Shown: in pieces, positions 1 to 63,156 of the stretch
How the letters are laid out: each line of letters opens with the position of its first letter
How positions within the stretch are numbered: position 1 is the stretch's first letter
Source: Methanoculleus chikugoensis
GTDB taxonomy: Archaea > Halobacteriota > Methanomicrobia > Methanomicrobiales > Methanoculleaceae
DNA length: 63,156 nucleotides
NCBI RefSeq assembly: GCF_900095385.1
Contig: NZ_FMID01000035.1
Span: 1 to 63,156 of the forward strand
Direction of reading: 5' to 3'
Notes under the pieces: model-generated
Database searches by the model: none
Told to the model about the DNA's origin: nothing
What the model saw: only the letters and a program-made list of their open reading frames with translations
Made by a program: the position numbers and the translations under genes

Positions 1-203
1 CGCGTCGGAGCCGTAGGTGTCCTTGTAGTGGTTCAGGAGCGCGCCGCGGGGCGTGCTCTTGTCGATGTAAGTGTCGTCGCCGGTCTCCATCGAGACCATC
101 GAGAGCCCGAATAACGCCAGGATGAAGATGGCGGCGGCAACCCCGGCGACGGTCCAGGTGTGGTTGTTGATGGCGGCGGCGAGCCACTCATAGGGGTTCT
201 TCA
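1..203 (-). CDS. RND/MMPL-type exporter, N-terminal fragment (runs off left edge)
   Basis: Only about 67 residues are visible, beginning MKNPYEWLAAAINNH and followed by one hydrophobic helix (about residues 17-36) and then a polar stretch containing a D-x-Y-I-D-K-S-T-P segment. This short cytoplasmic head, single helix and start of a large external loop is the usual beginning of archaeal RND superfamily (HAE3-like) exporters. The start codon overlaps the stop of the upstream small gene in an ATGA arrangement, so the two are probably one operon. The family call is inference from a short piece; the rest lies outside the window. Confidence 0.5.
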
Positions 204-620
204 TGCGTGTTCCTCCGCCACCTTTTCCCCATACTCGCCGATGATCGCCATGGTCACTTCGTGAGCGATCTCGCCATTGCTCCTGTCGCCGTGTTCGATC
301 CCATAGTCTTCTGCCATGCCCCGGAGTCTTGCGGGGTCGAGGATCCGGTAGCCGCGGCCGCCCTCCCCGGATTTAACCGTTATCGTGAGAACGGACGAGA
401 GCAGGGGTGTTGCCGGCTCTTCATCCATGGCGAGACGGTGCAGCAGGGCTACAGCCCGCCGGCAGTCCGGCGGGGGGACGAATCCCGCTTCGATCCAGAC
501 CTGGCCGGTCTCCTCAATGTGCGATTCTTTGCAGGATGTTTTGCGATAAATCGGTCTTCTGCACGGAGATACTCTGGAACCCCGGCAGGATCCGGTATTG
601 CAGGTGGTTGCGCAGTTCAC
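201..620 (-). CDS. hypothetical protein, possibly related to the CO-dehydrogenase helical domain
   Basis: A GTG start at 620 is preceded by an AGGAGAG Shine-Dalgarno, giving 139 residues and a four-base overlap with the exporter downstream. The N-terminus is Cys-rich (C-x3-C-x4-C). The C-terminal half (about residues 83-130) contains Y-R-I-L-D, R-L-R-G-M-A-E, Y-G-I-E and E-I-A-H-E-V, which reads like the N-terminal helical region of anaerobic CO dehydrogenase CooS. A middle stretch with L-H-R-x-A-M also echoes CooS, but in the opposite order. None of the CooS cluster-binding motifs is complete, so it is not an enzyme of that family. Function unknown. Confidence 0.45.
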   Translation of the reverse strand: MNCATTCNTGSCRGSRVSPCRRPIYRKTSCKESHIEETGQVWIEAGFVPPPDCRRAVALLHRLAMDEEPATPLLSSVLTITVKSGEGGRGYRILDPARLRGMAEDYGIEHGDRSNGEIAHEVTMAIIGEYGEKVAEEHA

Positions 621-800
621 GTCTCTCCTCGTAATAAATAGATCTTCTGCTGGAAGTAATGTTTTGAGAGAGAGGATATCAACCTGCTGCAACTCGGGCG
701 AGGACCGGAACCGGACCCCGGTTCCCGGCAGGGTTCCCTGCAGCCGGTCGGCGCCGGAGAACCCGGGAGTTCGAGATTTTCCCGCATATACAGGGTTGTC

Positions 801-1065
801 GTGCAGGAATTATTCACCTGCGGCGAGGTCCGCCATGTCATCATCGAGGAGGCAACCTTTTCCGGGAACGGGCCGCTCTCGGCTCTCACCCGGAGGCAGA
901 GATCTTTTACTCGCGGCAAAGCGCTACGGGTATCCCCGGACGATCACGAACCGGCATCTCGCAGAAAAGTCGGGCACCAGCAAGGCCGCCGCGATGAGCG
1001 CCCGTGCCGGGGCGAGGGCCGGCCGCTGCCGGGAGGTGTATCGGGAGGCGGGCGGTCCGGGCGAC
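801..1065 (+). pseudogene. decayed HTH_10 (bacterio-opsin-activator-type) regulator
   Basis: No single frame is open, but the family pattern can be followed across frames. One frame gives CGEVRHVIIEEATFSGNG and then P-L-S-A-L-T-R-R-Q (about 801-902). The next frame continues R-D-L-L-L-A-A-K-R-Y-G-Y-P and H-L-A-E-K-S-G-T-S-K-A-A (about 899-985). A third frame would restore an E-R-L-R-R-A-E-like recognition end, and the last residues R-E-V-Y-R-E-A-G-G return to the second frame. That is the C-terminal HTH_10 DNA-binding domain of Bat/GvpE-like archaeal regulators, broken by at least two indels. No intact upstream sensor part is visible. Confidence 0.5.
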
Positions 1066-1425
1066 GGTTCCGTCACGCCCGATCCCCGGCCGTCCGCTAC
1101 CGCTGGATACGCTCCAGGGCATGCCGATGATGGCTCTCCCGGCTTTCGGAGGGTGGATACATCCGAGCATCTGTTCAGGTGGTATCGCTCTTCTATGCTG
1201 CTCCCGTTCGCTCTTGCCGGAACAGCCTTCTTCGAAGTGGGTATGTCCGATCAGGCTCTCCGGCACGTTTTGCAGGGAACCGGCTCACTGACGGTGTGGA
1301 TCCGGCCTCTGACAGGAGACTGCTCCGGTGAAGGGCAGTCTTGCGAGGAGAGTCGAACCCTCTCTCGCCGATATATCAGTGTCTCGTCGCAAGTCATAAG
1401 TTTGTTGCAACCAAATGGAGGTGCA
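1066..1425. other. intergenic stretch without a supported gene
   Basis: All frames here give Arg/Pro/Gly-rich, family-less translations typical of GC-rich shadow frames. Just before the next start codon lies a palindromic GTTGCAAC centre (about 1404-1411) within TTTGTTGCAACCAAA, which could be an operator for the TrmB-type regulator that follows; this is a suggestion only. Confidence 0.4.
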
Positions 1426-2178
1426 ATGACTGCTGAGATCGTTCCCGGGCTCCGGGCTCTCGGGATGAACGAATATGCGGCAAGCGTCTACTCCACGCTT
1501 GTCGGGCTGCAGAAAGCGACCGCACGGGACATCCACGAGGTGAGCGGGGTACCCCGGGGACGGATCTACGAGATCTTAAATGATCTGACCCGGCGGGGGT
1601 TCATCGCGGTCGAGGAGGGATCCCCCACCTCTTACTACGTGCTCGACATCGACGTGGTCTTCGACCGGCTCAAAGAAGACTACATCCGCACCCTCGACGA
1701 GACCCGCGAGACGTTAAAGAGCCTCTCGGTCAAACCGCGTCTTCCTCCCGATTCGTTCTTCATTCTCAGGAGCGGCTGGGCAATCGAGAACCATATCTCC
1801 TCGCTCTTTCGCCGGGTAAAGAAGAGCATGGTGATCCTCTGCTACGATCCCGGTTTCCTCCGGAAGCACTATGCGGCCATCAAGCCGCTCGAGCGCAAGA
1901 TCGACCTCTACGTGGTCGTACGGACGAAGGAAGATTATGCCGACATCAGGCTTCCGATCTACGAGGCCAGAGGAACCGTGCTCGATCTTCTTGAGTCTTC
2001 GCCTATGAACGAGTCCGTGATTGGTCTGAGGAAGGATGAGTGTACGATACTGGTCGACGGCCGGGACTTCCTCGTCATCGCCGCTGCAGGCTCCGGGCGG
2101 CACGCGGTGATCGGGTCGGATATGCCGATCATCGGGTATCTGCAGAAGACGATCGTCGAGCGGCTCACCAGATCGTGA
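1426..2178 (+). CDS. TrmB-family transcriptional regulator
   Basis: The 250-residue protein starts at an ATG five bases after a GGAGGTG ribosome binding site, although the frame stays open far upstream. Residues about 5-75 form the TrmB winged helix (L-R-A-L-G-M-N-E-Y, then D-I-H-E-V-S-G-V-P-R-G-R-I-Y-E). A short coiled region (about 82-105) follows, then a C-terminal domain that in TrmB proteins binds effectors such as sugars. It is monocistronic as far as visible. The palindrome just upstream suggests autoregulation. The ligand cannot be read from the sequence; a decayed HTH_10 gene sits directly upstream. Confidence 0.8.
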   Translation: MTAEIVPGLRALGMNEYAASVYSTLVGLQKATARDIHEVSGVPRGRIYEILNDLTRRGFIAVEEGSPTSYYVLDIDVVFDRLKEDYIRTLDETRETLKSLSVKPRLPPDSFFILRSGWAIENHISSLFRRVKKSMVILCYDPGFLRKHYAAIKPLERKIDLYVVVRTKEDYADIRLPIYEARGTVLDLLESSPMNESVIGLRKDECTILVDGRDFLVIAAAGSGRHAVIGSDMPIIGYLQKTIVERLTRS

Positions 2179-2217
2179 GACGGCGGCGACCGGCCGCCGT
2201 CTCTCCCCGACCGCTCC

Positions 2218-3522
2218 TTACGCGCTCTCCGGGTTCGCAACCCTTCCTGCAAAGAGGACCGTGCCGGAATCCTCCTCGACGATGAGGAAGACGAACGGGT
2301 GGTCCGCCCGGAAGACGGGCGTGGTGTCCCCGCCGGGCGCACTCTTTATGTTCATGACGACTCCGGTCGCCGCCGCGGCCTCGGTGCCCTCCTCGTTCAC
2401 GTCGACAAACGCCTTGTGGAAGACCTCGCTGATGAAGAGCCTGTCTGTCCCGTCCATCCCCGCGAAGTCGGCATCGCCGGAGAACGCCGTCGGCATCCCC
2501 ATCGCTGCGAGCACCGGGCTGAGGCTGTACTCCGTCTCAAGCGTGAACTTCGGGAAGATGACCCTGACGCGCCGGTCGGTCATTGAGTCCCGGATCTCGG
2601 TGAGCGTCCCGGGGTCGAGAGCCTCCTCCGCCGCCGTCAGGTTGTCCTCCCGCGGGAGGAGGACGAGCATCGAGAGTTCGGTTCCGTCGGCGTGCGCATA
2701 CGGCATCCTGAGCACCTGGAGGGTCCCGGTCTCGGCGTACCCGTAGATCGCATCCTCGTCCGTGCGGTGCATCATCGGAACCCGGACCGTCTCCCCCGGA
2801 GCGACCCGGAACTCCTCCTCCGTCGTCTCGGCGGGGTCGAACTGCTTGACCCAGGTGCCCTTGAAGTAGACTGCGTTCGTGATCACGAGCCGGGTCATGG
2901 CGTCGATCGAACCCGCCGGGAGGAGATCGCGGATCTTATCTTCGGTCTTCTCCTCCACCCAGCGGTTGATCGTCTGCCGCGACGCTTCAGCGTCGTTGGC
3001 GAAGTCGAGGTTCGTGACGTTTGCCGAGTACCACCGTGCGGCCGTATCGACGTAATCCGGGCGGAACGAGTAGGTCTCTTCCGCCCAGAGGGCGTTTGCG
3101 GTGCGGAGAGTGTAGTTCTCGTCCCCGTTGTTCAGGACGGCATCGAGCCCGGCAAACCCGGCTCTCCGAAGGGTCTCGTTCTGTGGGAGGTGGAGCACCG
3201 ACCCGATCTCGTCGCCGGTCGCGCCCCGGGCGCCCTCGTAGGCGATCGCGAGGGCCGAGGAGATGCTGTAGGGCGAGAAGAAGATGTTTTTACCCGCAGA
3301 TCCCGGGTCGCCTGCAATCTGCCGGTAGAGGTCGAACGCGAACCGGTTGTTCCCCGCCGAGACGTTGCCGACGCCTTCGCTGTCCTGGGCAGGCGTCTCC
3401 TGCCCGGCGGGGGGATCCGCCTGCCCGGACGTCGTTTGCGGCATATCGGTGCATCCCGCGGCGATGCAGCCGATCGTGATGAGGCCTGCGAGGAGCAGCA
3501 GGCCGATGATCTTTCTGTTCAT
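2218..3522 (-). CDS. serpin family serine protease inhibitor, lipoprotein
   Basis: 434 residues, within serpin range once the leader and linker are removed. The N-terminus has a hydrophobic signal with an A-A-G-C lipobox at about residues 21-24, then a low-complexity linker rich in Gln, Pro and Gly, so the inhibitor should be lipid-anchored outside the cell. The serpin core follows from about residue 60 (F-D-L-Y-R-Q, then N-I-F-F-S-P-Y-S-I). The hinge EEGTEAAAATGVV has the small residues needed for loop insertion, so it is probably inhibitory. Counting from the P15 Gly puts Lys-Ser at P1-P1', which would suit a trypsin-like target. The terminal serpin signature F-R-A-D-H-P-F is present. A TATA-like GGTATAACTAT lies at about 3546-3556. 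Confidence 0.93.
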   Translation of the reverse strand: MNRKIIGLLLLAGLITIGCIAAGCTDMPQTTSGQADPPAGQETPAQDSEGVGNVSAGNNRFAFDLYRQIAGDPGSAGKNIFFSPYSISSALAIAYEGARGATGDEIGSVLHLPQNETLRRAGFAGLDAVLNNGDENYTLRTANALWAEETYSFRPDYVDTAARWYSANVTNLDFANDAEASRQTINRWVEEKTEDKIRDLLPAGSIDAMTRLVITNAVYFKGTWVKQFDPAETTEEEFRVAPGETVRVPMMHRTDEDAIYGYAETGTLQVLRMPYAHADGTELSMLVLLPREDNLTAAEEALDPGTLTEIRDSMTDRRVRVIFPKFTLETEYSLSPVLAAMGMPTAFSGDADFAGMDGTDRLFISEVFHKAFVDVNEEGTEAAAATGVVMNIKSAPGGDTTPVFRADHPFVFLIVEEDSGTVLFAGRVANPESA

Positions 3523-3672
3523 GGAATGCGATATGGTGCACCGGATAGTTATACCTGGCGTTAACGACGATTCTTTTCGAATCCTTCCCCTCTCAGTGCA
3601 GCACCTGTTCGATGCGTCTCCTCTCGAGTGCCGCCCGGTTCCTGGAATCGGGGTCCGGAAGCCTGCCGCCGT

Positions 3673-5055
3673 TCAGGAGAGGAATTCGGTCGCGATGTAG
3701 TAGACCGCAAAGGCCGCAAAGAAAACGCCCACGGATAACGTCAGGACGGTGACGAGGAGTGACGGCCGGAACTCGATTGGGAGCATCCGCCTGTTCAGGT
3801 AGACCGTCATGAAGGCGACCACCGGGATCTGGATCGCCTCGATGATCCCCGCTATGGCAAGAGCAGTCACCGGTTCGAGCCGCACAAGGATGAAGACGAG
3901 CGGCAGGACGCCCATCAGCCCGATCAGGTAGACGTAACGGTAGAACCGCATCGAGACCCACCGCCTGGCCGCCCGCGCCTGCCGGGCGATGAAGATCGAC
4001 CCCTGTCCGAGCATCCTGGTCCAGCCGTCGAGGTTGGCGATGAGGGTGCTCCAGAAAGCGAAGAACGCGGCAAGGATCATCAGCCAGACTCCCGGCGCTC
4101 CCCAGATGCCCCCGAGGAGCACCGAGAGGACCGCGGTCACCTCCGGCCCCTGAGGGAGAAGCCCCTCCGGCCGGAGGAGTTCGGTGCCCAGGATGAGGAG
4201 CGCGACGAGCAGGAGGAGGACGATGCCTGCGGCGACGGTCGTTGATATGGTCATGAGCCGGAGCCAGCCCCGCATGTGATCCTTCTCGCCCCGGGAGAGA
4301 TGCGCAATATCCGGCAGATCTTCCTCCTCGATGACCTTCTCTTCCCCGCCCCGCCGGTGCACCGAGTAGTAGGCGGAGCCGTACCCCCGGGCCGTGAGCC
4401 AATAGGAATACCAGACGAGGCCCGCAGCCCCGGACATCACGAACCCGAGCCAGGGGAGGATCTCGGAGAAGACGACGTCGGGCGGGAGGGCCGGTGCGAG
4501 GCCGGCGGCGAGCGGCACGAGCCCGGGGAAGACGATGCCTGCGCTGGTCACCAGGGCGACGATGATGAGGAGGGCCATCACGATGGATGCCCGCTCCACG
4601 CCCTGGTACCTGCCAAAGAAGACGAGGGCAAGCGAGATCAGGAGGATGATGGCCGCCCATGCCGTGAACCCCCCGGGAAGGACGAGGATGATGGCGGAAC
4701 TCGCGGAACCCGCCATCCCGGTGATGGTCGCGACCGCGACGATGACCTGGGGGAGGACGATTGCCCAGACGCCCCAGTTCGCCGGTCCGGGGAGATCCCG
4801 GATCCCCTGGAGGAGCGAGCCTCCCGTCACGACCGCGTATCGCCCGATCTCGATGGAGAGCACTGTCTTGAAGAATATCGCAAGGATCAGCATCCAGAGG
4901 ACGGAGTATCCGTAGAGCGAGGCGATCCGTGGCGTGAAAAGGAGTTCACCGGTCGCGATGGCGGAGATCATCCATATGATCGAGGGCCCCATCCATGCGA
5001 GGACCTCCCGCCCGCGAGGGGCCGGGGGGACGACGGTCAGGTCTTCGTCTGCCAT
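3673..5055 (-). CDS. NRAMP-family divalent-cation transporter homologue (non-canonical)
   Basis: 460 residues with about eleven membrane segments arranged as in NRAMP/MntH carriers, beginning near residue 22 with GPSIIWMISAIATGELLF. Canonical NRAMP proteins carry D-P-G-N in helix 1 and M-P-H in helix 6, which bind Mn or Fe. Here helix 1 reads A-T-G-E-L and the helix-6 position reads G-L-V-W-Y-S-Y-W. Metal selectivity is therefore doubtful, and it may carry another ion or act differently, as in known NRAMP-related proteins. An extra hydrophilic loop lies at about residues 228-260 (R-R-G-G-E-E-K-V-I-E-E-E). A TATA-like CTTATGTATAT lies at about 5083-5093. Confidence 0.8.
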   Translation of the reverse strand: MADEDLTVVPPAPRGREVLAWMGPSIIWMISAIATGELLFTPRIASLYGYSVLWMLILAIFFKTVLSIEIGRYAVVTGGSLLQGIRDLPGPANWGVWAIVLPQVIVAVATITGMAGSASSAIILVLPGGFTAWAAIILLISLALVFFGRYQGVERASIVMALLIIVALVTSAGIVFPGLVPLAAGLAPALPPDVVFSEILPWLGFVMSGAAGLVWYSYWLTARGYGSAYYSVHRRGGEEKVIEEEDLPDIAHLSRGEKDHMRGWLRLMTISTTVAAGIVLLLLVALLILGTELLRPEGLLPQGPEVTAVLSVLLGGIWGAPGVWLMILAAFFAFWSTLIANLDGWTRMLGQGSIFIARQARAARRWVSMRFYRYVYLIGLMGVLPLVFILVRLEPVTALAIAGIIEAIQIPVVAFMTVYLNRRMLPIEFRPSLLVTVLTLSVGVFFAAFAVYYIATEFLS

Positions 5056-5477
5056 GGGTGTTCACGCCCTGCACGGTTCGGATATACATAAGTCTTGCCG
5101 CCGACGGTCTTCCGGCGGTATTCGGGCTCCATCCGGGGTTAAACGGCTCTTCAAGCGCCGGATGAAAAAACGGGGTCTCTGCCCCAGGCAGCGGTCGCGG
5201 GCTGCCTGCCGGGGGTGCTATCGGAGAGTCGCCTGATAAAGAAGATTGCAAATTTCGGAATGCGTGCAGCATCTCTCCGTTTCACCAGCGGAACCGGGAA
5301 ACGTTCGAGGATGTTCTGTCCGGAGAGATCTGAATGGCCTCCTGACTGCGATTACCGGGTGAAGCAGGCGTGGGTCCGGTGAAATTCATAAATGCGGTCC
5401 GGGCCACAGTGCTTCGACCCCGGGGATGATCTCCTCAGAACGTTAGCGAGGTGCTGCACCGGAATATCTATAGGCAT
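5056..5477. other. intergenic region, no gene supported
   Basis: About 420 bases between the NRAMP-like gene and the divergent flavin-domain gene. Translations in all frames lack any recognisable family. A TTCATAAATG element at about 5384-5393 and an ATATCTATAG element at about 5464-5473 could be TATA boxes for the rightward gene. Nothing else stands out. Confidence 0.4.
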
Positions 5478-5498
5478 GCCCGGGGAATCGTCCCGGGC
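5478..5498. promoter_or_regulatory. inverted repeat near predicted transcription start
   Basis: GCCCGGG and CCCGGGC form a perfect 7-base inverted repeat around a 7-base spacer, starting about 10 bases after the TATA-like ATATCTATAG. The location around the expected transcription start of the next gene fits a repressor operator; a 5'-UTR hairpin is the alternative. Confidence 0.4.
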
Positions 5499-5508
5499 CT
5501 GCACATAG

Positions 5509-5525
5509 TCCTGACATCGTCAGGA
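5509..5525. promoter_or_regulatory. perfect palindrome upstream of flavin-domain gene
   Basis: TCCTGACATCGTCAGGA is a perfect 7-base inverted repeat with a 3-base centre. It lies 27 bases before the start codon of the pyridoxamine-phosphate-oxidase-like gene and directly after another inverted repeat, suggesting regulatory binding sites or tandem hairpins in the leader. Confidence 0.45.
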
Positions 5526-5551
5526 CGCAGTCGTTTCCGATGTGATAATCC

Positions 5552-5974
5552 ATGGTAGTAATGCCCGATGCCCTCATTGCGCTCCTGAAAGACTGGCATT
5601 CCGTCCCCGTCGCGACCACCGGAGCCGATGGGATGCCCAATGTTGCAGCCAAATCGGTCATGGTCAGGGATCCCGAGACTATCGTCTGGGGCGAACTCTA
5701 TTTCATGCAAACCTACGAGAACCTCACGCGGCATCCTGTTGCGTCGCTCTGCGTCTGGGAATGGACCCCACCGTTTATCGCGTACAAGGTGAAGGGTCGG
5801 GTCGTGATCCACAGGCATGATGAAGTGACAGCGGCGCTTGACAGGAGCGTCTGGGCCGGGCACACTGAGGAGTTCGCGGCTCGCATAGAAGGGATGGCCG
5901 CGGTCGTCCTCACGGTCGAAGAGATTTACGACCAGACTCCCCGGCTCGAGGCAGCAGGAAAGCGAATTGCGTAG
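5552..5974 (+). CDS. pyridoxamine 5'-phosphate oxidase-like flavin-binding protein
   Basis: 140 residues with the split-barrel pattern of small FMN-binding PPOX-fold proteins. W-H-S-V-P-V-A-T-T-G-A-D-G-M-P-N-V-A lies near residues 15-32, a basic strand K-S-V-M-V-R-D follows, and the third block is S-L-C-V-W-E-W. Archaeal homologues often reduce or bind small flavin-linked substrates; the substrate here is unknown. An alternative start is the ATG at 5561, and neither has a strong ribosome binding site. The gene stands alone, preceded by two inverted repeats. Confidence 0.75.
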   Translation: MVVMPDALIALLKDWHSVPVATTGADGMPNVAAKSVMVRDPETIVWGELYFMQTYENLTRHPVASLCVWEWTPPFIAYKVKGRVVIHRHDEVTAALDRSVWAGHTEEFAARIEGMAAVVLTVEEIYDQTPRLEAAGKRIA

Positions 5975-6243
5975 GTCTTATGGATGAGCAGTCCCGCGCT
6001 CTCGGACGAGGATGGGTCAATCTTCAATCTTCGGGTTCTGGTTTCCTGCCGATATACCCGGATGTGTGCGGTAGCATCTTTGGTAAGCTGTTTCTCGGCG
6101 ATCCTGCTGGATCGGTGCGCCGACGCACCTCCTGTCCGGCGAGGTGCAGCGACCGCGATCCCCGGGTTGGTGGCGCGGACGCCTCTCCCGTGCAGACGAG
6201 GTTATGTAACGAGATAGATAGAGAATCGGAACAGAAATAGGAA

Positions 6244-6316
6244 GGCCAGGGCCGAGATTCGAACCCGGGTCGAGGGATCCACAGTCCCTTAGGATAACCG
6301 ACTACCCCACCCTGGC
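6244..6316 (-). tRNA. tRNA-His (anticodon GTG)
   Basis: Read on the minus strand, GCCAGGG at the 5' side pairs with CCCTGGC at the 3' side, with C at the discriminator position. The anticodon loop CTGTGGA gives GTG, and the T-loop GTTCGAATC is canonical. The base before position 1 is T, so the G-1 that marks tRNA-His must be added after transcription. CCA is not encoded. Confidence 0.95.
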
Positions 6317-6654
6317 AAGGTACTCACAATAATTGGCAGTCGGATTTGATTAAGGTATCTCTCCGGTGTGCCGCAGGCGCACATCCGCCCGGGGCTCGTG
6401 TGCGGTGTCGCGACGGCACCCGGGAATCCGGCCGCCGTACCGCCCCATCCGGCCGCCTCCGCCTGCGGGAATAAGCAGCGGGGCGAATTATTAATAGAGG
6501 CCATGTTCAATAACGTACCAGCGTTCCGGGCGCCGAGCGACGCCCTGGGGATAGGGGAATCGCCCTGACTCTGGCGTGATTCGGAAAAAAGCGGTCAATA
6601 TCTCAGGATTTTTCGGATCTATTCGTCCATACCGATATACCGAAAGTGATTATC
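6317..6654. other. intergenic region before aIF5B
   Basis: No reading frame here resembles a known protein. An AT-rich GAATTATTAATAGAGG segment at about 6485-6500 could be a TATA element. The remainder is GC-rich sequence between tRNA-His and the translation factor gene. Confidence 0.35.
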
Positions 6655-8436
6655 ATGGCAAAGCAATCAACGATCAGGACCCCCATCGTCTGCGTGATGG
6701 GCCACGTCGACCACGGCAAGACATCGCTCCTGGACCGGATCCGGGGCTCTTCCGTGGTCTCGACCGAGGAAGGCGCAATTACGCAGCATATCGGTGCCAC
6801 GCTTGTTCCCATCGACGCAATCACCCGCATGGGCGGGGCCCTGAGCAAGGTCAGCGTCAACGTCCCGGGCCTCCTCTTCATCGACACCCCCGGCCACCAC
6901 GCCTTCACCACGCTGCGTGCGCGCGGCGGTGCACTTGCCGACATGGCGATCGTCGTGGTGGACATCAACGAGGGTTTCCGCCCCCAGACGATCGAGGCGC
7001 TCCAGATCCTGCGCAACTACAAGACGCCGTTCGTCATCGCGGCAAACAAGATCGACCGCATCCCCGGCTGGCGCGTCCAGGAGAACCAGCCGTTCTTAAA
7101 GACATTCGCACAGCAGAACGAACGCGTCCAGGGTATGCTCGAGACGAAGGTCTACGAACTCGTCGGCAAGCTCTCCGACCTCGGGTTCAACTCCGAGCGG
7201 TTCGACCGGGTCTCGGACTTCGCGCGGAACATCTGCATCGTCCCGACGAGCGCCCTCACCGGGGAAGGTCTTCCCGACATCCTGATGGTGCTGATCGGGC
7301 TTGCCCAGCGTTACATGACCGAGAGCCTCAAGGTCAGCGCCGAGGGTCCCGGCGCCGGAACCGTGCTCGAGGTGAAGGAGGAGCGGGGGCTCGGGATGAC
7401 GCTAGACGTGATCCTCTACGACGGCAATCTCAAGGTCGGGGATGAGATCGTGGTCGCCGGAAACGACCAGATCATCGAGACGAAAGTGCGCTCCCTCTTA
7501 AAGCCCCGTCCGATGAGCGAGATCCTGATCGAGGAGCGGTTCGAGCGGGTCAAGTCCGTCACCGCCGCTGCGGGTATCAAGGTCGCCGCCCCGAAACTCG
7601 ACGGGGTCATCGCGGGCTCCCCCCTCCAGGCCGTCCGCGGCGGCAACCGGGACGAGATGATCGAGCGCGTCCGCCACGAGGTCCAGGACATCGAGGTGAA
7701 CCTCTCCGATGTCGGCGTCATCATCCGGGCGGACACCATCGGTGCCCTCGAAGCGCTCTCGAAGGAACTCGAGGGCCACCAGATCCAGGTGATGCGGGCG
7801 ACCGTGGGGCCGGTCACCCGCCACGACGTCATCGAGGCGGGGACGATCAAGGACCCCCTCTACAGCGCGATCATCGCCTTCAACACCCCTGTCCTGCCGG
7901 ACGCCATCGACGCCCTCGTGGATACGGCGATGTCCCATGTCAGCATATTCGAGGGTGGGGTCATCTACCAGCTCATTGACGACTACGTCGAGTGGCGCGA
8001 CGAGAAGAAGCAGGAACTCGAACGGCAGAAGTTCGAGAAATTGATCATGCCCGCCAAGATCCGGATCCTCCCGAACTGCGTCTTCCGGCAGAGCAACCCG
8101 GCGGTGGTCGGTGTTCGGATCCTCGGGGGGAAACTCCAGAGCGGGGTCGACCTCGCCCTCCCGAGCGGCAAGAAGGTCGGCCGCATCAAGCAGATCCAGG
8201 CGAAGAACGAGTCGGTCCAGGAAGCGGAGGCGGGCAAGGAGGTGGCGATCTCGATCGAGGGGCCGACGGTCGGCCGCCAGATCAACGTCGACGACGACCT
8301 CTACGTGGATATCCCGGAGCGGCACGTGAAGGTGATCGAGCGGGAGATGATCGATCACTTAAGCCCGAGCCTGCGCGAGACCCTGGAGGAGTTCACCACC
8401 CTCAAGCGCCGGGAGGACCCGTTCTGGGGGAAGTGA
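6655..8436 (+). CDS. infB: translation initiation factor aIF5B
   Basis: 593 residues, the usual length for the archaeal IF2/eIF5B homologue, a GTPase that promotes subunit joining and initiator tRNA placement. G1 is G-H-V-D-H-G-K-T at residues 16-23, G3 is D-T-P-G-H near residue 80, and G4 is N-K-I-D near residue 136. Beta-barrel domain II, the linking domain III and a C-terminal barrel follow. I chose the ATG at 6655 because GTGAT four bases upstream matches the archaeal anti-Shine-Dalgarno; a GTG nine bases earlier is in frame. Ribosomal protein S6e follows 116 bases downstream with its own promoter-like element. Confidence 0.98.
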   Translation: MAKQSTIRTPIVCVMGHVDHGKTSLLDRIRGSSVVSTEEGAITQHIGATLVPIDAITRMGGALSKVSVNVPGLLFIDTPGHHAFTTLRARGGALADMAIVVVDINEGFRPQTIEALQILRNYKTPFVIAANKIDRIPGWRVQENQPFLKTFAQQNERVQGMLETKVYELVGKLSDLGFNSERFDRVSDFARNICIVPTSALTGEGLPDILMVLIGLAQRYMTESLKVSAEGPGAGTVLEVKEERGLGMTLDVILYDGNLKVGDEIVVAGNDQIIETKVRSLLKPRPMSEILIEERFERVKSVTAAAGIKVAAPKLDGVIAGSPLQAVRGGNRDEMIERVRHEVQDIEVNLSDVGVIIRADTIGALEALSKELEGHQIQVMRATVGPVTRHDVIEAGTIKDPLYSAIIAFNTPVLPDAIDALVDTAMSHVSIFEGGVIYQLIDDYVEWRDEKKQELERQKFEKLIMPAKIRILPNCVFRQSNPAVVGVRILGGKLQSGVDLALPSGKKVGRIKQIQAKNESVQEAEAGKEVAISIEGPTVGRQINVDDDLYVDIPERHVKVIEREMIDHLSPSLRETLEEFTTLKRREDPFWGK

Positions 8437-8500
8437 CTCGTTCGCGGAACAGGGCCTCCTCTCCCGGCCGCCGCTCCCCTCCAACCCTGCAGAGGTAGTC

Positions 8501-8508
8501 TTTTAATA
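8501..8508 (+). promoter_or_regulatory. TATA-like element for S6e gene
   Basis: TTTTAATA lies 52 bases before the S6e start codon and 45 bases upstream of the AAGGAG ribosome binding site region (8538-8543). The spacing implies a short 5' leader of about 25 bases. Confidence 0.45.
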
Positions 8509-8552
8509 CCATATTCTCAAATTGTATAGGTACTTTCGAAGGAGTCGTCAAC

Positions 8553-8951
8553 ATGGCAGATTTCAAAATCATTCTATCAGACCCGGAGACCGGGCGTTCA
8601 TATAAGATCGATGCAACCGGCCCCACCGCCGGAGCGTTCATCGGCAAGCGCATCGGCGACGAGATCGACGGAGACGTCCTCGGCTTTGCGGGCTACACGA
8701 TCCGGATCACCGGCGCCACGGACAAGACCGGCATTCCCTCACGCCGCGACCTTCCCGGCCCGTCCCGGAGAAGGCTCCTCCTCTCCAGGGGTGTCGGGTT
8801 CCACCCGGTCATGGACGGAGAACGCCGCAGGAAGTCGGTGCGCGGCAACGAGATCAGTGCCGATGTCGTTCAGATCAACGCCGCCGTGAAAGAGAGCGGT
8901 GCGAAACCCCTGGCAGAATACTTCAGCCAGCCCGAGGCGGCGGCTGAATAA
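8553..8951 (+). CDS. rps6e: 30S ribosomal protein S6e
   Basis: 132 residues, typical of archaeal S6e, a small-subunit protein without a bacterial counterpart. The start MADFKIILSDPETGRSYKID and the central K-R-I-G-D-E-I-D-G block, followed by G-Y-x-I-R-I-T-G-x-x-D-K-x-G-x-P, are family signatures. A basic R-R-R-L-L-L-S-R-G segment near residue 74 would contact rRNA. AAGGAG lies nine bases before the ATG. Lying behind aIF5B is a common archaeal arrangement. Confidence 0.97.
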   Translation: MADFKIILSDPETGRSYKIDATGPTAGAFIGKRIGDEIDGDVLGFAGYTIRITGATDKTGIPSRRDLPGPSRRRLLLSRGVGFHPVMDGERRRKSVRGNEISADVVQINAAVKESGAKPLAEYFSQPEAAAE

Positions 8952-9013
8952 ATCAGCCCCCAATCTTTTCTACAGCGTTATTTCCCCGGGTCGATCCGCC
9001 GTATTTTGCTATT

Positions 9014-10012
9014 CTACCGGCCGCGCCAGGGCTCCCTGAGCGTCGCCGGGCAGCGGTCGCGGAGAGGGCACGCCCCGCAGTCGCGGGGGTGGGTCGGGCA
9101 CCCGCACGCCGCGGCGTACGCGGCGGTGAGTCCTGCCGCGCTCTCGCCCCCATATACAGCGGTGAGCCGTGCCGCCCTTGCAGCAACCTCGTCCGGCACC
9201 GTTTCGGGGTAGTAGCCGCTCCAGGCGACGTTCTCGAGCCCGGCCTCGCGGCAGACCGCACAGAGATGCTCCATCTGCTCTCTCGGCGGTCCCGGGTGGT
9301 AGTAGAGGACGTTGTTCGGCCGAAACCCGATGAGCCGGTAGGGCACGGTCGGATCGAGCGCGGCGATGAACGCCGCAATCCTGCCCACCTCCCTATCGGT
9401 CATGCCGGGGATCACCACCGTCCGAAAGACCCTGATCCGGTCCCTTCCCTCGTGGACGAGGTACTCCGCGTTCCTGAGCACCGGGCCCACCGGCGCTCCC
9501 GTGAGGGCGCGGTGGACCGGATCCGACCACGCCTTGATCTCGAGGGTGATCGTCCGGCAGAGGGCGACGATCCGCTCCATCGTTGCCTCCGTCGCAAAGC
9601 CGCCGGTCGATATCCCGATCCCGAGATCGAGGCCCTGGCGCTTCACCTCGCCCGCCACCTCTTCGATGTAGGGGAGGTGGATGATCGGGTCGCCGCCCGT
9701 AAACCCGAGCGTCCGAATACGGGGCCCCCTGTATGCGGTAATCCGCTCCCGGGCGCCGGCAACCAGTGCCGCCGCAGGCACGTATCCGGCGTAGTGCCAG
9801 CCGGGATCGGGATACTGCGAGATCCGGTAGGCGTTGCAGTGGAGGCAGCGGTAACAGCACCCGAGCAGGGTGACGATGTAACTCGCGAGCGAGCCCGAAC
9901 AGATCGTCGCCGCCACCTCCGCCCGGCCGACGCGGCACACCCCCCGCTCTCCCCGGAGCCGGTCGGCACCGCACCTCCACTCGCAGAGCCGGCAGGAGTC
10001 GAGATCTTCCAT
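9014..10012 (-). CDS. radical SAM protein with extra Cys clusters
   Basis: 332 residues from the ATG at 10012, which follows an AGGGAT ribosome binding site; an in-frame GTG at 10048 is possible. The radical SAM motif C-x3-C-x2-C is at G-C-C-Y-R-C-L-H-C-N (about residue 59), with the GGDP SAM motif near residue 104. An N-terminal C-R-L-C-E-W-R-C-G block and a C-terminal Cys-rich tail (C-G-C-P-x7-C-G-A-C-P-x4-C) suggest further Fe-S or zinc sites. It resembles the PflA/PflX-like activating-enzyme group. No partner enzyme lies beside it, so the substrate is unknown. Confidence 0.85.
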   Translation of the reverse strand: MEDLDSCRLCEWRCGADRLRGERGVCRVGRAEVAATICSGSLASYIVTLLGCCYRCLHCNAYRISQYPDPGWHYAGYVPAAALVAGARERITAYRGPRIRTLGFTGGDPIIHLPYIEEVAGEVKRQGLDLGIGISTGGFATEATMERIVALCRTITLEIKAWSDPVHRALTGAPVGPVLRNAEYLVHEGRDRIRVFRTVVIPGMTDREVGRIAAFIAALDPTVPYRLIGFRPNNVLYYHPGPPREQMEHLCAVCREAGLENVAWSGYYPETVPDEVAARAARLTAVYGGESAAGLTAAYAAACGCPTHPRDCGACPLRDRCPATLREPWRGR

Positions 10013-10108
10013 GCCATCCCTGGTGTATGCATGCACGATAGCCTTCACGAATCTGACACAGTGGGGGTGGACGTGCGCCAGGTTTGAATCTTTTCTGAAG
10101 GAAGGAGA

Positions 10109-10115
10109 AAAAAAG
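10109..10115 (-). terminator. T-run between radical SAM and DUF2240 genes
   Basis: On the minus strand a run of seven T follows the stop of the DUF2240 gene by a few bases. Archaeal termination often needs only such a T-run. The run also lies upstream of the radical SAM gene, which therefore probably has its own promoter. Confidence 0.4.
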
Positions 10116-10121
10116 GATGTT

Positions 10122-10589
10122 CTAACGCTTTTTCGCGACCGATCTCTCCAGGGCGGGGAGTTTGTCGTCGAACGCCACCCCGTACATCTTCGCGAGGATG
10201 ACCACCGCCGCCTCCACCCGGATGTTGCCGTCGAAGTTGTCGGCGACGATCCGGTGGAGCTCCGCGACGACCTCCTGGGGCGGCTTCCCCGTCGCTGCGA
10301 CGATCCGTCCGATCAACTCCTCGTAGGGGCTCTCCGCCGTTGCGAGGACGTCGGAGGTGGGCTTGAACCCGAGCGGTATCGAGACGTCTGCGAGATTGAA
10401 GAGCGGCCGGATGGCTCCTCCGTCCACCTCGATGAGCCCCTCCGCCTTCGCCCGCTCCAGGAGCTGGTTTACCTGCTCCTTGTTCATCCACTTCCGGTCG
10501 ATGGCGATGTAGAAGACGAACTCGCTCTTCTGCAGGCGATCTTTCCGCATGTGCTTGAACGGCGCGGCGACCGCTATCCTGACACTCAC
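10122..10589 (-). CDS. DUF2240-family protein
   Basis: 155 residues from a GTG start (10589) that overlaps the previous stop codon in a GTGA arrangement. It begins VSVRIAVAAPFKHMRKD and has R-K-W-M-N-K-E-Q-V-N-Q-L-L-E-R-A-K-A-E near residue 40, a helix pattern like a winged-helix DNA-binding fold. The family is conserved in euryarchaea and described as a domain of unknown function. Translational coupling to the upstream gene implies a joint role. Confidence 0.75.
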   Translation of the reverse strand: MSVRIAVAAPFKHMRKDRLQKSEFVFYIAIDRKWMNKEQVNQLLERAKAEGLIEVDGGAIRPLFNLADVSIPLGFKPTSDVLATAESPYEELIGRIVAATGKPPQEVVAELHRIVADNFDGNIRVEAAVVILAKMYGVAFDDKLPALERSVAKKR

Positions 10590-11008
10590 TCGCAGGCACC
10601 CTTGAGCATCGTTCGCAGGTCCATCGCGTCCAGGTCCCCGAGCCGCCCCTCCTTCGCGACGTAGCACTCCGTCACCGCGCCTTTATCGACGATCCGGAGG
10701 AAGAAGATGTTCTCCGAGACCGGGAGCCTCTTTTCGGGGGTAAGCAGCGTCCTCTGCAGATCGACCCGGAAGTCCGCCACCTCCGTGACATTCTCGGCGA
10801 GCGGCGCGAGATCGTTCAGGTCGACGAACTGTACCCGCCCGTCCGCGACCTGGACGAGCATCCGCTCCTTGACGAGCCCGTCGGCACCCCGTGTGGTGGT
10901 ATGGGAGTCGTGCAGCCGGGCTATACAGGCAAGGACGTCCCGGAACGGCCGGCTGAGTTCAAAGTCGAGGTCGACGGATTGAGGGAAACGATGGTATATC
11001 CTGCGCAT
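10586..11008 (-). CDS. conserved hypothetical protein, operon partner of DUF2240
   Basis: 140 residues from the ATG at 11008, which follows AGTGAT closely; an open extension to 11095 would run into the promoter zone of the divergent nucleotidase gene. The protein has no membrane segment and alternates short beta-like stretches (M-L-V-Q-V-A-D-G-R-V-Q-F-V-D-L-N) with acidic helices. I do not recognise a family. The four-base overlap with the DUF2240 gene indicates a two-gene operon. Confidence 0.65.
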   Translation of the reverse strand: MRRIYHRFPQSVDLDFELSRPFRDVLACIARLHDSHTTTRGADGLVKERMLVQVADGRVQFVDLNDLAPLAENVTEVADFRVDLQRTLLTPEKRLPVSENIFFLRIVDKGAVTECYVAKEGRLGDLDAMDLRTMLKGACE

Positions 11009-11064
11009 CACTAGAATTGAGGTCTGCGGAACGTAAAAAGAATGTGATCCCGCGGGAGGCGCAA

Positions 11065-12537
11065 ATGTTTTCTGCACATCGCTCCCTCCCTGCACCCATG
11101 ACCGACCTCCTCACGCTCCTGCAGATGAACGACTCGCACGGGTACCTGGAACCGCACCAGGAACTCTTCTACGCCGGCGGGCCGCCGGTGTACCGGACGG
11201 CAGGCGGGTATGCCCGGATTGCCGCGCTCCTCGAGGATACCCGCGACGAGCGGCCGGGCCGGGTGCTCGCGTTCGACTGCGGCGACACCATCCATGGGAC
11301 CTACCCCGCCGTCCAATCAGAGGGCGAAGCGCTCGTCCCGGTCCTGAACGCTCTCGCCTTCGATGCCATGACCGCCCACTGGGAGTTTGCCTACGGCCCG
11401 GAGCAGTTCCGGAACGTGGCCGGGAAACTCGACTACCCCGTCCTCGCCGACAACTGCTACGACGACGCGACCGGCGACCTGGTCTTCCCCCCGTACACCG
11501 TCTGCGAGACCGACGACCTTGCGGTAGGCGTCATCGGCATCGCCGCCACGATCGTCGACAAGGTAATGCCGGACTCATTCTCGAAGGGGATCCACTTCTC
11601 GCTCGGCAACGCCGAAATCCCCGGCCATATCGCCCGTCTCCGCGAAGAGGAGGGGGTGGATCTCGTCGTGGTGATATCGCACCTCGGGTTTCCGCAGGAG
11701 GTGAGACTCGCCCGCGAGACGGACGGGATCGACGTCCTCCTCTCGGGGCACACCCACAACCGCCTCTTCGAACCGGCGGTCGTGAACGATACCGTCATCA
11801 TCCAGTCGGGCTGCCACGGCTCTTTCCTCGGGCGGCTCGATCTCGTCGTCGAGAACCGGCGGGTGAAGGGGTTCGACCACGAACTGATCGTCGTCGGCGA
11901 GGATATCCGGCCTCATCCTGAGGTCGAGGAGATGGTCGAGGCGGCCATGGAGCCCCACCGCGAGTACCTCTCCCGGGTCGTCGGGGAGACCCGGACGGGT
12001 CTCAACCGGAACACCGTTCTCGAGGCCACGATGGACAACCTTCTCCTGCAGGCGCTCATCGACGCCACGGGCGCGGAGATGGCCTTCTCGAACGGGTGGC
12101 GTTACGGCGCCCCGGTGCCGCCCGGCCCGGTCACGATGAACGATCTCTGGGACGTCATCCCGGTGAACCCCCCGGTCTCGACGGTCGAGATCACCGGCCG
12201 GGAACTTAAGGAGATGATGGAGGAGAACCTGGAGCGGACCTTTTCGCGCGACCCCTACCAGCAGATGGGCGGCTACGTGAAGCGGTGTATGGGGGTCAAC
12301 CTCTACTGCAAGATAGAGAATCCGGCAGGGCTCCGGATCCAGGAGTTCTTTGCGGCCGGCAGAAGGCTCGACCCGGATGCCGTCTACCGCGCGGCGTTCG
12401 TCACCGGCCAGGGCGTACCGCCGAAGTACGGAAAGAACCGGGAGAACCTGAACGTCCACGCCATCGAGGCGCTCGAACGCTACCTCTCGAAGGGTCCCGT
12501 GAGCGCCGAACTCCGCGGGAGCGTGACGGCGATATGA
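11065..12537 (+). CDS. 5'-nucleotidase/UshA-type metallophosphoesterase
   Basis: About 490 residues. The calcineurin-like domain holds the metal ligands in Q-M-N-D-S-H-G (near residue 22), D-C-G-D-T (near residue 72) and S-G-H-T-H-N (near residue 229), and a 5'-nucleotidase C-terminal domain begins at about residue 290. The family hydrolyses phosphate monoesters of nucleotides. There is no signal peptide, so it should be cytoplasmic, unlike bacterial UshA. The start at 11065 follows GGGAGG; an alternative leaderless start is the ATG at 11098, which better matches the compact family N-terminus. It overlaps the next gene by four bases. Confidence 0.9.
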   Translation: MFSAHRSLPAPMTDLLTLLQMNDSHGYLEPHQELFYAGGPPVYRTAGGYARIAALLEDTRDERPGRVLAFDCGDTIHGTYPAVQSEGEALVPVLNALAFDAMTAHWEFAYGPEQFRNVAGKLDYPVLADNCYDDATGDLVFPPYTVCETDDLAVGVIGIAATIVDKVMPDSFSKGIHFSLGNAEIPGHIARLREEEGVDLVVVISHLGFPQEVRLARETDGIDVLLSGHTHNRLFEPAVVNDTVIIQSGCHGSFLGRLDLVVENRRVKGFDHELIVVGEDIRPHPEVEEMVEAAMEPHREYLSRVVGETRTGLNRNTVLEATMDNLLLQALIDATGAEMAFSNGWRYGAPVPPGPVTMNDLWDVIPVNPPVSTVEITGRELKEMMEENLERTFSRDPYQQMGGYVKRCMGVNLYCKIENPAGLRIQEFFAAGRRLDPDAVYRAAFVTGQGVPPKYGKNRENLNVHAIEALERYLSKGPVSAELRGSVTAI

Positions 12538-12869
12538 CGCCGCCGAAGGTCGTCGTCCACCTGGACGAGCGCGAGAAGGTGCCTCTCGTCTTAAAGAACG
12601 TGAAGAACCTCATCGACGAACTCGAAGGCGTCGAGGTCGAGGTGGTCGCCCATGCCGGCGGGGTGGAGGGGCTCCGCACCGGCACCTCTCACGCGGCGCT
12701 CGTGGAAGAGCTCGCGGACCGGGGGGTCCGGCTCATCGTCTGCGAGAACACTCTCCGCTCCCGGGGCATCCCGCGCGGCGATTTTCCCGGGTATATCGGG
12801 ACCGTCCCGTCCGCGATCGTGGAACTGGTTGTCAGGCAGGCCGAAGGCTGGTGTTACCTGAGGCCGTGA
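12534..12869 (+). CDS. DsrE-like small protein
   Basis: 111 residues, coupled to the nucleotidase-like gene by an ATGA overlap. K-V-V-V-H-L-D-E at the start, K-N-L-I-D-E-L-E-G-V-E-V-E-V-V-A-H-A near residue 22 and L-I-V-C-E-N-T-L near residue 72 follow the DsrE/DsrF-like alpha/beta fold. The single Cys in V-C-E-N-T-L sits where many relatives keep a reactive Cys. Such proteins take part in sulfur relay or remain uncharacterised; the role here is unknown. Confidence 0.7.
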   Translation: MTPPKVVVHLDEREKVPLVLKNVKNLIDELEGVEVEVVAHAGGVEGLRTGTSHAALVEELADRGVRLIVCENTLRSRGIPRGDFPGYIGTVPSAIVELVVRQAEGWCYLRP

Positions 12870-12879
12870 AAAAAGAGTA

Positions 12880-13257
12880 TTATGCGAGCAGAACGGCGTT
12901 GACGACGCCGTCCTGGCTCGGTCTGCTGACAATCCGCGCGAGCCCCATCTCGGTCTTGATGATGGCGCCCTTTGTGAGGAGTTTCCGCCGGACGTAGTTC
13001 GGGTCGGCGCTGTTTGCCTCGACCGTCTCGATCTTCGCCTTTTTGGTCTCGCCGGTTGCGGGGTTTGAGACCGTCGCGTACTCCACCCGGAGTGCCCGGA
13101 CCTTCTGGTTGCCGCCGAAGGTGCGGATGATTCTCCTGCGTTCTTCACCGATATGCGTCTCTGCCGGAGCTCTTCCGATCTCCGTTCTCTTCTTGCCCTG
13201 GGAGGTGTGGTAGCGTCCGCCCGACGGCTTCCGTACTGATCTTCCTTGCCACTGCAT
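12880..13257 (-). CDS. rps8e: 30S ribosomal protein S8e
   Basis: 125 residues. The N-terminus MQWQGRSVRKPSGGRYH and the K-K-R-T-E-I-G-R-A-P-A-E-T block are hallmarks of S8e, a small-subunit protein of archaea and eukaryotes. GGTGGTCAC precedes the ATG at 13257. It is convergent with the DsrE-like gene; a T-run on the minus strand at about 12871-12876 just past its stop may terminate it. Confidence 0.97.
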   Translation of the reverse strand: MQWQGRSVRKPSGGRYHTSQGKKRTEIGRAPAETHIGEERRRIIRTFGGNQKVRALRVEYATVSNPATGETKKAKIETVEANSADPNYVRRKLLTKGAIIKTEMGLARIVSRPSQDGVVNAVLLA

Positions 13258-13362
13258 GTGACCACCGAAATACTCTGCTGAGGACGCAATACCCATCAGG
13301 GGATAGCAATCTCTCGTTAAAGTGCTATAACTATTCGAGACCGGGATATTTAACTCTGCTGA

Positions 13363-14010
13363 TCACGCGAGGATCGCGTCCAGCAGCGCCTCAAGCCCTT
13401 CCCCGGTCTTCATGTTCGTCCTGAAGATCTTCATCTCCGGGTTGTAGCGGCGCATATCCGCCTCCATCCGGTCGAGGTCGGCGCCGACGAACCCGGCGAG
13501 GTCGACTTTGTTGATGACGCCGATGTTGCTGCTTCTAAACATCATCGGGTGCTTGTTCACCACGTCGTCCCCTTCCGTCGAGCTGATGACGACGATCCTC
13601 TTCTCGGCGCCCAGCCGGAAGTCGGTCGGGCAGACCATGTTGCCGACGTTCTCGATGAAGAGGATGTCGATCTCATCGAGCGGGAGGTGCTCGATGGCGT
13701 GCTCGACGAGGTGGGCGTCGAGGTGGCACTCCTTCCCGGTGTTCGCGTTGTAGGCCGGGACGTTGAGGGCGACGATCCGCTTGAAGTCGTCGTCGCCGTA
13801 GACGTCCCCGGCGATGGCACCGGCGCGGAGGCCCCGCTTCCGGATAAGCGGCACGAGCCGCTCGATCGTGGCGGTCTTCCCCGACCCGATGGCGCCGAGA
13901 AGGTCGAACGCCCGGATGCCGTGGTCTTTGAGGTGGGCTGCGTTGGCATCTGCCAGGCGGTTGTTAACATCGTAGATGTCCTTCTCCACGTGGACGTCGA
14001 TGTGATGCAT
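13363..14010 (-). CDS. hypB: hydrogenase nickel-incorporation GTPase HypB
   Basis: 215 residues from the ATG at 14010; in-frame starts at 14028 and 14058 are possible, but a TATA-like TATAAAC at about 14035-14041 favours the short leaderless form. The P-loop G-A-I-G-S-G-K-T lies near residue 38, C-H-L-D-A-H near residue 94 gives the metal site at the G domain, E-N-V-G-N-M-V-C-P lies near residue 121, and N-K-V-D near residue 164. HypB inserts nickel into NiFe hydrogenases with HypA. HypA is not in the window. It is divergent from the SRP19 gene. Confidence 0.95.
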   Translation of the reverse strand: MHHIDVHVEKDIYDVNNRLADANAAHLKDHGIRAFDLLGAIGSGKTATIERLVPLIRKRGLRAGAIAGDVYGDDDFKRIVALNVPAYNANTGKECHLDAHLVEHAIEHLPLDEIDILFIENVGNMVCPTDFRLGAEKRIVVISSTEGDDVVNKHPMMFRSSNIGVINKVDLAGFVGADLDRMEADMRRYNPEMKIFRTNMKTGEGLEALLDAILA

Positions 14011-14063
14011 GGTATGTACTGTGATCATGATCTGTTTATAGATTAACCACCAGATCATACACT

Positions 14064-14336
14064 ATGAGCGCTGAACGCATCCTGTACCCCTGTTACTTCG
14101 ACGCCACGCTCGAGCGGCGGGAGGGGCGTCGCGTTGCTAAAAATTTCGGCGTGAAGTCCCCCGAACTCCCCGCCATCGAGGCGATCCTGCGGAAGATGAA
14201 GGTTCCGCACCGGGTGGAGGAGCACCATCACCCCGCCCGGTGGGCGGAGCACGAAGGCCGGATCGTGGTGGAATGGGAGGGGAGCAAGGAAGACCTGATC
14301 CGGAAGGTTGCGAGCGGTCTTGCCGGCCGGAAGTGA
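14064..14336 (+). CDS. srp19: signal recognition particle 19 kDa protein
   Basis: 90 residues. It carries the SRP19 N-terminal pattern I-L-Y-P-C-Y-F-D-A-T-L-E-R-R-E-G-R-R-V and the later I-L-R-K-M block. SRP19 binds 7S RNA helices 6 and 8 and prepares SRP54 binding. The PHP-domain gene follows after five bases, so SRP19, PHP, Gar1 and TFB form a same-strand run. Confidence 0.95.
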   Translation: MSAERILYPCYFDATLERREGRRVAKNFGVKSPELPAIEAILRKMKVPHRVEEHHHPARWAEHEGRIVVEWEGSKEDLIRKVASGLAGRK

Positions 14337-14341
14337 CCGCG

Positions 14342-14986
14342 ATGTACGATCTGCACACCCATACCCTCCTCTCCGACGGCGAACTTCTCCCGACCGAGCT
14401 GGTTCGCCGGGCCGCCGTGCTCGGCTACGAGACGCTCGCGATCACCGACCACGCGGACGCCTCGAACCTCCGGCACCTGGTGGAGGCGGCGGAGAGCATC
14501 CGGGAATCGGCGCGGTGCTACGGCGTGAACCTGCTCGTCGGGGTGGAGCTCACCCACGTTCCGCCGTCCCTGATCCCGGCGTTCGCACGCGACGCAAAGC
14601 GGTTCGGCGCCGATATCGTCGTGGTCCACGGCGAGACGGTGGTGGAGCCGGTCGCCCCGGGAACCAACCGCGCCGCCTGCACGTGTGAGTACGTGGACGT
14701 GCTCGGTCACCCTGGACTTATCGCGGTCGAGGATGCGCGCGCAGCCGCGGAGCACGGGGTGGCGCTCGAGATCACCTCGCGCGGGGGGCATAACCGCACC
14801 AACGGCCACGTAGCGCGGGTGGCGCGGGAGGCCGGGTGCCGGCTTGTGATCGATTCCGATACGCACGCTCCGTCCGATCTGATCTCAAAGGAGGCACGGC
14901 GGGCGGTCGCGCTCGGCGCGGGGCTGACGGAGGCGGAATCGCGGGAGGCTCTCTCACAGGATATTAATCGGCTTCTTCAGAAGTGA
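14342..14986 (+). CDS. PHP-domain phosphoesterase
   Basis: 214 residues starting MYDLHTHTLLSDGE, which supplies the first H-x-H metal pair. T-D-H-A-D near residue 39, the Glu in G-V-E-L-T-H near residue 69, V-V-H-G-E, a G-H-P block near residue 122, and D-S-D-T-H near residue 179 complete the trinuclear site of PHP proteins. All ligands appear intact, so an active phosphatase or phosphodiesterase is likely, similar to histidinol-phosphatase-like PHP enzymes. The start lies five bases behind the SRP19 stop. Confidence 0.85.
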   Translation: MYDLHTHTLLSDGELLPTELVRRAAVLGYETLAITDHADASNLRHLVEAAESIRESARCYGVNLLVGVELTHVPPSLIPAFARDAKRFGADIVVVHGETVVEPVAPGTNRAACTCEYVDVLGHPGLIAVEDARAAAEHGVALEITSRGGHNRTNGHVARVAREAGCRLVIDSDTHAPSDLISKEARRAVALGAGLTEAESREALSQDINRLLQK

Positions 14987-15033
14987 GATGTGGTATTTAT
15001 AATTTAGCAAAAGGTTTTTATACTCAAGCAGAC

Positions 15034-15043
15034 AATATATATA
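15034..15043 (+). promoter_or_regulatory. TATA box upstream of gar1-tfb
   Basis: AATATATATA lies about 50 bases before the proposed Gar1 start. A second AT-rich element, GGTTTTTATAC, sits at about 15013-15023. Together they mark the promoter for the Gar1-TFB pair. Confidence 0.5.
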
Positions 15044-15088
15044 CGTTACTAAATACGCCCGGATATAGTGTCCCCTAGAGGTTGCAGT

Positions 15089-15313
15089 TTGCGGTTAATC
15101 GGTCGTTCTGTAAGTGTTTGCGGCAATCGCTTGTTAATCTTGCGATGTGATGCTGCACAGTTGCCCCGCCTCTACGGTGAGGCAGTGGATCGCCGGTTAA
15201 AACCCGTAGGGAAGGTAGTCGACATATTTGGGAATATATCATCGCCTTATGCCGTAGTCCTCTGCTACAACGGCTGCGCCGTGCAGGTTGGCGAGAAGAT
15301 CTTTGCGAGATAG
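15089..15313 (+). CDS. H/ACA ribonucleoprotein core protein Gar1
   Basis: About 74 residues from a TTG start placed behind an AGAGGT ribosome binding site; a GTG at 15068 would add seven residues that homologues lack. G-R-S-V-S-V-C-G-N-R-L opens the barrel, and V-G-K-V-V-D-I-F-G-N-I-S-S-P-Y-A-V-V is the Gar1 signature. Gar1 joins Cbf5, Nop10 and L7Ae in guide-RNA-directed pseudouridylation. The TFB gene follows 11 bases later, a common order in Methanomicrobiales. Confidence 0.85.
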   Translation: MRLIGRSVSVCGNRLLILRCDAAQLPRLYGEAVDRRLKPVGKVVDIFGNISSPYAVVLCYNGCAVQVGEKIFAR

Positions 15314-15324
15314 GTGTATAATCG

Positions 15325-16338
15325 ATGGCTGAAGTAGAAAAATTAAAACAGCTGCAGTTGCAGCGCGAGGCCCTGAAGAAGAGGGGTGAGCAGAAGGTCA
15401 AGGAGACGGAGAAGAAGCGCACCGAAGAGAGCGTTCAGTCCGTCTGCCCCGAGTGCGGCAGCCGCCAGCTCGTCCACGACTACGAGCGTGCCGAGCTCGT
15501 ATGCCAGAGCTGCGGTCTTGTCCTCGACGAGGAGTTCATCGACCGCGGTCCCGAGTGGCGTGCATTCGACCACGACCAGCGCATGAAGCGCTCCCGTGTC
15601 GGCGCACCGATGACGTTCACGATCCACGACAAGGGTCTCTCGACGATGATCGACTGGCGGAACCGTGACTCCTACGGCCGCGCGATCTCGAGCAAGAACC
15701 GCGCCCAGCTCTACCGTCTCCGGAAGTGGCAGCGGCGTATCCGTGTCTCGAACGCGACCGAGCGGAACCTGGCGTTCGCGCTCTCGGAACTGGACCGGAT
15801 GGCCTCCGCGCTCGGCCTGCCCCGGAACGTGCGCGAGACCGCCGCGGTCGTCTACCGCGACGCGGTGGACAAGAACCTGATCCGCGGCCGGAGTATCGAG
15901 GGGGTTGCCGCGGCCGCGCTGTATGCGGCGTGCCGGCAGTGCAGCGTTCCCCGGACGCTCGACGAGATTGCCGAGGTGTCCCGTGTATCCCGTAAGGAGA
16001 TCGGCCGCACCTACCGGTTCATCTCGCGCGAGCTCGGGTTAAAGCTCCTGCCGACGTCCCCGATCGACTACGTACCGCGCTTCTGCTCGGGCCTGAACCT
16101 GAAGGGCGAGGTCCAGAGCCGTGCGGTCGAGATCCTCCGGCAGGCCGGAGAGCGCGAACTTACGAGCGGCAGAGGCCCGACGGGCGTCGCTGCGGCCGCC
16201 ATTTACATCTCGTCGATCCTCGGCGGAGAGCGGCGCACCCAGCGCGAAGTCGCCGAGGTTGCGGGCGTGACCGAGGTCACGATCAGGAACAGATATAAGG
16301 AACTGGCAGAAAAATTAGATATCGAGATCATACTCTGA
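15325..16338 (+). CDS. tfb: transcription initiation factor TFB
   Basis: 337 residues, full length. A charged N-terminal extension precedes the zinc ribbon C-P-E-C-G (near residue 39) and C-Q-S-C-G (near residue 58). The B-finger/linker [10 protein letters not shown] follows, then two cyclin repeats from about residues 130 and 225. TFB binds the TBP-TATA complex at the BRE and recruits RNA polymerase. The preceding Gar1 gene is 11 bases upstream and a tRNA-Ala follows. Confidence 0.98.
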
Positions 16339-16360
16339 TCTCATATCATTTCACCCCCTT

Positions 16361-16432
16361 GGGCTCGTAGATCAGGGGTAGATCGCTACGTTCGCAACGT
16401 AGAAGCCGCGGGTTCAAATCCCGCCGAGTCCA
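16361..16432 (+). tRNA. tRNA-Ala (anticodon CGC)
   Basis: GGGCTCG pairs with CGAGTCC (one G-U pair), with A as discriminator. The anticodon stem CTACG/CGTAG closes a TTCGCAA loop, giving CGC, which reads GCG alanine codons. The T-loop is GTTCAAATC. CCA is not encoded, and a T-run (16433-16437) directly after the gene may end transcription. Confidence 0.95.
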
Positions 16433-16512
16433 TTTTTCTGTTTTGTGACTTTACCTTTTCATGAGTATTTCATAGGTTCCTGGGCGCGCGCAGGTCATCG
16501 GGGGTTTCAAAA

Positions 16513-16570
16513 GGGGCGCAGTTCCTCCGGTTGGGACAGGGTGCTGTGAGTTCAGATCCCGGCGGGTCTA
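16513..16570 (+). pseudogene. tRNA-like remnant downstream of tRNA-Ala
   Basis: The segment ends G-T-T-C-A-G-A-T-C followed by CCGGCGGGTCTAT, which lines up with the T-loop and 3' end of the tRNA-Ala 140 bases upstream (GTTCAAATC, CCGCCGAGTCCAT). The T-stem no longer pairs and no anticodon arm can be drawn, so it cannot be a working tRNA. It may be a decayed tRNA copy or an old attachment-site duplicate. Confidence 0.35.
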
Positions 16571-16624
16571 TCATCTGTTTCTTTCAAAACTTGTTCTTAC
16601 GAAATTCACCGTGCTCGGGCGACA

Positions 16625-16889
16625 TCACTCGTCGTCCTCCACCTGCTGCCGTGCAATCCGCTCCTCGCCCTTCTTCGAGATCTCGTGCTCTGCCCGCGGG
16701 GTCGGGGTCTCGGGTGCCCCGGGCGGGCGTCCCTTCTCACGGCCCTCGTCGCCGAGTTCGGATGGGACCGGGCTGTAGTCGATGTCGCCCCCTTCTCCTC
16801 GAACGGGATCTCCTCGGCCGGCCGGTCGTCCCTCCGCCTCTTCGGACTCTCTGCCGGCAGTCTCGCTCCCCGGACGGCCCCGCGGTCAT
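16625..16889 (-). pseudogene. frameshifted gene for a short acidic, Pro/Glu-rich protein
   Basis: On the minus strand one frame ends with a clean hydrophilic tail: G-D-I-D-Y-S-P-V-P-S-E-L-G-D-E-G, then A-E-H-E-I-S-K-K-G-E-E-R-I-A-R-Q-Q. The segment P-A-E-E-I-P-F-E-E-K-G that fits just before it is in another frame, and E-S-E-E-A-E-G-R before that is back in the first. An in-frame stop and the only nearby ATG (16889) are in conflicting frames. This pattern indicates a real small gene broken by several indels. I do not recognise the family. Confidence 0.4.
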
Positions 16890-16969
16890 GCCTTCGGGAC
16901 CGCCCCGCAGGGCTCAGGGTCGAAGACGTAGAAGCCTGACGGTGGTGGGTTTGCTCCCCACCCACCGGG

Positions 16970-18148
16970 TCACCGCCGCCGGAGACGGCTTACAGCACCG
17001 GCGGCAGCACCGGCGAGGAGCCCGACGAGCGCGCCCGCCCCGCCGGCCTGGGTCGGTGCCGTCGTGGCGTTCTCCGTCTCTTCCGCCGCCGCCGTCACCG
17101 GCTCGTCGGCCGTCCGGAAGATGAAGGCCCGCTCGCCCGCACCTGCTGCGAGGTAATCGCCGTTCTCCGAGAGGGCGACCGCGCTAACGGCTGCATCGGC
17201 ATCGAACGACCAGCGCACGTCACCGTTGCTGTTCCAGAGATACACGGTTCCGCCCGCGTTCCCGGCCGCGACGGCCTCGCCCCGCCGGGAGACGTCCACG
17301 GCGGGAACGTTGCTTTCCGTCCGGTTCTTCCAGATCAAGGCGTCGTTCGGCCGGTAGCACTCCACGTCGCCGCCCTCCTTGCCGACGACCACGAACCGCC
17401 CGTCACCCGAGAGAGCGAGCGCGAGGATCGGCGCTCCGGTGGGAAGCGCCCAGGGGAGGCCCCCCGCCCGGCCGTAAACCTGGAGGGCGCGATCCCGGCC
17501 CCCGGCGGCGACGACCGATCCGTCACGGGAGGCGTCAACCGCGGTGACGGCCCCCCGGGCGAGCCCCTCCCAGATCAGGTTTCCCGCCCGGTTCATGAAG
17601 AGGATGGCGCCGTTGCTGCTCCCGGCGGCGATGAATTTGCCGTCGCTGGTGAACGCGACGGACGTGACGTGCGGCGGGGTCTCTCCGGAGCGTGTGCCCG
17701 TCTGCACGGCCCGGGTCCACTCCTCCTTCCCGAGGTTGGTGAAGAGGACGATGCGATCGCCCGCCACCGCGAGCGACCGGCCGTCACCCGCGAAAGCAAG
17801 GTCGCGAACGGATCCCGCGACGCTCTTCGTCCAGTAGCGGCCGCCAACTCCGTCGAAGAGGAGCACGTCGCCCCCCACGGTTCCGGCGGCGACGTAGTCC
17901 CCGGAACCGGCGACGGCAACCGCGGTCACCGTACCCGGCGCGCTCACGTTCCATGCGACGGTGCCGTCCCGGTGCAGGCAGACGATCTCCCCCCCGCCCG
18001 TCCCCGCGACCATATACCTCCCGTCGGCGGTTATCGCAACGTCGTTGACGACGCCTCCCGTCGATACGCCGTGGTAGGAGGCCTCCGCCCCGGCCGCCGC
18101 CGGAACCAGGGCGGCGATCAGGGCGATGATCAATAGAGTTCTCTTCAT
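16970..18148 (-). CDS. secreted beta-propeller (PQQ/WD40-like) repeat protein
   Basis: 392 residues from MKRTLLIIALIAALVPAAAG, a clear signal peptide, so the protein acts outside the cell. From about residue 25 to 345 there are roughly eight repeats with the pattern D-G-R-x-x-V-A-G-x-x-G-G and V-x-x-F/Y-x-x-x-G, expected to close a beta-propeller. A Thr/Ala-rich linker and a C-terminal membrane helix ending R-L-R-R-R anchor it to the membrane. No enzymatic motif is visible; a scaffold or binding role is likely. The longer in-frame start at 18172 is less likely because it would bury the signal peptide. Confidence 0.8.
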   Translation of the reverse strand: MKRTLLIIALIAALVPAAAGAEASYHGVSTGGVVNDVAITADGRYMVAGTGGGEIVCLHRDGTVAWNVSAPGTVTAVAVAGSGDYVAAGTVGGDVLLFDGVGGRYWTKSVAGSVRDLAFAGDGRSLAVAGDRIVLFTNLGKEEWTRAVQTGTRSGETPPHVTSVAFTSDGKFIAAGSSNGAILFMNRAGNLIWEGLARGAVTAVDASRDGSVVAAGGRDRALQVYGRAGGLPWALPTGAPILALALSGDGRFVVVGKEGGDVECYRPNDALIWKNRTESNVPAVDVSRRGEAVAAGNAGGTVYLWNSNGDVRWSFDADAAVSAVALSENGDYLAAGAGERAFIFRTADEPVTAAAEETENATTAPTQAGGAGALVGLLAGAAAGAVSRLRRR

Positions 18149-18274
18149 GGTTAACCCTGCCCGGGAGAGCATCCCCCGAATACGTCTACTTTCTCGGGCG
18201 GGTTCTTAAACCATTCCAGCACCGGGCCCTGCCGCGGAAGTTTGAAGACCCACGGTGCGTAATCTCCGAATCAT

Positions 18275-18744
18275 ATGGAAAATAGGGCGGACGAGGCGGT
18301 CTCCCGCTTCATGCGGGCTACAACTGTGCACAGGCGGTCAGTTCGGTCTTTGCGGACGATGTCGGGGTACCCGAAGAGGTCATCCTCTGTGCGGCCACCG
18401 GGTTCGGCGGCGGAGTGGGGCACACCGGCGGCACGTGCGGAGCGGTCTCGGGCACCGTTCTCGCCCTCGGGCTCCTGTTCGGGAGCACCGGTCCCGGCGA
18501 GAAAGCGGCGAAAGACCTGACCTACGGCCTCACCCGGGAGTTCGTCACCCGTTTTGTGGAGAAAAACGGCACCGTCTCCTGCACCGAACTCCTCGGGTGC
18601 GACCTCTCGACCGGCGAAGGGCTTGCCCGGGCGCGCGAGGAGAACCTCACCCGGACGCTCTGCCCCTGCTACGTCAAAGATGCAGTCGAGATCCTCGAAG
18701 AGGTTCTCGCGCCCGTCACTTCCGGGCAACACACCACGCGGTGA
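18275..18744 (+). pseudogene. C_GCAxxG_C_C family protein with a -1 frameshift
   Basis: The ATG at 18275 opens M-E-N-R-A-D-E-A-V-S-R-F, then near 18310 the frame is lost. In the shifted frame the sequence continues H-A-G-Y-N-C-A-Q-A-V, G-F-G-G-G-V-G-H-T-G-G-T-C-G-A and later C-T-E-L-L-G-C-D-L and C-P-C-Y-V, exactly the Cys-Gly pattern of the C_GCAxxG_C_C family. One missing base in CGCTTCATG (expected CGCTTCCATG) explains it. The family is thought to be redox- or metal-related. Its 3' end overlaps the convergent acyltransferase by 29 bases. A sequencing error is the alternative to true decay. Confidence 0.8.
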
Positions 18745-19822
18745 GGGACTCCGGAAGGGGCGGGAGCCTGAGTCTCCGCCGCAGGTCGTCGGCGCCGAGG
18801 CTCTTTGCCGCAAGAGCCCGCTTCTCGACGAAGTGCCACGAGAGGAACGCGAGAGCAAACGTCACCGCAAACGAGAGCCCGAAGAGCGCCGGAAGAAGGA
18901 GCGTGTTTGCCGTAACCTGGATCAGCGCCTGCTGGACCGGGTAGTGGTAGATGTAGATGCCGTAGGAGAAGTCCCCCGCTCTCCCGAAGGTGCTCACGTA
19001 TGGGATCGGGAGGTGTGCGACGTAGATGGTGAGGTAGGGGATGGCGATCACCCCGGCGACGGTCAGGTAAGGCGTCATAGCCGAGAACCCGAGCAGCAGG
19101 AGCAGCGCCCCGGCGATGACCGGCCGGTAGGCGATGCGGTGGCGGTGGAGGTAGAGGAAAGCCCCGACGAGGAAGTAGAGGGTGAACCGGACCTTCGCCA
19201 TCCGGGGGTCATCGAACCAGTACATCCAGGCCAGGATGTTTACGGCGGCGAGGACGGCGATGGCGCCCAACCGGTGCAGGAGCCCGGCGATCCCGATGGC
19301 CGCGATGACCCCGTACATCATGACCTCGACGGGTATCGTCCAGAGCGACCCGTTGACGTAGGACCACGGATTGCCCTGGAAGAGACCTATCACTGATCCG
19401 TCTTCAAAGTAGGGAGCAGTAAAGAGTGCTGCCGGAGATAAGAGGGCGGCGAGGTAATCCCCCGGGGAAAGCGACGTCAGCAACGGACCGATGACGAAGA
19501 GCGTGACGAAGATCGCGACGACGAGGGCCGGAACCACCCGGAGGAGCCGTTTCCAGGCGAACCGGAGCGGCGATGCGGTCGACTCCCAGCTCATCGCAAT
19601 CAGGTAGCCGCTGGTGACGAGGAGGGCGGCGAGTCCTGCCTGCGCCACAAGTATGACCGGGTCGTACATCCCTATCCCGACGTAGCCGAGCCTGAGGGCG
19701 TAGGCATGCGCGAAGACGATCATCGCCGCCGCCGCGAACCGCATGAAGTCGAAGTTGTTCGAGAACCGGCCCCCCGGAATGCTCCCGCCTTCGGTGACCG
19801 CCCCCGGGCGCTCTGTTTTCAT
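18716..19822 (-). CDS. acyltransferase 3 family membrane protein
   Basis: 368 residues with about ten membrane helices. N-F-D-F-M-R-F-A-A-A-A-M-I-V-F-A-H-A-Y near residue 22 carries the conserved His of acyltransferase-3 enzymes, which transfer acyl groups to extracytoplasmic sugars or surface polymers. The ATG at 19822 was chosen; a TTG at 19858 is in frame. The target is unknown because no glycosyltransferase lies nearby. The 3' end overlaps the frameshifted C_GCAxxG_C_C gene. Confidence 0.87.
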   Translation of the reverse strand: MKTERPGAVTEGGSIPGGRFSNNFDFMRFAAAAMIVFAHAYALRLGYVGIGMYDPVILVAQAGLAALLVTSGYLIAMSWESTASPLRFAWKRLLRVVPALVVAIFVTLFVIGPLLTSLSPGDYLAALLSPAALFTAPYFEDGSVIGLFQGNPWSYVNGSLWTIPVEVMMYGVIAAIGIAGLLHRLGAIAVLAAVNILAWMYWFDDPRMAKVRFTLYFLVGAFLYLHRHRIAYRPVIAGALLLLLGFSAMTPYLTVAGVIAIPYLTIYVAHLPIPYVSTFGRAGDFSYGIYIYHYPVQQALIQVTANTLLLPALFGLSFAVTFALAFLSWHFVEKRALAAKSLGADDLRRRLRLPPLPESLTAWCVARK

Positions 19823-19860
19823 GGCTATCGGGATCCTTTCCTCTCTGTACAGTGACAATC

Positions 19861-19870
19861 GTTATATATT
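19861..19870 (+). promoter_or_regulatory. TATA box for YhfC-type gene
   Basis: GTTATATATT lies 21-30 bases before the ATG at 19891, the distance expected for a leaderless transcript. This supports the short start rather than the upstream in-frame one. Confidence 0.5.
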
Positions 19871-19890
19871 TAGTCAAAATATTCTCTCCG

Positions 19891-20676
19891 ATGGATCCTC
19901 TCGTTGTCGCCACGTTCGCCGTCGTTATCCTTCTCGAAATCGCCGTTCCGCTCGCGCTCGGCTACTGGATCGTCAAAAGGTTCGGCCTCTCATGGCGTGT
20001 CTTCGGGCTCGGCGCCCTCTTCTTCATCGTCGTGCAGGTCGTCCACGCGCCGCTCGTCATCTTGACGCAGACTCCGCTCTACCTCGCCGTCCTCCCGTTC
20101 GGCACGACGGCGGCCCTCGCGGTCCTCGCCGTCTACCTCGGCCTCATGGCCGGCCTCTTCGAGGAGCTTGGCCGCTACCTTGTCTACCGCTACCTCTTCC
20201 GGCGGCAGGAGATTCCCCTCACCCGGGAGAACGGCCTCCTCTTCGGGACCGGGTGGGGCGGTGTCGAGAGCATGATCGTCGCGCTCCTGATGCTCTCGAG
20301 CATGGCCTCCTACATCCTTCTCACCGGTGACGGGGGAGCGATCCCCCTCCCCGACGATCCCGCCGTCCAGGTGCAGGTCGACGCTCTCCGTGCCCTCACG
20401 CCGCTCGATATCCTCCCCGGGCTTGCCGAACGGATGATGACGATCACCCTGCACATCGCCTGGTCGCTCCTCGTGCTCGCCGCCGTCGTTTACGGGAGAA
20501 AAGCGCTCCTCGCCCTTGCCGTCCTCTGGCACGCTGGCGTGGACGCCGCCGCCGTCTACCTCGTCCAGTTGCACGGGGTTCTGGTGACCGAGGGGGTCAT
20601 ATTCCTCTTTGCGGTGCTCGCCCTCGCGTATATACTGTGGGAGTGGCGGCGGATGGGGGTAAGGGCGGCGGCCTGA
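19891..20676 (+). CDS. YhfC-family glutamic-type intramembrane protease homologue
   Basis: 261 residues, about seven membrane helices. G-L-F-E-E-L-G-R-Y-L-V-Y-R-Y near residue 87 has the paired Glu and Arg, and G-x-G-W-G-G-V-E-S, H-I-A-W-S and W-H-A-G-V-D supply further polar residues within helices. This matches the YhfC group related to CPBP (Abi) intramembrane proteases. The substrate is unknown. The start was placed by the TATA spacing; an in-frame start at 19852 lies inside the promoter. Confidence 0.8.
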   Translation: MDPLVVATFAVVILLEIAVPLALGYWIVKRFGLSWRVFGLGALFFIVVQVVHAPLVILTQTPLYLAVLPFGTTAALAVLAVYLGLMAGLFEELGRYLVYRYLFRRQEIPLTRENGLLFGTGWGGVESMIVALLMLSSMASYILLTGDGGAIPLPDDPAVQVQVDALRALTPLDILPGLAERMMTITLHIAWSLLVLAAVVYGRKALLALAVLWHAGVDAAAVYLVQLHGVLVTEGVIFLFAVLALAYILWEWRRMGVRAAA

Positions 20677-20697
20677 CTTCACTCCCCCCTTCGCGTT

Positions 20698-20768
20698 CTT
20701 CGCGGCTTCGCGTGAGACCTCGCTATCGTCTTCCAATCTGCTCACGCGAAGAGCGCGAAGCCGCGAAG
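20698..20768. repeat. long imperfect inverted repeat
   Basis: CTTCGCGGCTTCGCGTGAG (20698-20716) faces CTCACGCGAAGAGCGCGAAG plus CCGCGAAG (20741-20768), separated by 24 bases. The arms match as a palindrome except for a small GAGCGC insertion. Such GAAG/CGCG-rich palindromes resemble intergenic repeat elements and could also act as a terminator for the YhfC-type gene. Confidence 0.6.
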
Positions 20769-21016
20769 TGTGACGGTTCGGAGCGCGATGGTGCGTAAGA
20801 ACCGGAGGATGAGAAGACCGACTTTCCCGAAGGGAAAGGAGTTCGAGCACCGTCAGGTGCGAAGGGGAGCGGTCACCTATAACGTGCGCTGAATTTCGTG
20901 TTTTTCGCGAGTCGCGCCTTCGACGCTCCAACCCTGTTCCGTAGGAGCATCGTCCCTTGAAACCCATGGCTTCTCATGGGCTCAGCCGTTGGCCTGGAGA
21001 TTGGATTCCGCGGGCA
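20769..21016. other. intergenic run of short hairpins
   Basis: After the inverted repeat come CTTTCCC-GAA-GGGAAAG (20822-20838), GCACC-GTCA-GGTGC (20847-20860) and CCCATG-GCTTCT-CATGGG (20963-20980). No gene is apparent. The last hairpin lies just past the ThiL stop and could end that operon; the cluster could also be a structured RNA. Confidence 0.4.
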
Positions 21017-21883
21017 CTACCCGCACCACTCGTGCAGGTATCCCCGGCGTTCGAGCGGCTTTCCGTCCGCGAGGACCGTCCGTTCCGCTATGACCTCCCC
21101 GATGACGTGCGCAGTAACCCCCGGAACCGGAAGGATACCGGCAGGAGCGGTAAAGAGGAGTTCGAAGTCTCCCCCGCCGTAGAGCGCGAGTTCCCGCCCC
21201 TCCGCTTCCGGGACGCTGGCCGGGAGCGGGAGGCGAGCGGTATCGATAGAGAACCCGCAGTCGTTCACCGCGAGAAGATCGTAGAGCGAGAGTGCAAGGC
21301 CGTCGGAGATGTCCATCATCGCCGAGACACCGGCACGGCCGAGCGCCTGTCCCTCCCGGACCCGGGGTTGCGGTTCGAGGAGTTCCTTTATGTGCCGGTC
21401 ATGGCCGTTCAGGGCTGCCTGCGCCTCCCCGAGCGGCCCGGTGACCGCAATGACGTCGCCCGGTCGCGCACCCCGCCTCCGGACGAGATGCTCCGGGGCG
21501 ACGAGCCCGAGCCCCGTGCTCACGATCGTCAGTTCCCGGTGGGCGTCGAGGTCGCCGCCGACGAGTTCGGCGCCGAACGCGGTGCAGCAGTCCCGGGCGC
21601 CCTCCATGATCCCGCGGAGCCGTTCGGGACGGTCGAGGCCGACCGCGAGGAGCACCTGCCCCGGCGCCGCGCCCATGCTCGCGATATCCGAGAGCGTGAC
21701 CGCCGTCGACATCCAGCCCGCCTGCCAGTCGGTCATCCCGGCCGGAAAATCGGTCGTCTCATGGAGCATATCGGTGCTCGCGACCAGGAGACGGTCGCCG
21801 CAGGGGATGACGGCGCAGTCGTCCGCGAGCCGCTCCGGGTCGATGATCGTCCCGATCAGCTGGTGCAGGCCCCGTTCATCCAC
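21017..21883 (-). CDS. thiL: thiamine-monophosphate kinase ThiL
   Basis: 288 residues from a GTG at 21883 that overlaps the end of the DUF460 gene. ThiL phosphorylates thiamine phosphate to the diphosphate cofactor. D-D-C-A-V-I near residue 21, S-T-D-M-L near residue 36, G-G-D-L-D near residue 109, the family signature D-I-S-D-G-L near residue 195, and G-G-D-F-E-L near residue 249 place ATP, metal and substrate. It is the last gene of the RIO2-DUF460-ThiL operon. Confidence 0.93.
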   Translation of the reverse strand: MDERGLHQLIGTIIDPERLADDCAVIPCGDRLLVASTDMLHETTDFPAGMTDWQAGWMSTAVTLSDIASMGAAPGQVLLAVGLDRPERLRGIMEGARDCCTAFGAELVGGDLDAHRELTIVSTGLGLVAPEHLVRRRGARPGDVIAVTGPLGEAQAALNGHDRHIKELLEPQPRVREGQALGRAGVSAMMDISDGLALSLYDLLAVNDCGFSIDTARLPLPASVPEAEGRELALYGGGDFELLFTAPAGILPVPGVTAHVIGEVIAERTVLADGKPLERRGYLHEWCG

Positions 21884-23828
21884 CGCGGCGCACCTCCTTC
21901 TCCCGCTCGCTCCGGTACTCCTTGAAGAGATACTCGACTCGTTCGGCCTCCTGTTCGCGCCGGAACTCCTTCTGCTCCTCCTCCCATTCCGCGATCGCCC
22001 CTTCGAGGGCACCGGTCAGCGCCGCCCCGGTCCTGCCGCGGATATCCGGCCGGACGGCCTCTTCCCGGAGGAGGGGAAGATCGGCCTCCCGTGCGATCCG
22101 GATCAGGTGCGGGTCGGGAGGTTCTCCGCCGACGACCAGCGCCCGCACCCCCGTTCCCGCGAGATCCTTCACCACACCGCGGCCCCAGCCGTGCGTCCGC
22201 GGGACGTAGAGGACGTCTCCTTCGACGATGCCGATCTCCTCCTGGAGGGCCCGGACCGCTTCGCGGGTGAGGGAGTCGAGCACCTTGAGCGGGGTGTAGT
22301 CCTCCGAGACCTCGAGTTTCGCGACCTTCTGCATCCGCTCCAGGCGTTTCTTCAGCCGCCGGGACCGCCGCCGCTCGCCCCGGAGCTGTTCGCGCAGGCT
22401 CTCGATGGTCGCGTCCTTCGCCGCCAGCTCCGCGTCCCGGCGGATCTTGCGCTCGGTCGCGGAGCGTGCCCGGCGCACATCCTGCCGCAACCGCTCCAGA
22501 TCGCGGTCGCGCTCCCGGAGTTCCTCCTGCAGTTCCTGGACGTAACTGCGGAGCCTTTTCACCATCCCGTCGAGCGCCATCACCCGCTCGTCCTCGACCG
22601 TCCGCTCCGGCTCGGCCTCCGCCGCCGGTGCCTCCTCCTTCTTCGCCGCCGGAACTCCTTTCAGGTCTGCAAGGACGGTGTCGAGCGGCTGGCCACGGAG
22701 CACCCGCGCCCGCACCTCGTCGAGGTCGTAGCCCGGCCCCACTCTCTTCGCGATGTTCCTGAACTTATTCTGGAGGCTCCGGTAGGCGTCCAGCGCCGCC
22801 GAGAGGGAGTCGCGCTCGTGGTCGTTCGTGTAGGAGAACGGCGCGGTCAGGTCGTACTTCGCCTCCACCGAGAGCGACTGCTTCGGGGTGTACGGGATGG
22901 CGTTGAACGCCCGCCGGATCTTCTCGACCGAGTAAGGCATCTCGCGGACGTCGGAGGCGACGATGAGCGGTTTTCCCGCACGGTAGAGCTCCTCGACGAT
23001 ATCGGACATCGTCATCTGCCGCGAGCTCGACAGGAGAACCAGGTTCCCGTCGAGGTCCACGGCGGCAATCCCGGTGGTCGTCCCGGGATCGAGGCCGACG
23101 ATCAGGTAGCGAGGGCGGCCGGCGAGGGGTTCGAACCGTATCCGGTCGAGCTGTCGCCCCGTCACCCGCACCTGGACGTCGGCACCCCGGGAGGAGTGGA
23201 CCGGAACCATCTCCCGGGGGGCCTTGACCCGGAAGGCGACCCTTGAGTAGCCGCCGAAGGCCTTCGTCTCCTTCTTCTCGTAGTCGAGGCCGGCGCCCCG
23301 GAGCCGCCCCTCGATCTCCCGGGCCTTCTGCAGCACGCCGCCGTGGATCTTCCGGGCGTAACGGTTCTGGCTCCACCCGCCCCGGCCCGGCGAACGGTGC
23401 CTGCTCACCGTGATGTCGGTGGTGTTCTCGAACGCGATCACCTCGACGCCCGCCCCGAGCGCGGCCACCCGGGCGGTGGTCCGTGCCTCGGCGTAGGGGT
23501 CGAATTTGTTGAAACTGATGTTGTAGCGGGCGGCGACCTTTCCGAGGCTCTCTGTGCGCTCGCCGCCGGTCACCTGGACGAGTTTCGTCGTGGGCGGGAG
23601 CGACTGGAGGAATGCGTAGAGTTCGCGCTGGTCGGCGGCGATCTCCTGGAGGCTGTCCACCGCGAGGATATCGGGCTGTTCAGCGGCGAGGAGGCGCTGG
23701 AGCCGGAACCCGGTCACTTCCTCGACGCCCTGGACATCGCCGTCCTCCACCCGGGCGAGGGCATAGACCGGTCGCCGGGTACGGGAACGAACCGAACCTT
23801 TGATGATGTCGATCCCGAAGACCTTCAC
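21876..23828 (-). CDS. DUF460 family protein (RNase H-like fold and coiled coil)
   Basis: 650 residues. An N-terminal domain (about 1-130) with F-G-I-D-I-I-K-G-S is followed by R-x-R-S-P-G-R-G-G, typical of DUF460. A second RNase H-like domain begins near residue 245 with G-L-D-P-G-T-T-T-G. A long charged coiled coil (about 435-530) and a C-terminal domain near residue 545-610 complete it. The RNase H-like acidic residues suggest nucleic-acid work, but no activity is established that I know of. It overlaps RIO2 upstream and ThiL downstream by a few bases each. Confidence 0.85.
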   Translation of the reverse strand: MKVFGIDIIKGSVRSRTRRPVYALARVEDGDVQGVEEVTGFRLQRLLAAEQPDILAVDSLQEIAADQRELYAFLQSLPPTTKLVQVTGGERTESLGKVAARYNISFNKFDPYAEARTTARVAALGAGVEVIAFENTTDITVSRHRSPGRGGWSQNRYARKIHGGVLQKAREIEGRLRGAGLDYEKKETKAFGGYSRVAFRVKAPREMVPVHSSRGADVQVRVTGRQLDRIRFEPLAGRPRYLIVGLDPGTTTGIAAVDLDGNLVLLSSSRQMTMSDIVEELYRAGKPLIVASDVREMPYSVEKIRRAFNAIPYTPKQSLSVEAKYDLTAPFSYTNDHERDSLSAALDAYRSLQNKFRNIAKRVGPGYDLDEVRARVLRGQPLDTVLADLKGVPAAKKEEAPAAEAEPERTVEDERVMALDGMVKRLRSYVQELQEELRERDRDLERLRQDVRRARSATERKIRRDAELAAKDATIESLREQLRGERRRSRRLKKRLERMQKVAKLEVSEDYTPLKVLDSLTREAVRALQEEIGIVEGDVLYVPRTHGWGRGVVKDLAGTGVRALVVGGEPPDPHLIRIAREADLPLLREEAVRPDIRGRTGAALTGALEGAIAEWEEEQKEFRREQEAERVEYLFKEYRSEREKEVRRGG

Positions 23829-24682
23829 CCGACCACCCTTGCCAGTGCTTCGTCGAAGGCGTATTCAAGGCCATATTTCCGTTTGAAGTACTGGAGGATG
23901 TTCTCGATGTCGCGGTTGAGGATCTCGCCGGCGTTCGGGTGGGCGGTCTCCACCCACTGCGGCCAGTCGATCAGCCAGCACTGCTCATCGTCGACCATGA
24001 CGTTGAACTCGCTCAGGTCGCCGTGGACGATCCCGAGGCGGTAGGCCTCCCCGATGTTCTCGAGGATCTCGTCGAGGATCGGCCGGGGCTCTTCGAGGTC
24101 GGCCCGCGAGAGGTTGACGCCGGGGACGAACGACATCGCCACGACGTGCCGATTCTGGTCGATCGGGAGCGGAACCGAGACGGCGGGATGGAGAGTTTTC
24201 AGGGCGTCGTACTCCATCTTCGCCGAGTTGCTGGAGGCGAAGATCCAGGGGCAATGCCCGGTCTCCGGCATGTAGCCGCGCTTCACGCGGGCGGACTGGA
24301 ACGACCGCTGCCCGACCCGATGGAACTTCAGCACGACGACTCCGAGACCCATCGCCTCGTAGACCTCCGACTCCTTCCCGACCCCGATCAGCGTCCCGAG
24401 CGCCTGGACGGTGCCCCGGCGGGTGAGGGTGTGGAGGGCCAGGGTGTCGTAGCCGTTGAAGACGAGCGCGTAACCCTCGTAGGGGGTCTTCTCGTACCTG
24501 ACCATATCCATGGCCATCAGCCTGCCCAGGCGGTAGGAGAGCTCGGACTCCGAGAACCTTGTGGACGACTTGAGCACCTCGAGCGGCACCCACCGGTACC
24601 GGCGCATGAGACGTTCGAGGGCGAGCAGGATCCGGAGTTCGTAGGTGTGCAGGGATCGCACGTATTCTGCAGGAACGGGCAT
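23825..24682 (-). CDS. rio2: RIO2-type serine/threonine protein kinase
   Basis: 285 residues. A winged-helix domain (about 1-80) precedes the kinase domain, the hallmark of Rio2 as opposed to Rio1. G-V-G-K-E-S-E-V-Y near residue 99 binds ATP, H-G-D-L-S-E-F-N near residue 227 is the catalytic loop and I-D-W-P-Q near residue 246 is the metal-binding loop. Rio2 acts late in small-subunit maturation. It leads the operon with DUF460 and ThiL and is divergent from the thiolation gene. Confidence 0.96.
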   Translation of the reverse strand: MPVPAEYVRSLHTYELRILLALERLMRRYRWVPLEVLKSSTRFSESELSYRLGRLMAMDMVRYEKTPYEGYALVFNGYDTLALHTLTRRGTVQALGTLIGVGKESEVYEAMGLGVVVLKFHRVGQRSFQSARVKRGYMPETGHCPWIFASSNSAKMEYDALKTLHPAVSVPLPIDQNRHVVAMSFVPGVNLSRADLEEPRPILDEILENIGEAYRLGIVHGDLSEFNVMVDDEQCWLIDWPQWVETAHPNAGEILNRDIENILQYFKRKYGLEYAFDEALARVVG

Positions 24683-24731
24683 CTTCTACACCATTTATGT
24701 AGCGCGGTGATAAAAGGATGATCGAGAAAGC

Positions 24732-25622
24732 ATGAAGTGCAGCAAGTGCCGCCGCGACGCGATTCTTTTCCAGCGATACTCCGGGCTGCACCTCTGCGAG
24801 CAGCACTTCAACCGGGATTTCGAGGCGAAGGCGAAGCGGGCGATCCGGGAGCACCGCTGGATCAGGCCCGGAGATACGGTGGCGGTGGCGCTCTCGGGGG
24901 GCAAGGATTCGAGCGCCGTCCTCTTCTTCCTCCACCGGCTCCTCGGCGAGCGCCGTGACGTCCGGCTGATGGCGATCACGGTGGATGAGGGGATATCCGG
25001 CTACCGCGACCCGGGCCAGGCCCGGGCGATCGCCGAGAACATGGGTGTCCCCTGGGTGACGGCAACGTTTCGCGACGAATACGGGATCACGCTCGATGAG
25101 ATCGTGGGCCGGAAGGGGACGGGTCTCTCCTGCTCCTACTGCGGTGTGCTCCGCCGGGCGCTGATGAACCGGATCGCTCGCGAGCATGGGGTCACGAAGT
25201 TCGCCTACGGGTTCAACCTGGACGACGAGGCGCAGTCGGTCCTGATGAACGCTCTCCGGGGGGATGCCGACCGGCTCACCCGTCCCATGCGGGAGGCGGA
25301 GGGGATGGTGCCCCGGATCAAGCCGTTCATGTACGTCCCGGAGCGGGAGGTGGCGCTGTATGCCTTCCTCCACGTCGAGGGATTCGACCTTGCGGGATGT
25401 CCCTACGCGGGCGACGCTCTCCGGGGCGACGTCCGGGGCATCCTCGACGACTACACCTACCGCCACCCGGCGACGAAGTACTCGCTCGTGAACCTCGGCG
25501 AAGCCCTCCGGGAACCGGAGAGGGTTACCGGAGAAGGGCTCCGGGTCTGCGAGCGGTGCGGGGAGCCATGCGGGAGGATCTGCCGGACGTGCCAGGTGCT
25601 GGATGAGGTCCGGCGTTCCTGA
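24732..25622 (+). CDS. TtuA/Ncs6-type tRNA 2-thiolation protein
   Basis: 296 residues. A zinc-binding C-S-K-C and C-E-Q-H at the N-terminus, the PP-loop S-G-G-K-D-S near residue 55, C-S-Y-C-G near residue 136 (Fe-S or catalytic Cys) and C-P near residue 221, then a C-terminal C-E-R-C-G-x2-C-G-R-I-C-R-T-C cluster, all fit the TtuA/Ncs6/CTU1 group. These enzymes activate a tRNA uridine with ATP and insert sulfur. The start is the ATG 49 bases from the divergent RIO2 gene. Confidence 0.92.
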   Translation: MKCSKCRRDAILFQRYSGLHLCEQHFNRDFEAKAKRAIREHRWIRPGDTVAVALSGGKDSSAVLFFLHRLLGERRDVRLMAITVDEGISGYRDPGQARAIAENMGVPWVTATFRDEYGITLDEIVGRKGTGLSCSYCGVLRRALMNRIAREHGVTKFAYGFNLDDEAQSVLMNALRGDADRLTRPMREAEGMVPRIKPFMYVPEREVALYAFLHVEGFDLAGCPYAGDALRGDVRGILDDYTYRHPATKYSLVNLGEALREPERVTGEGLRVCERCGEPCGRICRTCQVLDEVRRS

Positions 25623-25746
25623 GTGGAAGAGCCTGATGGCGGATGGGTGTATCTCCACTGAGGGATAACCCGAGAGTCATAGAACTTCGGGCGATGAAGG
25701 GCGAAACGATCGGATAACGATGGAAAGCCCGTACACTGGACCGTGA

Positions 25747-25900
25747 GGGCTATCGCCACGCACTGCCCCCGCCCCGAGGGGCGGGGGAGGAGGCCGAAGG
25801 CCGGGTGGGGTGGGGGTTGTAAGTCCCAATGGATATGGCATAGACAGGGGAGGGGGGCGAGCCCCCCTCCCCGTCAGCCCCTCCCCCAATGGCGATACCC
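25747..25900. repeat. MITE-like or structured element with nested GC hairpins
   Basis: GGGCTATCGCC (25747-25757) and GGCGATACCC (25891-25900) are near-inverted ends. Inside lie CCCCCGCCCC-GA-GGGGCGGGGG (25766-25787), a perfect 10-base stem, and an 11-base stem of GGGGAGGGGGG and CCCCCCTCCCC around CGAG (25847-25872). No gene spans it. The layout fits a small non-autonomous repeat or a very stable RNA; copies elsewhere in the genome would decide. The flanks (25623-25746 and 25901-26003) hold nothing I recognise. Confidence 0.5.
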
Positions 25901-26003
25901 ACTGGAAATCCGTTGATGAGTCTCCTGCAGATTACGAAACCGGATCTTGAGGCCAGATGGTAGACTCTGATCATCAGGAGTTCAAAATGGAAAACAAGTC
26001 CGA

Positions 26004-26018
26004 CCGGATGGCATCCGG
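26004..26018 (-). terminator. hairpin after phosphoglucose isomerase gene
   Basis: CCGGAT-GGC-ATCCGG lies 24 bases beyond the stop codon of the minus-strand isomerase gene. There is no strong T-run, so termination is only suggested. Confidence 0.3.
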
Positions 26019-26041
26019 CCACATCTAGAAGCCTCGCCTCT

Positions 26042-26764
26042 CTACCGCATCGCGAGACACCCGCCGGTCACGTCGGCGAAGATCTCCATGAACTGCTCGG
26101 GGTGGTTTAAGAACGCCACCGATCGCGGCCGCCCGACCAGGTCGTAGAGTCCGACCTCTTTCTCGATCCCGATTTCCGGGACCTCCACCGGGTTGCAGTA
26201 GCGCACCGGCGGGGCGTCGGGGTAGCGCGGGTTCTTCACCAGCGCCCCGCCCTCCATCTCGTAATAGGCGGCTCCTTTCAGGTCTGCGTAGGGGCCGTAG
26301 TTGCTTGAGAACTCCGACGAGACGAGGTTCGCCATCACGAGATCCTCTCTTCCGGGGTTGATCGTCACGTGACCGTATCCCGGCGGGATCAGGATCTTGT
26401 CGCCGGCGGTGCCCTCGATCATCACCACGTCGCCGGCATTTCGGGTCTGGAGGAGGTAGTGCCCCGTCCCCTCGAGCACCTCGTAGATCTCCGGGTAGAG
26501 TTCTCCTGCCGGGTTCTCGGTGTGGTAGTGGCCCTTCGTCTTGACGTACTCCCCACAGAGCGTCCGGGCGGGAATGACGGTGATATCGTAGCGAACGCGG
26601 TTCTGCCGGAGCCATTCCCGGTCGCTCTCGCTCTTCGCGAGATCCCGGTACATAAAATAGAGGGGCTGATCGGAGGTGCAACCGGGATCTGCGAGAACCT
26701 CTCGCATCTCCTCGATTGTCCTTACCTGCGGCTCCGCTTTGGGGCCGTCCCAGTACCCGTTCAT
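26042..26764 (-). CDS. pgiA: cupin-type glucose-6-phosphate isomerase
   Basis: 240 residues. It is the archaeal cupin enzyme that interconverts glucose-6-phosphate and fructose-6-phosphate, unrelated to the classical PGI fold. G-H-Y-H-T-E near residue 92, the E-I-Y-E-V-L-E-G-T-G-H-Y block near residue 107 and G-Y-G-H-V-T near residue 142 give the two His, Glu and His metal ligands. The start overlaps the stop of the COG1361 gene by four bases, so the two are co-transcribed, an odd functional pairing. Confidence 0.95.
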   Translation of the reverse strand: MNGYWDGPKAEPQVRTIEEMREVLADPGCTSDQPLYFMYRDLAKSESDREWLRQNRVRYDITVIPARTLCGEYVKTKGHYHTENPAGELYPEIYEVLEGTGHYLLQTRNAGDVVMIEGTAGDKILIPPGYGHVTINPGREDLVMANLVSSEFSSNYGPYADLKGAAYYEMEGGALVKNPRYPDAPPVRYCNPVEVPEIGIEKEVGLYDLVGRPRSVAFLNHPEQFMEIFADVTGGCLAMR

Positions 26765-28044
26765 CTCTGTTTCTTACGGTACACGAATATATAATACCCT
26801 GCTCCGATGATGACGGCCAGAACGGCGATGAGGAAGACCGGATTGGTGAAGAGCGTGCCCTGCCTCTGTTCGAGTGCGACCCGCACTTTCATGGTGTCCG
26901 ATATCTTGCTGTTGTCCAGGTCATCGCGGTAGCGGATCTCGGAGTCGATCCCGTACTCCTTCGCGGTGCCGGCACCGTCGACATTCACCTCGAACCGTGC
27001 CGTCGCGGTCTCGCCCGGGGCGAGGTCGCCGAGGAAGGCGGTGTCGTCGCTGCTGGTGAAGGGGTCGACGGCGCTGATCCGTGCCTGAGCATTGTAGACC
27101 GTTGCCGCTCCTGAGTTCTTATACACGACTTCAAGGATGCTCTTCTGGCCCAGGTAGAGCGTCGACGGGGGTGAGACGACCTCGAAGGCGATCTTGCCGC
27201 CTACGGGAAGGCCGATCGTCGCCGGCCGGGAGGTCGCCGTCTTGCCCTCGTAGTCCTCGTAGGTGACCGCGACGTCCAGCGGGTAGGACTGGGGCTCTGC
27301 GGTGTTGGCAACCGAGACCTTGAACTTCACGTCCACCGTCTCGCCCGGTTCGAACGTCCCGATGTATGCGTTGCCGTCTGTGGGGATGAGCGGGCTCGCG
27401 CCGCTTCTCGTGACCATCGCGATTGCCTTCTCTGCCGTGTCGTGGCCGACGTTCTTCAAGGTCATGTAGACGTAGCCTTCCGTGCCGACGTTCAGCGACT
27501 CGGAACGGATGTCAAGGACCTCGACCTGGAGATCGGGCGTGACCCGCACGGTGAGCGGCAGGGTCAGGGTCTTCTTCTGGTAATTGTAGCGGAGAACGTC
27601 GCCGTAATCTTCAGCATCCGCGAGGTAGGTGTAGGTCACCTCGAGCGGCAGCACGTAGGTACCCGGCTCGGCGGAATCCGCCACCTTCACGTTGAAGACA
27701 GCGGTCGCGGCGCCGCCGCCCGCGATGTCGCTCACGAACTGGGGGTCCGTCTTGACGGTGAACGGCGCGTCGCTGCTCTTGAGCGCCACGGTGACCAGTT
27801 TTGCGGTGTTCGGCTGGTCGTCGGGAGTGACGATGGTCGAACCGACCATCTTGTGGGTATTCAGGCCGCTGTTGGATATGATGACCCCGAGCTGGGTCTC
27901 GGCACCCGGTGCGAACTGGTTGGTGCCGGAAATTGTTGCCGACAGATCGGGGCTTCCATAGAGGTACTTGACGCCCTGCGCCGCCCCCGGCGCAGCCAGG
28001 AGTGCCAGCAGGAGCATCAGTACGGGTAAGTATTGCCAACGCAT
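26761..28044 (-). CDS. COG1361-type surface protein with C-terminal membrane anchor
   Basis: 427 residues. A signal peptide (about 1-22, ending A-A-Q-G) and a C-terminal helix followed by Y-R-K-K-Q-R place it outside, anchored in the membrane. In between are about three Ig-like repeats with the motif N-S-G/N-V-G plus E-P-G-E-T-V-D-V-K-F, typical of COG1361 S-layer-like or CARDB domains. GGTGA precedes the ATG. The promoter TATA (28091-28100) abuts the TnpB element, and an inverted repeat lies between TATA and the start. Confidence 0.82.
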   Translation of the reverse strand: MRWQYLPVLMLLLALLAAPGAAQGVKYLYGSPDLSATISGTNQFAPGAETQLGVIISNSGLNTHKMVGSTIVTPDDQPNTAKLVTVALKSSDAPFTVKTDPQFVSDIAGGGAATAVFNVKVADSAEPGTYVLPLEVTYTYLADAEDYGDVLRYNYQKKTLTLPLTVRVTPDLQVEVLDIRSESLNVGTEGYVYMTLKNVGHDTAEKAIAMVTRSGASPLIPTDGNAYIGTFEPGETVDVKFKVSVANTAEPQSYPLDVAVTYEDYEGKTATSRPATIGLPVGGKIAFEVVSPPSTLYLGQKSILEVVYKNSGAATVYNAQARISAVDPFTSSDDTAFLGDLAPGETATARFEVNVDGAGTAKEYGIDSEIRYRDDLDNSKISDTMKVRVALEQRQGTLFTNPVFLIAVLAVIIGAGYYIFVYRKKQR

Positions 28045-28053
28045 CTCTTCACC

Positions 28054-28076
28054 TTGTTGTTATAGTAGCAACAACA
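28054..28076. promoter_or_regulatory. operator-like inverted repeat at COG1361 gene promoter
   Basis: TTGTTG (28054-28059) and CAACAA (28069-28074) face each other, with a second register TGTTGT/ACAACA (28055-28060, 28071-28076). It lies 15-45 bases downstream of the TATA box on the minus strand, covering the expected transcription start. A TrmB-type regulator is encoded on the other side of the TnpB insertion, a natural candidate binder. Confidence 0.45.
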
Positions 28077-28090
28077 TTTATTGCTAAACA

Positions 28091-28100
28091 GTATATATAC
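28091..28100 (-). promoter_or_regulatory. TATA box of the COG1361-pgi operon
   Basis: GTATATATAC lies about 47 bases upstream of the COG1361 start codon. The TnpB right-end hairpin starts only 17 bases further upstream, so the promoter's BRE side is defined by insertion-adjacent sequence. Confidence 0.55.
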
Positions 28101-28106
28101 ATGATG

Positions 28107-29336
28107 GAGCCAACTACCCCGCCCTAAAGGACGGGGCTTGTACCTGCACCCTTACGAGTGCGCTACATTCGGCTGGTTGACAGACAGCCTACTCAGGCAG
28201 GATATACCTGCTTGAGCAATGTTTCGAGCAGCATTGAGGTCGGCATGGAGTTGAAACCCGCATTTCCGGCACCGGAACGACGAGCCTTCCCGGTTTCCTT
28301 TATAGGCATGCCCACACACCGAGCACTTCTGCGAGGTGTACCGCGCATCAACAAGGACAACCTGCTTTCCCAGATCCTCGGCCTTGTACCGGAGGAACTG
28401 TTCCAGTTCATAGAACGACCAGTTGTTCAGTTTCCGGTTGAACTCTACACCTCTCCGCTTCTGAACCCGGATCTTCGAGAGGTCTTCGAGAGCGAAGACC
28501 GTATACTCGGATTCAACAATCTGCTTCGAGATACAGTGGTTGGTATCAGTCACAAACCGTCTTTCCCGTCCAGCCATCCTGCGGAGTTTCCGCTTAGCCG
28601 ACCGGGTGCCTTTGGACTGCAACTCCCGACGGAGATGGGCGTACTTCGACCGAACGCGCTTCACCTGCTTGGAGTTGAAAAAAGTGTTGTCGGAGCAGAC
28701 CGCGACATTCACGATCCCTCGGTCAATCCCGAGCACCTTGACCTCTTGTACCGGCTCCACATCGGGATGTTCCATCGAGATATGGAGGTAGAACACCTTC
28801 TTTCGCTTATCAAAGGAGATGGTCGAAGTTGTGACCGTCCAGGAGAGATACTGGCGGTGATACTCAGAGATTGGGAATGTTGCCTTGATCCGTCCCCTCA
28901 CCGATGCAATGGTGGCGATACCGTGGATCAGATTTACCGTAATGACCCGCTGGTTGTACCGCATAGCGGCGAGCGGTTTCCGTTCTGGCGGAGACGCGCA
29001 CTTACCAGCTTTCAGGGCTTCGCAGGCACAGTCTCGCGCACCCTGCACCAGAGAGGACGGGAGATCAGGAACAGATTCACGAACAGCCTTGTAGGTCGCC
29101 TTGTGGTTCTCCACCTTATTCCACGTATGGTTCTCAAATCCCCACTGTGCAGAGGCAGAGAACGCAGTGGAATAGGCTCTCATCGTATCGAGGAGAGCAG
29201 AGGAGCCGCCATCGGGCAACTGAAGGTTGAACGTGATTGTTCTAATCACATTCATATATTGAGTATGATACCAGAAAACTGTATTGGAGGTGACGGGCAA
29301 TTCCTCCCTGGCCTGAAGGCCGGGGTCTCCTTGCCC
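28107..29336 (-). mobile_element. IS200/IS605-type element carrying only tnpB
   Basis: The element contains a tnpB gene flanked by the subterminal hairpins expected of this group. At the tnpB 3' side, CCCCGCCC and the facing GGACGGGG (28117-28136) form the right-end hairpin. At the 5' side, GGGCAA/TTGCCC (29295-29300, 29331-29336) enclose an inner C-C-T-G-G-C-C stem. There are no terminal inverted repeats or target duplication, as usual for the family. No tnpA is present. Exact ends are estimates from hairpin positions. Confidence 0.8.
28152..29255 (-). CDS. tnpB: TnpB, RNA-guided nuclease of IS200/IS605 element
   Basis: 367 residues from MNVIRTITFNLQLPDGG; a longer frame to 29300 is less likely. 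The RuvC-like residues are visible as D in G-I-D-R-G (near residue 180), E in F-A-L-E-D-L (near residue 259) and D in H-A-D-L-N-A-A-R (near residue 344). The zinc ribbon is C-S-V-C-G-H then C-R-K-C-G-F. All catalytic positions are present, so cleavage activity is plausible. The guide RNA should come from the 3' end of the gene and the right-end hairpin. Confidence 0.92.
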   Translation of the reverse strand: MNVIRTITFNLQLPDGGSSALLDTMRAYSTAFSASAQWGFENHTWNKVENHKATYKAVRESVPDLPSSLVQGARDCACEALKAGKCASPPERKPLAAMRYNQRVITVNLIHGIATIASVRGRIKATFPISEYHRQYLSWTVTTSTISFDKRKKVFYLHISMEHPDVEPVQEVKVLGIDRGIVNVAVCSDNTFFNSKQVKRVRSKYAHLRRELQSKGTRSAKRKLRRMAGRERRFVTDTNHCISKQIVESEYTVFALEDLSKIRVQKRRGVEFNRKLNNWSFYELEQFLRYKAEDLGKQVVLVDARYTSQKCSVCGHAYKGNREGSSFRCRKCGFQLHADLNAARNIAQAGISCLSRLSVNQPNVAHS

Positions 29337-29342
29337 ATTTAG

Positions 29343-30134
29343 ATGAAGGCTCCTCGGGATGTTCCAACCTCCCTCCTCGAATCTCTCAAATCACTGGGAC
29401 TTACCAAGTACGAGGCCCTCGTATATATCGGGCTTCTCAGAACGGCGGGCGCGACCGCAACGGAAGTTCACGAGATCTCCGGCGTGCCGCGCGCATCCGT
29501 CTACCCGGTTCTCGACCGGCTCGTCCAGAAGGAACTCGTTAGCGTCTCGCACACGACACCCAAACGCTTCGCCGCGGTTCCCCCCGACCAGGGCGTCGAG
29601 AACCTGATGCGCCGGATCGAGAGCGACGCAGAGAGCGCCCGGGCGGGCCTCGACGCCTTTTACCGGGAGAAGGAACTGGAAGGCCGGGGCGACCAGGAAC
29701 TGGTCTGGACGATCTACGGCGAAGAGAATATCAGAACCCGCCTTGCAGGAATGTTTAAGAGTGCGGAACGGAGCGTTGAGTTGCTCGCGACGGGAGACCT
29801 TCTCCAGCGGAGCGTTCTCCCGCTGCTCGATCCCGTTCCCGGCTCCGTGCCGGTCGAGATCGTCACCGAGCGCTGGGCAGGCGAGCAGCCTTCCCGATTC
29901 CGTCTCCATGTCCTCCCGCTCGCCGCTCTCTGCAAAACCCCTATTCTCGCGGAGAAACTGCTGCCGTACGAGAGATCCGGCGTCTTTCTGGTTGACGATA
30001 CCCGGGCGCTGCTCTGGATGGGAGGAGCCGACGGCCAGCCCTCCGCCCTCTATTCGGAGTCCGCGGGGCTCGCGCTCTTTGTGCGGCGGCATATCGCCAC
30101 CGTCATGGAATGGACGAAGGATGCGGTTCAGTAA
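29343..30134 (+). CDS. TrmB-family transcriptional regulator
   Basis: 263 residues. The winged helix (about 8-85) includes S-L-G-L-T-K-Y-E-A-L-V-Y and V-H-E-I-S-G-V-P-R-A-S-V-Y-P, then a coiled stretch and a C-terminal effector domain. The start codon is seven bases from the left-end hairpin of the TnpB element, so its native promoter has probably been displaced or replaced. Before insertion it would have been divergent from the COG1361 gene, a likely target. It overlaps the convergent NrpR-like gene by seven bases. Confidence 0.85.
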   Translation: MKAPRDVPTSLLESLKSLGLTKYEALVYIGLLRTAGATATEVHEISGVPRASVYPVLDRLVQKELVSVSHTTPKRFAAVPPDQGVENLMRRIESDAESARAGLDAFYREKELEGRGDQELVWTIYGEENIRTRLAGMFKSAERSVELLATGDLLQRSVLPLLDPVPGSVPVEIVTERWAGEQPSRFRLHVLPLAALCKTPILAEKLLPYERSGVFLVDDTRALLWMGGADGQPSALYSESAGLALFVRRHIATVMEWTKDAVQ

Positions 30135-30877
30135 TCGTCCAGGTAGCCCATCTCCCGGATATCAATCAGCCCTTTGAGCGCCCGGGTCACGACCGGCCGC
30201 CCGGTCTCTCCGAAGGCCGCCATCGCGTTCGTGCCCCCGACCATCGCCACGCCCACGTACTGCGGGCTCACCGGGACCCCGAGCAGGGGAACGTTCGGGG
30301 CGCCGACGTCGAGGATGCCGGAGAACCCTATGCCCGTAAGTTCGTCGAGCACCGCGCCCAGGAGATGTTCGGCCTCCATGTGGCACTCCCTGATGTTGGC
30401 GAGGATGTTGCCCTTTCCGTGGTTCATAACGTCGAGGATCGACGTGGCCTCCTGGGAGATGAGAACCTCGAGGGGATCGAGCGTGGTGTCGCGGTAGAGG
30501 ATCAAGCTCGTGAACCGTTGCGCAACCCTCCCGTCGACCTCGACGATCCCGCCCCCGATTGGACTCTCCGGGATGCCGCGCTGGAGAAGAAGCGCGTCGA
30601 GCGTGATACTGCACATCGTGCAGATGGCGTGCCGGCCGTCCGGCACGGTGTAGCCGCCGACCTGTTCCCCCGGCCCGGCGACCAGAAGCCGGTCGCTGAT
30701 GGTGATGCCCCGTTTGTGCGCCTCTTTCATGATGGAGAGCGCGAACTCGAGGTCGGGGCTCTCGATGAGCGAGAGGTTGTAGATGATCTTCCCCGTGTCG
30801 TCCTCCGGGCGGTAGGTCACCTTGAGCGCGTACTCCTCGATGCGGTGGTTGGTGAACTTCAGGGGAGCATGCATCAT
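30128..30877 (-). CDS. NrpR-like regulatory-domain protein (DUF128), no HTH
   Basis: 249 residues holding one NrpR regulatory domain (DUF128) and no winged helix. Conserved blocks include G-R-H-A-I-C-T-M-C-S-I-T near residue 108, P-I-G-G-G-I-V-E-V near residue 133 and G-A-P-N-V-P-L-L-G near residue 208. NrpR represses nitrogen-assimilation genes and senses 2-oxoglutarate; some methanogens split it into an HTH-bearing NrpRI and a domain-only NrpRII. This fits the latter, needing a partner elsewhere. I chose ATG 30877; the extra upstream residues to 30991 look untranslated. Confidence 0.75.
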   Translation of the reverse strand: MMHAPLKFTNHRIEEYALKVTYRPEDDTGKIIYNLSLIESPDLEFALSIMKEAHKRGITISDRLLVAGPGEQVGGYTVPDGRHAICTMCSITLDALLLQRGIPESPIGGGIVEVDGRVAQRFTSLILYRDTTLDPLEVLISQEATSILDVMNHGKGNILANIRECHMEAEHLLGAVLDELTGIGFSGILDVGAPNVPLLGVPVSPQYVGVAMVGGTNAMAAFGETGRPVVTRALKGLIDIREMGYLDDY

Positions 30878-31075
30878 TAGATTTCTTGCCCTGCAGGAGA
30901 AAAAAGTGTTGTCTTCCGGATTCGACGGATTCGGCCGACAGAAGCGCGGTGCGGCACCGGCCTTTCGCCGTCCTGCGCATCCCGTCGTCATGCTTTTTTG
31001 CCCGCCCCGTTACCATTCACTGCCTCCCTCTCGAAGGGAAAACTTGTTCTATCTCCCTGTGATAGTGTAAGATGA

Positions 31076-32041
31076 ATGGAGAGTGGGACTCGGGAAAAAG
31101 CCCGGAACGTGCTGAAGCGGATCCTTGCCGCGGCCTCCTACGACGTCGAAGAGGTCGGCGACCCGCTGGATCTCTCCGCGATCGGGAGCGAGGATGCCCT
31201 GGTGGTGCTCTGCTCGGACGATCCGGAGACGATTGGGAGTTTCGATTCGATGATCTACCGCCTGCGCACCGGTGAGGACGACTGGGTCTGCAGGAAACTG
31301 CTCTTCACCCTCGATCCGGAGGTGCAGACGGAGGACTGCATCCGGTGGGGACCCGATGAGTTCGTCTGCTACGCAGGCAGGGCCGCGCTTGCGGAGGTGC
31401 TCGGGCAGAACCTGATCCTGGATCTCCCCCTGCCGACCCGGACGGTTCGGCGGGGGCGGATCGAGGCTTCTCCTGCGCCGACGAAGGAAGAGTTGCAGGA
31501 TGGGCCGGAGTTGCCCCACCTCCCGGTGAAGATCTCCGAGAAGCGTGCCTGCGGCATCGCCGGGCTGCAGGGGACGGCGAAGTGCCGGTTCATCCCCTAC
31601 TGGAACTACCGCTACGTGAGCACCGGCGAGCGCGAGGTGAAAGACCGGCTGGTCTCCTTCGACGCCGAGGGTGCCGGGGCAATCAACGCCATCAACGGCC
31701 TGAAGATGGAGATCAATCCCGACGAGATCGAGCGGGGCCCGGTTCCGTTCGGTTCCGAGATCGTCTCCACCCGGCTCGTGCGGGAGGACGTTGAGGAGCA
31801 GCTCGTGCGGGACGTCGTCGACCGGCTCACCCAGCGGATCCGGTTCCGCTACGAGAAGGGTGACGCCATCTTCTACGAGGAGAAGACCCTCAAGCCCGAT
31901 CGGAGCAACATCACCGTCGATCTCGAGACTGTCTACGTGCCGGTCTGGCAGGTGCGGGGCGGGAGCAAGATCGTCGAGGTCAACGGGTTCACCGGCGAAA
32001 TACTCTCGATGCCGATGGATGAAGGCGTCGAACTGCTGTAG
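31076..32041 (+). CDS. conserved hypothetical protein upstream of FAD oxidoreductase
   Basis: 321 residues. The N-terminal third (about 1-110) is an alpha/beta region with E-D-A-L-V-V-L-C-S-D-D-P; the C-terminal half carries K-I-S-E-K-R-A-C-G-I-A and repeating strands with V-Y-V-P-V-W-Q-V-R-G-G near residue 292. No signal peptide, membrane helix or known catalytic motif is seen. The next gene starts nine bases on, so it probably works with the disulfide reductase. Family unknown to me. Confidence 0.7.
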   Translation: MESGTREKARNVLKRILAAASYDVEEVGDPLDLSAIGSEDALVVLCSDDPETIGSFDSMIYRLRTGEDDWVCRKLLFTLDPEVQTEDCIRWGPDEFVCYAGRAALAEVLGQNLILDLPLPTRTVRRGRIEASPAPTKEELQDGPELPHLPVKISEKRACGIAGLQGTAKCRFIPYWNYRYVSTGEREVKDRLVSFDAEGAGAINAINGLKMEINPDEIERGPVPFGSEIVSTRLVREDVEEQLVRDVVDRLTQRIRFRYEKGDAIFYEEKTLKPDRSNITVDLETVYVPVWQVRGGSKIVEVNGFTGEILSMPMDEGVELL

Positions 32042-32050
32042 GTGCACATC

Positions 32051-33370
32051 ATGATCGTCGTCATCGGCGGCGGGCCCGCGGGGAGGCTCGGTGCGATCCA
32101 CCTCGCGCAGGCGGGAAAGGATGTCCGTCTCGTCGAGCAGCGCAGCATCGGGGGGCAGTGCCTCCACGAACGGTGCATGACGATCTGTGCCTTGAACGAC
32201 GTTGCACGGCTCATCGAGGCCGCCGGAACCCAGAAAGACCTCGGGATCCTCGACTCGGTGCCGACCGTCTCCTATCCGGCGATCCGGCAACGGATCTGCG
32301 AGGTTCAGGAGAAACTCTCCTCGGTTCTCGATGCGGAGACCCGCCGGGCGAGTGTCGAGATCGTCTACGGAGCCGAAGGCCGGCTGGAAGGCAACCGGGT
32401 CTTCATCGACGACGAGGATGTCCGTGCCGACGCGGTCCTCGCGGCCACCGGGTCGCGGCCGGCAATCCCCGATATCCCCGGCACCGATCTTACCGGTGTC
32501 TATACCTACCGGACGCTCCCCGGCATGCCCGATCTCCCCCGCCGCATGGCCGTCATCGGCGGCGGAGTGGTGGCGGCGGAGTTCGCCCATATCTTCCACG
32601 CTTTCGGGGTCGAGGTCGAGATGATCGCCCGGCACGGGCTGCTCCGGGATCTCGACGAGAAGATGCGCGCCGCCGCGCTGCGCGACCTTGCCGGGGTCGG
32701 CATCCGCGAAGGGACCCCCGTTGCGAGCATCGAAGGCTGCGGAAGGGTCCGCTCGGTCCTTCTCGCCGGCGGCGAGGAGATCGAGGCCGATGCCGTGCTG
32801 CTCGCAACCGGTCTCGTCCCCAACTCGGAGATGCTCCAGGGGCTTGAGAAGCGTCCGGACGGCGCCGTCGTCGTCGACCGGCGGATGCGCACGAGTGTTC
32901 CGGGCGTCTACGCCGCCGGCGACGTCATCGGTCCGCCCTACCTCACCCCTGCGGCCCGGAGGGAGGGCGTGGTGGCGGCCGAGAACATCCTCGGCCGCGA
33001 GACCGTCATGGACTACGAGGGCATTCCGCAGGCGATGAGCCTCCGCTACGATTACGCCTTCGCCGGGACCGCCGACGGGGGTATCACCCTCTCGGCTCCC
33101 GCGCCCGCGGGCCCCGGTTCGTTCTGGGACGTGGCGGGCGGCTGGGCGGGGCTTGCCCAGGTCCGGGTCGATCCCGCAAGCGGCCGGCTGATCGGGGCGG
33201 CCGCCGCCGTACCCGGGGCGTCGCTCCTCCTCTCCTACATCGGCTACCTGATGAAGCGGGGCATCACCGTCGACGATTTCGACGAGATCGTCGAGGTCCA
33301 CCCCTCGACCGACGGCGTCTACGGGCTCGCCCGCTACGCTGCCGGGATGCTCAAGAAGAAGAACGAGTGA
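32051..33370 (+). CDS. FAD-dependent pyridine nucleotide-disulfide oxidoreductase (Lpd-like)
   Basis: 439 residues from the ATG at 32051, behind an AGGTG ribosome binding site. G-G-G-P-A-G near residue 7 binds FAD, G-G-Q-C-L-H-E-R-C-M near residue 38 is the redox-active Cys pair, and G-G-G-V-V-A-A-E-F near residue 174 is the NAD(P) site. A-A-G-D-V-I near residue 296 closes the second FAD contact. The expected His-Glu catalytic pair at the C-terminus of dihydrolipoamide dehydrogenases is weak, so the substrate may differ. No 2-oxoacid dehydrogenase genes are nearby. Confidence 0.87.
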   Translation: MIVVIGGGPAGRLGAIHLAQAGKDVRLVEQRSIGGQCLHERCMTICALNDVARLIEAAGTQKDLGILDSVPTVSYPAIRQRICEVQEKLSSVLDAETRRASVEIVYGAEGRLEGNRVFIDDEDVRADAVLAATGSRPAIPDIPGTDLTGVYTYRTLPGMPDLPRRMAVIGGGVVAAEFAHIFHAFGVEVEMIARHGLLRDLDEKMRAAALRDLAGVGIREGTPVASIEGCGRVRSVLLAGGEEIEADAVLLATGLVPNSEMLQGLEKRPDGAVVVDRRMRTSVPGVYAAGDVIGPPYLTPAARREGVVAAENILGRETVMDYEGIPQAMSLRYDYAFAGTADGGITLSAPAPAGPGSFWDVAGGWAGLAQVRVDPASGRLIGAAAAVPGASLLLSYIGYLMKRGITVDDFDEIVEVHPSTDGVYGLARYAAGMLKKKNE

Positions 33371-33384
33371 GTGAGTTCCGGCGG

Positions 33385-35007
33385 CTAGAGCTGCCGGAAC
33401 ATCTGCCCGAACTTCGGGATGAAATCTTTTTTGCGGGACATGACGCCTTCGAGCCGGACGGGCTGGTCGCGGAGATCCAGCTTGGCGATGCAGGCCTCGT
33501 CCCCGGCGGCGAAGAGGTCGCTTGCGTTCGCGAAGACGTTCGTAAAGAGGGCGAAGAAGCAGTCGACCCCCATTGTTGTCCGGAGGTGCTCGATCTCCTT
33601 GCGGATCTCGTCGCCGTGGGTCTCTGCGAACTCAAACGACGACGTCATCACCTGCGAGACCATGATGCTCTTCCCGAAGAGGTTATACCGTTTCATGTCC
33701 CGGGTGAGGAGTTCATCCTTCGGGAGCGCATCGAGGTCCATGCCCTTCCGGATCAGTTCCGGCCCATACTCGGCGGGATCGACCCCGGCGATCCCCGCGA
33801 GGTAGTCGGCCGCCCGGATATCTGCCGGGGTGGTCGTCGAGAGTTTCATCACCATCGTATCCGAGAGGATTCCCGAGAGAAGGAGCCCGGCGGTCGACGG
33901 CGTGGGCTCCACGCAGGCCTCGATGAACTTGTTCGCCACGATCGTCGAGGTCGACCCCACGGGGTCGTTGAGGAACCTCACCGGCTTTAAGGTGGAGATC
34001 GCGCCGAGACGGTGGTGGTCGATGATCTCGAGGATGTCCGCCTGCTCGATCCCGTCCACGGCCTGCGAGTACTCGTTGTGGTCGAGGAGGATCACCGACT
34101 TCTGAACGTCCTGCATCAGCGTCGTCCGGGAAACGAGCCCGATGTGCTGCCCTGCGTCGCCGACGACACAGGCCGTCCTGAACTTGGAGTTCGAGACGAC
34201 CCCTTTCGCATACTCGAGCGAGTCTTCCAGCCGTACCGTGGGGATGTCGGTCTCCATGATCATGCTCGCGGGGAGAGAGAGGCTGATCATCTTCCCGACG
34301 CTGAAGGCGTCGAGCGTCGTCGCGAGCACCGAGGCGCCCCTTGTCCGCGCGGCATCGATCACCCGCTCGCCCACCGGCGCCCCTTCGGCGATGATGAGTG
34401 CGGCGACCCCCGCCGATATCAGCGCGAGCTGGGCGGGTTCGTTGTCCCCGACGATCGCGATGTCGTCGGGCGTCATCCGGGATAGGGTGACGTGCAGGGC
34501 GTCGATGACGGTATAGACCCGGCCTTCCCCGAGCGCCTCGCGCGACGGGACGACGATCCGGGCATCCAGGATGCGGGCGAGGGTCTCGAGCGGCATCGGG
34601 ATGAGCGAGAGCTGTTCCCGGGGATTCTTCCGCACATAGGCCCGGGCGAGGCCGTATTCGCTCACGAGGCCGACCAGGGTCTCGTCTCCGTCCGTGATCG
34701 GCATATTCCGCATGTCGTAGGTGTCCATCAGGGCGGCGACGTCGACCGTCGGGACGTCCTGGCGAACGCTCCGGGTATCGAGCGGCATGTCCGATACGGT
34801 GGGTTCGACGCTCGCTACGTAGACCGGAGCCTCGGCGTTGAACGTCTCGAGCGCAAACCGTGTCTCCGGGCTCACCTCCCCGCACCGGGCGGGGATGTAC
34901 TTCCCGGGCTCGGCGCGGTTCAGGAGCTCGGCGTAGCCGATGACGCTGCAGATGCTGTCGGTGTCGGGCTGTTTGTGGCCGATGATATAGATCTTGTTCA
35001 GTCCCAT
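33385..35007 (-). CDS. ppaC: manganese-dependent inorganic pyrophosphatase with CBS and DRTGG domains
   Basis: 540 residues from MGLNKIYIIGHKQPDTDS, behind GAGGAG. The family II active site is in G-H-K-Q-P-D-T-D-S near residue 10 and E-I-I-D-H-H near residue 330. An insert of about 250 residues (about 65-310) holds two CBS regions (M-R-N-M-P-I-T-D and the later C-V-V-G-D) and a DRTGG-like part, as in nucleotide-regulated clostridial enzymes. It hydrolyses pyrophosphate in the cytoplasm and is probably controlled by adenine nucleotides. The open frame continues to 35313 but lacks family similarity there. Confidence 0.95.
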   Translation of the reverse strand: MGLNKIYIIGHKQPDTDSICSVIGYAELLNRAEPGKYIPARCGEVSPETRFALETFNAEAPVYVASVEPTVSDMPLDTRSVRQDVPTVDVAALMDTYDMRNMPITDGDETLVGLVSEYGLARAYVRKNPREQLSLIPMPLETLARILDARIVVPSREALGEGRVYTVIDALHVTLSRMTPDDIAIVGDNEPAQLALISAGVAALIIAEGAPVGERVIDAARTRGASVLATTLDAFSVGKMISLSLPASMIMETDIPTVRLEDSLEYAKGVVSNSKFRTACVVGDAGQHIGLVSRTTLMQDVQKSVILLDHNEYSQAVDGIEQADILEIIDHHRLGAISTLKPVRFLNDPVGSTSTIVANKFIEACVEPTPSTAGLLLSGILSDTMVMKLSTTTPADIRAADYLAGIAGVDPAEYGPELIRKGMDLDALPKDELLTRDMKRYNLFGKSIMVSQVMTSSFEFAETHGDEIRKEIEHLRTTMGVDCFFALFTNVFANASDLFAAGDEACIAKLDLRDQPVRLEGVMSRKKDFIPKFGQMFRQL

Positions 35008-35137
35008 GCTCTCCTCGGAACCCCGGTGGGGTGAAGGTTGTTCCAAGAGGTATCGCCCTCTGCCGTCAAAGGTTTTATGCCGGCCCCCGGATGGTGCGGG
35101 GATAACGTTGAAGTAGAGGCTCTCTCCATTCTCCCGT

Positions 35138-36268
35138 GTGGCATCTGGTCGTCCCCTCCCCATCCTGTTCGTCCTGGTATGCCTTCTCGTCTCCCCGGTC
35201 GCGGGGGGGCAAGGCAACGTGACGGTGACGTCCGTTGCGGTCGAGCCGGAGATCCTGATGCCGGGCGATACGGGCTTCGTGACGGTTGCCGTGCAGAACA
35301 CCGGCTCTTCCACCCTCCCGCTCGGCGGCGCCCGCCTCTACGAGGACGGCGTCGTCCCGACCTCCGAACCCTACCCCTCGGTCGGGGCTCTCGGGGCCGG
35401 TCTCAACCGGACGTTCACCTTCGCCGTCCGGGCGGACGCCTCGAACGGGACGTATTACCCGCGGTTCTCCCTCGATCTCCGGGAGAACGGAACCCTCACC
35501 CACCCGGTTCCGGTCAGGGTCGACGGCACCCCGCTTGGGGTGTCGGTCTTCGAGAGGCCCGAGACCTTCTCCGGGTCCCGGACAGCCGGCATCACGGTTC
35601 TGGTGGCGAACCCGAGATCGAACGCCGCCTCCGGTGTCCAGGTGGTCCCGCAGGGGAGCGGTTTTACCGTCACACCGGGCAGCGCATTCATCGGCACTCT
35701 CGAACCCGATGCGTCCGGAACCGTTGTGTTCAACCTGACCCCGGCGGCGGAGACGAACGTCACGTTCCAGGTGGTCTGGCGCAACGGGATCAACACCCAT
35801 ACTGCGGATCTCGTGCTGCCGGTCACGTTCGGTGAGGACAAGAAGCAGGCCGATCCCGTCATCACCAACGTCGAAGTCGTCATGGAGGGAGATATCTACC
35901 GGGCGACGGGCGATGTTATGAACGCGGGGCTCGAACCCGCCCGATCGGTCGTCATCTCCCCGGGCGCCCCCGCGACGCCCACCGACCCCTACCGGGTCTA
36001 CGTCGTCGGGACGCTCGATCCCGACGACATCTCGGCGTTCGAGGTGACGTTCCGCGCCGGTGCCGGCGTGGAGGAGATCCCGCTCGTCGTCGAGTACCGG
36101 GACGACGACGGCAACCCCTACACCGCTGCACGGCCGATCTCGCTTGAGAACCGCACCGCCGAGGAGGCCGCCGATGCCGGGCTACCCGCTCCGGCCGTTG
36201 CCGCCGTGGCCCTGCTCGTCATCGCCGCCGGCCTGGCGGCCCTCTGGTACGTCCGGAGGCGGCGGTGA
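35138..36268 (+). CDS. COG1361/CARDB-type membrane-anchored extracellular protein
   Basis: 376 residues from a GTG. The signal peptide runs to about residue 24 (V-A-G-G-Q-G). Repeated Ig-like units with V-Q-N-T-G-S-S, L-E-P-D-A-S-G-T-V-V-F and L-D-P-D-D-I-S-A-F-E-V follow, and a C-terminal helix near residue 350 ends Y-V-R-R-R-R. It overlaps the ABC ATPase gene by four bases, so it is probably the extracellular component of this export system. A TATA-like GGTTTTATG lies at about 35070-35078. Confidence 0.85.
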   Translation: MASGRPLPILFVLVCLLVSPVAGGQGNVTVTSVAVEPEILMPGDTGFVTVAVQNTGSSTLPLGGARLYEDGVVPTSEPYPSVGALGAGLNRTFTFAVRADASNGTYYPRFSLDLRENGTLTHPVPVRVDGTPLGVSVFERPETFSGSRTAGITVLVANPRSNAASGVQVVPQGSGFTVTPGSAFIGTLEPDASGTVVFNLTPAAETNVTFQVVWRNGINTHTADLVLPVTFGEDKKQADPVITNVEVVMEGDIYRATGDVMNAGLEPARSVVISPGAPATPTDPYRVYVVGTLDPDDISAFEVTFRAGAGVEEIPLVVEYRDDDGNPYTAARPISLENRTAEEAADAGLPAPAVAAVALLVIAAGLAALWYVRRRR

Positions 36269-36939
36269 GCGGCGAGCCCATCCTCCGGTTCGCGGAGGTC
36301 AGCAAGATCTATCCCCTTCCTGCAGGCGACGTCGTGGCGCTCGACCGCGTCACCCTCACCGTCGATCCGGGTGAGTTCATCGCCGTGATGGGGCCTTCCG
36401 GCTCCGGGAAATCGACGCTCCTGAACCTGATGGGCTGCCTCGACGTCCCGACCAGCGGTGAGATCTACCTCTCCGGCCAGGAGATCTCTCAGATGAGCGA
36501 CGACGACCTCACCCGGCTCCGGCGCGACCGCATCGGGTTCGTCTTCCAGCAGTTCAACCTGATCCCCCTCCTCTCGGCGGTCGAGAACGTTGAGTTTCCC
36601 CTCGTACTCACCGCCGGCCGGGAGGAGAGCCGGCTTCGGGCGATCGAGGTCATGCGGGCGGTGCACCTCAACGACGCCCTCTTCACCCACAGGCCGGCCG
36701 AACTCTCGGGCGGCGAGCAGCAGCGGGTCGCGATCGCCCGGGCGCTCGTCAACGACCCCGACCTCCTTCTCTGCGACGAGCCGACCGGCAACCTTGACTC
36801 GAAGACCGGGTCGGCGATCATGGAGATTCTCGCGGCAGAGAACCGGGAGGGCAAGACCGTCGTCATGGTCACCCACGATCCAGGGGTCGCCGCATACGCG
36901 CGGCGCACGATCCGGATCGTCGACGGGAGGGTGGCTTAG
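36265..36939 (+). CDS. ABC transporter ATP-binding protein, MacB/LolD type
   Basis: 224 residues starting at a GTG within the previous stop region. Walker [10 protein letters not shown] near residue 44, Q-loop F-Q-Q-F-N near residue 93, signature L-S-G-G-E-Q-Q-R near residue 149, Walker B L-L-L-C-D-E-P-T near residue 170 and the H-loop T-H-D near residue 204 are intact. It should power the two permeases that follow with one-base and 12-base spacing. Confidence 0.96.
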
Positions 36940-38138
36940 TGTTCTTCTCGTTCGCGACGAGAAACCTCCGGCGGCACTGGATACGCTCAGCCCTCTCGAT
37001 CATCGGGATCGTCATCGGTGTCGTCGCCATCGCCTCCCTCGGCGTCATGGGCAACAGCATCAACCTCCTCGCCGCGAACATCATCACCGACGTCGGGGAC
37101 ACCGTCGTGGTCACGCCGCACACCGCGATCGGCGGGACCTTCGCCGGAGACCCGCGGACGACCGTGGACGCCGCCATCCCCGCCCGCGAGGTCGAGGAGA
37201 TCCGGCGGGCGGCAAACCCGCACCGGACGATCCCGGTGCTCCAGGGGGCGGACGAGGTCGAGTTCGGCCGCGGCGAGAGCGGGTATGCCCGGATCATCGG
37301 GCTCGAACCGGGGGATATCCCCGTCCTGCTGGATATCGCAGACGGGCAGCATCTCCGGCAGAACCAGGCGGGCGCGCTCGTCGGCATCCACCTCGCCCGG
37401 GAGTACGGCATAAGCCCCGGTTCGAGGATCGCGATCGGGGGTGAGGACGTCCGGGTGGCGGGCGTACTTGCGGAGCGGGGAATGGGGTTCGATATTAACC
37501 CGGATTACGCGATCGTCGTCTCCGACGGCTGGTACGAGAGCCACTTCGGGGCGAAGGCCTCCTACCCGATGGTCATCGTCCGGGTCGGCGATCCCGATGC
37601 GATAGACGCCGTAAAGGATGCTATCGAGAGCCGGATCAACCGGCGCGAGGATCTGGTCGACGTATCCGACTCGCGCGAGATGCTCGGGCAGTACGAGGAG
37701 ATCTACGATCAGATCACGTTGTTTCTCCTCGGCATCGGTGGAATTGCTCTCGTCGTCGCCGCCGTCAACATCTTAAACGTCATGTACATCTCGGTGACCG
37801 AGCGCATCAGAGAGATCGGCGTCATGCGGAGCATCGGGGCGTTGCGCCGGGAGATCCTCCGGATGTTCCTCTACGAGGCAGTGATCCTCGGGGTCATCGG
37901 AAGCGTCGTCGGCGGTCTTCTGAGCACCGCCTTCGGTTACCTGATCAGCGTCGCCGCGATCGAGGTCGCCACGGCCGGGACGACCTTCGGCGAGAACTTC
38001 ACGGTCTTCGACCAGAGCGCGGTCGGGTTCATTGTCTTCGGGATGGCGTTCGGCATCGGGACGAGTATCGTCGCCGGGTTCTACCCCGCGTGGCGAGCCT
38101 CGCACCTCGCCCCGGTCGATGCGATGAGGCAGAAATAG
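36939..38138 (+). CDS. ABC transporter permease, MacB/FtsX type (first copy)
   Basis: 399 residues from a GTG overlapping the ATPase stop. One N-terminal helix (S-I-I-G-I-V-I-G-V-V-A-I), a large extracellular MacB-like domain (about 45-255) and three C-terminal helices form the FtsX architecture. R-E-I-G-V-M-R-S-I-G-A near residue 288 is the coupling segment. MacB-type systems act as mechanotransducers or extruders rather than channels. The following permease shares its layout, a tandem duplication. Confidence 0.93.
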   Translation: MFFSFATRNLRRHWIRSALSIIGIVIGVVAIASLGVMGNSINLLAANIITDVGDTVVVTPHTAIGGTFAGDPRTTVDAAIPAREVEEIRRAANPHRTIPVLQGADEVEFGRGESGYARIIGLEPGDIPVLLDIADGQHLRQNQAGALVGIHLAREYGISPGSRIAIGGEDVRVAGVLAERGMGFDINPDYAIVVSDGWYESHFGAKASYPMVIVRVGDPDAIDAVKDAIESRINRREDLVDVSDSREMLGQYEEIYDQITLFLLGIGGIALVVAAVNILNVMYISVTERIREIGVMRSIGALRREILRMFLYEAVILGVIGSVVGGLLSTAFGYLISVAAIEVATAGTTFGENFTVFDQSAVGFIVFGMAFGIGTSIVAGFYPAWRASHLAPVDAMRQK

Positions 38139-38150
38139 GGGTGGCAGGGC

Positions 38151-39344
38151 ATGATCTTCATCGATCTCGCGGTGCGCAACCTCAGGCGGCACAAAGTCCG
38201 TTCGATCCTCGCAACGGTCGGCATCGTCATCGGTGTCGTCGCCATCGCCTCTCTCGGCATCATGGGCAGCAGCCTCTCGACGCTTGTCGGGGGTATGGTC
38301 TCGGACGTGAGCGACACCGTGCTCGTCACCCCCCACCTCGCGGCATCGAGCGGCGATCCGTTCGATCCCCGAAGCGCCCTTGCGGCGAGCATCTCCACGA
38401 AGAACGTGGGGCTGATTGAGAAGGCGGCGGGAGAACACCGTGCCGTCCCCATGTTCGTCGCTTCAGCTCGGTTGCGGGTGCGGGATACGAGCGGTTACGC
38501 GACGATATACGCCGTGCCCGCAGCCGATATCCCGTTCCTGATCGAGCGGGAGGCGGGTCTTTACCCGCAGGGGAGGTCTTCGGGGGTGATGGTGGGCTCG
38601 CTCCTTGCCGACGAATTCGACCTCCACCCCGGGAGCCGCATCGAGGTCGGGGGTGAGAGCGTCCGTGTTCTGGGGATCGCGTCAGAACGGGGGATGGGCA
38701 TCGACATCAACCCCGACTACGCCATCATCGTCACGGAGGACTGGTACACGGAGCGGCACGGACCGCAGGACTACAGCCGGGTCATCGTAAAGGTCAGCGA
38801 TCTCTCCGCAATCGAGGACGTTAAGGCCGCCATCGATCAGCAGATCAACCGCAGGAGCGAGGTCGTGGACATCCTGGACTCACGCGAGATCCTGGAGCTC
38901 TACTACGAGACCATCGACGCCATCAACATCTTCCTCCTCGGTATCGGCGGGGTGTCGCTCCTCGTCGCGAGCGTGAGCATCTTGAACGTCATGATCATAT
39001 CGGTCACGGAGCGGACGGCGGAGATCGGGCTGATGCGGAGCATCGGGGCGCGAAAACGGGAGGTTCTCCGGATGTTTCTCTACGAGAGCCTGATCCTCGG
39101 GGTCGTCGGGAGCGTCGTCGGCGGCATCATCAGTGCGGTGGTCGCCTACTACGCCTCTGCCTCCATAGGAGACCTCTTCGCCGATTTCTCCGTCTCGGGA
39201 GAGGCGGGGATTCCCCTCTCCGTGGTGATCGGCTACGTCGCTTTTGCGATGGCGTTCGGCATCGGAACAAGTGTCGTCGCCGGATTCTACCCCGCGTGGA
39301 AGGCGGCGCAGTTGAACCCCATCGAAGCGCTCCGCTACGAGTGA
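38151..39344 (+). CDS. ABC transporter permease, MacB/FtsX type (second copy)
   Basis: 397 residues, clearly paralogous to the preceding permease: both have T/S-I-G/I-I-V-I-G-V-V-A-I-A-S-L-G near residue 22, E-R-G-M-G-x-D-I-N-P-D-Y-A-I near residue 180 and I-G-x-M-R-S-I-G-A near residue 285. The pair probably makes a heterodimer around the single ATPase. It is the last gene of the four-gene export operon. Confidence 0.93.
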   Translation: MIFIDLAVRNLRRHKVRSILATVGIVIGVVAIASLGIMGSSLSTLVGGMVSDVSDTVLVTPHLAASSGDPFDPRSALAASISTKNVGLIEKAAGEHRAVPMFVASARLRVRDTSGYATIYAVPAADIPFLIEREAGLYPQGRSSGVMVGSLLADEFDLHPGSRIEVGGESVRVLGIASERGMGIDINPDYAIIVTEDWYTERHGPQDYSRVIVKVSDLSAIEDVKAAIDQQINRRSEVVDILDSREILELYYETIDAINIFLLGIGGVSLLVASVSILNVMIISVTERTAEIGLMRSIGARKREVLRMFLYESLILGVVGSVVGGIISAVVAYYASASIGDLFADFSVSGEAGIPLSVVIGYVAFAMAFGIGTSVVAGFYPAWKAAQLNPIEALRYE

Positions 39345-39425
39345 CGGCTCACCGGGGAGGGCGGGGAGCCGCCCCCGGTGCAGGATTTTTATACCAGGGG
39401 CGATATGGGGGAGCCGGTGAAGACG

Positions 39426-39680
39426 ATGTTGTTTGTCCTGTGGTACCAGTTCGAACCGGAGCATGCCCATCAAGTCCTGGAACTCTGGAAGCACTTCAAG
39501 TTCCCCTCGGATGTGAATGTCCTCCAGCGCTACCTCATCATTGGGAGGCACATGTCGGTTGCCATCTTCGAGGCGCCGGACGAGCGCTCTATCCTGAAGA
39601 TCACCGCGCCGTTCAGTTCGTACGGGGTTGCCCACGTTGCGCCGGCAATGCCGCTCGAAGAAGCGATCAAGGCGGTCTGA
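39426..39680 (+). CDS. DUF3303-family small protein
   Basis: 84 residues from MLFVLWYQFEPEHAHQ, an ATG placed by a GGTGA ribosome binding site six bases upstream; the open frame begins 48 bases earlier. Y-L-I-I-G-R-H-M-S-V-A-I-F-E-A near residue 38 and the later P-F-S-S-Y-G fit DUF3303 proteins with a ferredoxin-like alpha/beta fold. A TATA-like TTTTTATACC lies at about 39386-39395. Function unknown. Confidence 0.75.
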   Translation: MLFVLWYQFEPEHAHQVLELWKHFKFPSDVNVLQRYLIIGRHMSVAIFEAPDERSILKITAPFSSYGVAHVAPAMPLEEAIKAV

Positions 39681-39926
39681 TCCAGGGCTGCACGGCACCG
39701 AAACCCCCCTCTTTTTCCTTCCCCGGTCGGGCCACCCCCTCCTAGAGTCCGCTGCAAGGCCGGGCGCGGGGAAGCCCCTCGCGGGGGTGGGACCATGCGT
39801 AATTTCATAGCCATGGAGACCGGAAACTCTATGAGCACTTGCAGGATGATAGACTTCCCTGTCTGGAAGTGCTCTGACCCTCATCCGGTCCCCAATACGA
39901 TAACAATACCCGGCTGTGTGAAACGA

Positions 39927-41105
39927 ATGTTACAGATGACTACGTGGCTCGACAAGAACTTCAGCTCGCTCCAGCCGACGCGGGCGATCATCATGAGAGC
40001 GCTGCGCCACCTGCGCCCCGCGGATCGAAAAAAGCTCTTCTCAGAAGACATCCCCGAGATGCGAACCGCCGAAGGGCGGTGGTTCGAGGCGATCGTCTAC
40101 GAGATGATCCTCGACCTCTCGCTGCAGACCGACCTCATCCTCTCCGTCGTGGCCCGGGGGGCCGACGGGCCCGCGAAGGTACGGCGTGCGCAGCTCGGTC
40201 AGAACGGGCTCTTCTACTCGAACATCGGGGATATCAAGGTCCGGGGAAACGGCCAGGATCTCGCCGAAGTCGATCTCGTGCTCGTCGACCATACCGGAGC
40301 GCTGACGTTCGGCGAGATCATCACGTCTCCTGCCGACTTGAAAGAGTTCGAGGCGGAGATCCGCTACAAAAAACAGCTCTTCGGCTATCTCTACGGTCAA
40401 CCGACCGTGCCGTTCCTCCTCATCTCCTCGGTCGATATCTCCCGGACGGCCGTCGTCCGCCGCCTCCTCAAGGAGCCCGACAACGTCCTCCTCACCACCC
40501 CGACCTGCGAGGACCTGAAGGGCCTTATCCGGCAGCGGGACCTGAAGCGAAGTCCTACCCGGCGGATAAAACACGAAAAACTGATATCCATCAAGGACAT
40601 CCCGCCCCGCCGGCCGTTCGACTACAAAAAACTGCATGACGAACGGATGCAGAGCATCATCTCCACCGTCACCTCGAAGAAAGGCGCCGGGGAACTCGGC
40701 ACCCCGGACGAGATCCCGCCGATCGTGAAGAAGATCCTCTTCGGGGGGCTCTACCCCTCCGCTATCCGGATGCTCGATGCCCGATACCCCATCCGCATCA
40801 AGGGGAAGACCTACGACCCGGATACGGTCCAGAAACAGTTCTCGAAGGTCGTCCTCGCCGTGAACATTCCGGAGTACCGGCCGATCATCTATCTGCGGAC
40901 CCGGAACAAGAAGGAGTACCTCAAGATGGTGCCGAGCAAGACGGGCGGGTTCAAGTTCGAGAGCCGGCGGACGCCCCATATGGCGGGGTTCTTCCTCTGG
41001 CTCGAATCCGTCCAGCCGTCGCTCGGGGCCGAGCTGACGCGTGAACTCCTCGACGCGTTCCCCGCGATCCATGCTCCCGCAGTTGCAGCGACCGGAGAAC
41101 CGTAA
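39927..41105 (+). CDS. hypothetical protein, possible PD-(D/E)XK-like nuclease fold
   Basis: 392 residues from the ATG at 39927; in-frame starts at 39918 and 39795 are open, but the extra N-terminus is unlike an ordered protein. E-V-D-L-V-L-V-D-H-T-G-A-L-T-F-G-E-I-I-T near residue 115 has the spaced acid-x-E pattern of nuclease-like folds, though the usual Lys is Ile. Basic stretches follow (R-D-L-K-R-S-P-T-R-R). No neighbour hints at its role. The fold call is inference. Confidence 0.6.
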   Translation: MLQMTTWLDKNFSSLQPTRAIIMRALRHLRPADRKKLFSEDIPEMRTAEGRWFEAIVYEMILDLSLQTDLILSVVARGADGPAKVRRAQLGQNGLFYSNIGDIKVRGNGQDLAEVDLVLVDHTGALTFGEIITSPADLKEFEAEIRYKKQLFGYLYGQPTVPFLLISSVDISRTAVVRRLLKEPDNVLLTTPTCEDLKGLIRQRDLKRSPTRRIKHEKLISIKDIPPRRPFDYKKLHDERMQSIISTVTSKKGAGELGTPDEIPPIVKKILFGGLYPSAIRMLDARYPIRIKGKTYDPDTVQKQFSKVVLAVNIPEYRPIIYLRTRNKKEYLKMVPSKTGGFKFESRRTPHMAGFFLWLESVQPSLGAELTRELLDAFPAIHAPAVAATGEP

Positions 41106-41163
41106 GATACGTATGAGACCCGGGCGCATACATTCCCATGACGCGGGGGTGTGATCTTCAGAG

Positions 41164-41820
41164 ATGGACCTGATTGCAGAGATTTTCGGGTTTGCGGGGT
41201 TCAGCCTGGTTGCGATCGCGTCGATCATCGCTGTGATGAACCCGGCCTCCACGATCGCCGTCTACACGGCGGTCACCAAAGGGATGAGCAGGAGCGAAGC
41301 AAGGAAGGTCATCGATACCTCGATGAAGATAGCCTTCATCGTGCTCGCCTTCTTCGCCCTCACCGGGCAGTTGATCTTCTCGATCTTCAACATCACCATC
41401 CCGGCGTTCCAGATCGCCGGCGGTATCCTTCTCATCAGCGTGGCGACCGGGATGCTCAGCACGCGGGACGAGGCCTACACGGCCGCTGATCTCGAGAACA
41501 TCGCCATCGTCCCGCTGGCCTTCCCGCTCTCGTGCGGCCCGGGAACGATCACGACGGTGATCCTGCTCGCCTCGGGCCCGGAGGGTATCGTGGGCCTCGT
41601 CGCCGTATTTACGGGGATCGTCGTGGCGCTCGCCATCTCCTATGTTGGAATGCTGTACGGGCCGCGTATCTTCTCCCTCATTGGAGAGGCCGGGCTCCGG
41701 GTCGTCCCGAAGTTGATGGCGGTCATCGTCCTTGCCATCGCCATCCAGTTCATCATCAACGGGATTGCAGCGGCCATGCCGCAGTTGCTCGCAGACCTTG
41801 ACCTCTCCGGGGTGATATGA
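41164..41820 (+). CDS. MarC-family integral membrane protein
   Basis: 218 residues, six predicted membrane helices. V-M-N-P-A-S-T-I-A-V near residue 24 and S-C-G-P-G-T-I near residue 121 are the two MarC half-signatures, and E-A-R-K-V-I-D-T lies between. MarC proteins were once called drug-resistance proteins, but their substrate is unsettled. It overlaps the PAP2 gene by four bases, indicating an operon. Confidence 0.92.
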   Translation: MDLIAEIFGFAGFSLVAIASIIAVMNPASTIAVYTAVTKGMSRSEARKVIDTSMKIAFIVLAFFALTGQLIFSIFNITIPAFQIAGGILLISVATGMLSTRDEAYTAADLENIAIVPLAFPLSCGPGTITTVILLASGPEGIVGLVAVFTGIVVALAISYVGMLYGPRIFSLIGEAGLRVVPKLMAVIVLAIAIQFIINGIAAAMPQLLADLDLSGVI

Positions 41821-42782
41821 CCGATATCCAGATCGCTCTCATCCAGGCGCTTCAGGTCCATGCGTCGTGGCTCGAAGCGCCGATGCTCTTCTTCTCGTTC
41901 CTCGGGGACGCGGAGTTCTACCTGCTCGTCATCGCGATCCTCTACTGGTGCTGGGACACGCGCCTCGGGCTCCGCCTGGCCCTCCTCATGGGAATAACCG
42001 GCGGGCTCAACCAGGCCCTCAAGGTTGCGTTCCACCTCCCCCGCCCCTACTGGGTCAGCCCGGAGGTCAGGGCGCTCGGGAGCAACCCCTCGTTCGGGCT
42101 GCCGTCGGCGCACGCGCAGGGGTCGGCGGCGCTCTGGGGACTGATCGCCGCCGATGCCCGGAGCAGGTGGATCTGGGCGTTCACGTCCGGGATGATCGTT
42201 CTCATCGGCATATCGAGGGTCTTCCTCGGGGTTCACTTCCCGACCGACGTCCTTGCGGGCTGGGCACTCGGCGCTGCCGTCCTCCTCGGGTTCCTTGTTC
42301 TCGAGGAACCGGTGGGCCGCCGGATCGCCGCCCTTCCCCTCTCAGGGCAGGTGCTTGCCGCATTCGCAGGCTCGCTTGCCCTGGCCGTAGCCTCGTTTGC
42401 CGCTCTCGCGACCCTCGGGGACTGGGAGGTTCCCGCCTCCTGGGCGGCGGGGGCGCTTGAACGGTCCGGGGAGGCGATCCACCCGCTTGACCTCCTGGAC
42501 GCGGTCACGGCCTCGGGCCTCTTCTTCGGGTTCGCAGCCGGTGCAGCGGCAGACCGTCAGCCCGGGAGCATGTGCGCCACAGGGAAGGGATCCGTCCGGC
42601 TGTTCCGCTACGCCTTCGGGATCGCCGTGACCGGGGCGATCTGGTATGGGCTCGGGTTTTTTGCCCCGCAGGATGCTGTTCCCGCCGCCTATCTCTTCCA
42701 GTACCTCCGGGCCGCCGTCGCCGGGGCCTGGGTCTCGTTCGGTGCTCCGGCGTTCTTTGCCCGGTACGGCCCGGGCGCGTAA
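41817..42782 (+). CDS. PAP2-family membrane phosphatase
   Basis: 321 residues. The phosphatase motifs are K-V-A-F-H-L-P-R-P near residue 64, G-L-P-S-A-H-A-Q near residue 94 and S-R-V-F-L-G-V-H-F-P-T-D near residue 131, all with intact catalytic His and Arg. Such enzymes remove phosphate from lipid or polyprenyl phosphates at the membrane. The extra C-terminal hydrophobic region (about 180-320) is longer than in small PAP2 proteins. Translationally coupled to MarC. Confidence 0.92.
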   Translation: MTDIQIALIQALQVHASWLEAPMLFFSFLGDAEFYLLVIAILYWCWDTRLGLRLALLMGITGGLNQALKVAFHLPRPYWVSPEVRALGSNPSFGLPSAHAQGSAALWGLIAADARSRWIWAFTSGMIVLIGISRVFLGVHFPTDVLAGWALGAAVLLGFLVLEEPVGRRIAALPLSGQVLAAFAGSLALAVASFAALATLGDWEVPASWAAGALERSGEAIHPLDLLDAVTASGLFFGFAAGAAADRQPGSMCATGKGSVRLFRYAFGIAVTGAIWYGLGFFAPQDAVPAAYLFQYLRAAVAGAWVSFGAPAFFARYGPGA

Positions 42783-42819
42783 CGCAGGAGTATATATCCC
42801 CTGCAGGCGAGGATCCAGT

Positions 42820-43431
42820 ATGGATTCGGCGGACGGCGGTCTCACGGTGCTCGAAGGAGCGATCCTCTGCATCGTGGCGGTTCTCCTTGCCGTGCTTGCG
42901 GCCCACGCCCTGAACGCTCCCCCCGGCCATCCGGGTGGCCTCGTCTACTCTGCCCTCCAGGAGACCGGGGAATGCCTGATGGTCTCCGGAGATGTCTACG
43001 GCTACGCGCTCGCCGAAAGATCCGTCGACGGCGTCGCCCTCGTCTGCGACCGGCCCGACCCGGCACGGATGGGATCGGTCTCCTGCAGCGTCCGCCTCTT
43101 CGTCGGCGATATGGGAAGCGTCGATATCGGCTGCGCCGTGGTCGAGGTCGCCACCTCCGGAGGAACCGAGCGCCTCGATAGAACTGCCGGAGCGCCGATA
43201 TGGCCCGGGAACTGGACGATCGTCAGGGTGGGGCACACGATCCCGTTTCTGCAGGCTGACGACGATACGCTCCTTGAACCCGGGGAGCGGTTCGACCTGG
43301 TCGTCTATCCCTCCCGGCCGCTTACGTCCGGCGAGAAGTTCCTGATCCGCATCGTCCCGCCCGGCGGCGTCCCGCTCACGGTGGAGCGGGTCGTGCCGCC
43401 CCGGATCACGCCGGTGATGGATCTCGGCTGA
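42820..43431 (+). CDS. secreted protein with archaellin/pilin-like N-terminus
   Basis: 203 residues. The start MDSADGGLTVLEGAILCIVAV resembles a class III signal: a short charged leader, G-G, then a hydrophobic helix with E near its start, as in archaellins and type IV pilins. The rest is beta-rich (P-G-E-R-F-D-L-V-V-Y-P near residue 150) and ends P-V-M-D-L-G. A TATA box (TATATATCC, about 42791) sits 29 bases before the ATG, implying a leaderless transcript. It is a single copy with no archaellum genes nearby. Confidence 0.7.
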   Translation: MDSADGGLTVLEGAILCIVAVLLAVLAAHALNAPPGHPGGLVYSALQETGECLMVSGDVYGYALAERSVDGVALVCDRPDPARMGSVSCSVRLFVGDMGSVDIGCAVVEVATSGGTERLDRTAGAPIWPGNWTIVRVGHTIPFLQADDDTLLEPGERFDLVVYPSRPLTSGEKFLIRIVPPGGVPLTVERVVPPRITPVMDLG

Positions 43432-43478
43432 AAACACCCTTCAGCAGACTTTTATAGCCGAAAGCCGACTCATTCCCT

Positions 43479-43937
43479 ATGCTTGCAGAGGGGATCGCTC
43501 TCGGCTGGATTCTGATCGTGCTCGGGGCGGTACTGCTCCTGGTGGAGGTCTACCAGCCCGGGTATTTCATCGCCGTCCCTGCGACGGTCCTGATCATCCT
43601 CGGCGTCCTCCTCCTCCTCGGCGTCGACATCCTCACGTCCCCCTGGGGCCTCGTTGTCGGGGTTCTCGCGGCGATCGTCGCGGCCTCGGTCACCGTATGG
43701 CTCTATGGCCGTCTCACGCCCGGCCATGAACCGCCGAGGACGCTCTCCCGGGACTCGCTCGTCGGTCTCGAGGGGACGGTGGTCGCCCCGGTCGATCCGG
43801 AGACGCTCGCGGGGAAGGTGCTGCTCGGGAGCATGGAGTGGAGCGCCCGATCTGAATCGGGAGAGATCCCGGTCGGGAGAAAAGTTATCGTCGTTCGCTC
43901 CGAAGGGGTGCACGTCGTCGTAAAGGAGGTAGTTTAG
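43479..43937 (+). CDS. NfeD-like membrane protein
   Basis: 152 residues. Three hydrophobic helices (about 8-25, 31-48, 55-75) precede a soluble OB-fold domain beginning R-D-S-L-V-G-L-E-G-T-V-V. This short NfeD form lacks the serine protease domain of long NfeD proteins. The stomatin gene follows after one base, the standard NfeD/stomatin pair. TATA-like CTTTTATAG lies at about 43448-43456. Confidence 0.92.
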   Translation: MLAEGIALGWILIVLGAVLLLVEVYQPGYFIAVPATVLIILGVLLLLGVDILTSPWGLVVGVLAAIVAASVTVWLYGRLTPGHEPPRTLSRDSLVGLEGTVVAPVDPETLAGKVLLGSMEWSARSESGEIPVGRKVIVVRSEGVHVVVKEVV

Positions 43938-43938
43938 A

Positions 43939-45030
43939 ATGCTTTTAACCGGAGAATTCCCATGGACCGGGCTTATCACGGTCTTTCTCATCATCGTCAT
44001 CATCATCATCTTCGCTCGTGGCGTGGTGATCGTCCAGCCGTACGAACAGGGGCTCCAGATCCGTCTGGGCCGGTACATCGGGAGGATGAACCCCGGTTTC
44101 CGGTGGGTGGTCCCGTTGATCACGGTGGTCAAGAAACTCGACCTCCGGACCGAGGTGATGGACGTCCCGCGGCAGGAGGTGATCACGAAGGACAACTCCC
44201 CGACGAACGTCGACGCCATCGTCTACGTTCGGGTGATCGATCCCGAGAAGGCCTACTTCGAGGTGATGAACTACCGGTCGGCGACGGTGGCGCTGGCGCA
44301 GACGAGTCTCCGGGGGATCATCGGCGACATGGAGCTCGACGAGGTCCTCTACAACCGGGACGTCATCAACGCCCGCCTCCGGGATATCCTGGACCGGGAG
44401 ACCGATGCCTGGGGCGTGAAGGTCGAGCGGGTGGAGATCAAGGAGGTCGACCCGGTGGGCGCGGTCAAGCAGGCGATGACCGAGCAGACCGCGGCCGAGC
44501 GTGAGCGGCGTGCGGCGATCCTCCGTGCGGACGGCGAGAAGCGGGCGGCGATCCTGCGGGCGGAGGGGAACCGGCAGAGCATCATCCTGGAAGCCGAGGG
44601 CGAGCGGCAGAGCAAGATCCTGCGGGCCGAGGGTGAACGGTTATCAAGGATCCTGCAGGCGCAGGGCGAGGCGCAGGGACTGCGCATCCTCTCGGTCGGC
44701 GCCCGGCCGCTTGATAAGCGGGCGATCACGGTCCTCTCGCTCGACGCTCTAAAGCAGATGGCCGGGGGTCAGGCGACGAAGATCATATTCCCGTTCGAAC
44801 TCTCGAGCGTCGTCAAGCAGGCCGCGGAGTACCTCGGCGCCACCGCCGAGGCCGCAGAGGTTCCGGAAGGGACGGAACTGCCGTCGGAGGATATTCTCGG
44901 GGAGATCCCGGGCCCGGAGGCGCTCCGGGCCGCGGAAGAGGCGGCAAAGAGCATCGAGACCGACATCGACGTAGAGATACAGAAGAAGTCGACCGACCTG
45001 ATGCGACAGGGTGGGGACGAGGGGCTGTAG
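43939..45030 (+). CDS. stomatin/prohibitin-like SPFH-domain protein
   Basis: 363 residues. An N-terminal membrane helix (about 8-28) is followed by the SPFH domain (V-I-V-Q-P-Y-E-Q-G-L near residue 31; D-V-P-R-Q-E-V-I-T-K-D-N near residue 74). A helical segment with repeated R-A-x-G-E-R/K near residues 195-245 promotes oligomerisation, then a Glu-rich tail. These proteins form large membrane-associated rings with NfeD partners and organise membrane domains or regulate proteolysis. Confidence 0.95.
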   Translation: MLLTGEFPWTGLITVFLIIVIIIIFARGVVIVQPYEQGLQIRLGRYIGRMNPGFRWVVPLITVVKKLDLRTEVMDVPRQEVITKDNSPTNVDAIVYVRVIDPEKAYFEVMNYRSATVALAQTSLRGIIGDMELDEVLYNRDVINARLRDILDRETDAWGVKVERVEIKEVDPVGAVKQAMTEQTAAERERRAAILRADGEKRAAILRAEGNRQSIILEAEGERQSKILRAEGERLSRILQAQGEAQGLRILSVGARPLDKRAITVLSLDALKQMAGGQATKIIFPFELSSVVKQAAEYLGATAEAAEVPEGTELPSEDILGEIPGPEALRAAEEAAKSIETDIDVEIQKKSTDLMRQGGDEGL

Positions 45031-45222
45031 GCCCGTCTCTCCCTGTTTCCGGACACGGCCATATCCCGGTACAACCTGCGCCGGCGGGGGCACGCGCCCG
45101 GCGTGAGCGGTCTTCGATACCTCGAGTGAAATGTTTCCACTAGTGCTATTTTTTGCTTTAATCTATCGTGCTTCCCCGGTTCAAAACGAAATGGTTATTC
45201 TTCATCTCATAAAGTAAATCCT

Positions 45223-46482
45223 ATGCGAAACGTTTCAGCAGCATTCGTACTTCTTCTCCTTGCAGCGGCAGTCCTTGCCTGCGGGTGTATGGGGCCGGAT
45301 ACGCCCCCCGCAGGGCCGGAGGCCGTTCAGGATATCGTCGTCGGCGCCCTCCTGCCGCGTTCCGGCGAGTACGCCGGGGGCGGGGAGGCGAGCCGGGTCG
45401 CCCTCGAGGTGGCTGCCGCGGATATCAACGACTACTTTGCCTCGATCGACTCGGACCAGCGTGTCGGGATCATCATCGAGGACACAAAGGCCGATCCCGC
45501 CATAGCGCTCGCGAAACTCCAGGCGCTTGAAGAGCAGGACGTCCGGATCGTCATCGGGCCCGGCACCAGCGCCGAGCTTGAGGCGGTCAGGACGTATGCA
45601 GACGAGCACGGGATCATCCTGATCAGCACCATGAGCACGGCGCCGTCGCTTGCGATCGCGGGCGACAACGTCTACCGGTTCGTGCCGCCGGATACCTACC
45701 AGGCCGACGTCATGGCATACTACCTGAGAAAGCAGGGGGTTACGGCAATCGTACCGGTCTGGCGCGGTGACGTCTGGGGCGACGAACTGGAGAAGCTGAC
45801 GGCTGCGGCGTTTGCAAGGAGAGGGGGCAACGTCCTCGACGGCGTCCGGTACACACCGGGTCAGGAGTACGGCGCGATAGCGGCGGATCTCGATGCCCGG
45901 GTGGCCCGGGCGATCGCGGCGCCCGGGAGAGAGAAGGTCGCCGTCTACCTGGTCAGCCTCGACGAGGCGGACAGGATCATGGAGGCGGCTATAGCGACAG
46001 AGAACCTGCCGAAGGTCCGGTGGTACGGGTGCGACGGCAGCGTCCTCCTCGATTCGCTCGCGACAGGCGAGCCCGCCCGCTTTGCGGAGCAGACGAAGTT
46101 CACCTGCCCGGCGCTCTGGAACCAGGAGAGTGTCGCGTCGAACACGGCCACCATCCAGAAGATGCGGGAACTCCTCGGGCGGCATCCCGACGGTTACGGC
46201 CTCGCGACCTATGATGCGCTCTGGATCGTCGCCATGGCGCGGACAGAGACCGATACTGCGGACGTCGCCATGCTGAAGACCGCACTTGAGAGAACCGCAG
46301 AGGAGTCCGGAGGACCCCTCTTCGGGCCGGCGCACCTGAACAGTGCCGGCGACCTGTCGAGCGCGCACTACACCTTCTGGACGGTGAGTGCCGACGGCAT
46401 CGCCTACCGGTGGGTGCCGGTCGTCCAGTACGGCGTCGCGTCGGCAGGCGCCACCCCGGAACTCGAGTGGGTCGGCGCCTGA
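45223..46482 (+). CDS. periplasmic-binding-type lipoprotein (Leu/Ile/Val-like)
   Basis: 419 residues. A signal peptide with lipobox A-C-G-C at about residues 20-23 precedes a type 1 periplasmic binding fold: V-G-A-L-L-P-R-S-G near residue 43, I-G-P-G-T-S near residue 107 and G-L-A-T-Y-D-A-L-W near residue 325. It would capture an amino-acid-like ligand outside the cell. No permease or ATPase gene is adjacent, so it is an orphan binding protein or feeds a distant transporter or receptor. Confidence 0.9.
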   Translation: MRNVSAAFVLLLLAAAVLACGCMGPDTPPAGPEAVQDIVVGALLPRSGEYAGGGEASRVALEVAAADINDYFASIDSDQRVGIIIEDTKADPAIALAKLQALEEQDVRIVIGPGTSAELEAVRTYADEHGIILISTMSTAPSLAIAGDNVYRFVPPDTYQADVMAYYLRKQGVTAIVPVWRGDVWGDELEKLTAAAFARRGGNVLDGVRYTPGQEYGAIAADLDARVARAIAAPGREKVAVYLVSLDEADRIMEAAIATENLPKVRWYGCDGSVLLDSLATGEPARFAEQTKFTCPALWNQESVASNTATIQKMRELLGRHPDGYGLATYDALWIVAMARTETDTADVAMLKTALERTAEESGGPLFGPAHLNSAGDLSSAHYTFWTVSADGIAYRWVPVVQYGVASAGATPELEWVGA

Positions 46483-46501
46483 GTGCCGATACCACCCCTG
46501 A

Positions 46502-46509
46502 TTTTTTTT
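46502..46509 (+). terminator. T-run after binding-protein gene
   Basis: Eight T in a row begin 20 bases after the stop codon, a typical archaeal terminator. Confidence 0.5.
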
Positions 46510-46531
46510 CTTTGATGCAACGATCCCGTCT

Positions 46532-46690
46532 TCAGTTTCTGCCGAACAGGATGCTGCCGAGCGATATGGCAACGTAAATGAGCGCAATGCTCATGAGAAA
46601 ATTGAATCCGCCTATTAATGGCGATGGGTCTGCAACACCGGTAGTATGGATCGCTATGGCATCGGTAGCGTGGGTGACGATGGCCTGCAG
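46532..46690 (-). pseudogene. small membrane-protein frame lacking a standard start
   Basis: A minus-strand frame reads L-Q-A-I-V-T-H-A-T-D-A-I-A-I-H, then P-L-I-G-G-F-N-F-L-M-S-I-A-L-I-Y-V-A-I-S and ends G-S-I-L-F-G-R-N. The composition, with one clean membrane helix, looks like a real protein and unlike GC-rich shadow frames. No ATG, GTG or TTG lies at its beginning; the first usable codon is CTG at 46690. Either an unusual start or a broken remnant. The surrounding 46510-46862 holds no other gene that I can see. Confidence 0.35.
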
Positions 46691-46852
46691 GTATCGGTTG
46701 TGTCGGCGGTTTGAAGAACCTCATCGGCCGGCATCAAAGTATGTTGAAGCCCGCGGTGCGCCGGGATTGGGGATCATAGCATCGCCTGATGGCGATCTTC
46801 GCTCTTGAAATACTTAATGGCCTCTCCTGCGCTGCCCTGACGGGTAGGGGGC

Positions 46853-46859
46853 AAAAAAA
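46853..46859 (-). terminator. T-run after site-2 protease gene
   Basis: On the minus strand seven T follow the protease stop codon within ten bases, preceded by a GC-rich stretch. Confidence 0.45.
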
Positions 46860-46862
46860 GGG

Positions 46863-48194
46863 TTACCCCATCGTCATCACGAACCGCAACGCCGCGACGA
46901 TCATCGGCATCGTGATGAGGAGGATCAGCATCACCGTCACGAACCCGCTGATCGAGGCGATGACCCGCTGCGCGTATTGAGACCAGCCCCGCCGCTCGAA
47001 GAACCGTTCCACGCCTTCCTTCATCATGTAGCCGCCGTCGAGCGGGACGATCGGTATGGCGTTGAACATCCCGACCAGCAGGTTGAACCACCCCGTCCAG
47101 AAGAGGAGGTGAACCGTGCCCCAGAAGAGAGGGAACGGCTCCTCCCAGGCGATCTGCTCGGGGGTGTCGGTGAGCAGGATCGCGAGCTGCTGGGAGTTGC
47201 TCTGGATGAAGGCGTCGATCGGGGCTATCGTCAGGTAGAGGGGCGCGAGAAGCCCGAGATCCGCGATATTCCCGATATGCTCCTTCACCGCGGGAGCATT
47301 GTAGTAGTAGACCCCCATGAACCCGGAGTCCCGGTCGCCGTCGAGCGCTTCCGGCCATTCATCCAGGGTAAGGGTGTAGGTGCTCTCAACCCCGTCCTTT
47401 GCGGCCGTCAGCGTGACCGTCTCCCCCGGGCGCGTCCCGTCCATGATCGCCGCCACCTCTTCCTGGCCTGCCACGGGAACCCCGTTTATGCTCGTGATGA
47501 CCGAGTAGCCGGGAAGCCCCGCGTCGGCCGCGGGGTAGTCCTGGTAGACCCCCTGGACGAGCGGAACCGCAAGAGGCGTCGCCATCCCCACGAGGAGGAA
47601 CATCGCCGCAAAGCACGCGAGCCCGAAGACGATGTTGTTCGTGATCCCGGCGCCGAACATCCGGATCTTCGGCATCCCCTTCGCCGCTTCCACATCCTCC
47701 TCTTCGGGCTCGACGAACGCCCCTATCGGGACGACGGCGATGAGGAGACCCATGCTCTTCACTCGCATATCCTCGACCCGGGCGAGGATGGCGTGGCCGA
47801 ACTCGTGGATGACGATCGTGAGGAGGAGGCCGAGGACGACGGCCGCGGTGATCGGGATCGCCTGGTTGACGCCCGGTATCGCGAGGAGGTTTCTCGGGTC
47901 GTAGATCCCGGTCGGCTCCGGGGTGTGCACCAGATACTGGGGAACGGCGACGAGCAGGGCGAGGGTCATGAAGGCCGAGACCACGACGACCAGCAGGACC
48001 CCGAGCGTCGCGTAGGCCCGGAGCGGGCGCCGGAACTTCCGGAACCAGTCGAAGAAGCCGACCCGCTCGGTCTTGATGGCAAGGATCGGGCCAAAGAACA
48101 TGACGTGATCCTTGAACAGTCCTCGTTCACGGATGTAGTAGGCTATCAGGAGGTATGCCGCGACGAGGAGAAGGAGTATCTGGAGCCAGTTCAT
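46863..48194 (-). CDS. site-2 protease family (M50) intramembrane metalloprotease with PDZ
   Basis: 443 residues from MNWLQILLLLVAA. The zinc motif H-E-F-G-H is near residue 129, and N-A-I-P-I-V-P-L-D-G-G near residue 378 supplies the third ligand. A PDZ-like domain (about 215-290, with G-Y-S-V-I-T-S-I-N-G) lies between. Several membrane helices flank these. It cleaves membrane-embedded regulators or signal remnants; its substrate is unknown. It is 37 bases beyond RNase HII. Confidence 0.93.
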   Translation of the reverse strand: MNWLQILLLLVAAYLLIAYYIRERGLFKDHVMFFGPILAIKTERVGFFDWFRKFRRPLRAYATLGVLLVVVVSAFMTLALLVAVPQYLVHTPEPTGIYDPRNLLAIPGVNQAIPITAAVVLGLLLTIVIHEFGHAILARVEDMRVKSMGLLIAVVPIGAFVEPEEEDVEAAKGMPKIRMFGAGITNNIVFGLACFAAMFLLVGMATPLAVPLVQGVYQDYPAADAGLPGYSVITSINGVPVAGQEEVAAIMDGTRPGETVTLTAAKDGVESTYTLTLDEWPEALDGDRDSGFMGVYYYNAPAVKEHIGNIADLGLLAPLYLTIAPIDAFIQSNSQQLAILLTDTPEQIAWEEPFPLFWGTVHLLFWTGWFNLLVGMFNAIPIVPLDGGYMMKEGVERFFERRGWSQYAQRVIASISGFVTVMLILLITMPMIVAALRFVMTMG

Positions 48195-48231
48195 CACTCA
48201 CGGTTAGGGCGCGTGAGGCATAAAATCTTGG

Positions 48232-48861
48232 TCAGGCAAAATCCTGCATCGTTGTCTGACAGAGGTTCGTGACCGTCTTCCAGCTCCGGCGGGCGCAGGG
48301 CGGTGGGCTCCCGTGATCCCGGATGTAGCCCCGGAGGAACTCGATGGTCACGGTGTCGGAGGGGTAACCGCTCCCGATCGTTCCGTACTGCTGCTCGAGT
48401 TCCCGGATCGCCCGGTCACGGGTGACTTTCGCGACGACGCTCGCAGCGCCGACGATCTTGTGCCGGGCGTCGGCGCGGTGTTCGGCGACGATCCTGCAGG
48501 GGAAGTCGAGAAGCCCCGCGACCGTCTGCCCGTAGCGTTCCGCGTTCACGTCGCAGGCGTCCACGTAGGCGTACTCCGGCTGGAGCCCCCTGATCGCCTC
48601 GGCGTGAAGTTCGGCGACGCAGGTGTTCATGCTCATCCTGCTCCGGGCATCGTCGATTCCGGAGGCGTCGATGGTGACGATCGCTATCGAAAAATCGCGG
48701 AAGAGAATCTCGTAGAGCGCCTCGCGCTGTCTCGGCCGGAGCACCTTCGAGTCGCGGATGGGAAGATCCGCAAGATCCTCGATCTCGCGGCACCCGACGG
48801 CGGCGACGACCATCGGGCCGAGAACCGAGCCTTTCCCCGCTTCGTCCACCCCGCAGATCAC
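48232..48861 (-). CDS. rnhB: ribonuclease HII
   Basis: About 209 residues from the GTG at 48861; a TTG at 48891 would add ten residues. The active-site D-E-A-G-K-G is at the extreme N-terminus, with D-S-K near residue 39 and D-A-C-D near residue 103. It removes RNA from RNA-DNA hybrids. An AAATACC element about 27 bases upstream supports leaderless GTG use. The TrkA gene begins on the other strand 53 bases away. Confidence 0.95.
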   Translation of the reverse strand: MICGVDEAGKGSVLGPMVVAAVGCREIEDLADLPIRDSKVLRPRQREALYEILFRDFSIAIVTIDASGIDDARSRMSMNTCVAELHAEAIRGLQPEYAYVDACDVNAERYGQTVAGLLDFPCRIVAEHRADARHKIVGAASVVAKVTRDRAIRELEQQYGTIGSGYPSDTVTIEFLRGYIRDHGSPPPCARRSWKTVTNLCQTTMQDFA

Positions 48862-48914
48862 ATAAGGTGGTTTATTCGCAAGGTATTTCAATGCTGGCGG
48901 TTGAATCCAGATGG

Positions 48915-49580
48915 ATGTACACCATCATCGTCGGCCTTGGCGGAATCGGCCGGAATCTGACTGCGATCGCCGTGAACGCCGGCGACTCCGTGGTGGTGAT
49001 CGACCAGGACGAGGAACGTGCGAGCGATATCCTGGAGCACTACGACGTTCTCGCCATCACCGGGAACGCGACCGACAAATCGGTGCTCGAGGACGCGGGG
49101 ATCGACCGGGCCGATGCCCTGGTCGCCACGACGAGTGACGATGCGGTGAACCTGATGACCTGCTGGCTCGCGAAACGTTACGACGTCGGCAACGTCGTCT
49201 CGATCGTCAACCAGAAAGAGCACTCCGATCTCTTCAACGAGGTCGGCGTCCGGATCAGCGAGAATCCCGACGAGCTGGTGGCGACCCGTCTCTATTACTG
49301 GACGAAGAGCCCGAACCTCCAGCAGGTCGCCTCGATCCCCGGCGGCACCATCTTCGAGATCGTCGCCGACGAGGGTGCACCGATCGTCGATCACGAGATC
49401 CGCGAACTCGAGGTCCGGGATTTTGTCTTCATCGCCATCCGGCGTGCGGGAGGCGACCTGATCATCCCTAGCGGCACCGTCCGTATTCGGCCGGGCGACG
49501 TCATCACGGTCTTCACGAAAAAAGAAGCGGAAGCGGAGACCTTAAAGACCCTCAACAAGCAGCTGATACGCTCAGGATAG
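48915..49580 (+). CDS. trkA: TrkA-type potassium uptake regulator
   Basis: 221 residues. The RCK-N NAD-binding fold starts G-L-G-G-I-G near residue 8, with I-D-Q-D-E-E near residue 31 and the RCK-C domain from about residue 135. It gates a Trk/Ktr potassium channel from the cytoplasm. No TrkH channel gene is adjacent. The ATG at 48915 was chosen over longer in-frame starts that would run into RNase HII. The 3' end overlaps the convergent reductase by nine bases. Confidence 0.92.
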
Positions 49581-50768
49581 CGCATCTTTCAGTGCTTTGA
49601 GTTCGAGGAGCAGTTTCGGGTTCCGCGTGATCAGTTCCATGATGAGAGCCCGGACCGAGAACTCTTTGAGGCTGATATTGGCGATCGATTCCGCGAGGGT
49701 GTTGAGTTTTGCATCGTCGAGGGTGACGAAGTACTCCTTGACCTTGTAGTTCCGCTCGATGCCTGCGCCCATCTTTGATGCCCGCCACTCCGCATCGTAA
49801 GGCATCAGCGCCTCCTTCGAGCAGTTGCCCGCTTCGATGCATCTTGAGGCAACCTGGGCGGCGAGCCGTCCGGTATACATGGCGTTCCCTATCCCGCCGC
49901 CGGTGATGGGATCGACGACCCTCGCCGCGTCCCCGGCGACCATGAGCCCATCGGCGACCGTGCAGGCGAGCGGCCGGCAGACCGGGACACCGCCCGCGAT
50001 CGCCTCGATCGTCTTCCCCTCGGGGAAGTTCTTTGCGACAAACCGATCCAGATAGTCCTTTGCCCGGGACCCGTCCCGGCTCTTGCGGCCGGAGATGCCG
50101 ATCCCGACGTTTGCCGTCCGGTCGCCCTTCGGGAAGACCCAGAGGTAGCCTTCGGGCGCAATATCGTTGCCCAGGTAGAAATCCGTCGAGCCTGCGTCGA
50201 TATCGATATCGGTCATCAGGTACTGGGCGCAGCTCATCATCTCCCGGAGGGGGACGACGGTATCGAGCCCGGCCCGGCGGGCGAACTGCGCTTCCGTGCC
50301 GTCGGCGGCGATGACCACCTCGGCCCGGATATCGGCGGGCGTGCCTGCCGAGAGCACCTTCGCGCCCCTGACCGCCCCGTTCTCCATGATCGGCTCGGTC
50401 GCACGGGTCTTGACGATCACGTCCGCCCCGGCCTCGGCCGCCTGCCAGACGAGTTCCCGGTCGAAGACCTTCCTGTCGAGGACGTAGCCAACCTCGTTTC
50501 CCGCCTTATCCTGTTCGAGGCTGATGGTGGTGCCGTTCGGCGCAATGAGTCGTGCCCGCTCGATATCGGCGGATATCCAGCGCGGGTCGGGCTTGACGAA
50601 CTCTTTTAAGAGTTCTTTGCCGATTCCCTCCGCGCACCGGACGGGCGTGCCGATGGCGGAGCGCTTTTCGATGATGCAGACCGAGTTTCCGGCTTCTGCT
50701 GCCGTCTTTGCTGCAAGGGCGCCGGCGGGCCCGCCCCCGATGACGAGGATATCGTAGTTATTCTTCAT
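49572..50768 (-). CDS. geranylgeranyl reductase (archaeal lipid saturation)
   Basis: 398 residues. G-G-G-P-A-G near residue 11 binds FAD, R-C-A-E-G-I-G near residue 44 is the active-site region with conserved Cys, and G-D-A-A-R near residue 287 with D-P-I-T-G-G-G-I close the FAD site. These enzymes saturate the geranylgeranyl chains of archaeol. The ferredoxin gene directly upstream overlaps its start and is the likely electron donor. Confidence 0.95.
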
Positions 50769-50943
50769 GGACGACCTCCAGTGCTCCGAGCGGGCACGCC
50801 CGTGCGCAGATACCGCAGGCGATGCACTCCCGCTCAAGGCTGAGGTACGCGTCGATCAGCTCGAGCGCATCCTCGGGACAGACTGCGACGCAGGTGCCGC
50901 AGTATCCACACTTGTCTCGGTTTATCCTGAGCATTGTACTCAT
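50758..50943 (-). CDS. 2[4Fe-4S] ferredoxin
   Basis: 61 residues from [16 protein letters not shown]. Two clusters are formed by [12 protein letters not shown] and [12 protein letters not shown]. Its last 11 bases overlap the start of the geranylgeranyl reductase, so the pair is translationally linked; ferredoxin-driven reduction of geranylgeranyl chains fits known archaeal chemistry. A TATA-like CATAAAGG lies about 29 bases upstream. Confidence 0.93.
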
Positions 50944-51080
50944 ATTGTCGTCTGTCCCGCAAAAACCTTTATGCTCCTCGTACAAGTTGCAGTACCTGAA
51001 TCTCTGCTCCTGATGCCGGATCGGCGCCCCGTCGTCCCGGCCTGCCCCGGGCCCGGGCGGTGCGACGGCCCACTGCTCCA

Positions 51081-51107
51081 TTAAATAGGAGTTAGCACAA
51101 ATTTATC
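51081..51107 (+). promoter_or_regulatory. AT-rich promoter of the cbi operon
   Basis: TTAAATA (51081-51087) and AAATTTATC (51099-51107) lie 18-44 bases before the cbiT start codon. No cobalamin riboswitch-like structure is visible in the short leader. Confidence 0.45.
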
Positions 51108-51124
51108 TGGTTAATGGGGATGCT

Positions 51125-51655
51125 ATGGAACTGAAGGGTGGGCCGACACAGGACGAGGTCATGGCCGTCTCGCTCGCAAAACTCGGCATCCTCCCGGGCG
51201 ACCGGGTGGCCGATATCGGGTGCGGGACGGGAAAGATCGCCGTCGCTCTATCGGAGACGGCGGAGCGGGTCTACGCGATCGACCGCCGATCGGAGGCGGT
51301 CGCGTATGCCCGGGAGGCGGCGACTCGCGCCGGCAGAGGTAACATCGAGTTCTTCGAGGGCGACGCGGTGGACGTGCTTGCCGACATCGGCCGTCTCGAC
51401 GCCGCCTTCGTCGGGGGGTCCCGCCGCCTGCCGGAGGTTCTCGATCTCCTCGCCGATCAGGTTCGGGGGAGGATTGTCGTGAATGCGGTGATGGTCGGGA
51501 CGCTTCAATCGGCGATAGCAAGCATGCAGCGCCTCGGGATCTTCGTCGAGGCCGTCCACCTCCAGGTCTCGCGGTCGGCCGGGATCGCCGGCGGAGTGAT
51601 GTTCAAACCGATCAATCCCGTCTACATCGTCGTCGGAGGTGCCGGATGCTCGTAG
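51125..51655 (+). CDS. cbiT: cobalt-precorrin-6B C15-methyltransferase/decarboxylase CbiT
   Basis: 176 residues. It is a class I SAM methyltransferase with V-A-D-I-G-C-G-T-G near residue 29 and A-I-D-R-R near residue 55. CbiT methylates C15 and decarboxylates the acetate side chain at C12. G-G-S near residue 97 and N-P-V-Y-I-V-V near the end fit CbiT. It opens the operon and overlaps cbiL by ten bases; the CbiE partner is the last gene. Confidence 0.93.
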   Translation: MELKGGPTQDEVMAVSLAKLGILPGDRVADIGCGTGKIAVALSETAERVYAIDRRSEAVAYAREAATRAGRGNIEFFEGDAVDVLADIGRLDAAFVGGSRRLPEVLDLLADQVRGRIVVNAVMVGTLQSAIASMQRLGIFVEAVHLQVSRSAGIAGGVMFKPINPVYIVVGGAGCS

Positions 51656-52263
51656 GCGTGGGGCTCGGCCCCGGCGACCCGGAACTCCTGACGCTCCGGG
51701 CGGTCAGGCTTCTAGGCGAATCCGCAGCGGTCTTTGTCCCCGGAAACCTTGCCTACGACCTGGTAAAACCCTACCGGCCCGATGCCGTCGTCCTCAACTT
51801 CCCGATGACAAACGACGAGGACTACATCCGAACGTGCATGGAAGAGAACGCCGACCGGATTGCGCCGCACGCAGAGGACGGTCTTACCGTATTCGGGATC
51901 ATCGGCGACCCGAACTTCTACTCGACCTTTTCACGGCTCTGCGAGGTGATTGCAACGCGATATCCCGAGATCACGTTCGCAACCGAGCCCGGGATCAGCT
52001 CCATCACCGCGTTTGCGTCGGTCGCAAACGTCCCGGTGGCCGGCGGGTTTCTTGTCTCTGACGGGAACGGGCCGGAGTCGCGGATCTTCATGAAAGTCAG
52101 GAAGCCGGCGGCGCTTGCGGCCTCCCTCTCGGAAGAGGGCTACTCGGAGTTCGTCCTCGTCGAGCGGATGTTCATGCCGGAGCAGCGGGTCTACCGGGGG
52201 GGCGAACTCCCCGAGAAGAGCGACTACTTCTCGATCCTTTTTGCGAGGCGGCCGCATGCATAA
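51646..52263 (+). CDS. cbiL: cobalt-factor II C20-methyltransferase CbiL
   Basis: 205 residues of the tetrapyrrole methylase fold. G-V-G-L-G-P-G-D-P-E-L-L-T at residues 3-15 is the SAM-binding motif, G-D-P-N-F-Y near residue 88 and E-P-G-I-S-S near residue 110 follow. Slightly short compared with many CbiL proteins. It methylates C20, the first peripheral methylation after cobalt insertion in the anaerobic pathway. Confidence 0.93.
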   Translation: MLVGVGLGPGDPELLTLRAVRLLGESAAVFVPGNLAYDLVKPYRPDAVVLNFPMTNDEDYIRTCMEENADRIAPHAEDGLTVFGIIGDPNFYSTFSRLCEVIATRYPEITFATEPGISSITAFASVANVPVAGGFLVSDGNGPESRIFMKVRKPAALAASLSEEGYSEFVLVERMFMPEQRVYRGGELPEKSDYFSILFARRPHA

Positions 52264-52972
52264 GGTCTACATCGTCGGCGCGGGGCCGGGGGCGCCCGAT
52301 CTCATCACCGTCCGGGGGATGGAACTCCTCCGGCGGGCGGACGTCCTCATCTACGCGGGTTCGCTCGTGAACCCGGCGCTTGTTGCGGAGTCGGGCGCGG
52401 GGGTGAAACTCGACAGCTGGGGGATGACGCTTGCCGAGATCGTGGACGCCGTCGAGGAGCACGTCCGGGCCGGAAAACTCGTCGTCCGGCTCCACTCCGG
52501 CGACCCGGCGCTTTACGGCGCGATCGTCGAGCAGATGGCGGAACTCGAGCGGCGCGGGATCGAGGCCGAGGTCGTCCCGGGAGTCTCGTCGCTCTTCGCG
52601 GCCGCTGCAGCCTTAAAGACCCAGTTCACCCTCCGCGACGTCTCCGAGAGCCTGGTCGTCACCCGCCCGGCGGGGGCGACGCTTGAGACCGACCTGATCC
52701 CCGAGTTCTCCCGGCTCGGGCAGACGATGGTGGTCTTCCTCGGCACCGAGCGGATGGAGGAGATCCTCGCCCGGGTGGAGTCTCCGCCCGATACTCCGGC
52801 GGCGGTCGTCTACCACGCTTCCTGGCCCGACCAGAAGGTCGTCCGGGGCACGGTGGCCGACATCGCGGCAAAGGCCCGGGCGGCCGGGATCGAGCGGACG
52901 GCGCTGATCGTCATCGGGAAGGCCGTCGAGGGGGCAACGTCCGGGTTCGGGAGGTCGGTCCTCTACTCATGA
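52256..52972 (+). CDS. cbiF: cobalt-precorrin-4 C11-methyltransferase CbiF
   Basis: 238 residues. V-G-A-G-P-G-A-P-D-L-I-T near residue 6 and H-S-G-D-P-A-L-Y-G near residue 79 identify CbiF/CobM; V-P-G-V-S-S near residue 106 is the third block. It overlaps cbiL by eight bases and cbiG by four. It adds the methyl at C11. Confidence 0.95.
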   Translation: MHKVYIVGAGPGAPDLITVRGMELLRRADVLIYAGSLVNPALVAESGAGVKLDSWGMTLAEIVDAVEEHVRAGKLVVRLHSGDPALYGAIVEQMAELERRGIEAEVVPGVSSLFAAAAALKTQFTLRDVSESLVVTRPAGATLETDLIPEFSRLGQTMVVFLGTERMEEILARVESPPDTPAAVVYHASWPDQKVVRGTVADIAAKARAAGIERTALIVIGKAVEGATSGFGRSVLYS

Positions 52973-53841
52973 CCGGGACTGTCGTGATCGCGCTCGAGCG
53001 GTTCCTCCCCGACGCCCGCCGGATCGCGGATGCTCTCGGTGCCGACGTCCTGCTCTACGGGCCGGATGCCTTCCGGGCGGCGTTTGCCGGCTACGGCCGG
53101 ATCGTCGCCGTGATGTCGGCCGGGATCGCCGTCCGGGGGATCGCGCCCCTCCTCACCGACAAGTGGCGCGACCCGGCGGTGGTGGTGGTCGGGCCGGACC
53201 TGCGGTATGCCGTCCCGGTCATCGGCGGGCACCATGGCGGGAACGACCTTGCCCGGGAACTTGCCGCCCTCGGGATCACACCGGTGATCACGACCGCGAC
53301 CGAGACCCGGGGTCGGGAGTCGGTCGAGGGGATCGCCGCCCGCACAGGCTGCGATGTCGTGAACCGCGACTCTACCCGGGCGGTGAACGCCGCGATGCTT
53401 GACGCCGACGTGCCCCTCTACGCCGTCACCGGCCCCGGGCTCGTCGTCGCGGGCCCGGCCGTCTCCCTCCTCGTCCGGAAGGGCGAGTACGTCGTCGGCG
53501 TCGGGTGCCGGAAGGGCATCGGCGCGGCCGAGGTGACGGCTGCCGTCCGGCAGGCGCTCGGAGTTGCGGGGATCGCGCCCGTTGAGGTGCTCGTCTACGC
53601 GACGACCGCAAAGAAGCGCAGCGAGACGGGGCTCATCGATGCCGTCGCGGAACTCGGCGGCAATCTTGTCTTCTTAGATGACGGGACGTTGAACGGGGAG
53701 GAGGCACCGTCGCCCTCGCGTGCCTCCCTCATAGGGCTCGCCGGGGTCGCGGAACCTGCGGCTCTCGCGATCTCGAAGCGAAAAGAACTGGTTCTTGTCA
53801 AACAGACGTATGGTGGTGTCACGGTTGCAATCGCGCGATAA
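52969..53841 (+). CDS. cbiG: cobalt-precorrin-5A hydrolase CbiG
   Basis: 290 residues. S-A-G-I-A-V-R near residue 45 and G-G-H-H-G-G-N-D-L-A near residue 84 are CbiG motifs; V-G-V-G-C-R-K-G near residue 173 begins the C-terminal domain. CbiG opens the delta-lactone and releases acetaldehyde, a step specific to the anaerobic route. It overlaps cbiH by 32 bases. Confidence 0.95.
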   Translation: MTGTVVIALERFLPDARRIADALGADVLLYGPDAFRAAFAGYGRIVAVMSAGIAVRGIAPLLTDKWRDPAVVVVGPDLRYAVPVIGGHHGGNDLARELAALGITPVITTATETRGRESVEGIAARTGCDVVNRDSTRAVNAAMLDADVPLYAVTGPGLVVAGPAVSLLVRKGEYVVGVGCRKGIGAAEVTAAVRQALGVAGIAPVEVLVYATTAKKRSETGLIDAVAELGGNLVFLDDGTLNGEEAPSPSRASLIGLAGVAEPAALAISKRKELVLVKQTYGGVTVAIAR

Positions 53842-54604
53842 CGGAGGAAGACTCTACATCGTCGGCACCGGCCCCGGCGACCTGCTGCAGATGACGCCCC
53901 GAGCCTTAAAGGCCCTCGGCGAGGCAGACTGCGTCATCGGCAACGGGTTCTACCTTGACCTCGTCGAGCCGATGCTCGCCGGAAAAGAGGTCGTCCGGAG
54001 CAGCATGGGCAAGGAGGTCGACCGGGCTTCACGCGCGCTCGACCTCGCACGCGACCGGGTCGTCGCGATGGTGAGCGGCGGGGACGCCGGGGTCTACGGG
54101 ATGGCGAGCATCGTGCTCGAGGTAGCCGAACGGTCGGGCTCGACGGTCGCAGTCGAGGTCGTCCCCGGGATCACGGCCGCGGTCTCGGCGGCGGCACGGC
54201 TCGGTTCGCCGCTCTCGGGCGATTACGTCACGATGAGTCTCTCGGATCTCCTGACCCCCTGGGAGGAGATCGAGCGGAGGCTCGACCTCGCGTTCCGGAT
54301 GCAGGTGCCGGTCGTCCTCTACAACCCCCGTTCAAGAGGAAGGCCGCACAACCTTGATGCGGCGGTCGCGATCGCCCGGCGCCACCTCCCGGAGGCGACG
54401 CCGGTCGGGGTGATCAAAAACGCCTACCGGAAGGGAGAGGAACGGTTGATCACGACGCTCGGGGAGTTTGACGACCACTTCGCCTTCGTGGACATGCATT
54501 CGATCGTTTTTATCGGCGGAGAAGAGACAAGGATCTGGAGGGATGAGCATGGTGCGAGAGGAATCATCACGCCCCGGGGATATCACCGGAAGTACGTATA
54601 CTGA
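53810..54604 (+). CDS. cbiH: cobalt-precorrin-3 C17-methyltransferase CbiH
   Basis: 264 residues. L-Y-I-V-G-T-G-P-G-D near residue 16 and S-G-G-D-A-G-V-Y-G near residue 90, then P-G-I-T-A near residue 118, fit CbiH/CobJ. It methylates C17 and triggers ring contraction. The ATG at 53810 was chosen, though TTG and GTG codons nearby are possible. It overlaps cbiC by 56 bases. Confidence 0.94.
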   Translation: MVVSRLQSRDNGGRLYIVGTGPGDLLQMTPRALKALGEADCVIGNGFYLDLVEPMLAGKEVVRSSMGKEVDRASRALDLARDRVVAMVSGGDAGVYGMASIVLEVAERSGSTVAVEVVPGITAAVSAAARLGSPLSGDYVTMSLSDLLTPWEEIERRLDLAFRMQVPVVLYNPRSRGRPHNLDAAVAIARRHLPEATPVGVIKNAYRKGEERLITTLGEFDDHFAFVDMHSIVFIGGEETRIWRDEHGARGIITPRGYHRKYVY

Positions 54605-55232
54605 CCTTGCGGCGGTCACGCCGGAGGCCTACGCGATAGCGAGCGCGAGCCGGAACCTGGCCCGGGAACGGGTGGGGAACGTCACCCTCGAAGACCGGAT
54701 ACGGCAGAGGTGCTCGGTCGCGGTCGGCGACTTTGCGATGGCCGATCTCATGCGCTTTGCCGGCGATCCGGTCGAGGCCGGGGTTGCCGCGCTTGCCCGC
54801 CGGGCACCGATTGTCGTCGATATCCGGATGGTGCAGGCGGGCATCCTGAAGCGCGGGCACGCAAGCGAGATCGTCTGCGCCCTCGACTACGGCGAGGATA
54901 TCGCCCGCGAGCGCGGGATCACCCGGACGTCGGCGGGTTTCCTCGCCCTGCGCGACCGGCTGGAAGGGGCGATCGTGGTGATCGGGAACGCTCCTTCAGC
55001 GCTTCTCGTCGTCTGCGAGATGATCCGGGAAGGAGTCCGGCCGGCGCTGGTCGTCGGGACCCCGGTGGGGTTCGTGAACGCCGCGGAGTCGAAGGAGGAG
55101 CTGCGCACCCTTGACGTGCCGTCGGTCTCGAACGCCGGTACCCGGGGCGGGACGCCGGTCGCGGTGGCGGCGATAAACGAGATCATCACGATTCATGCCG
55201 AGCGTGGAGGTCATGCGGGACCCGGTTACTGA
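54549..55232 (+). CDS. cbiC: cobalt-precorrin-8 methylmutase CbiC
   Basis: 227 residues from an ATG six bases after GGAGGG. S-R-N-L-A-R-E-R near residue 34, V-D-I-R-M-V-Q-A-G near residue 94 and G-N-A-P-S-A-L near residue 148 define the methylmutase that moves a methyl from C11 to C12, giving cobyrinate. It overlaps cbiD by 38 bases. Confidence 0.95.
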   Translation: MVREESSRPGDITGSTYTDLAAVTPEAYAIASASRNLARERVGNVTLEDRIRQRCSVAVGDFAMADLMRFAGDPVEAGVAALARRAPIVVDIRMVQAGILKRGHASEIVCALDYGEDIARERGITRTSAGFLALRDRLEGAIVVIGNAPSALLVVCEMIREGVRPALVVGTPVGFVNAAESKEELRTLDVPSVSNAGTRGGTPVAVAAINEIITIHAERGGHAGPGY

Positions 55233-56226
55233 CTTCGAATACCCCGCGGCATGGGTGGCGGCCTGCCGCTCCCCGGACCTTCTCGACGACGTCCGGCGGG
55301 GCGTTGCGGTCCTGACCGCGTCCGGATCGGTTCTCCGTCGGGGGTTCACGACCGGGACGACGGCAGCCGCGGCCTGCAAGGCTGCAATCCTCTCGCTCGC
55401 CTGCGAGACCGTTCGGGAGGTGGACGTCACCCTCCCCTGCGGCATCGCGGTCCGGCTCCCGGTCGACGGCTACCGCGGGCGGGCGTCCTGCCTGAAGGAC
55501 GCCGGGGACTACACCACCGACGTAACGGGGGGGCTTGAGTTCGTGGCGATGGCGGCCCCCTCCCTCTCGGGCGGAGTCCAGTTCGTCCCCGGCGAGGGCA
55601 TCGGGAGTTTCTCCCGCGACACACCCCGCCACCGGCAGGGGACGGCCGCGATCAGCGTTCCGGCGCTCGACTGCATCCGGCGCTCCATCGACGAGGGGGT
55701 GGAGGAGGCGGATCTCGGCGGGGTCACGGTCATCCTCACCATCCCCCGGGGGGCGGAGGTGGCGCAGAAGACGCTGAATCCCCGGGTGGGGGTGCACGGG
55801 GGGATATCCGTCCTCGGGACGACCGGGTTCGTGGAACCCTGGGACGATCACATGACGGAGGGGGTGATCGATCGTATCGCCCGCGCTCCCGGGGCGGTCG
55901 TGCTGACGACCGGCAGGCTCGGCCTGCGCTACTCCCGTCTCCTCTTCCCGGACCACGAGGCGATCCTGGTCGGGAACAAACTCGAGGAGGCGCTCGGGGC
56001 GCTCAGCGGCGACGCGGTCATCTGCGGGCTGCCCGGCCTGATCTTGAAGTTCATGAACCCCGACGTCCTCGAAGGCACCGGGTGCGCGACGGTGGAGGAA
56101 CTCTCGACGACCCCGCCCTGGGAGGAGACGGTCCGCCGGGAGTTTGCAGCGTTCCGTGTCCGCTACCCCCGCGTCCGGGTCGTGATCGTCGACCGCGACG
56201 GCCGGATCATCGGGGAGTCGCCATGA
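55195..56226 (+). CDS. cbiD: cobalt-precorrin-5B C1-methyltransferase CbiD
   Basis: 343 residues. R-R-G-F-T-T-G-T-T-A-A-A-A near residue 48 is the CbiD signature; G-G-I-S-V-L-G-T-T-G near residue 202 and G-N-K-L-E-E near residue 262 follow. It adds methyl at C1 and is a marker of the anaerobic pathway. Starts at 55195 or 55213 are both possible. Confidence 0.94.
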   Translation: MPSVEVMRDPVTDFEYPAAWVAACRSPDLLDDVRRGVAVLTASGSVLRRGFTTGTTAAAACKAAILSLACETVREVDVTLPCGIAVRLPVDGYRGRASCLKDAGDYTTDVTGGLEFVAMAAPSLSGGVQFVPGEGIGSFSRDTPRHRQGTAAISVPALDCIRRSIDEGVEEADLGGVTVILTIPRGAEVAQKTLNPRVGVHGGISVLGTTGFVEPWDDHMTEGVIDRIARAPGAVVLTTGRLGLRYSRLLFPDHEAILVGNKLEEALGALSGDAVICGLPGLILKFMNPDVLEGTGCATVEELSTTPPWEETVRREFAAFRVRYPRVRVVIVDRDGRIIGESP

Positions 56227-56795
56227 AGATCGTCGGGGTGGGCTGCGGTCCCGGTATGCTGACCGCGGAGGCGGCAGGCGTCATTGCGGGTGCGTCGCTC
56301 GTCTACGGTTCGGTCCGGGCGATCGCGCTTGCCCGTGACGCCATCCTGCCGGGCTCTGAGGTGCACGAGATCGCGGATTACCGGAGCCTCCGCTCCCTCC
56401 CGGCACACGCGGTTGTCCTCTCGACGGGGGACCCGATGCTTGCGGGGCTCGGCTACCTCCCGGGCGAGGTCGTCCCCGGGATCTCCTCGCTCCAGGTCGC
56501 GTTCGCCCGCCTGAAGGTTCCGCTGGCGCGGGCCGCGGTCGTCTCCGCCCACGGGAAGGATCACGCCCGGGCGATAGCCGAGGCCCGGGAGGAGGTCGCC
56601 CGGGGCCGGGTCGTCTTCCTCATCGCCGACCCGGCCTTCGACGTCGGGGCGCTCGCGGCCGCCCTCCCGCCGGAGACCCGGCTTGCCGTCTGCGAGGATC
56701 TCGGCTACCCGGAAGAACGGATCGCCGCCGGGACGGCGGCGGAGCCCCCGGCGCCGCGGGGCGAACTCTATGTGGTGGTGGCGGGGGAGTTTTAA
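56223..56795 (+). CDS. cbiE: cobalt-precorrin-7 C5-methyltransferase CbiE
   Basis: 190 residues with G-V-G-C-G-P-G-M-L-T near residue 5, S-T-G-D-P-M-L-A-G near residue 66 and P-G-I-S-S near residue 83. It partners with CbiT; in many bacteria the two are fused as CobL, but here they are at opposite ends of the operon. The stop overlaps the end of the convergent transposase remnant by four bases. Confidence 0.94.
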   Translation: MKIVGVGCGPGMLTAEAAGVIAGASLVYGSVRAIALARDAILPGSEVHEIADYRSLRSLPAHAVVLSTGDPMLAGLGYLPGEVVPGISSLQVAFARLKVPLARAAVVSAHGKDHARAIAEAREEVARGRVVFLIADPAFDVGALAAALPPETRLAVCEDLGYPEERIAAGTAAEPPAPRGELYVVVAGEF

Positions 56796-57112
56796 GACCG
56801 CGGCACCGGAGCCGCGAGATCCACCACGCGGCTCTCCTTCTTCCGGAACTCGTAGCCCGATCGGAGGAGATCGAGGAAGATCGCCTGGTACGCCCCCCGC
56901 CTGCAGAGTTCGAGGTGGTAGCGGTGTACCGTCGACTTCGTCCCGTACTTTGCCGGAACATCGCTCCAGGCGCACCCGGTGGTGAGGACGTAGAGAATCC
57001 CGTTGAAGAGGTGCCGGGGATCCCGGCGGGGTCTCCCGATATGGGGTTTTTGGGGCGGGAGGTGTCTTTTGACGATCTCCCAGAGGTCACCGTCGATCTC
57101 CCGGAACGTCAT
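56792..57112 (-). pseudogene. truncated IS5-type transposase (N-terminal part only)
   Basis: 106 residues with R-H-L-P-P-Q-K-P-H-I-G-R-P-R-R-D, I-L-Y-V-L-T-T-G-C-A-W and V-H-R-Y-H-L-E-L near residues 16-75, the N-terminal domain (DUF4096-like) of IS5-family transposases. The DDE catalytic part is absent and there is no clear terminal repeat. It stops against cbiE, so the rest was lost. A scar of past transposition. Confidence 0.8.
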
Positions 57113-57169
57113 GAGCGCCGCATATCCCGGCGAGACCTTATAGTTTTGGGGCTGTTCGGGCTCCGGCGA

Positions 57170-58093
57170 TCACGCGAGCGGGTAGTTCATGACGATGATC
57201 TCGCGGACCCCTCCCCGTTTCGTCCCGTCGCAGTTGATCGCCCGCCTTGCCGGAACCCGGTCGATGCGGTAGCCGGCGTAGAGGTCGTCGAAGAACCCGT
57301 CGTCCGGGTCGACGTTTCTCGGATCGGAGTTGCTCAGCATCAGCCTCGCGCCCTTTGCGTCGCAGCGTGCGTAGAACGTCGCAAGGCGCCTCTGTTCCTC
57401 GTCGGAGAACCTGTTCTTCGAGTACTGCGTGAACGACGACGTCCGGTTCAGCGGCCGGTAGGGCGGGTCGAAGTAGACGAAGGTCTCCTCAGCGATGTAC
57501 GGCTCCGCCTGCGTGAAATCGCCGAGATGGATGGTCGTGTTCCGGAACGCGAGCGAGTCGGCTAAAAGAACCTCTTCGTGCAGGATCTTCGGCGTTTTGT
57601 ACCTGCCGAACGGGACGTTGAACCCGCCCCGGGAGTTCACCCGGTAGAGGCCGTTGAAGCACGTCCGGTTGAGGAAGATGAACCGTCCTGCCCGTTCGAC
57701 CCACGCATCGTCGTACCCGGTAAAATCGATCTCTCGCTTCTCGCGGTTGAACGCATCCCTGACAGCGTAGTAGTAATCCCTCCGCCCGGCATCGTCTTTT
57801 GCGAGAAACTCGTCCTCGACGTCGCGGAGGTACTCGATGAGAGCGGAGACGTCGTTTTTCACGACGGTGTAGGCGAGGACGAGATCCTCGTTGATGTCGA
57901 AGAGGTGGCACTCCCTGAACGCAAATGTGCTGTTGAAGTGAAAGTAGACCGCTCCGCCGCCCATGAACGGCTCGACGAAGACCGGAAGGGTCCCCTCGGC
58001 GAGTTCCCGCGGAACTCTCGCGGTGAACGCATCGAGCAGTTGTGCCTTGCCGCCTGCCCACTTGAGGAACGGTCGTGCGGTGGTTGTCGCCAT
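57170..58093 (-). CDS. Dam-type adenine-N6 DNA methyltransferase
   Basis: 307 residues from the ATG at 58093; an in-frame ATG at 58147 adds 18 residues that relatives lack. F-L-K-W-A-G-G-K near residue 9 and E-P-F-M-G-G-G-A-V-Y near residue 41 bind SAM, and V-Y-F-D-P-P-Y near residue 205 is the catalytic motif. This order is the alpha class of Dam and DpnM, which usually modify GATC. A second methyltransferase lies upstream; no restriction nuclease is visible. Confidence 0.93.
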   Translation of the reverse strand: MATTTARPFLKWAGGKAQLLDAFTARVPRELAEGTLPVFVEPFMGGGAVYFHFNSTFAFRECHLFDINEDLVLAYTVVKNDVSALIEYLRDVEDEFLAKDDAGRRDYYYAVRDAFNREKREIDFTGYDDAWVERAGRFIFLNRTCFNGLYRVNSRGGFNVPFGRYKTPKILHEEVLLADSLAFRNTTIHLGDFTQAEPYIAEETFVYFDPPYRPLNRTSSFTQYSKNRFSDEEQRRLATFYARCDAKGARLMLSNSDPRNVDPDDGFFDDLYAGYRIDRVPARRAINCDGTKRGGVREIIVMNYPLA

Positions 58094-58185
58094 CGGTCTC
58101 TTCTCATCGGGATGAATGCTGTAGAAGAGGTTGGCCTCGGAGGGCATTAGCGTTGTCCGTCTCCCGCATCGGTTTCAGCCGCTAC

Positions 58186-59178
58186 TTACCGCCCGTCCGA
58201 ACGCCCTGATCTTTTCAGCATCTTCTCGATTGCCCACCGGCCCCGGCCGAGTTCTCCTCCCAGGATCTCGACCGCCCTCTTCTTCGTCTCACCGGACTCG
58301 ATGAGCGCGGCGAACCGGGAGACGAGGATCTCGCGGTCGGCGTCCGTCCAGGGTTTGCCCCGGTTCGCCGGCTCCCCGGCCCGGGGTGTCCGGAGCGTGG
58401 GGAGCAGGCTGCCCGGCGGGATATCCCGCAGTTGTGCGATCTTCAGGTCGAAGACCTGCTTTGAGGCCTCGAACCCGGTTGCCCGGCGGTTGAGGCCGAC
58501 GGCCGCCTTTGCCGTCGTAAATCCGCCGAGAAACATGTCGCAGACGAGATCTCCCTCGTTGCTGCTGTACTGGAGCATCTTTACAAGCAGCTCCGTCGGC
58601 AGTTCGTTCTTGTTCTTCGCCTGCCCCGGCTTGTACTCACGGTTGATGCACCAGACGTCTTCGCGGTCGCGGTAGTTCAGCGACCCGTTCTCCGGCCCTT
58701 TCTCCCCGGCGCCGTAGCGCGACTCCAGGTTGAACGTCCGTTTGCCGCCCGGTTTCTCGTAGAAGAGGATGTGGTAGTGGGAGGAGACGTACTTTCTGCT
58801 TGTGTAGACGCCGAAGTTGTAGCGCCAGATGATATGGTTGACCTCGCGAAGGCGTGTCCCGCGCAGCGCGTCGAGAATGTGGTAGAGGTTCGTGTAGCCC
58901 GAGACGATGTAGATCGACCCGCCCGGCCTTAATATCCGTTCGGCTTCCCGGATCCAGCTATTGCTGAACTCCCCGTAATCGGATGCGGGGACCTCGATGT
59001 AGCCGTCGACGACGAACGCCTCGTCACGGTTGTAGTGCTGGTGCAACCGGTCGCCGTTGATGCCGTAGGGAGGGTCGGTGACGATCAGGTCGACCAAGTC
59101 GTCGGGGATATGCGCTCTTGCCCCCGCGATGCAGTCGCCGTTGTAGAAGACGTTGCCGTTGATCTCCTCAAACCTCAT
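58186..59178 (-). CDS. DNA methyltransferase, beta class, with C-terminal helical domain
   Basis: 330 residues from the ATG at 59178, four bases after GGGGAGA; a GTG at 59208 is less likely. T-D-P-P-Y-G near residue 34 comes before the SAM motif D-M-F-L-G-G-F-T-T-A near residue 215, so the order is the reverse of the Dam-type neighbour. F-L-G-G-F-T replaces the usual F-x-G-S-G-T. A tail (about 280-330) with W-T-D-A-D-R-E-I-L and G-R-W-A-I-E may be an HTH domain. Target sequence unknown. Confidence 0.9.
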   Translation of the reverse strand: MRFEEINGNVFYNGDCIAGARAHIPDDLVDLIVTDPPYGINGDRLHQHYNRDEAFVVDGYIEVPASDYGEFSNSWIREAERILRPGGSIYIVSGYTNLYHILDALRGTRLREVNHIIWRYNFGVYTSRKYVSSHYHILFYEKPGGKRTFNLESRYGAGEKGPENGSLNYRDREDVWCINREYKPGQAKNKNELPTELLVKMLQYSSNEGDLVCDMFLGGFTTAKAAVGLNRRATGFEASKQVFDLKIAQLRDIPPGSLLPTLRTPRAGEPANRGKPWTDADREILVSRFAALIESGETKKRAVEILGGELGRGRWAIEKMLKRSGRSDGR

Positions 59179-59341
59179 GCTCTCCCCTGCAGGCTGCAAC
59201 GTATTCACGTTGGACGTGCGAACATAAGATACTCGTTATGGCTCCGTCTCTCTTCCCCCGCTACCGGGAGGTAGCATTAAGACGGTTCACACGAACGAAA
59301 AACTGACTATCAGCAATACAGCAGTCCCGGGAGTTTGGATC

Positions 59342-62056
59342 GTGGCACATTCAGAGGACTCAAAGAGTGCGGTGCGCACCGTAACGCCGGATCGGGGGGT
59401 TCACGAACGCATGGCAGCCATCCTGGCCGAGAACGAGGCACTCCGGTGCGAGAATGCCGCTCTAAAGTCCGTAAAGGATGCGCTCCGGGAGAGCGAGGAA
59501 CGTTACCGGCGCCTCTTCGAGGACGACCTCACCGGGGATGTTGTCGTTGCCCCGGACGGTCGGATACTCTCCTGCAATCCGGCGTTCGCAAGGATATTCG
59601 GTTTTGCCTCAAGGGAAGAGGCCCCGGGTACCGATATCCGGGATCTCTTCGAGGATCCCGGTGACCTGGACCGGGTCGTCGCAACCCTCCGGATGGAAGG
59701 AAAGATAGAGAACGTAGGCCGGAGACGGAGACGCCGGGACGGAACCCGCATCCATGTCGTGGAGAACGTGGTCGGGCGCTTCGGCCCCGGCGGCGAACTG
59801 CTCGAGATCCAGGGCTACATCTACGACGACTCGGAGCGCAAACGGGCGGAGGAGGCCCTCCGGGAGAACATGGAGAGGTACCGCCAGGCGCTCGACAACC
59901 CGCTCACCGGCTACGCTTACTGCGAGATCGTCGTCGATGCTGCTGGAAAGCCTGCTGATTACATTTATCTGGAGGTTAACCGGGCGTTTGAGCTCTTTAC
60001 CGGGCTTAGAAGGGAAAAGGTCGTGAACCGGCGGGTGACTGAAGTTCTCCCCCCGGATGAGGCTGCCGGAATCATTGCAATCTACGGAAACGTTGCACTG
60101 ACGGGAGCATCTACGGCGTTTCAGTACCCTGTGCCGACTCTTGCGAAATGGTTCGAGGTCACCGCGTTTTCGCATCAACGGGGACGCGTTACAACCTTCT
60201 TCACCGACATCACCGAGCGCAAACGGGCGGAGGAGGCTCTCCGGGAGAGCGAGGAGCGTTACCGTCGCCTCTTCGAAGACGATCTCACGGGGGACTTCCT
60301 CACCGCCGCGGATGGCCGGATAATCGCCTGCAACCCGGCGTTCGTCAGGATGTTCGGGTTTGATTCCGTAGATGACGCACTGGACACCGATATCCGCGAC
60401 CTCTATGAAGATCCCCGTGACCGGGACATGCTCCTCGCACGCCTGCAGCGGGACGGGAAAGTTGAGAACGAGGGAAGGGTCCGGAAGCGCCGGGACGGGA
60501 CACGCATCCATGTCATAGAGAACGTGGTCGGATGCTTCAGCGCGGACGGCGAACTACTCGAGACCCAGGGGTACGCCTACGACGATTCGGAGCGCAAACG
60601 GGCAGAAGATGCCCTCCGGGAGAGCATGGAGTGGTACCGGCAGGCGCTCGATAACCCGCTTGTCGCGTATGTTTTCTGCGAGATCATCGCCGATGACACC
60701 GGGAAACCCGTCGATGTTGTCTATTTGAAGATTAACAAGGCGTTTGAACAGTTTACAGGGCTTGTTCGGGAGGATGTCCTGAACCGGCGGGCGACTGAGA
60801 TCTTCGCCCCGGAGGATATCAGCGACCTTATTGCGATCTACGGGAACGTGGCATTGACAGGCGAATCGACGACATTCCAGTACCCACTGCCTTCCCTATC
60901 GAGATGGTATGAAGTCACTGCGTTCTCGTCGCAACAGGGACATGTTACAGCATTCTTCACCGACATCACGGGGCGCAAACTGGCTGAGGAAGCTCTCCAG
61001 GAGAGCGAAGAGCGGTTCCGGGCGGTCCTTGAGAACTCGCTCGACGCGGCCTACCGCCGCAACCTTCAGGCCGACCGCTACGATTACATGAGCCCGGCGA
61101 TCGAGGAGATCCTTGGGTTCACCCCGGAAGAGATGAGCGCGATGAACCTCGAAGAGATCATAGGGCGCATCCATCCCGATGACCGCCCGGCAGTCGAGGC
61201 GGAACTGGACGCCGCTGTTGCCTCAGGGAGATGCCTCCTCGTATACCGGTTTCTGGCGAAAAACGGGGAGTATCGCTGGCTTGAAGACCACCTCATGGTG
61301 ATCCGTGATCCCGGCGGCCGGCCGCTCTACCGGGGCGGCATCGTCCGCGACGTCACCGGGCGAAAGGAGGCCGAGGCGGAGCTCGTCCGGGTACACCGGG
61401 AGGCGAACCTCTACCTCGATATCCTGACCCACGATATCGGGAACACGGAGAACGTCTCGAACCTCTATGCCGACCTGCTCGTCGACTCCGTGGAGGGCGA
61501 AGCGGCCGGATACGCGGCGAACCTGAAGGGGAGCATAACAAAGAGCATCGCGATCCTCGGCATCGTCTCCAAGATCCGGCGGATTCACGCCGGACCGCCC
61601 GAGCTCCGGTCGGTCGACCTCGATGCGGTTATTCGAACCGAGATAGACCACTTCCCGGCCGTCCCCATCAGTTACGAGGGTGCATCGTGCAAGGTCGTTG
61701 CCGACGATCTCCTCTGCGAGGTCTTCACGAACCTGATCGGCAACGCCGTCAAGCACGGCGGCCCCGGCGTCGCCGTAACCGTCCGGGTCGAAGAGCAGAA
61801 CGGCGAGGTGCTGGTGACGGTCGCGGATACCGGCCGGGGCGTCCCGGACAATCAGAAAGAGGAGATATTTCACCGCTACGAAAGAAAGCAACGGGGCGTG
61901 GGCGAGGGACTCGGGCTCTACCTCGTGCAGATCCTCATCGACCGATACGGTGGGAGGATCTGGGTCGAAGACCGGGTGCCGGGGCATCCGGAAGAGGGAG
62001 CGGCATTCTCCTTCCTGCTCCGGGAGACAGATGCCGTCCATCCTTCCGGCCGTTGA
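59342..62056 (+). CDS. multi-PAS sensor histidine kinase
   Basis: 904 residues from a GTG. A coiled start (about 20-50) leads into five PAS domains. PAS1 and PAS3 both have R-Y-R-R-L-F-E-D-D-L-T-G-D, and PAS2 and PAS4 both have Y-R-Q-A-L-D-N-P-L, so a two-domain unit is duplicated. PAS5 begins near residue 555. The kinase core has H-D-I-G-N near residue 697, N-L-I-G-N-A-V-K-H near residue 799 and D-T-G-R-G near residue 829. No membrane helix is seen, so sensing is cytoplasmic. No response regulator is adjacent. Confidence 0.93.
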   Translation: MAHSEDSKSAVRTVTPDRGVHERMAAILAENEALRCENAALKSVKDALRESEERYRRLFEDDLTGDVVVAPDGRILSCNPAFARIFGFASREEAPGTDIRDLFEDPGDLDRVVATLRMEGKIENVGRRRRRRDGTRIHVVENVVGRFGPGGELLEIQGYIYDDSERKRAEEALRENMERYRQALDNPLTGYAYCEIVVDAAGKPADYIYLEVNRAFELFTGLRREKVVNRRVTEVLPPDEAAGIIAIYGNVALTGASTAFQYPVPTLAKWFEVTAFSHQRGRVTTFFTDITERKRAEEALRESEERYRRLFEDDLTGDFLTAADGRIIACNPAFVRMFGFDSVDDALDTDIRDLYEDPRDRDMLLARLQRDGKVENEGRVRKRRDGTRIHVIENVVGCFSADGELLETQGYAYDDSERKRAEDALRESMEWYRQALDNPLVAYVFCEIIADDTGKPVDVVYLKINKAFEQFTGLVREDVLNRRATEIFAPEDISDLIAIYGNVALTGESTTFQYPLPSLSRWYEVTAFSSQQGHVTAFFTDITGRKLAEEALQESEERFRAVLENSLDAAYRRNLQADRYDYMSPAIEEILGFTPEEMSAMNLEEIIGRIHPDDRPAVEAELDAAVASGRCLLVYRFLAKNGEYRWLEDHLMVIRDPGGRPLYRGGIVRDVTGRKEAEAELVRVHREANLYLDILTHDIGNTENVSNLYADLLVDSVEGEAAGYAANLKGSITKSIAILGIVSKIRRIHAGPPELRSVDLDAVIRTEIDHFPAVPISYEGASCKVVADDLLCEVFTNLIGNAVKHGGPGVAVTVRVEEQNGEVLVTVADTGRGVPDNQKEEIFHRYERKQRGVGEGLGLYLVQILIDRYGGRIWVEDRVPGHPEEGAAFSFLLRETDAVHPSGR

Positions 62057-62228
62057 GCGTTCACGTCTTCGTCTCGTTCTCCGTTTCGGCGGCGGCGGTG
62101 GGGGCAGGGGATACGTTACAGGTTTGCGTAGGGGGAAGTCATGCGTGCGCGGGAGAATCAGGCGGGGTCCTGCCCGGAGCCGCACGATCTCTCGGACACA
62201 AGATGAGATGAGCCGGTCGATGCCCGTA

Positions 62229-63071
62229 TTACCCGGTTTCCCGGATCACCGCCGCTCTCCACTCTACCCCGTGGAGCCCGGCCGTCGCCCAGGCAATCTC
62301 CTTCTGCACCGCCTCGCCGCCGTCGGCGGCAAACCCGTAGGTCGCGGTGCCGTAACGCTCGCCGGCGACCCGGCGGGCCACGTCAAGCAGGTCCGGGTAA
62401 TCGGCGAAGAGCGGGTCATCAAACGTCATCCTCCCGATCTGGGCCGGGTCGGTGTCGTAGATCACCCTCCCGTCCGTCTGGATGACCATCACCTGGTACG
62501 GGGTGCCGTTCACCGCCGGTTCGGCGATGCCTGCAACCAGGGCCTCCGGCCGGAAGACGACGGAGGCGAACCCGGCAAAAAGCCCTTCGTTCGTGAAGAT
62601 GGGTGCCACGATGACCGTCGCCGGAATGTTTTCCGCGACCGTGATCACCTCGCTCATGATCGGCCGCTTCGTCGCGAGGACGTGCCGGACATGGGCCTGG
62701 CCACCGATCTCCGCACCCTCGATATCGCGGTACGCCGTCGGTTCGGCGGCGAGAATCGTGCCTCCTGCGTCGCTGACCGTGCAGTCGACGATTGACGGGT
62801 CGGTGGCGGAGAGGTTCGCAAGGATCCCGTGAGCGTCGGCGTCGGAGAGATCGGTCTTTCCGAGTTCGAACGCGGCATGCGCCAGGCGGTTGTCCAGGGC
62901 CTCGAGCGCCGCTGTGATGTCGGACTGCAGGTGGATGAGGAGCGTCGCAGCATCCTCCTCGGCCACGGAGGCAGGCGGCGGCGCCGGCTGGTTCAGCGCA
63001 GCAAAACCGGTGCCGACGGCGACCAGGGCCGCCAGAGCGGCAACGATCCACGGGTATGATTGAGAATTCAT
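62229..63071 (-). CDS. membrane-anchored Cache-domain sensor protein
   Basis: 280 residues. An N-terminal helix (about 8-26) anchors an extracellular dCache-like domain, with Y-R-D-I-E-G-A near residue 113, P-I-F-T-N-E-G-L-F-A-G near residue 154 and V-I-Q-T-D-G-R-V-I-Y-D near residue 193. There is no second membrane helix and no kinase or methyl-accepting part, so it would act as a ligand-binding partner, perhaps with the convergent PAS kinase. TATA-like AATATTTAAC at about 63106 supports the start. Confidence 0.8.
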   Translation of the reverse strand: MNSQSYPWIVAALAALVAVGTGFAALNQPAPPPASVAEEDAATLLIHLQSDITAALEALDNRLAHAAFELGKTDLSDADAHGILANLSATDPSIVDCTVSDAGGTILAAEPTAYRDIEGAEIGGQAHVRHVLATKRPIMSEVITVAENIPATVIVAPIFTNEGLFAGFASVVFRPEALVAGIAEPAVNGTPYQVMVIQTDGRVIYDTDPAQIGRMTFDDPLFADYPDLLDVARRVAGERYGTATYGFAADGGEAVQKEIAWATAGLHGVEWRAAVIRETG

Positions 63072-63080
63072 CAAAACCAC

Positions 63081-63156
63081 TCGGTACAGAAAAAAGGATC
63101 GTGGAATATTTAACTTTCGGGGGTGAAGGGGGCGGAGCGGGCAGTCCCCGGTCTTC
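63081..63156. other. right-edge region with promoter of the Cache gene
   Basis: The sequence GAATATTTAACTTT at about 63105-63118 looks like a TATA box for the minus-strand Cache gene. Nothing else can be supported before the edge. Confidence 0.35.

Follow-up and report, generated by a model that had tools for sequence, protein, structure and literature searches.

A dispersed palindromic element of Methanoculleus with conserved ends and covarying hairpins, probably moved in trans

Positions 25747-25900 of the window (the whole stretch of 63,156 nt of DNA that was analysed) are the core of a dispersed repeat found in many intergenic copies. Its two conserved ends are distinct from each other, long and short forms as well as tandem arrays occur, and close relatives differ in whether a given gene junction carries it. 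The window sequence is probably one copy of a non-autonomous, palindromic, MITE- or REPIN-like element of Methanomicrobiales that is moved by a putative enzyme acting in trans. The class to which it belongs, the dispersed palindromic repeat, is an ordinary one; its form is unusually elaborate and well defined, and it is partly in print. As judged from its sequence, the element has as its G-rich strand the repetitive potential G-quadruplex sequence (rPQS) published for Methanomicrobiaceae in 2021 (Chashchina et al., PMC8044849, available sections).

Copy number, anatomy and forms of the element

The proposal of a repeat with many genome copies, made in a sequence-only reading of this DNA, was confirmed by matches in the genome itself and in the genus. 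A blastn search with the region gave 122 HSPs in the source genome (2.65 Mb, 70 contigs), with identities down to 75% and copies that are partly clustered (e.g. C32:22974-23621), and a 24-nt left-end pattern of the long form, with up to 3 mismatches allowed, matched 55 times versus 0 in the reversed control. Because the element recurs in this manner, a chance origin is ruled out. The window itself holds a single copy. Within the genus, matches were obtained in 33 of 34 genomes by blastn and in 32 of 34 using a covariance model (CM) at a threshold of 1e-6, where at most 38 candidates were scored per genome; the sequence is clearly multicopy and conserved in relatives.

The element is best developed in Methanoculleus and patchy between genera of Methanomicrobiales. 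Of 46 genomes from outside the genus, 5 matched the CM at 1e-6. The named loci bearing the element belong to Methanoculleus (M. sediminis S3Fa and M. sp. MH98A among them) or to Methanomicrobiales/Euryarchaeota MAGs. Genome G063, from another genus of the same family, gave 50 CM matches at 1e-3 with ends A and B recognisable, and G062, from the same genus as G063, gave 0. Copies in G036 are mostly of the short form with end A, and exact GTGGACCGTGG was found there 48 times versus once in the control. G075 and G070, which represent another family, carry a more distantly related element that lacks end A. Three tandem copies of this distant relative in G070 (L325, L333 and L341 at 403668, 403919 and 404171, a spacing of about 250 bp) retain the stem 1-stem 2 architecture with different stem sequences.

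The window copy occupies the gap between the converging genes for a TtuA-like protein and glucose-6-phosphate isomerase (GPI; Table 1). The conserved unit of approximately 200 bases overshoots 25747-25900 on both sides, and copies aligned on their ends show the order end A (CCCSRTRCASTGGACCGTGG), TATCGCCA-core-TGGCGATA and end B, the latter being the reverse complement of CCCRTGCACGGATTTC. The near-inverted ends described earlier for a 154-base element are present (GGCTATCGCCA at 25748-25758 and TGGCGATACCC at 25890-25900), each 11 nt long and 91% complementary. The two stems described as perfect, GC-only and 10 and 11 bases long are also both there, with arms CCCCCGCCCC/GGGGCGGGGG at 25766-25775/25778-25787 for stem 1 and GGGGAGGGGGGC/GCCCCCCTCCCC at 25847-25858/25861-25872 for stem 3; their description had to be amended, since both perfect repeats leave just 2 nt between the arms, so that the stems, once folded, span 9 and 11 bp and are each closed by a loop of 4 nt, and since stem 3 has one A-T pair and is therefore not GC-only. 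A third, small hairpin (stem 2) is located between these two GC-rich hairpins.

Table 1. Features of the window copy and its two neighbouring genes
Feature	Position	Strand	Basis
End A, outward extension, weakly conserved	25690..25727	+	Held-out HMM, scored family-wide on 99 ends
End A, CCCGTACACTGGACCGTG (family consensus CCCSRTRCASTGGACCGTG)	25728..25745	+	63-copy profile
Core, long form, 147 nt, bounded by TATCGCCA / TGGCGATA	25751..25897	+	Core HMM 3.4e-38; CM 156.1 bits
Stem 1, GC hairpin of 9-10 bp	25766..25787	+	Fold, covariation across three genera
Stem 2, GGCCGAAGGCC	25792..25802	+	Compensatory swaps
Stem 3, GC-rich hairpin of 11-12 bp	25847..25872	+	Fold, inverted-repeat arms, consensus fold
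Published repetitive potential G-quadruplex, CTGAC central loop	25862..25887	-	Exact GGGGGAGGGGCTGACGGGGAGGGGGG
End B, reverse complement of CCCRTGCACGGATTTCC family end	~25904..25920	+	40-copy B-end profile; window copy aligned by eye
Left neighbour, TtuA-like 2-thiouridine synthetase (context only)	24732..25622	+	PF22082, PF01171
Right neighbour, archaeal-type glucose-6-phosphate isomerase (context only)	26042..26764	-	PF06560

End A was found as 49 exact matches to CASTGGACCGTG in the source genome, and in the fetched loci the core starts within 22 nt after 121 of 134 distinct A ends (1 mismatch allowed). Both ends of the unit carry CCCSRTRCA, with TATCGCCA/TGGCGATA inside, and between these A and B differ. 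The 60 nt outside the A ends are weakly conserved (12.6 versus 7.5 bits for shuffled sequences, p 6e-19; held-out HMM, 99 ends), and outside the B ends there is little conservation (9.0 versus 8.6 bits, p 0.012). Private self-complementary outer arms, taken from one locus, turned out not to be a general property (p 0.40 versus swapped pairs; the 99th percentile was exceeded by 2 of 101).

Both orientations of the core relative to ends A and B are found in the family. A short form without stems 1 and 2 was recognised by eye in at least 7 of 20 A-end regions (L062, L063, L067, L069, L071, L079 and L080), and one A-B unit of G036 (L353) has almost no core. Tandem arrays and nested insertions occur among the copies, and other short hairpin repeats are inserted within many of them. 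A second small hairpin repeat family (GGAGTTCGAGCACCGAAGGTGCG-like) is present in the window at about 20800-20862 (+); such repeats are repeatedly inserted inside GC-hairpin elements (L066, L073, L076, L077, L190 and L224), and the tandem array in L224 is formed by a small hairpin repeat related to this family. The window further contains direct repeats at 59475-61047 and 37571-39329, which are 68-84% identical and apparently protein-coding.

Base pairing at the DNA or RNA level

Fold and covariation across copies were among the checks proposed with the sequence-only reading. The fold is better than that of dinucleotide shuffles, with z values of -3.85 for the plus-strand RNA, -4.46 for the minus-strand RNA and -2.97 for the 196-nt unit as DNA; the consensus fold retains stems 1, 2 and 3, and the stems covary strongly. 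For stem 1, 98.8% of 171 cells were paired and 20 cells had double changes, with 0 of 500 shuffles as high, in a set of 19 sequences from three genera that were hand-picked from Methanoculleus, G063 and G070 and whose relatedness was not controlled. Sliding the pairing partner destroyed this signal. Stem 2 showed compensatory GGCC/GCGC swaps at two pairs in 14 of 55 copies, and the unpaired flanks ACTGCC and GGAGGAG are nearly constant across genera.

A strong fold with covarying stems would also be expected of a structural or regulatory RNA gene family, and a structural RNA had been among the earlier suggestions. A functional RNA is expected to favour G.U pairs on its own strand. Among the cells of 55 sequences, 1230 of 1253 were Watson-Crick, and G.T and A.C were found 7 versus 10 times (p 0.63), i.e. 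a wobble bias was absent on both strands. The fold is equally good for either strand, the orientation of copies to tandem genes is random (38 same versus 52 opposite), and no Rfam family scored above its gathering threshold on the element, where matches at chance level only were obtained. On the basis of wobble symmetry, gene orientation and Rfam, structural RNA was rejected, and we regard an RNA gene family as very unlikely. As there is neither a wobble bias nor a preferred orientation to genes, the pairing is read as being kept at the DNA level, and the structure appears to belong to the DNA rather than to a conserved RNA. The pairing could be kept by a mechanism that requires the hairpin, or by one arm being copied from the other.

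Genomic location, turnover and core orientation

The copies are found mainly between convergent genes. Using a simple codon-score caller instead of annotation, and counting only copies with a called neighbour on both sides, 122 of 230 copies were located in convergent, 90 in tandem and 18 in divergent gaps, compared with 85, 210 and 106, respectively, of 401 background gaps of at least 60 nt from the fetched stretches, element sites included. Another 13 copies overlap a called ORF. Two repeats of the window locus (L041 and L081) are part of the earlier set of 423 pairs but were excluded when pairs and gene contexts were counted later.

In the complete genome G029, the strand of end A is apparently clustered in domains along the chromosome; a hand count over the first 840 kb or so placed 19 of 23 on the minus strand. 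An exploratory test with 86 sites, obtained after merging same-strand near neighbours, gave 33 strand switches versus 42.4 expected (p 0.024). A clear replichore pattern was not found in the sampled GC skew, and no claim of replication-linked insertion is made.

At the TtuA-GPI junction several relatives are without the element (e.g. L090, L102 and L106), L088 has the right end alone, and G026 (L092) has the opposite core next to a left flank that looks orthologous, all as judged by eye. The site of L224 in G019 corresponds in G033 to a gap of 188 bp that is free of the element and has flanks about 91-92% identical, and the site of L238 is likewise element-free in one of these two close species. 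Absence of the element is accompanied by differences in the intergenic DNA around it. Two candidate empty sites were not shown to be clean; an empty site with both flanks contiguous was not recovered, hence no target-site duplication (TSD) is shown.

At five sites of G033, the G019 counterpart is an element of a different sub-form with different private flanks. Orthologous junctions of G019 and G033 were re-occupied in 6 of 10 cases, or in 4 of 8 when two stretches picked with the motif match already known (L281 for L266 and L291 for L239) were left out, versus a background in G029, where 20 stretches picked by coordinate had 11 of their 124 gaps occupied. A hand calculation for 4 of 8 against this background of 8.9% gave p about 0.003, for a small sample with the background from a third species and from which targeted stretches without an orthologous junction had fallen out.

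A segment of roughly 4.4 kb is apparently inverted between G019 (L229 and L236) and G033 (L283), with a copy of the element at each end in G019. The junctions of L229 and L236 are disturbed because they lie at the ends of this segment. The arrangement suggests that the repeats seed rearrangements.

Re-occupation of junctions bears on a different reading, in which the element would be GC-hairpin/G-quadruplex DNA domesticated by the host at gene ends, where it would serve transcription stop or supercoiling relief in a BIME-like manner, its spread being a by-product. This reading is consistent with the convergent enrichment (122 of 230), which matches the tail-to-tail location of about half of the published motifs, and with the formation of G4, hairpin or triplex by the G-rich strand of stem 3 in vitro (both PMC8044849, available sections), as well as with the covariation of the stems across genera, the retained ACTGCC...GGAGGAG and the occupancy of orthologous junctions above that in G029. 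However, many genomes are without the element at the same junction, 2 of 34 genomes of the genus and G062 of the same family have no CM match, and the avoidance of divergent gaps is also predicted by purifying selection on any insertion. A host role as the primary explanation is therefore rather unlikely.

Core orientation was evaluated in 302 orthologous pairs, left after 10 near-identical ones had been removed from 312; these pairs are not independent of each other. Both private flanks aligned in 19 pairs, 18 with the same core orientation and one flipped (L082 of G003 versus L085 of G006, flanks alignable at 0.83 and 0.75, cores opposite), and one private flank aligned in 53 pairs, 46 of them with the same orientation and 7 flipped. 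In the remaining 230 pairs neither private flank aligned, and 101 same versus 129 opposite orientations were no better than chance agreement. Thus, cores do genuinely invert in place, but rarely, as only one of the 19 pairs with both flanks aligned is flipped. The 230 pairs with unalignable flanks fit turnover, and most opposite orientations represent independent arrival or turnover. Frequent in-place inversion, deduced from 57 'INV' among 121 solo full-length pairs, was abandoned once flank identity had been calibrated.

These pairs also bear on an actively switching inverton, in which a recombinase would flip the core as a phase-variation switch. Such a switch would account for the core being found either way round between ends A and B, for the clear in-place flip of L082/L085 and for the seven flips with one flank aligned. 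It is most improbable given that 18 of 19 pairs with both flanks aligned keep their orientation, and that opposite orientations are common just at unaligned flanks (129 of 230), as independent insertions predict.

Mobility and relation to known systems

In the preferred reading of a MITE- or REPIN-like element moved in trans, a putative enzyme would copy or move the element and might recognise its ends and/or the hairpin core in single-stranded or extruded DNA. The element would spread to intergenic sites, mostly downstream of genes, with quick turnover, copies presumably surviving there because insertion is least harmful. Occasionally, the core could flip in place via its short inverted repeats, e.g. 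by template switching at the hairpin.

Among 51 measured A-to-B intervals in the loci fetched by then, none exceeded 376 nt, and 50 further A ends had no B match with the pattern used; this spacing revealed no autonomous copy. The earlier proposal of a MITE holds as the best functional analogy, with numerous short, near-identical, non-coding copies, but no autonomous partner was found. A true REPIN/BIME, which would depend on a RAYT (REP-associated Y1 tyrosine transposase) for its movement, would likewise be palindromic, intergenic and of high copy number with paired inverted ends. However, Y1_Tnp (PF01797) gave 0 matches in the source genome in a search that rang in 6 of 14 controls, and a REP tag of the GTAG/CGTC type (tags as given in the available part of PMC3733652) was not seen by eye. 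A RAYT-driven REPIN/BIME is thus largely refuted for this genome and barely credible as an explanation. An orphan TnpB-like gene (PF01385, PF07282) is located in the window at 28152-29300 (-), and no Y1 TnpA was found in the genome.

More tentatively, the element may belong to a family of mobile, structured DNA that is defined by ACTGCC...GGAGGAG plus hairpins in at least two families of Methanomicrobiales, whose mobiliser, other than a Y1 RAYT, would recognise folded single-stranded DNA, and whose junctions would be re-occupied across species; we consider this possible, if doubtful.

No description of the composite element or of its ends was found in the open-licence literature on Methanoculleus repeats, archaeal palindromes and Methanomicrobiaceae G-quadruplexes, a negative result that does not prove novelty. 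The main text of PMC12306157, in its available sections, does not name Methanoculleus, and PMC6749651 reports two satellite families of Methanoculleus marisnigri whose codes give repeat lengths of 45 and 51.

The analysis turns an isolated published G-quadruplex motif into a defined element with boundaries, sub-forms, a genus-wide distribution and cross-genus covariation, and this element provides a concrete handle on what moves the repeat. It follows that the G4 repeats in the literature are to be understood in the first place as pieces of a spreading repeat and not as gene-by-gene regulatory sites. Palindromic repeats of archaea that reach high copy numbers and have no Y1 partner would extend the spectrum of REPIN-like systems, provided that the mobiliser is found.

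REP, BIME and REPIN sequences share the downstream-of-gene bias of the element. They are also palindromic, intergenic and clustered, whereas the element differs in its ends, in a unit far longer than a REP and in the lack of a Y1 RAYT in the genome (PMC2817692, PMC3116915, available sections). With MITEs, as described in the available part of PMC10969869, it has in common that it is short, non-coding and multicopy with at least partly inverted ends and presence/absence among relatives; it differs from them in that no partner IS was found and no TSD shown, in that ends A and B are only partly complementary, and in its elaborate conserved internal stems. The Correia elements of Neisseria, for which inversion is reported (cited in PMC10969869), are similarly dispersed and palindromic, a likeness by description and not by sequence, and inversion of the present element is inferred between species and not within one strain.

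The closest match is the rPQS of Methanomicrobiaceae. In its available sections, PMC8044849 deals with a G/C-rich motif of ~40 nt, searched with +/-100 nt, and lists a CTGAC loop for Methanoculleus with a C-rich tract 3' of the motif; its Results and most of its Discussion are without ends A/B, stems 1/2, long and short forms, arrays, nesting and core orientation. The published motif was located in convergent, tandem and divergent gaps in about half, 39% and 11% of cases, respectively, and formed G4, hairpin and triplex in vitro. The window copy carries on its minus strand the exact CTGAC-loop rPQS together with the 3' C-rich tract, and the element shares with the published motif its hosts, its intergenic placement and its convergent bias.

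What the first reader, a model, noticed from the sequence alone, without database searches (positions are those of the whole stretch)
28107..29342. TnpB-only element inserted between two divergent promoters, with guide RNA pointing into a promoter
The element has an intact TnpB and both end hairpins but no TnpA. Its left end is seven bases from the TrmB-type start codon and its right end is 17 bases from the TATA box of the COG1361 operon. In this family the guide is the sequence just beyond the right-end hairpin, here TAGTTGGCTCCATCATG, running into that TATA box. The guide would match the COG1361 promoter itself, which could link TnpB binding or cutting to that operon, and the insertion may have cut TrmB off from its own promoter.
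Basis: partly seen in the sequence, partly recalled or inferred. Interest (0 to 1): 0.72.

Follow-up and report, generated by a model that had tools for sequence, protein, structure and literature searches.

The report
TnpB-only insertion at trmB start codon
In a Methanoculleus genome, a small mobile element that carries only the RNA-guided DNA cutter TnpB has landed exactly in front of the start codon of a regulator gene; its guide RNA would recognise the uninterrupted version of this site in sister cells or related species, not the promoter it now sits beside, so it is an ordinary member of a known kind at a well documented insertion site.

Summary
The element is real. Comparison with 31 congeners (genus Methanoculleus), all with an empty site, fixes it at 28109-29342 (1,234 bp), tnpB on the minus strand. 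Corrections: it abuts the trmB ATG directly (0 bases, not 7), having inserted 3' of TTCAT, the reverse complement of trmB's ATGAA. Its right end is 9 bp, not 17, from the TATATATA box. TnpB looks intact (D177/E256/D338, zinc finger, dN/dS about 0.14) and its ωRNA fold is conserved. In the filled chromosome the guide target is preceded by TTGGC, not TTCAT, so TnpB should not act on the COG1361 promoter. The TAM-plus-guide target exists only in empty alleles (16 of 29 aligned congeners: TTCAT and at most 1 mismatch in 16 nt). This fits TnpB's known retention/homing role, not regulation. That trmB lost its promoter is well supported: the conserved upstream region, with a TATA-like TTTAT 32 bp before the ATG, is now 1.2 kb away. 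No Y1 transposase was detected in this genome. New member of a known kind; modest interest.

The parts
28109..29342 (-). IS1341-type (TnpB-only IS200/IS605-like) element, 1,234 bp, exact ends
   Evidence: Empty sites of 31 congeners join window 28108 to 29343; sister copies G018, G004, G024 share the same ends
28152..29252 (-). tnpB, 366 aa, RuvC D177/E256/D338 and zinc finger (C310, C313, C328, C331) present
   Evidence: Pfam Cas12f1-like_TNB 2.4e-25 and OrfB_IS605; NCBIfam guided_TnpB 196 bits against a cut-off of 100; PDB match to Cas12f-type structures; residue positions; dN/dS 0.13-0.18 between copies
29295..29336 (-). left-end (LE) imperfect hairpin GGGCAA..CCCTGGCC/GGCCGGGG..TTGCCC
   Evidence: Read from sequence; conserved in sister copies
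29343..29347 (-). target site / TAM TTCAT, identical with the reverse complement of trmB's ATGAA
   Evidence: Empty-site comparison; TCAT or TTCAT at the LE of related copies
28109..28230 (-). ωRNA scaffold: 3' end of tnpB plus right end
   Evidence: MFE z-score -4.0, 0 of 200 shuffles; consensus fold of 4 copies with 3 compensatory pairs
28117..28137 (-). right-end (RE) terminal hairpin GCCCCGTCC/TTTA/GGGCGGGG
   Evidence: also at other RE copies in this genome
28109..28116 (-). RE tail TAGTTGGC; relatives have TAGTTGAC (one substitution in the presumed RE cleavage motif)
28089..28108 (-). predicted guide TCCATCATGTATATATACTG (first 16-20 nt of host DNA beyond the RE)
   Evidence: Follows from the corrected boundary and the rule in PMC8612924; only match in the genome is this site
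28092..28099 (-). TATATATA, likely TATA box of the COG1361 operon, intact
   Evidence: Conserved in 28 of 29 aligned congeners; the remaining one (G034) is diverged; role inferred from position
28077..28081 (+). TTTAT, candidate TATA box of a leaderless trmB transcript, 32 bp before the ATG in the empty site (30-34 in congeners)
   Evidence: Present in all 29 aligned empty sites; role inferred
28054..28076 (.). conserved inverted repeat TTGTTGTTATAGTAGCAACAACA, candidate TrmB-family operator
   Evidence: Conserved in all aligned congeners; role inferred
29343..30134 (+). trmB-family regulator, 263 aa, ORF intact; start ATG at this position in all aligned congeners
   Evidence: Pfam TrmB 6.6e-21; dN/dS 0.11-0.17
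26761..28044 (-). COG1361-type S-layer/CARDB-domain protein gene, first gene of the divergent operon
   Evidence: Pfam CARDB and NPCBM_assoc

Best explanation
An IS1341-type (TnpB-only) element inserted once, in this species' lineage, 3' of a TTCAT target formed by the antisense of trmB's start (ATG AA). It carries an apparently functional TnpB and ωRNA. The ωRNA guide is the host DNA just beyond the right end, TCCATCATGTATATAT. That sequence is a TnpB target only where it follows TTCAT, i.e. in the empty allele (a sister chromosome after excision or loss, or incoming DNA from related strains). Cutting there would restore or spread the element by homologous repair. In the filled chromosome the guide match follows the element's own TTGGC, so it is not a target and COG1361 is not regulated by TnpB. 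The side effect is local: trmB is detached from its conserved upstream region and should be expressed less or differently, while the COG1361 core promoter is intact. Shown: element, exact ends, intact reading frame and RuvC residues, ωRNA fold, empty sites, absence of a second target. Inferred: activity, TAM identity at the nuclease level, homing, effect on trmB.
For: Empty site in 31 of 31 resolved congeners. RuvC D/E/D and zinc finger present. dN/dS 0.13-0.18 between copies. ωRNA fold z -4.0, with 3 compensatory pairs. TTCAT or TCAT at the left end and TTGAC at the right end of sister copies. No other match to the 16-nt guide (2 mismatches or fewer) or to TAM plus 15 nt (3 or fewer) in the genome, except its own flank where the 3 mismatches fall in the TAM. 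23 of 29 aligned empty sites carry TTCAT; 9 with a perfect 16-nt match, 16 with at most one mismatch. TAM dependence and the retention model: PMC8612924; gene drive on plasmids by the same logic: PMC11870625.
Against: No expression or cleavage data. The copy differs from relatives at the RE tail (TTGGC for TTGAC) and lacks the GATATATC box that G018 has upstream of tnpB, so it may be poorly expressed or fixed in place. No Y1 transposase was detected in the genome, so excision and loss, the situation in which retention matters, may no longer happen. TAM TTCAT is inferred from insertion sites only.
Confidence: 0.8

Rival explanations
1. One reading: TnpB with its guide binds or cuts the COG1361 promoter in this genome and so regulates that operon, like a TldR repressor.
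For: The true guide covers the whole TATATATA box. TnpB-derived RNA-guided repressors that bind promoters exist (TldR, PMC13418256).
Against: The TAM position in the filled site reads TTGGC, not TTCAT. RuvC triad intact, so binding with a TAM would cut the chromosome. The guide follows mechanically from the insertion site; it is not an independent choice of target.
Confidence: 0.04
2. Inert relic: the element is no longer mobile (no Y1 TnpA in the genome, altered RE tail), and TnpB/ωRNA is not expressed or plays no part; only the insertion's effect on trmB matters.
For: No Y1 transposase in G000, G004, G018 or G024; the RE tail substitution; the lost TATA-like box upstream of tnpB; single copy in this genome.
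Against: tnpB has no stop or frameshift, catalytic residues are kept, and the scaffold stem in this copy is kept by compensatory changes. dN/dS 0.14 reflects the whole history of the copies, not only the time since this insertion.
Confidence: 0.3
3. Insertion next to start codons is a special targeting device: the element family aims at ATGAA starts and so plants guides in promoters.
For: About 12 of 36 related left ends abut the start of a long ORF (HD protein, FMN reductase, RpiA-like, Mre11-like and others), against 4.4% of all ATGAA sites; 14 of 36 have an ORF of 180 codons or more against 15% (p 5e-4).
Against: Among ATGAA sites outside gene bodies in a congener, 27% are gene starts, and 12 of 36 is then not unusual (p 0.23). 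The motif plus loss of insertions inside genes explains it.
Confidence: 0.06

Closest known systems
IS1341-type TnpB-only elements of the IS200/IS605 superfamily
   Same: Single tnpB (366 aa) between LE and RE hairpins, 1,234 bp, no tnpA, RE ωRNA; size as described for IS1341 elements (PMC9956272).
   Different: No tested feature differs in kind; TTCAT/TTGAC ends and host genus are details. The mobility of such elements is an open question in the literature.
ISDra2 TnpB (IS605 group, TAM TTGAT)
   Same: Insertion 3' of a pentanucleotide on the LE side without target duplication; guide from DNA flanking the RE; intact RuvC (PMC8612924).
   Different: TTCAT in place of TTGAT; no TnpA gene in the element or the genome; archaeal; nuclease activity not tested.
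TldR (TnpB-like nuclease-dead repressors)
   Same: RNA from an RE-like scaffold with a guide; here the guide happens to cover a promoter (PMC13418256).
   Different: RuvC intact here, still inside transposon ends, no partner gene, no TAM at the promoter.
Archaeal sotRNA/ωRNA of IS1341-type genes (Halobacterium salinarum)
   Same: Sense RNA overlapping the tnpB 3' end and RE, in an archaeon (PMC12558985).
   Different: Expression shown there; only predicted here.

Membership tests
IS1341-type TnpB-only element | TnpB of the OrfB_IS605/Cas12f-like TNB type | tested here: met
IS1341-type TnpB-only element | LE and RE with subterminal hairpins shared by independent copies | tested here: met
IS1341-type TnpB-only element | No tnpA (Y1) or serine recombinase in the element | tested here: met
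   The element holds tnpB and an antisense frame only; no Y1 in the genome; the one resolvase-domain gene lies on contig C13
IS1341-type TnpB-only element | Insertion 3' of a short motif without target-site duplication | tested here: met
   Empty-site comparison
RNA-guided TnpB nuclease (OMEGA) | RuvC D/E/D and zinc finger | tested here: met
RNA-guided TnpB nuclease (OMEGA) | Structured ωRNA at the tnpB 3' end and RE | tested here: met
   Fold prediction and compensatory pairs; no Rfam family reached its threshold
RNA-guided TnpB nuclease (OMEGA) | ωRNA expression and TAM-dependent cleavage | not testable with these tools
   Needs RNA-seq and cleavage assays
TldR | Inactivated RuvC domain | tested here: not met
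   D177, E256, D338 present
TldR | Guide target with a TAM at a promoter elsewhere in the genome | tested here: not met
   Only match is its own flank without TTCAT

The most novel reading that the evidence does not exclude
A chromosomal homing TnpB in a methanogen genus: because the element sits on a start codon and core promoter conserved across the genus, its guide matches the empty alleles of many sister species (16 of 29 aligned: TTCAT and at most one mismatch), so TnpB-made breaks could carry a transposase-less element between species by recombination. In addition, the orphaned trmB promoter (TTTAT at 28077-28081) would now fire into the right end and make RNA antisense to the ωRNA.
Probability: 0.12. 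Interest if true: 0.6.

Novelty: new member of a known kind. Interest (0 to 1): 0.3.

Why it matters
It gives one TnpB-only element with exact ends, a clean empty site in 31 relatives and a predictable guide, in a genome where no Y1 transposase was found. That is a usable test case for the open question whether IS1341-type elements are autonomous, are mobilised from elsewhere, or persist by homing. It also shows why 'the guide points at a promoter' is a by-product of the insertion site and not evidence of regulation: the TAM is missing in the filled allele.

Tried and rejected
(2) Start-codon targeting as a special property: enrichment against all ATGAA sites, but gone once sites inside genes are left out; the ORF calling is rough. 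(3) Off-target guide matches in the own genome: none. (4) Rfam: nothing above threshold on the element; HEARO on the wrong strand at E 0.075 was taken as chance. (5) TldR reading rejected by the intact RuvC and the absent TAM. (6) Long plus-strand ORF antisense to tnpB (28158-29342, also about 390-400 aa in sister copies): in codon-aligned antisense register its stops correspond to TTA, CTA and TCA codons, rare in GC-rich genes, so taken as a codon-usage by-product; not tested further. (7) Relaxed selection on trmB after the insertion: no sign (dN/dS 0.11-0.17 against 0.12-0.24 between congeners), which cannot tell a recent insertion from continued function. (8) Two key papers (Meers 2023, Wiegand 2024) are not held.

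Full report
What is there. The window is a whole contig (G000:C62) of a 2.65-Mb genome. Between the divergent genes COG1361 (26761-28044, minus) and trmB (29343-30134, plus) lies a tnpB of 366 aa on the minus strand, 28152-29252.

Exact ends. In a search of the genus with the element and its flanks, flank positions 1-69 of the query (28040-28108) and 1303/1304-1381 (29342/29343-29420) lie side by side in 31 of the 34 other genomes; the other three (G019, G020, G023) are incomplete at this place. Sequence of these sites shows window 28108 joined to 29343. The element is therefore 28109-29342, 1,234 bp. In tnpB orientation: TTCAT | CTAAATGGGCAAGG ... GGGCGGGGTAGTTGGC | TCCATCATGTATATATACTG. Three sister copies at 83-84% DNA identity (G018, G004, G024) have the same ends; more distant copies in Methanofollis and UBA207 also have TTCAT, and the right-end tail is TTGAC in nearly all. 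The window copy has TTGGC, a single change.

The element abuts the ATG (0 bases, not 7). The TATA box is 9 bases from the right end (not 17). The first 8 bases of the stated guide belong to the element. The corrected guide covers the whole TATATATA box, so the geometric observation is even stronger than stated, but the conclusion drawn from it does not follow.

Why the guide does not act on the promoter here. TnpB needs both the TAM and the match (PMC8612924). The insertion itself separates the two: TTCAT stays at the left end, the guide-matching DNA at the right end behind TTGGC. The genome has one match to the 16-nt guide at 2 mismatches or fewer, the flank itself, and one match to TAM plus 15 nt at 3 or fewer, again the flank with all three mismatches in the TAM. 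The target exists in empty alleles. Of 29 aligned empty sites, 23 have TTCAT, 9 of these match all 16 guide positions and 16 match with at most one mismatch. Five congeners have a one-base-shorter spacer and do not match in register. This is the geometry of the retention model (PMC8612924) and of TnpB gene drive on plasmids (PMC11870625).

Is TnpB functional? The RuvC residues D177, E256, D338 and four zinc-finger cysteines are present. dN/dS between copies is 0.13-0.18. The 3' end plus right end folds far better than shuffles (z -4.0), and a stem that differs in this copy is kept by three two-sided changes. Against activity: the RE tail change, and loss of the GATATATC box seen about 30 bp upstream of tnpB in G018. 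No Y1 transposase was found in this genome or in the three genomes with sister copies, while 7 of 35 genus members and 5 control genomes ring. A single resolvase-domain gene is on another contig. How the element moved is open; contigs are incomplete, so a missed transposase is possible.

Effect on trmB. In all 29 aligned empty sites the order is COG1361 ATG, an inverted repeat TTGTTGTT...AACAACA, TTTAT, TATATATAC, then trmB ATG. TTTAT lies 30-34 bp before the trmB ATG, the spacing expected for a leaderless archaeal transcript (inference); TATATATA is too close to the ATG to serve trmB and fits COG1361. The insertion leaves all of this on the COG1361 side. So trmB's likely promoter and operator are now 1.2 kb away, pointing into the element's right end, where they would make RNA antisense to the ωRNA and tnpB (inference). 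trmB remains an intact, constrained ORF.

Start-codon adjacency. Of 36 related left ends, about 12 abut the start of a long ORF. TTCAT is the antisense of ATGAA. Against all ATGAA sites this is an excess, but among ATGAA sites outside gene bodies 27% are gene starts, and the excess disappears (p 0.23). It is a by-product of the motif and of selection.

Verdict. Real, correctly recognised as a TnpB-only element, and a well-defined insertion that detached trmB from its promoter region. The proposed link between TnpB and COG1361 is not supported. New member of a known kind.

Noticed in passing
window 28054-28076: A perfectly conserved inverted repeat TTGTTGTT...AACAACA in the 5' region of COG1361 across the genus, overlapping the upstream side of the candidate trmB TATA; looks like an operator shared by the divergent pair.
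   Followed up: partly
L066 (G018), L067 (G001), L133, L140, L142 (G001), L126 (G016): Short elements of about 330-340 bp with the same left and right ends and TTCAT target but no tnpB: non-autonomous derivatives, present in genomes without a detected Y1 transposase.
   Followed up: partly
L081, L084, L086 (G007, G001): 1,559-bp elements with the same type of ends but a different, 480-aa-frame OrfB-like protein, nearly identical in two species; suggests shared ends among several TnpB subfamilies.
   Followed up: no
window 28158-29342: A 394-aa open frame antisense to tnpB whose TAG stop touches trmB's ATG; similar antisense frames in three sister copies. Probably a codon-usage effect.
   Followed up: partly
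G000:C15:30856-31587, C56:46048-46803, C4, C36, C48, C34, C32: The genome holds eight further TnpB-like matches, in keeping with a genus rich in TnpB genes (up to 18 in one genome).
   Followed up: no
window 26042-26764: A cupin-type glucose-6-phosphate isomerase follows COG1361 on the same strand, so the divergent operon may be tied to sugar metabolism, as expected for a TrmB-type regulator.
   Followed up: no
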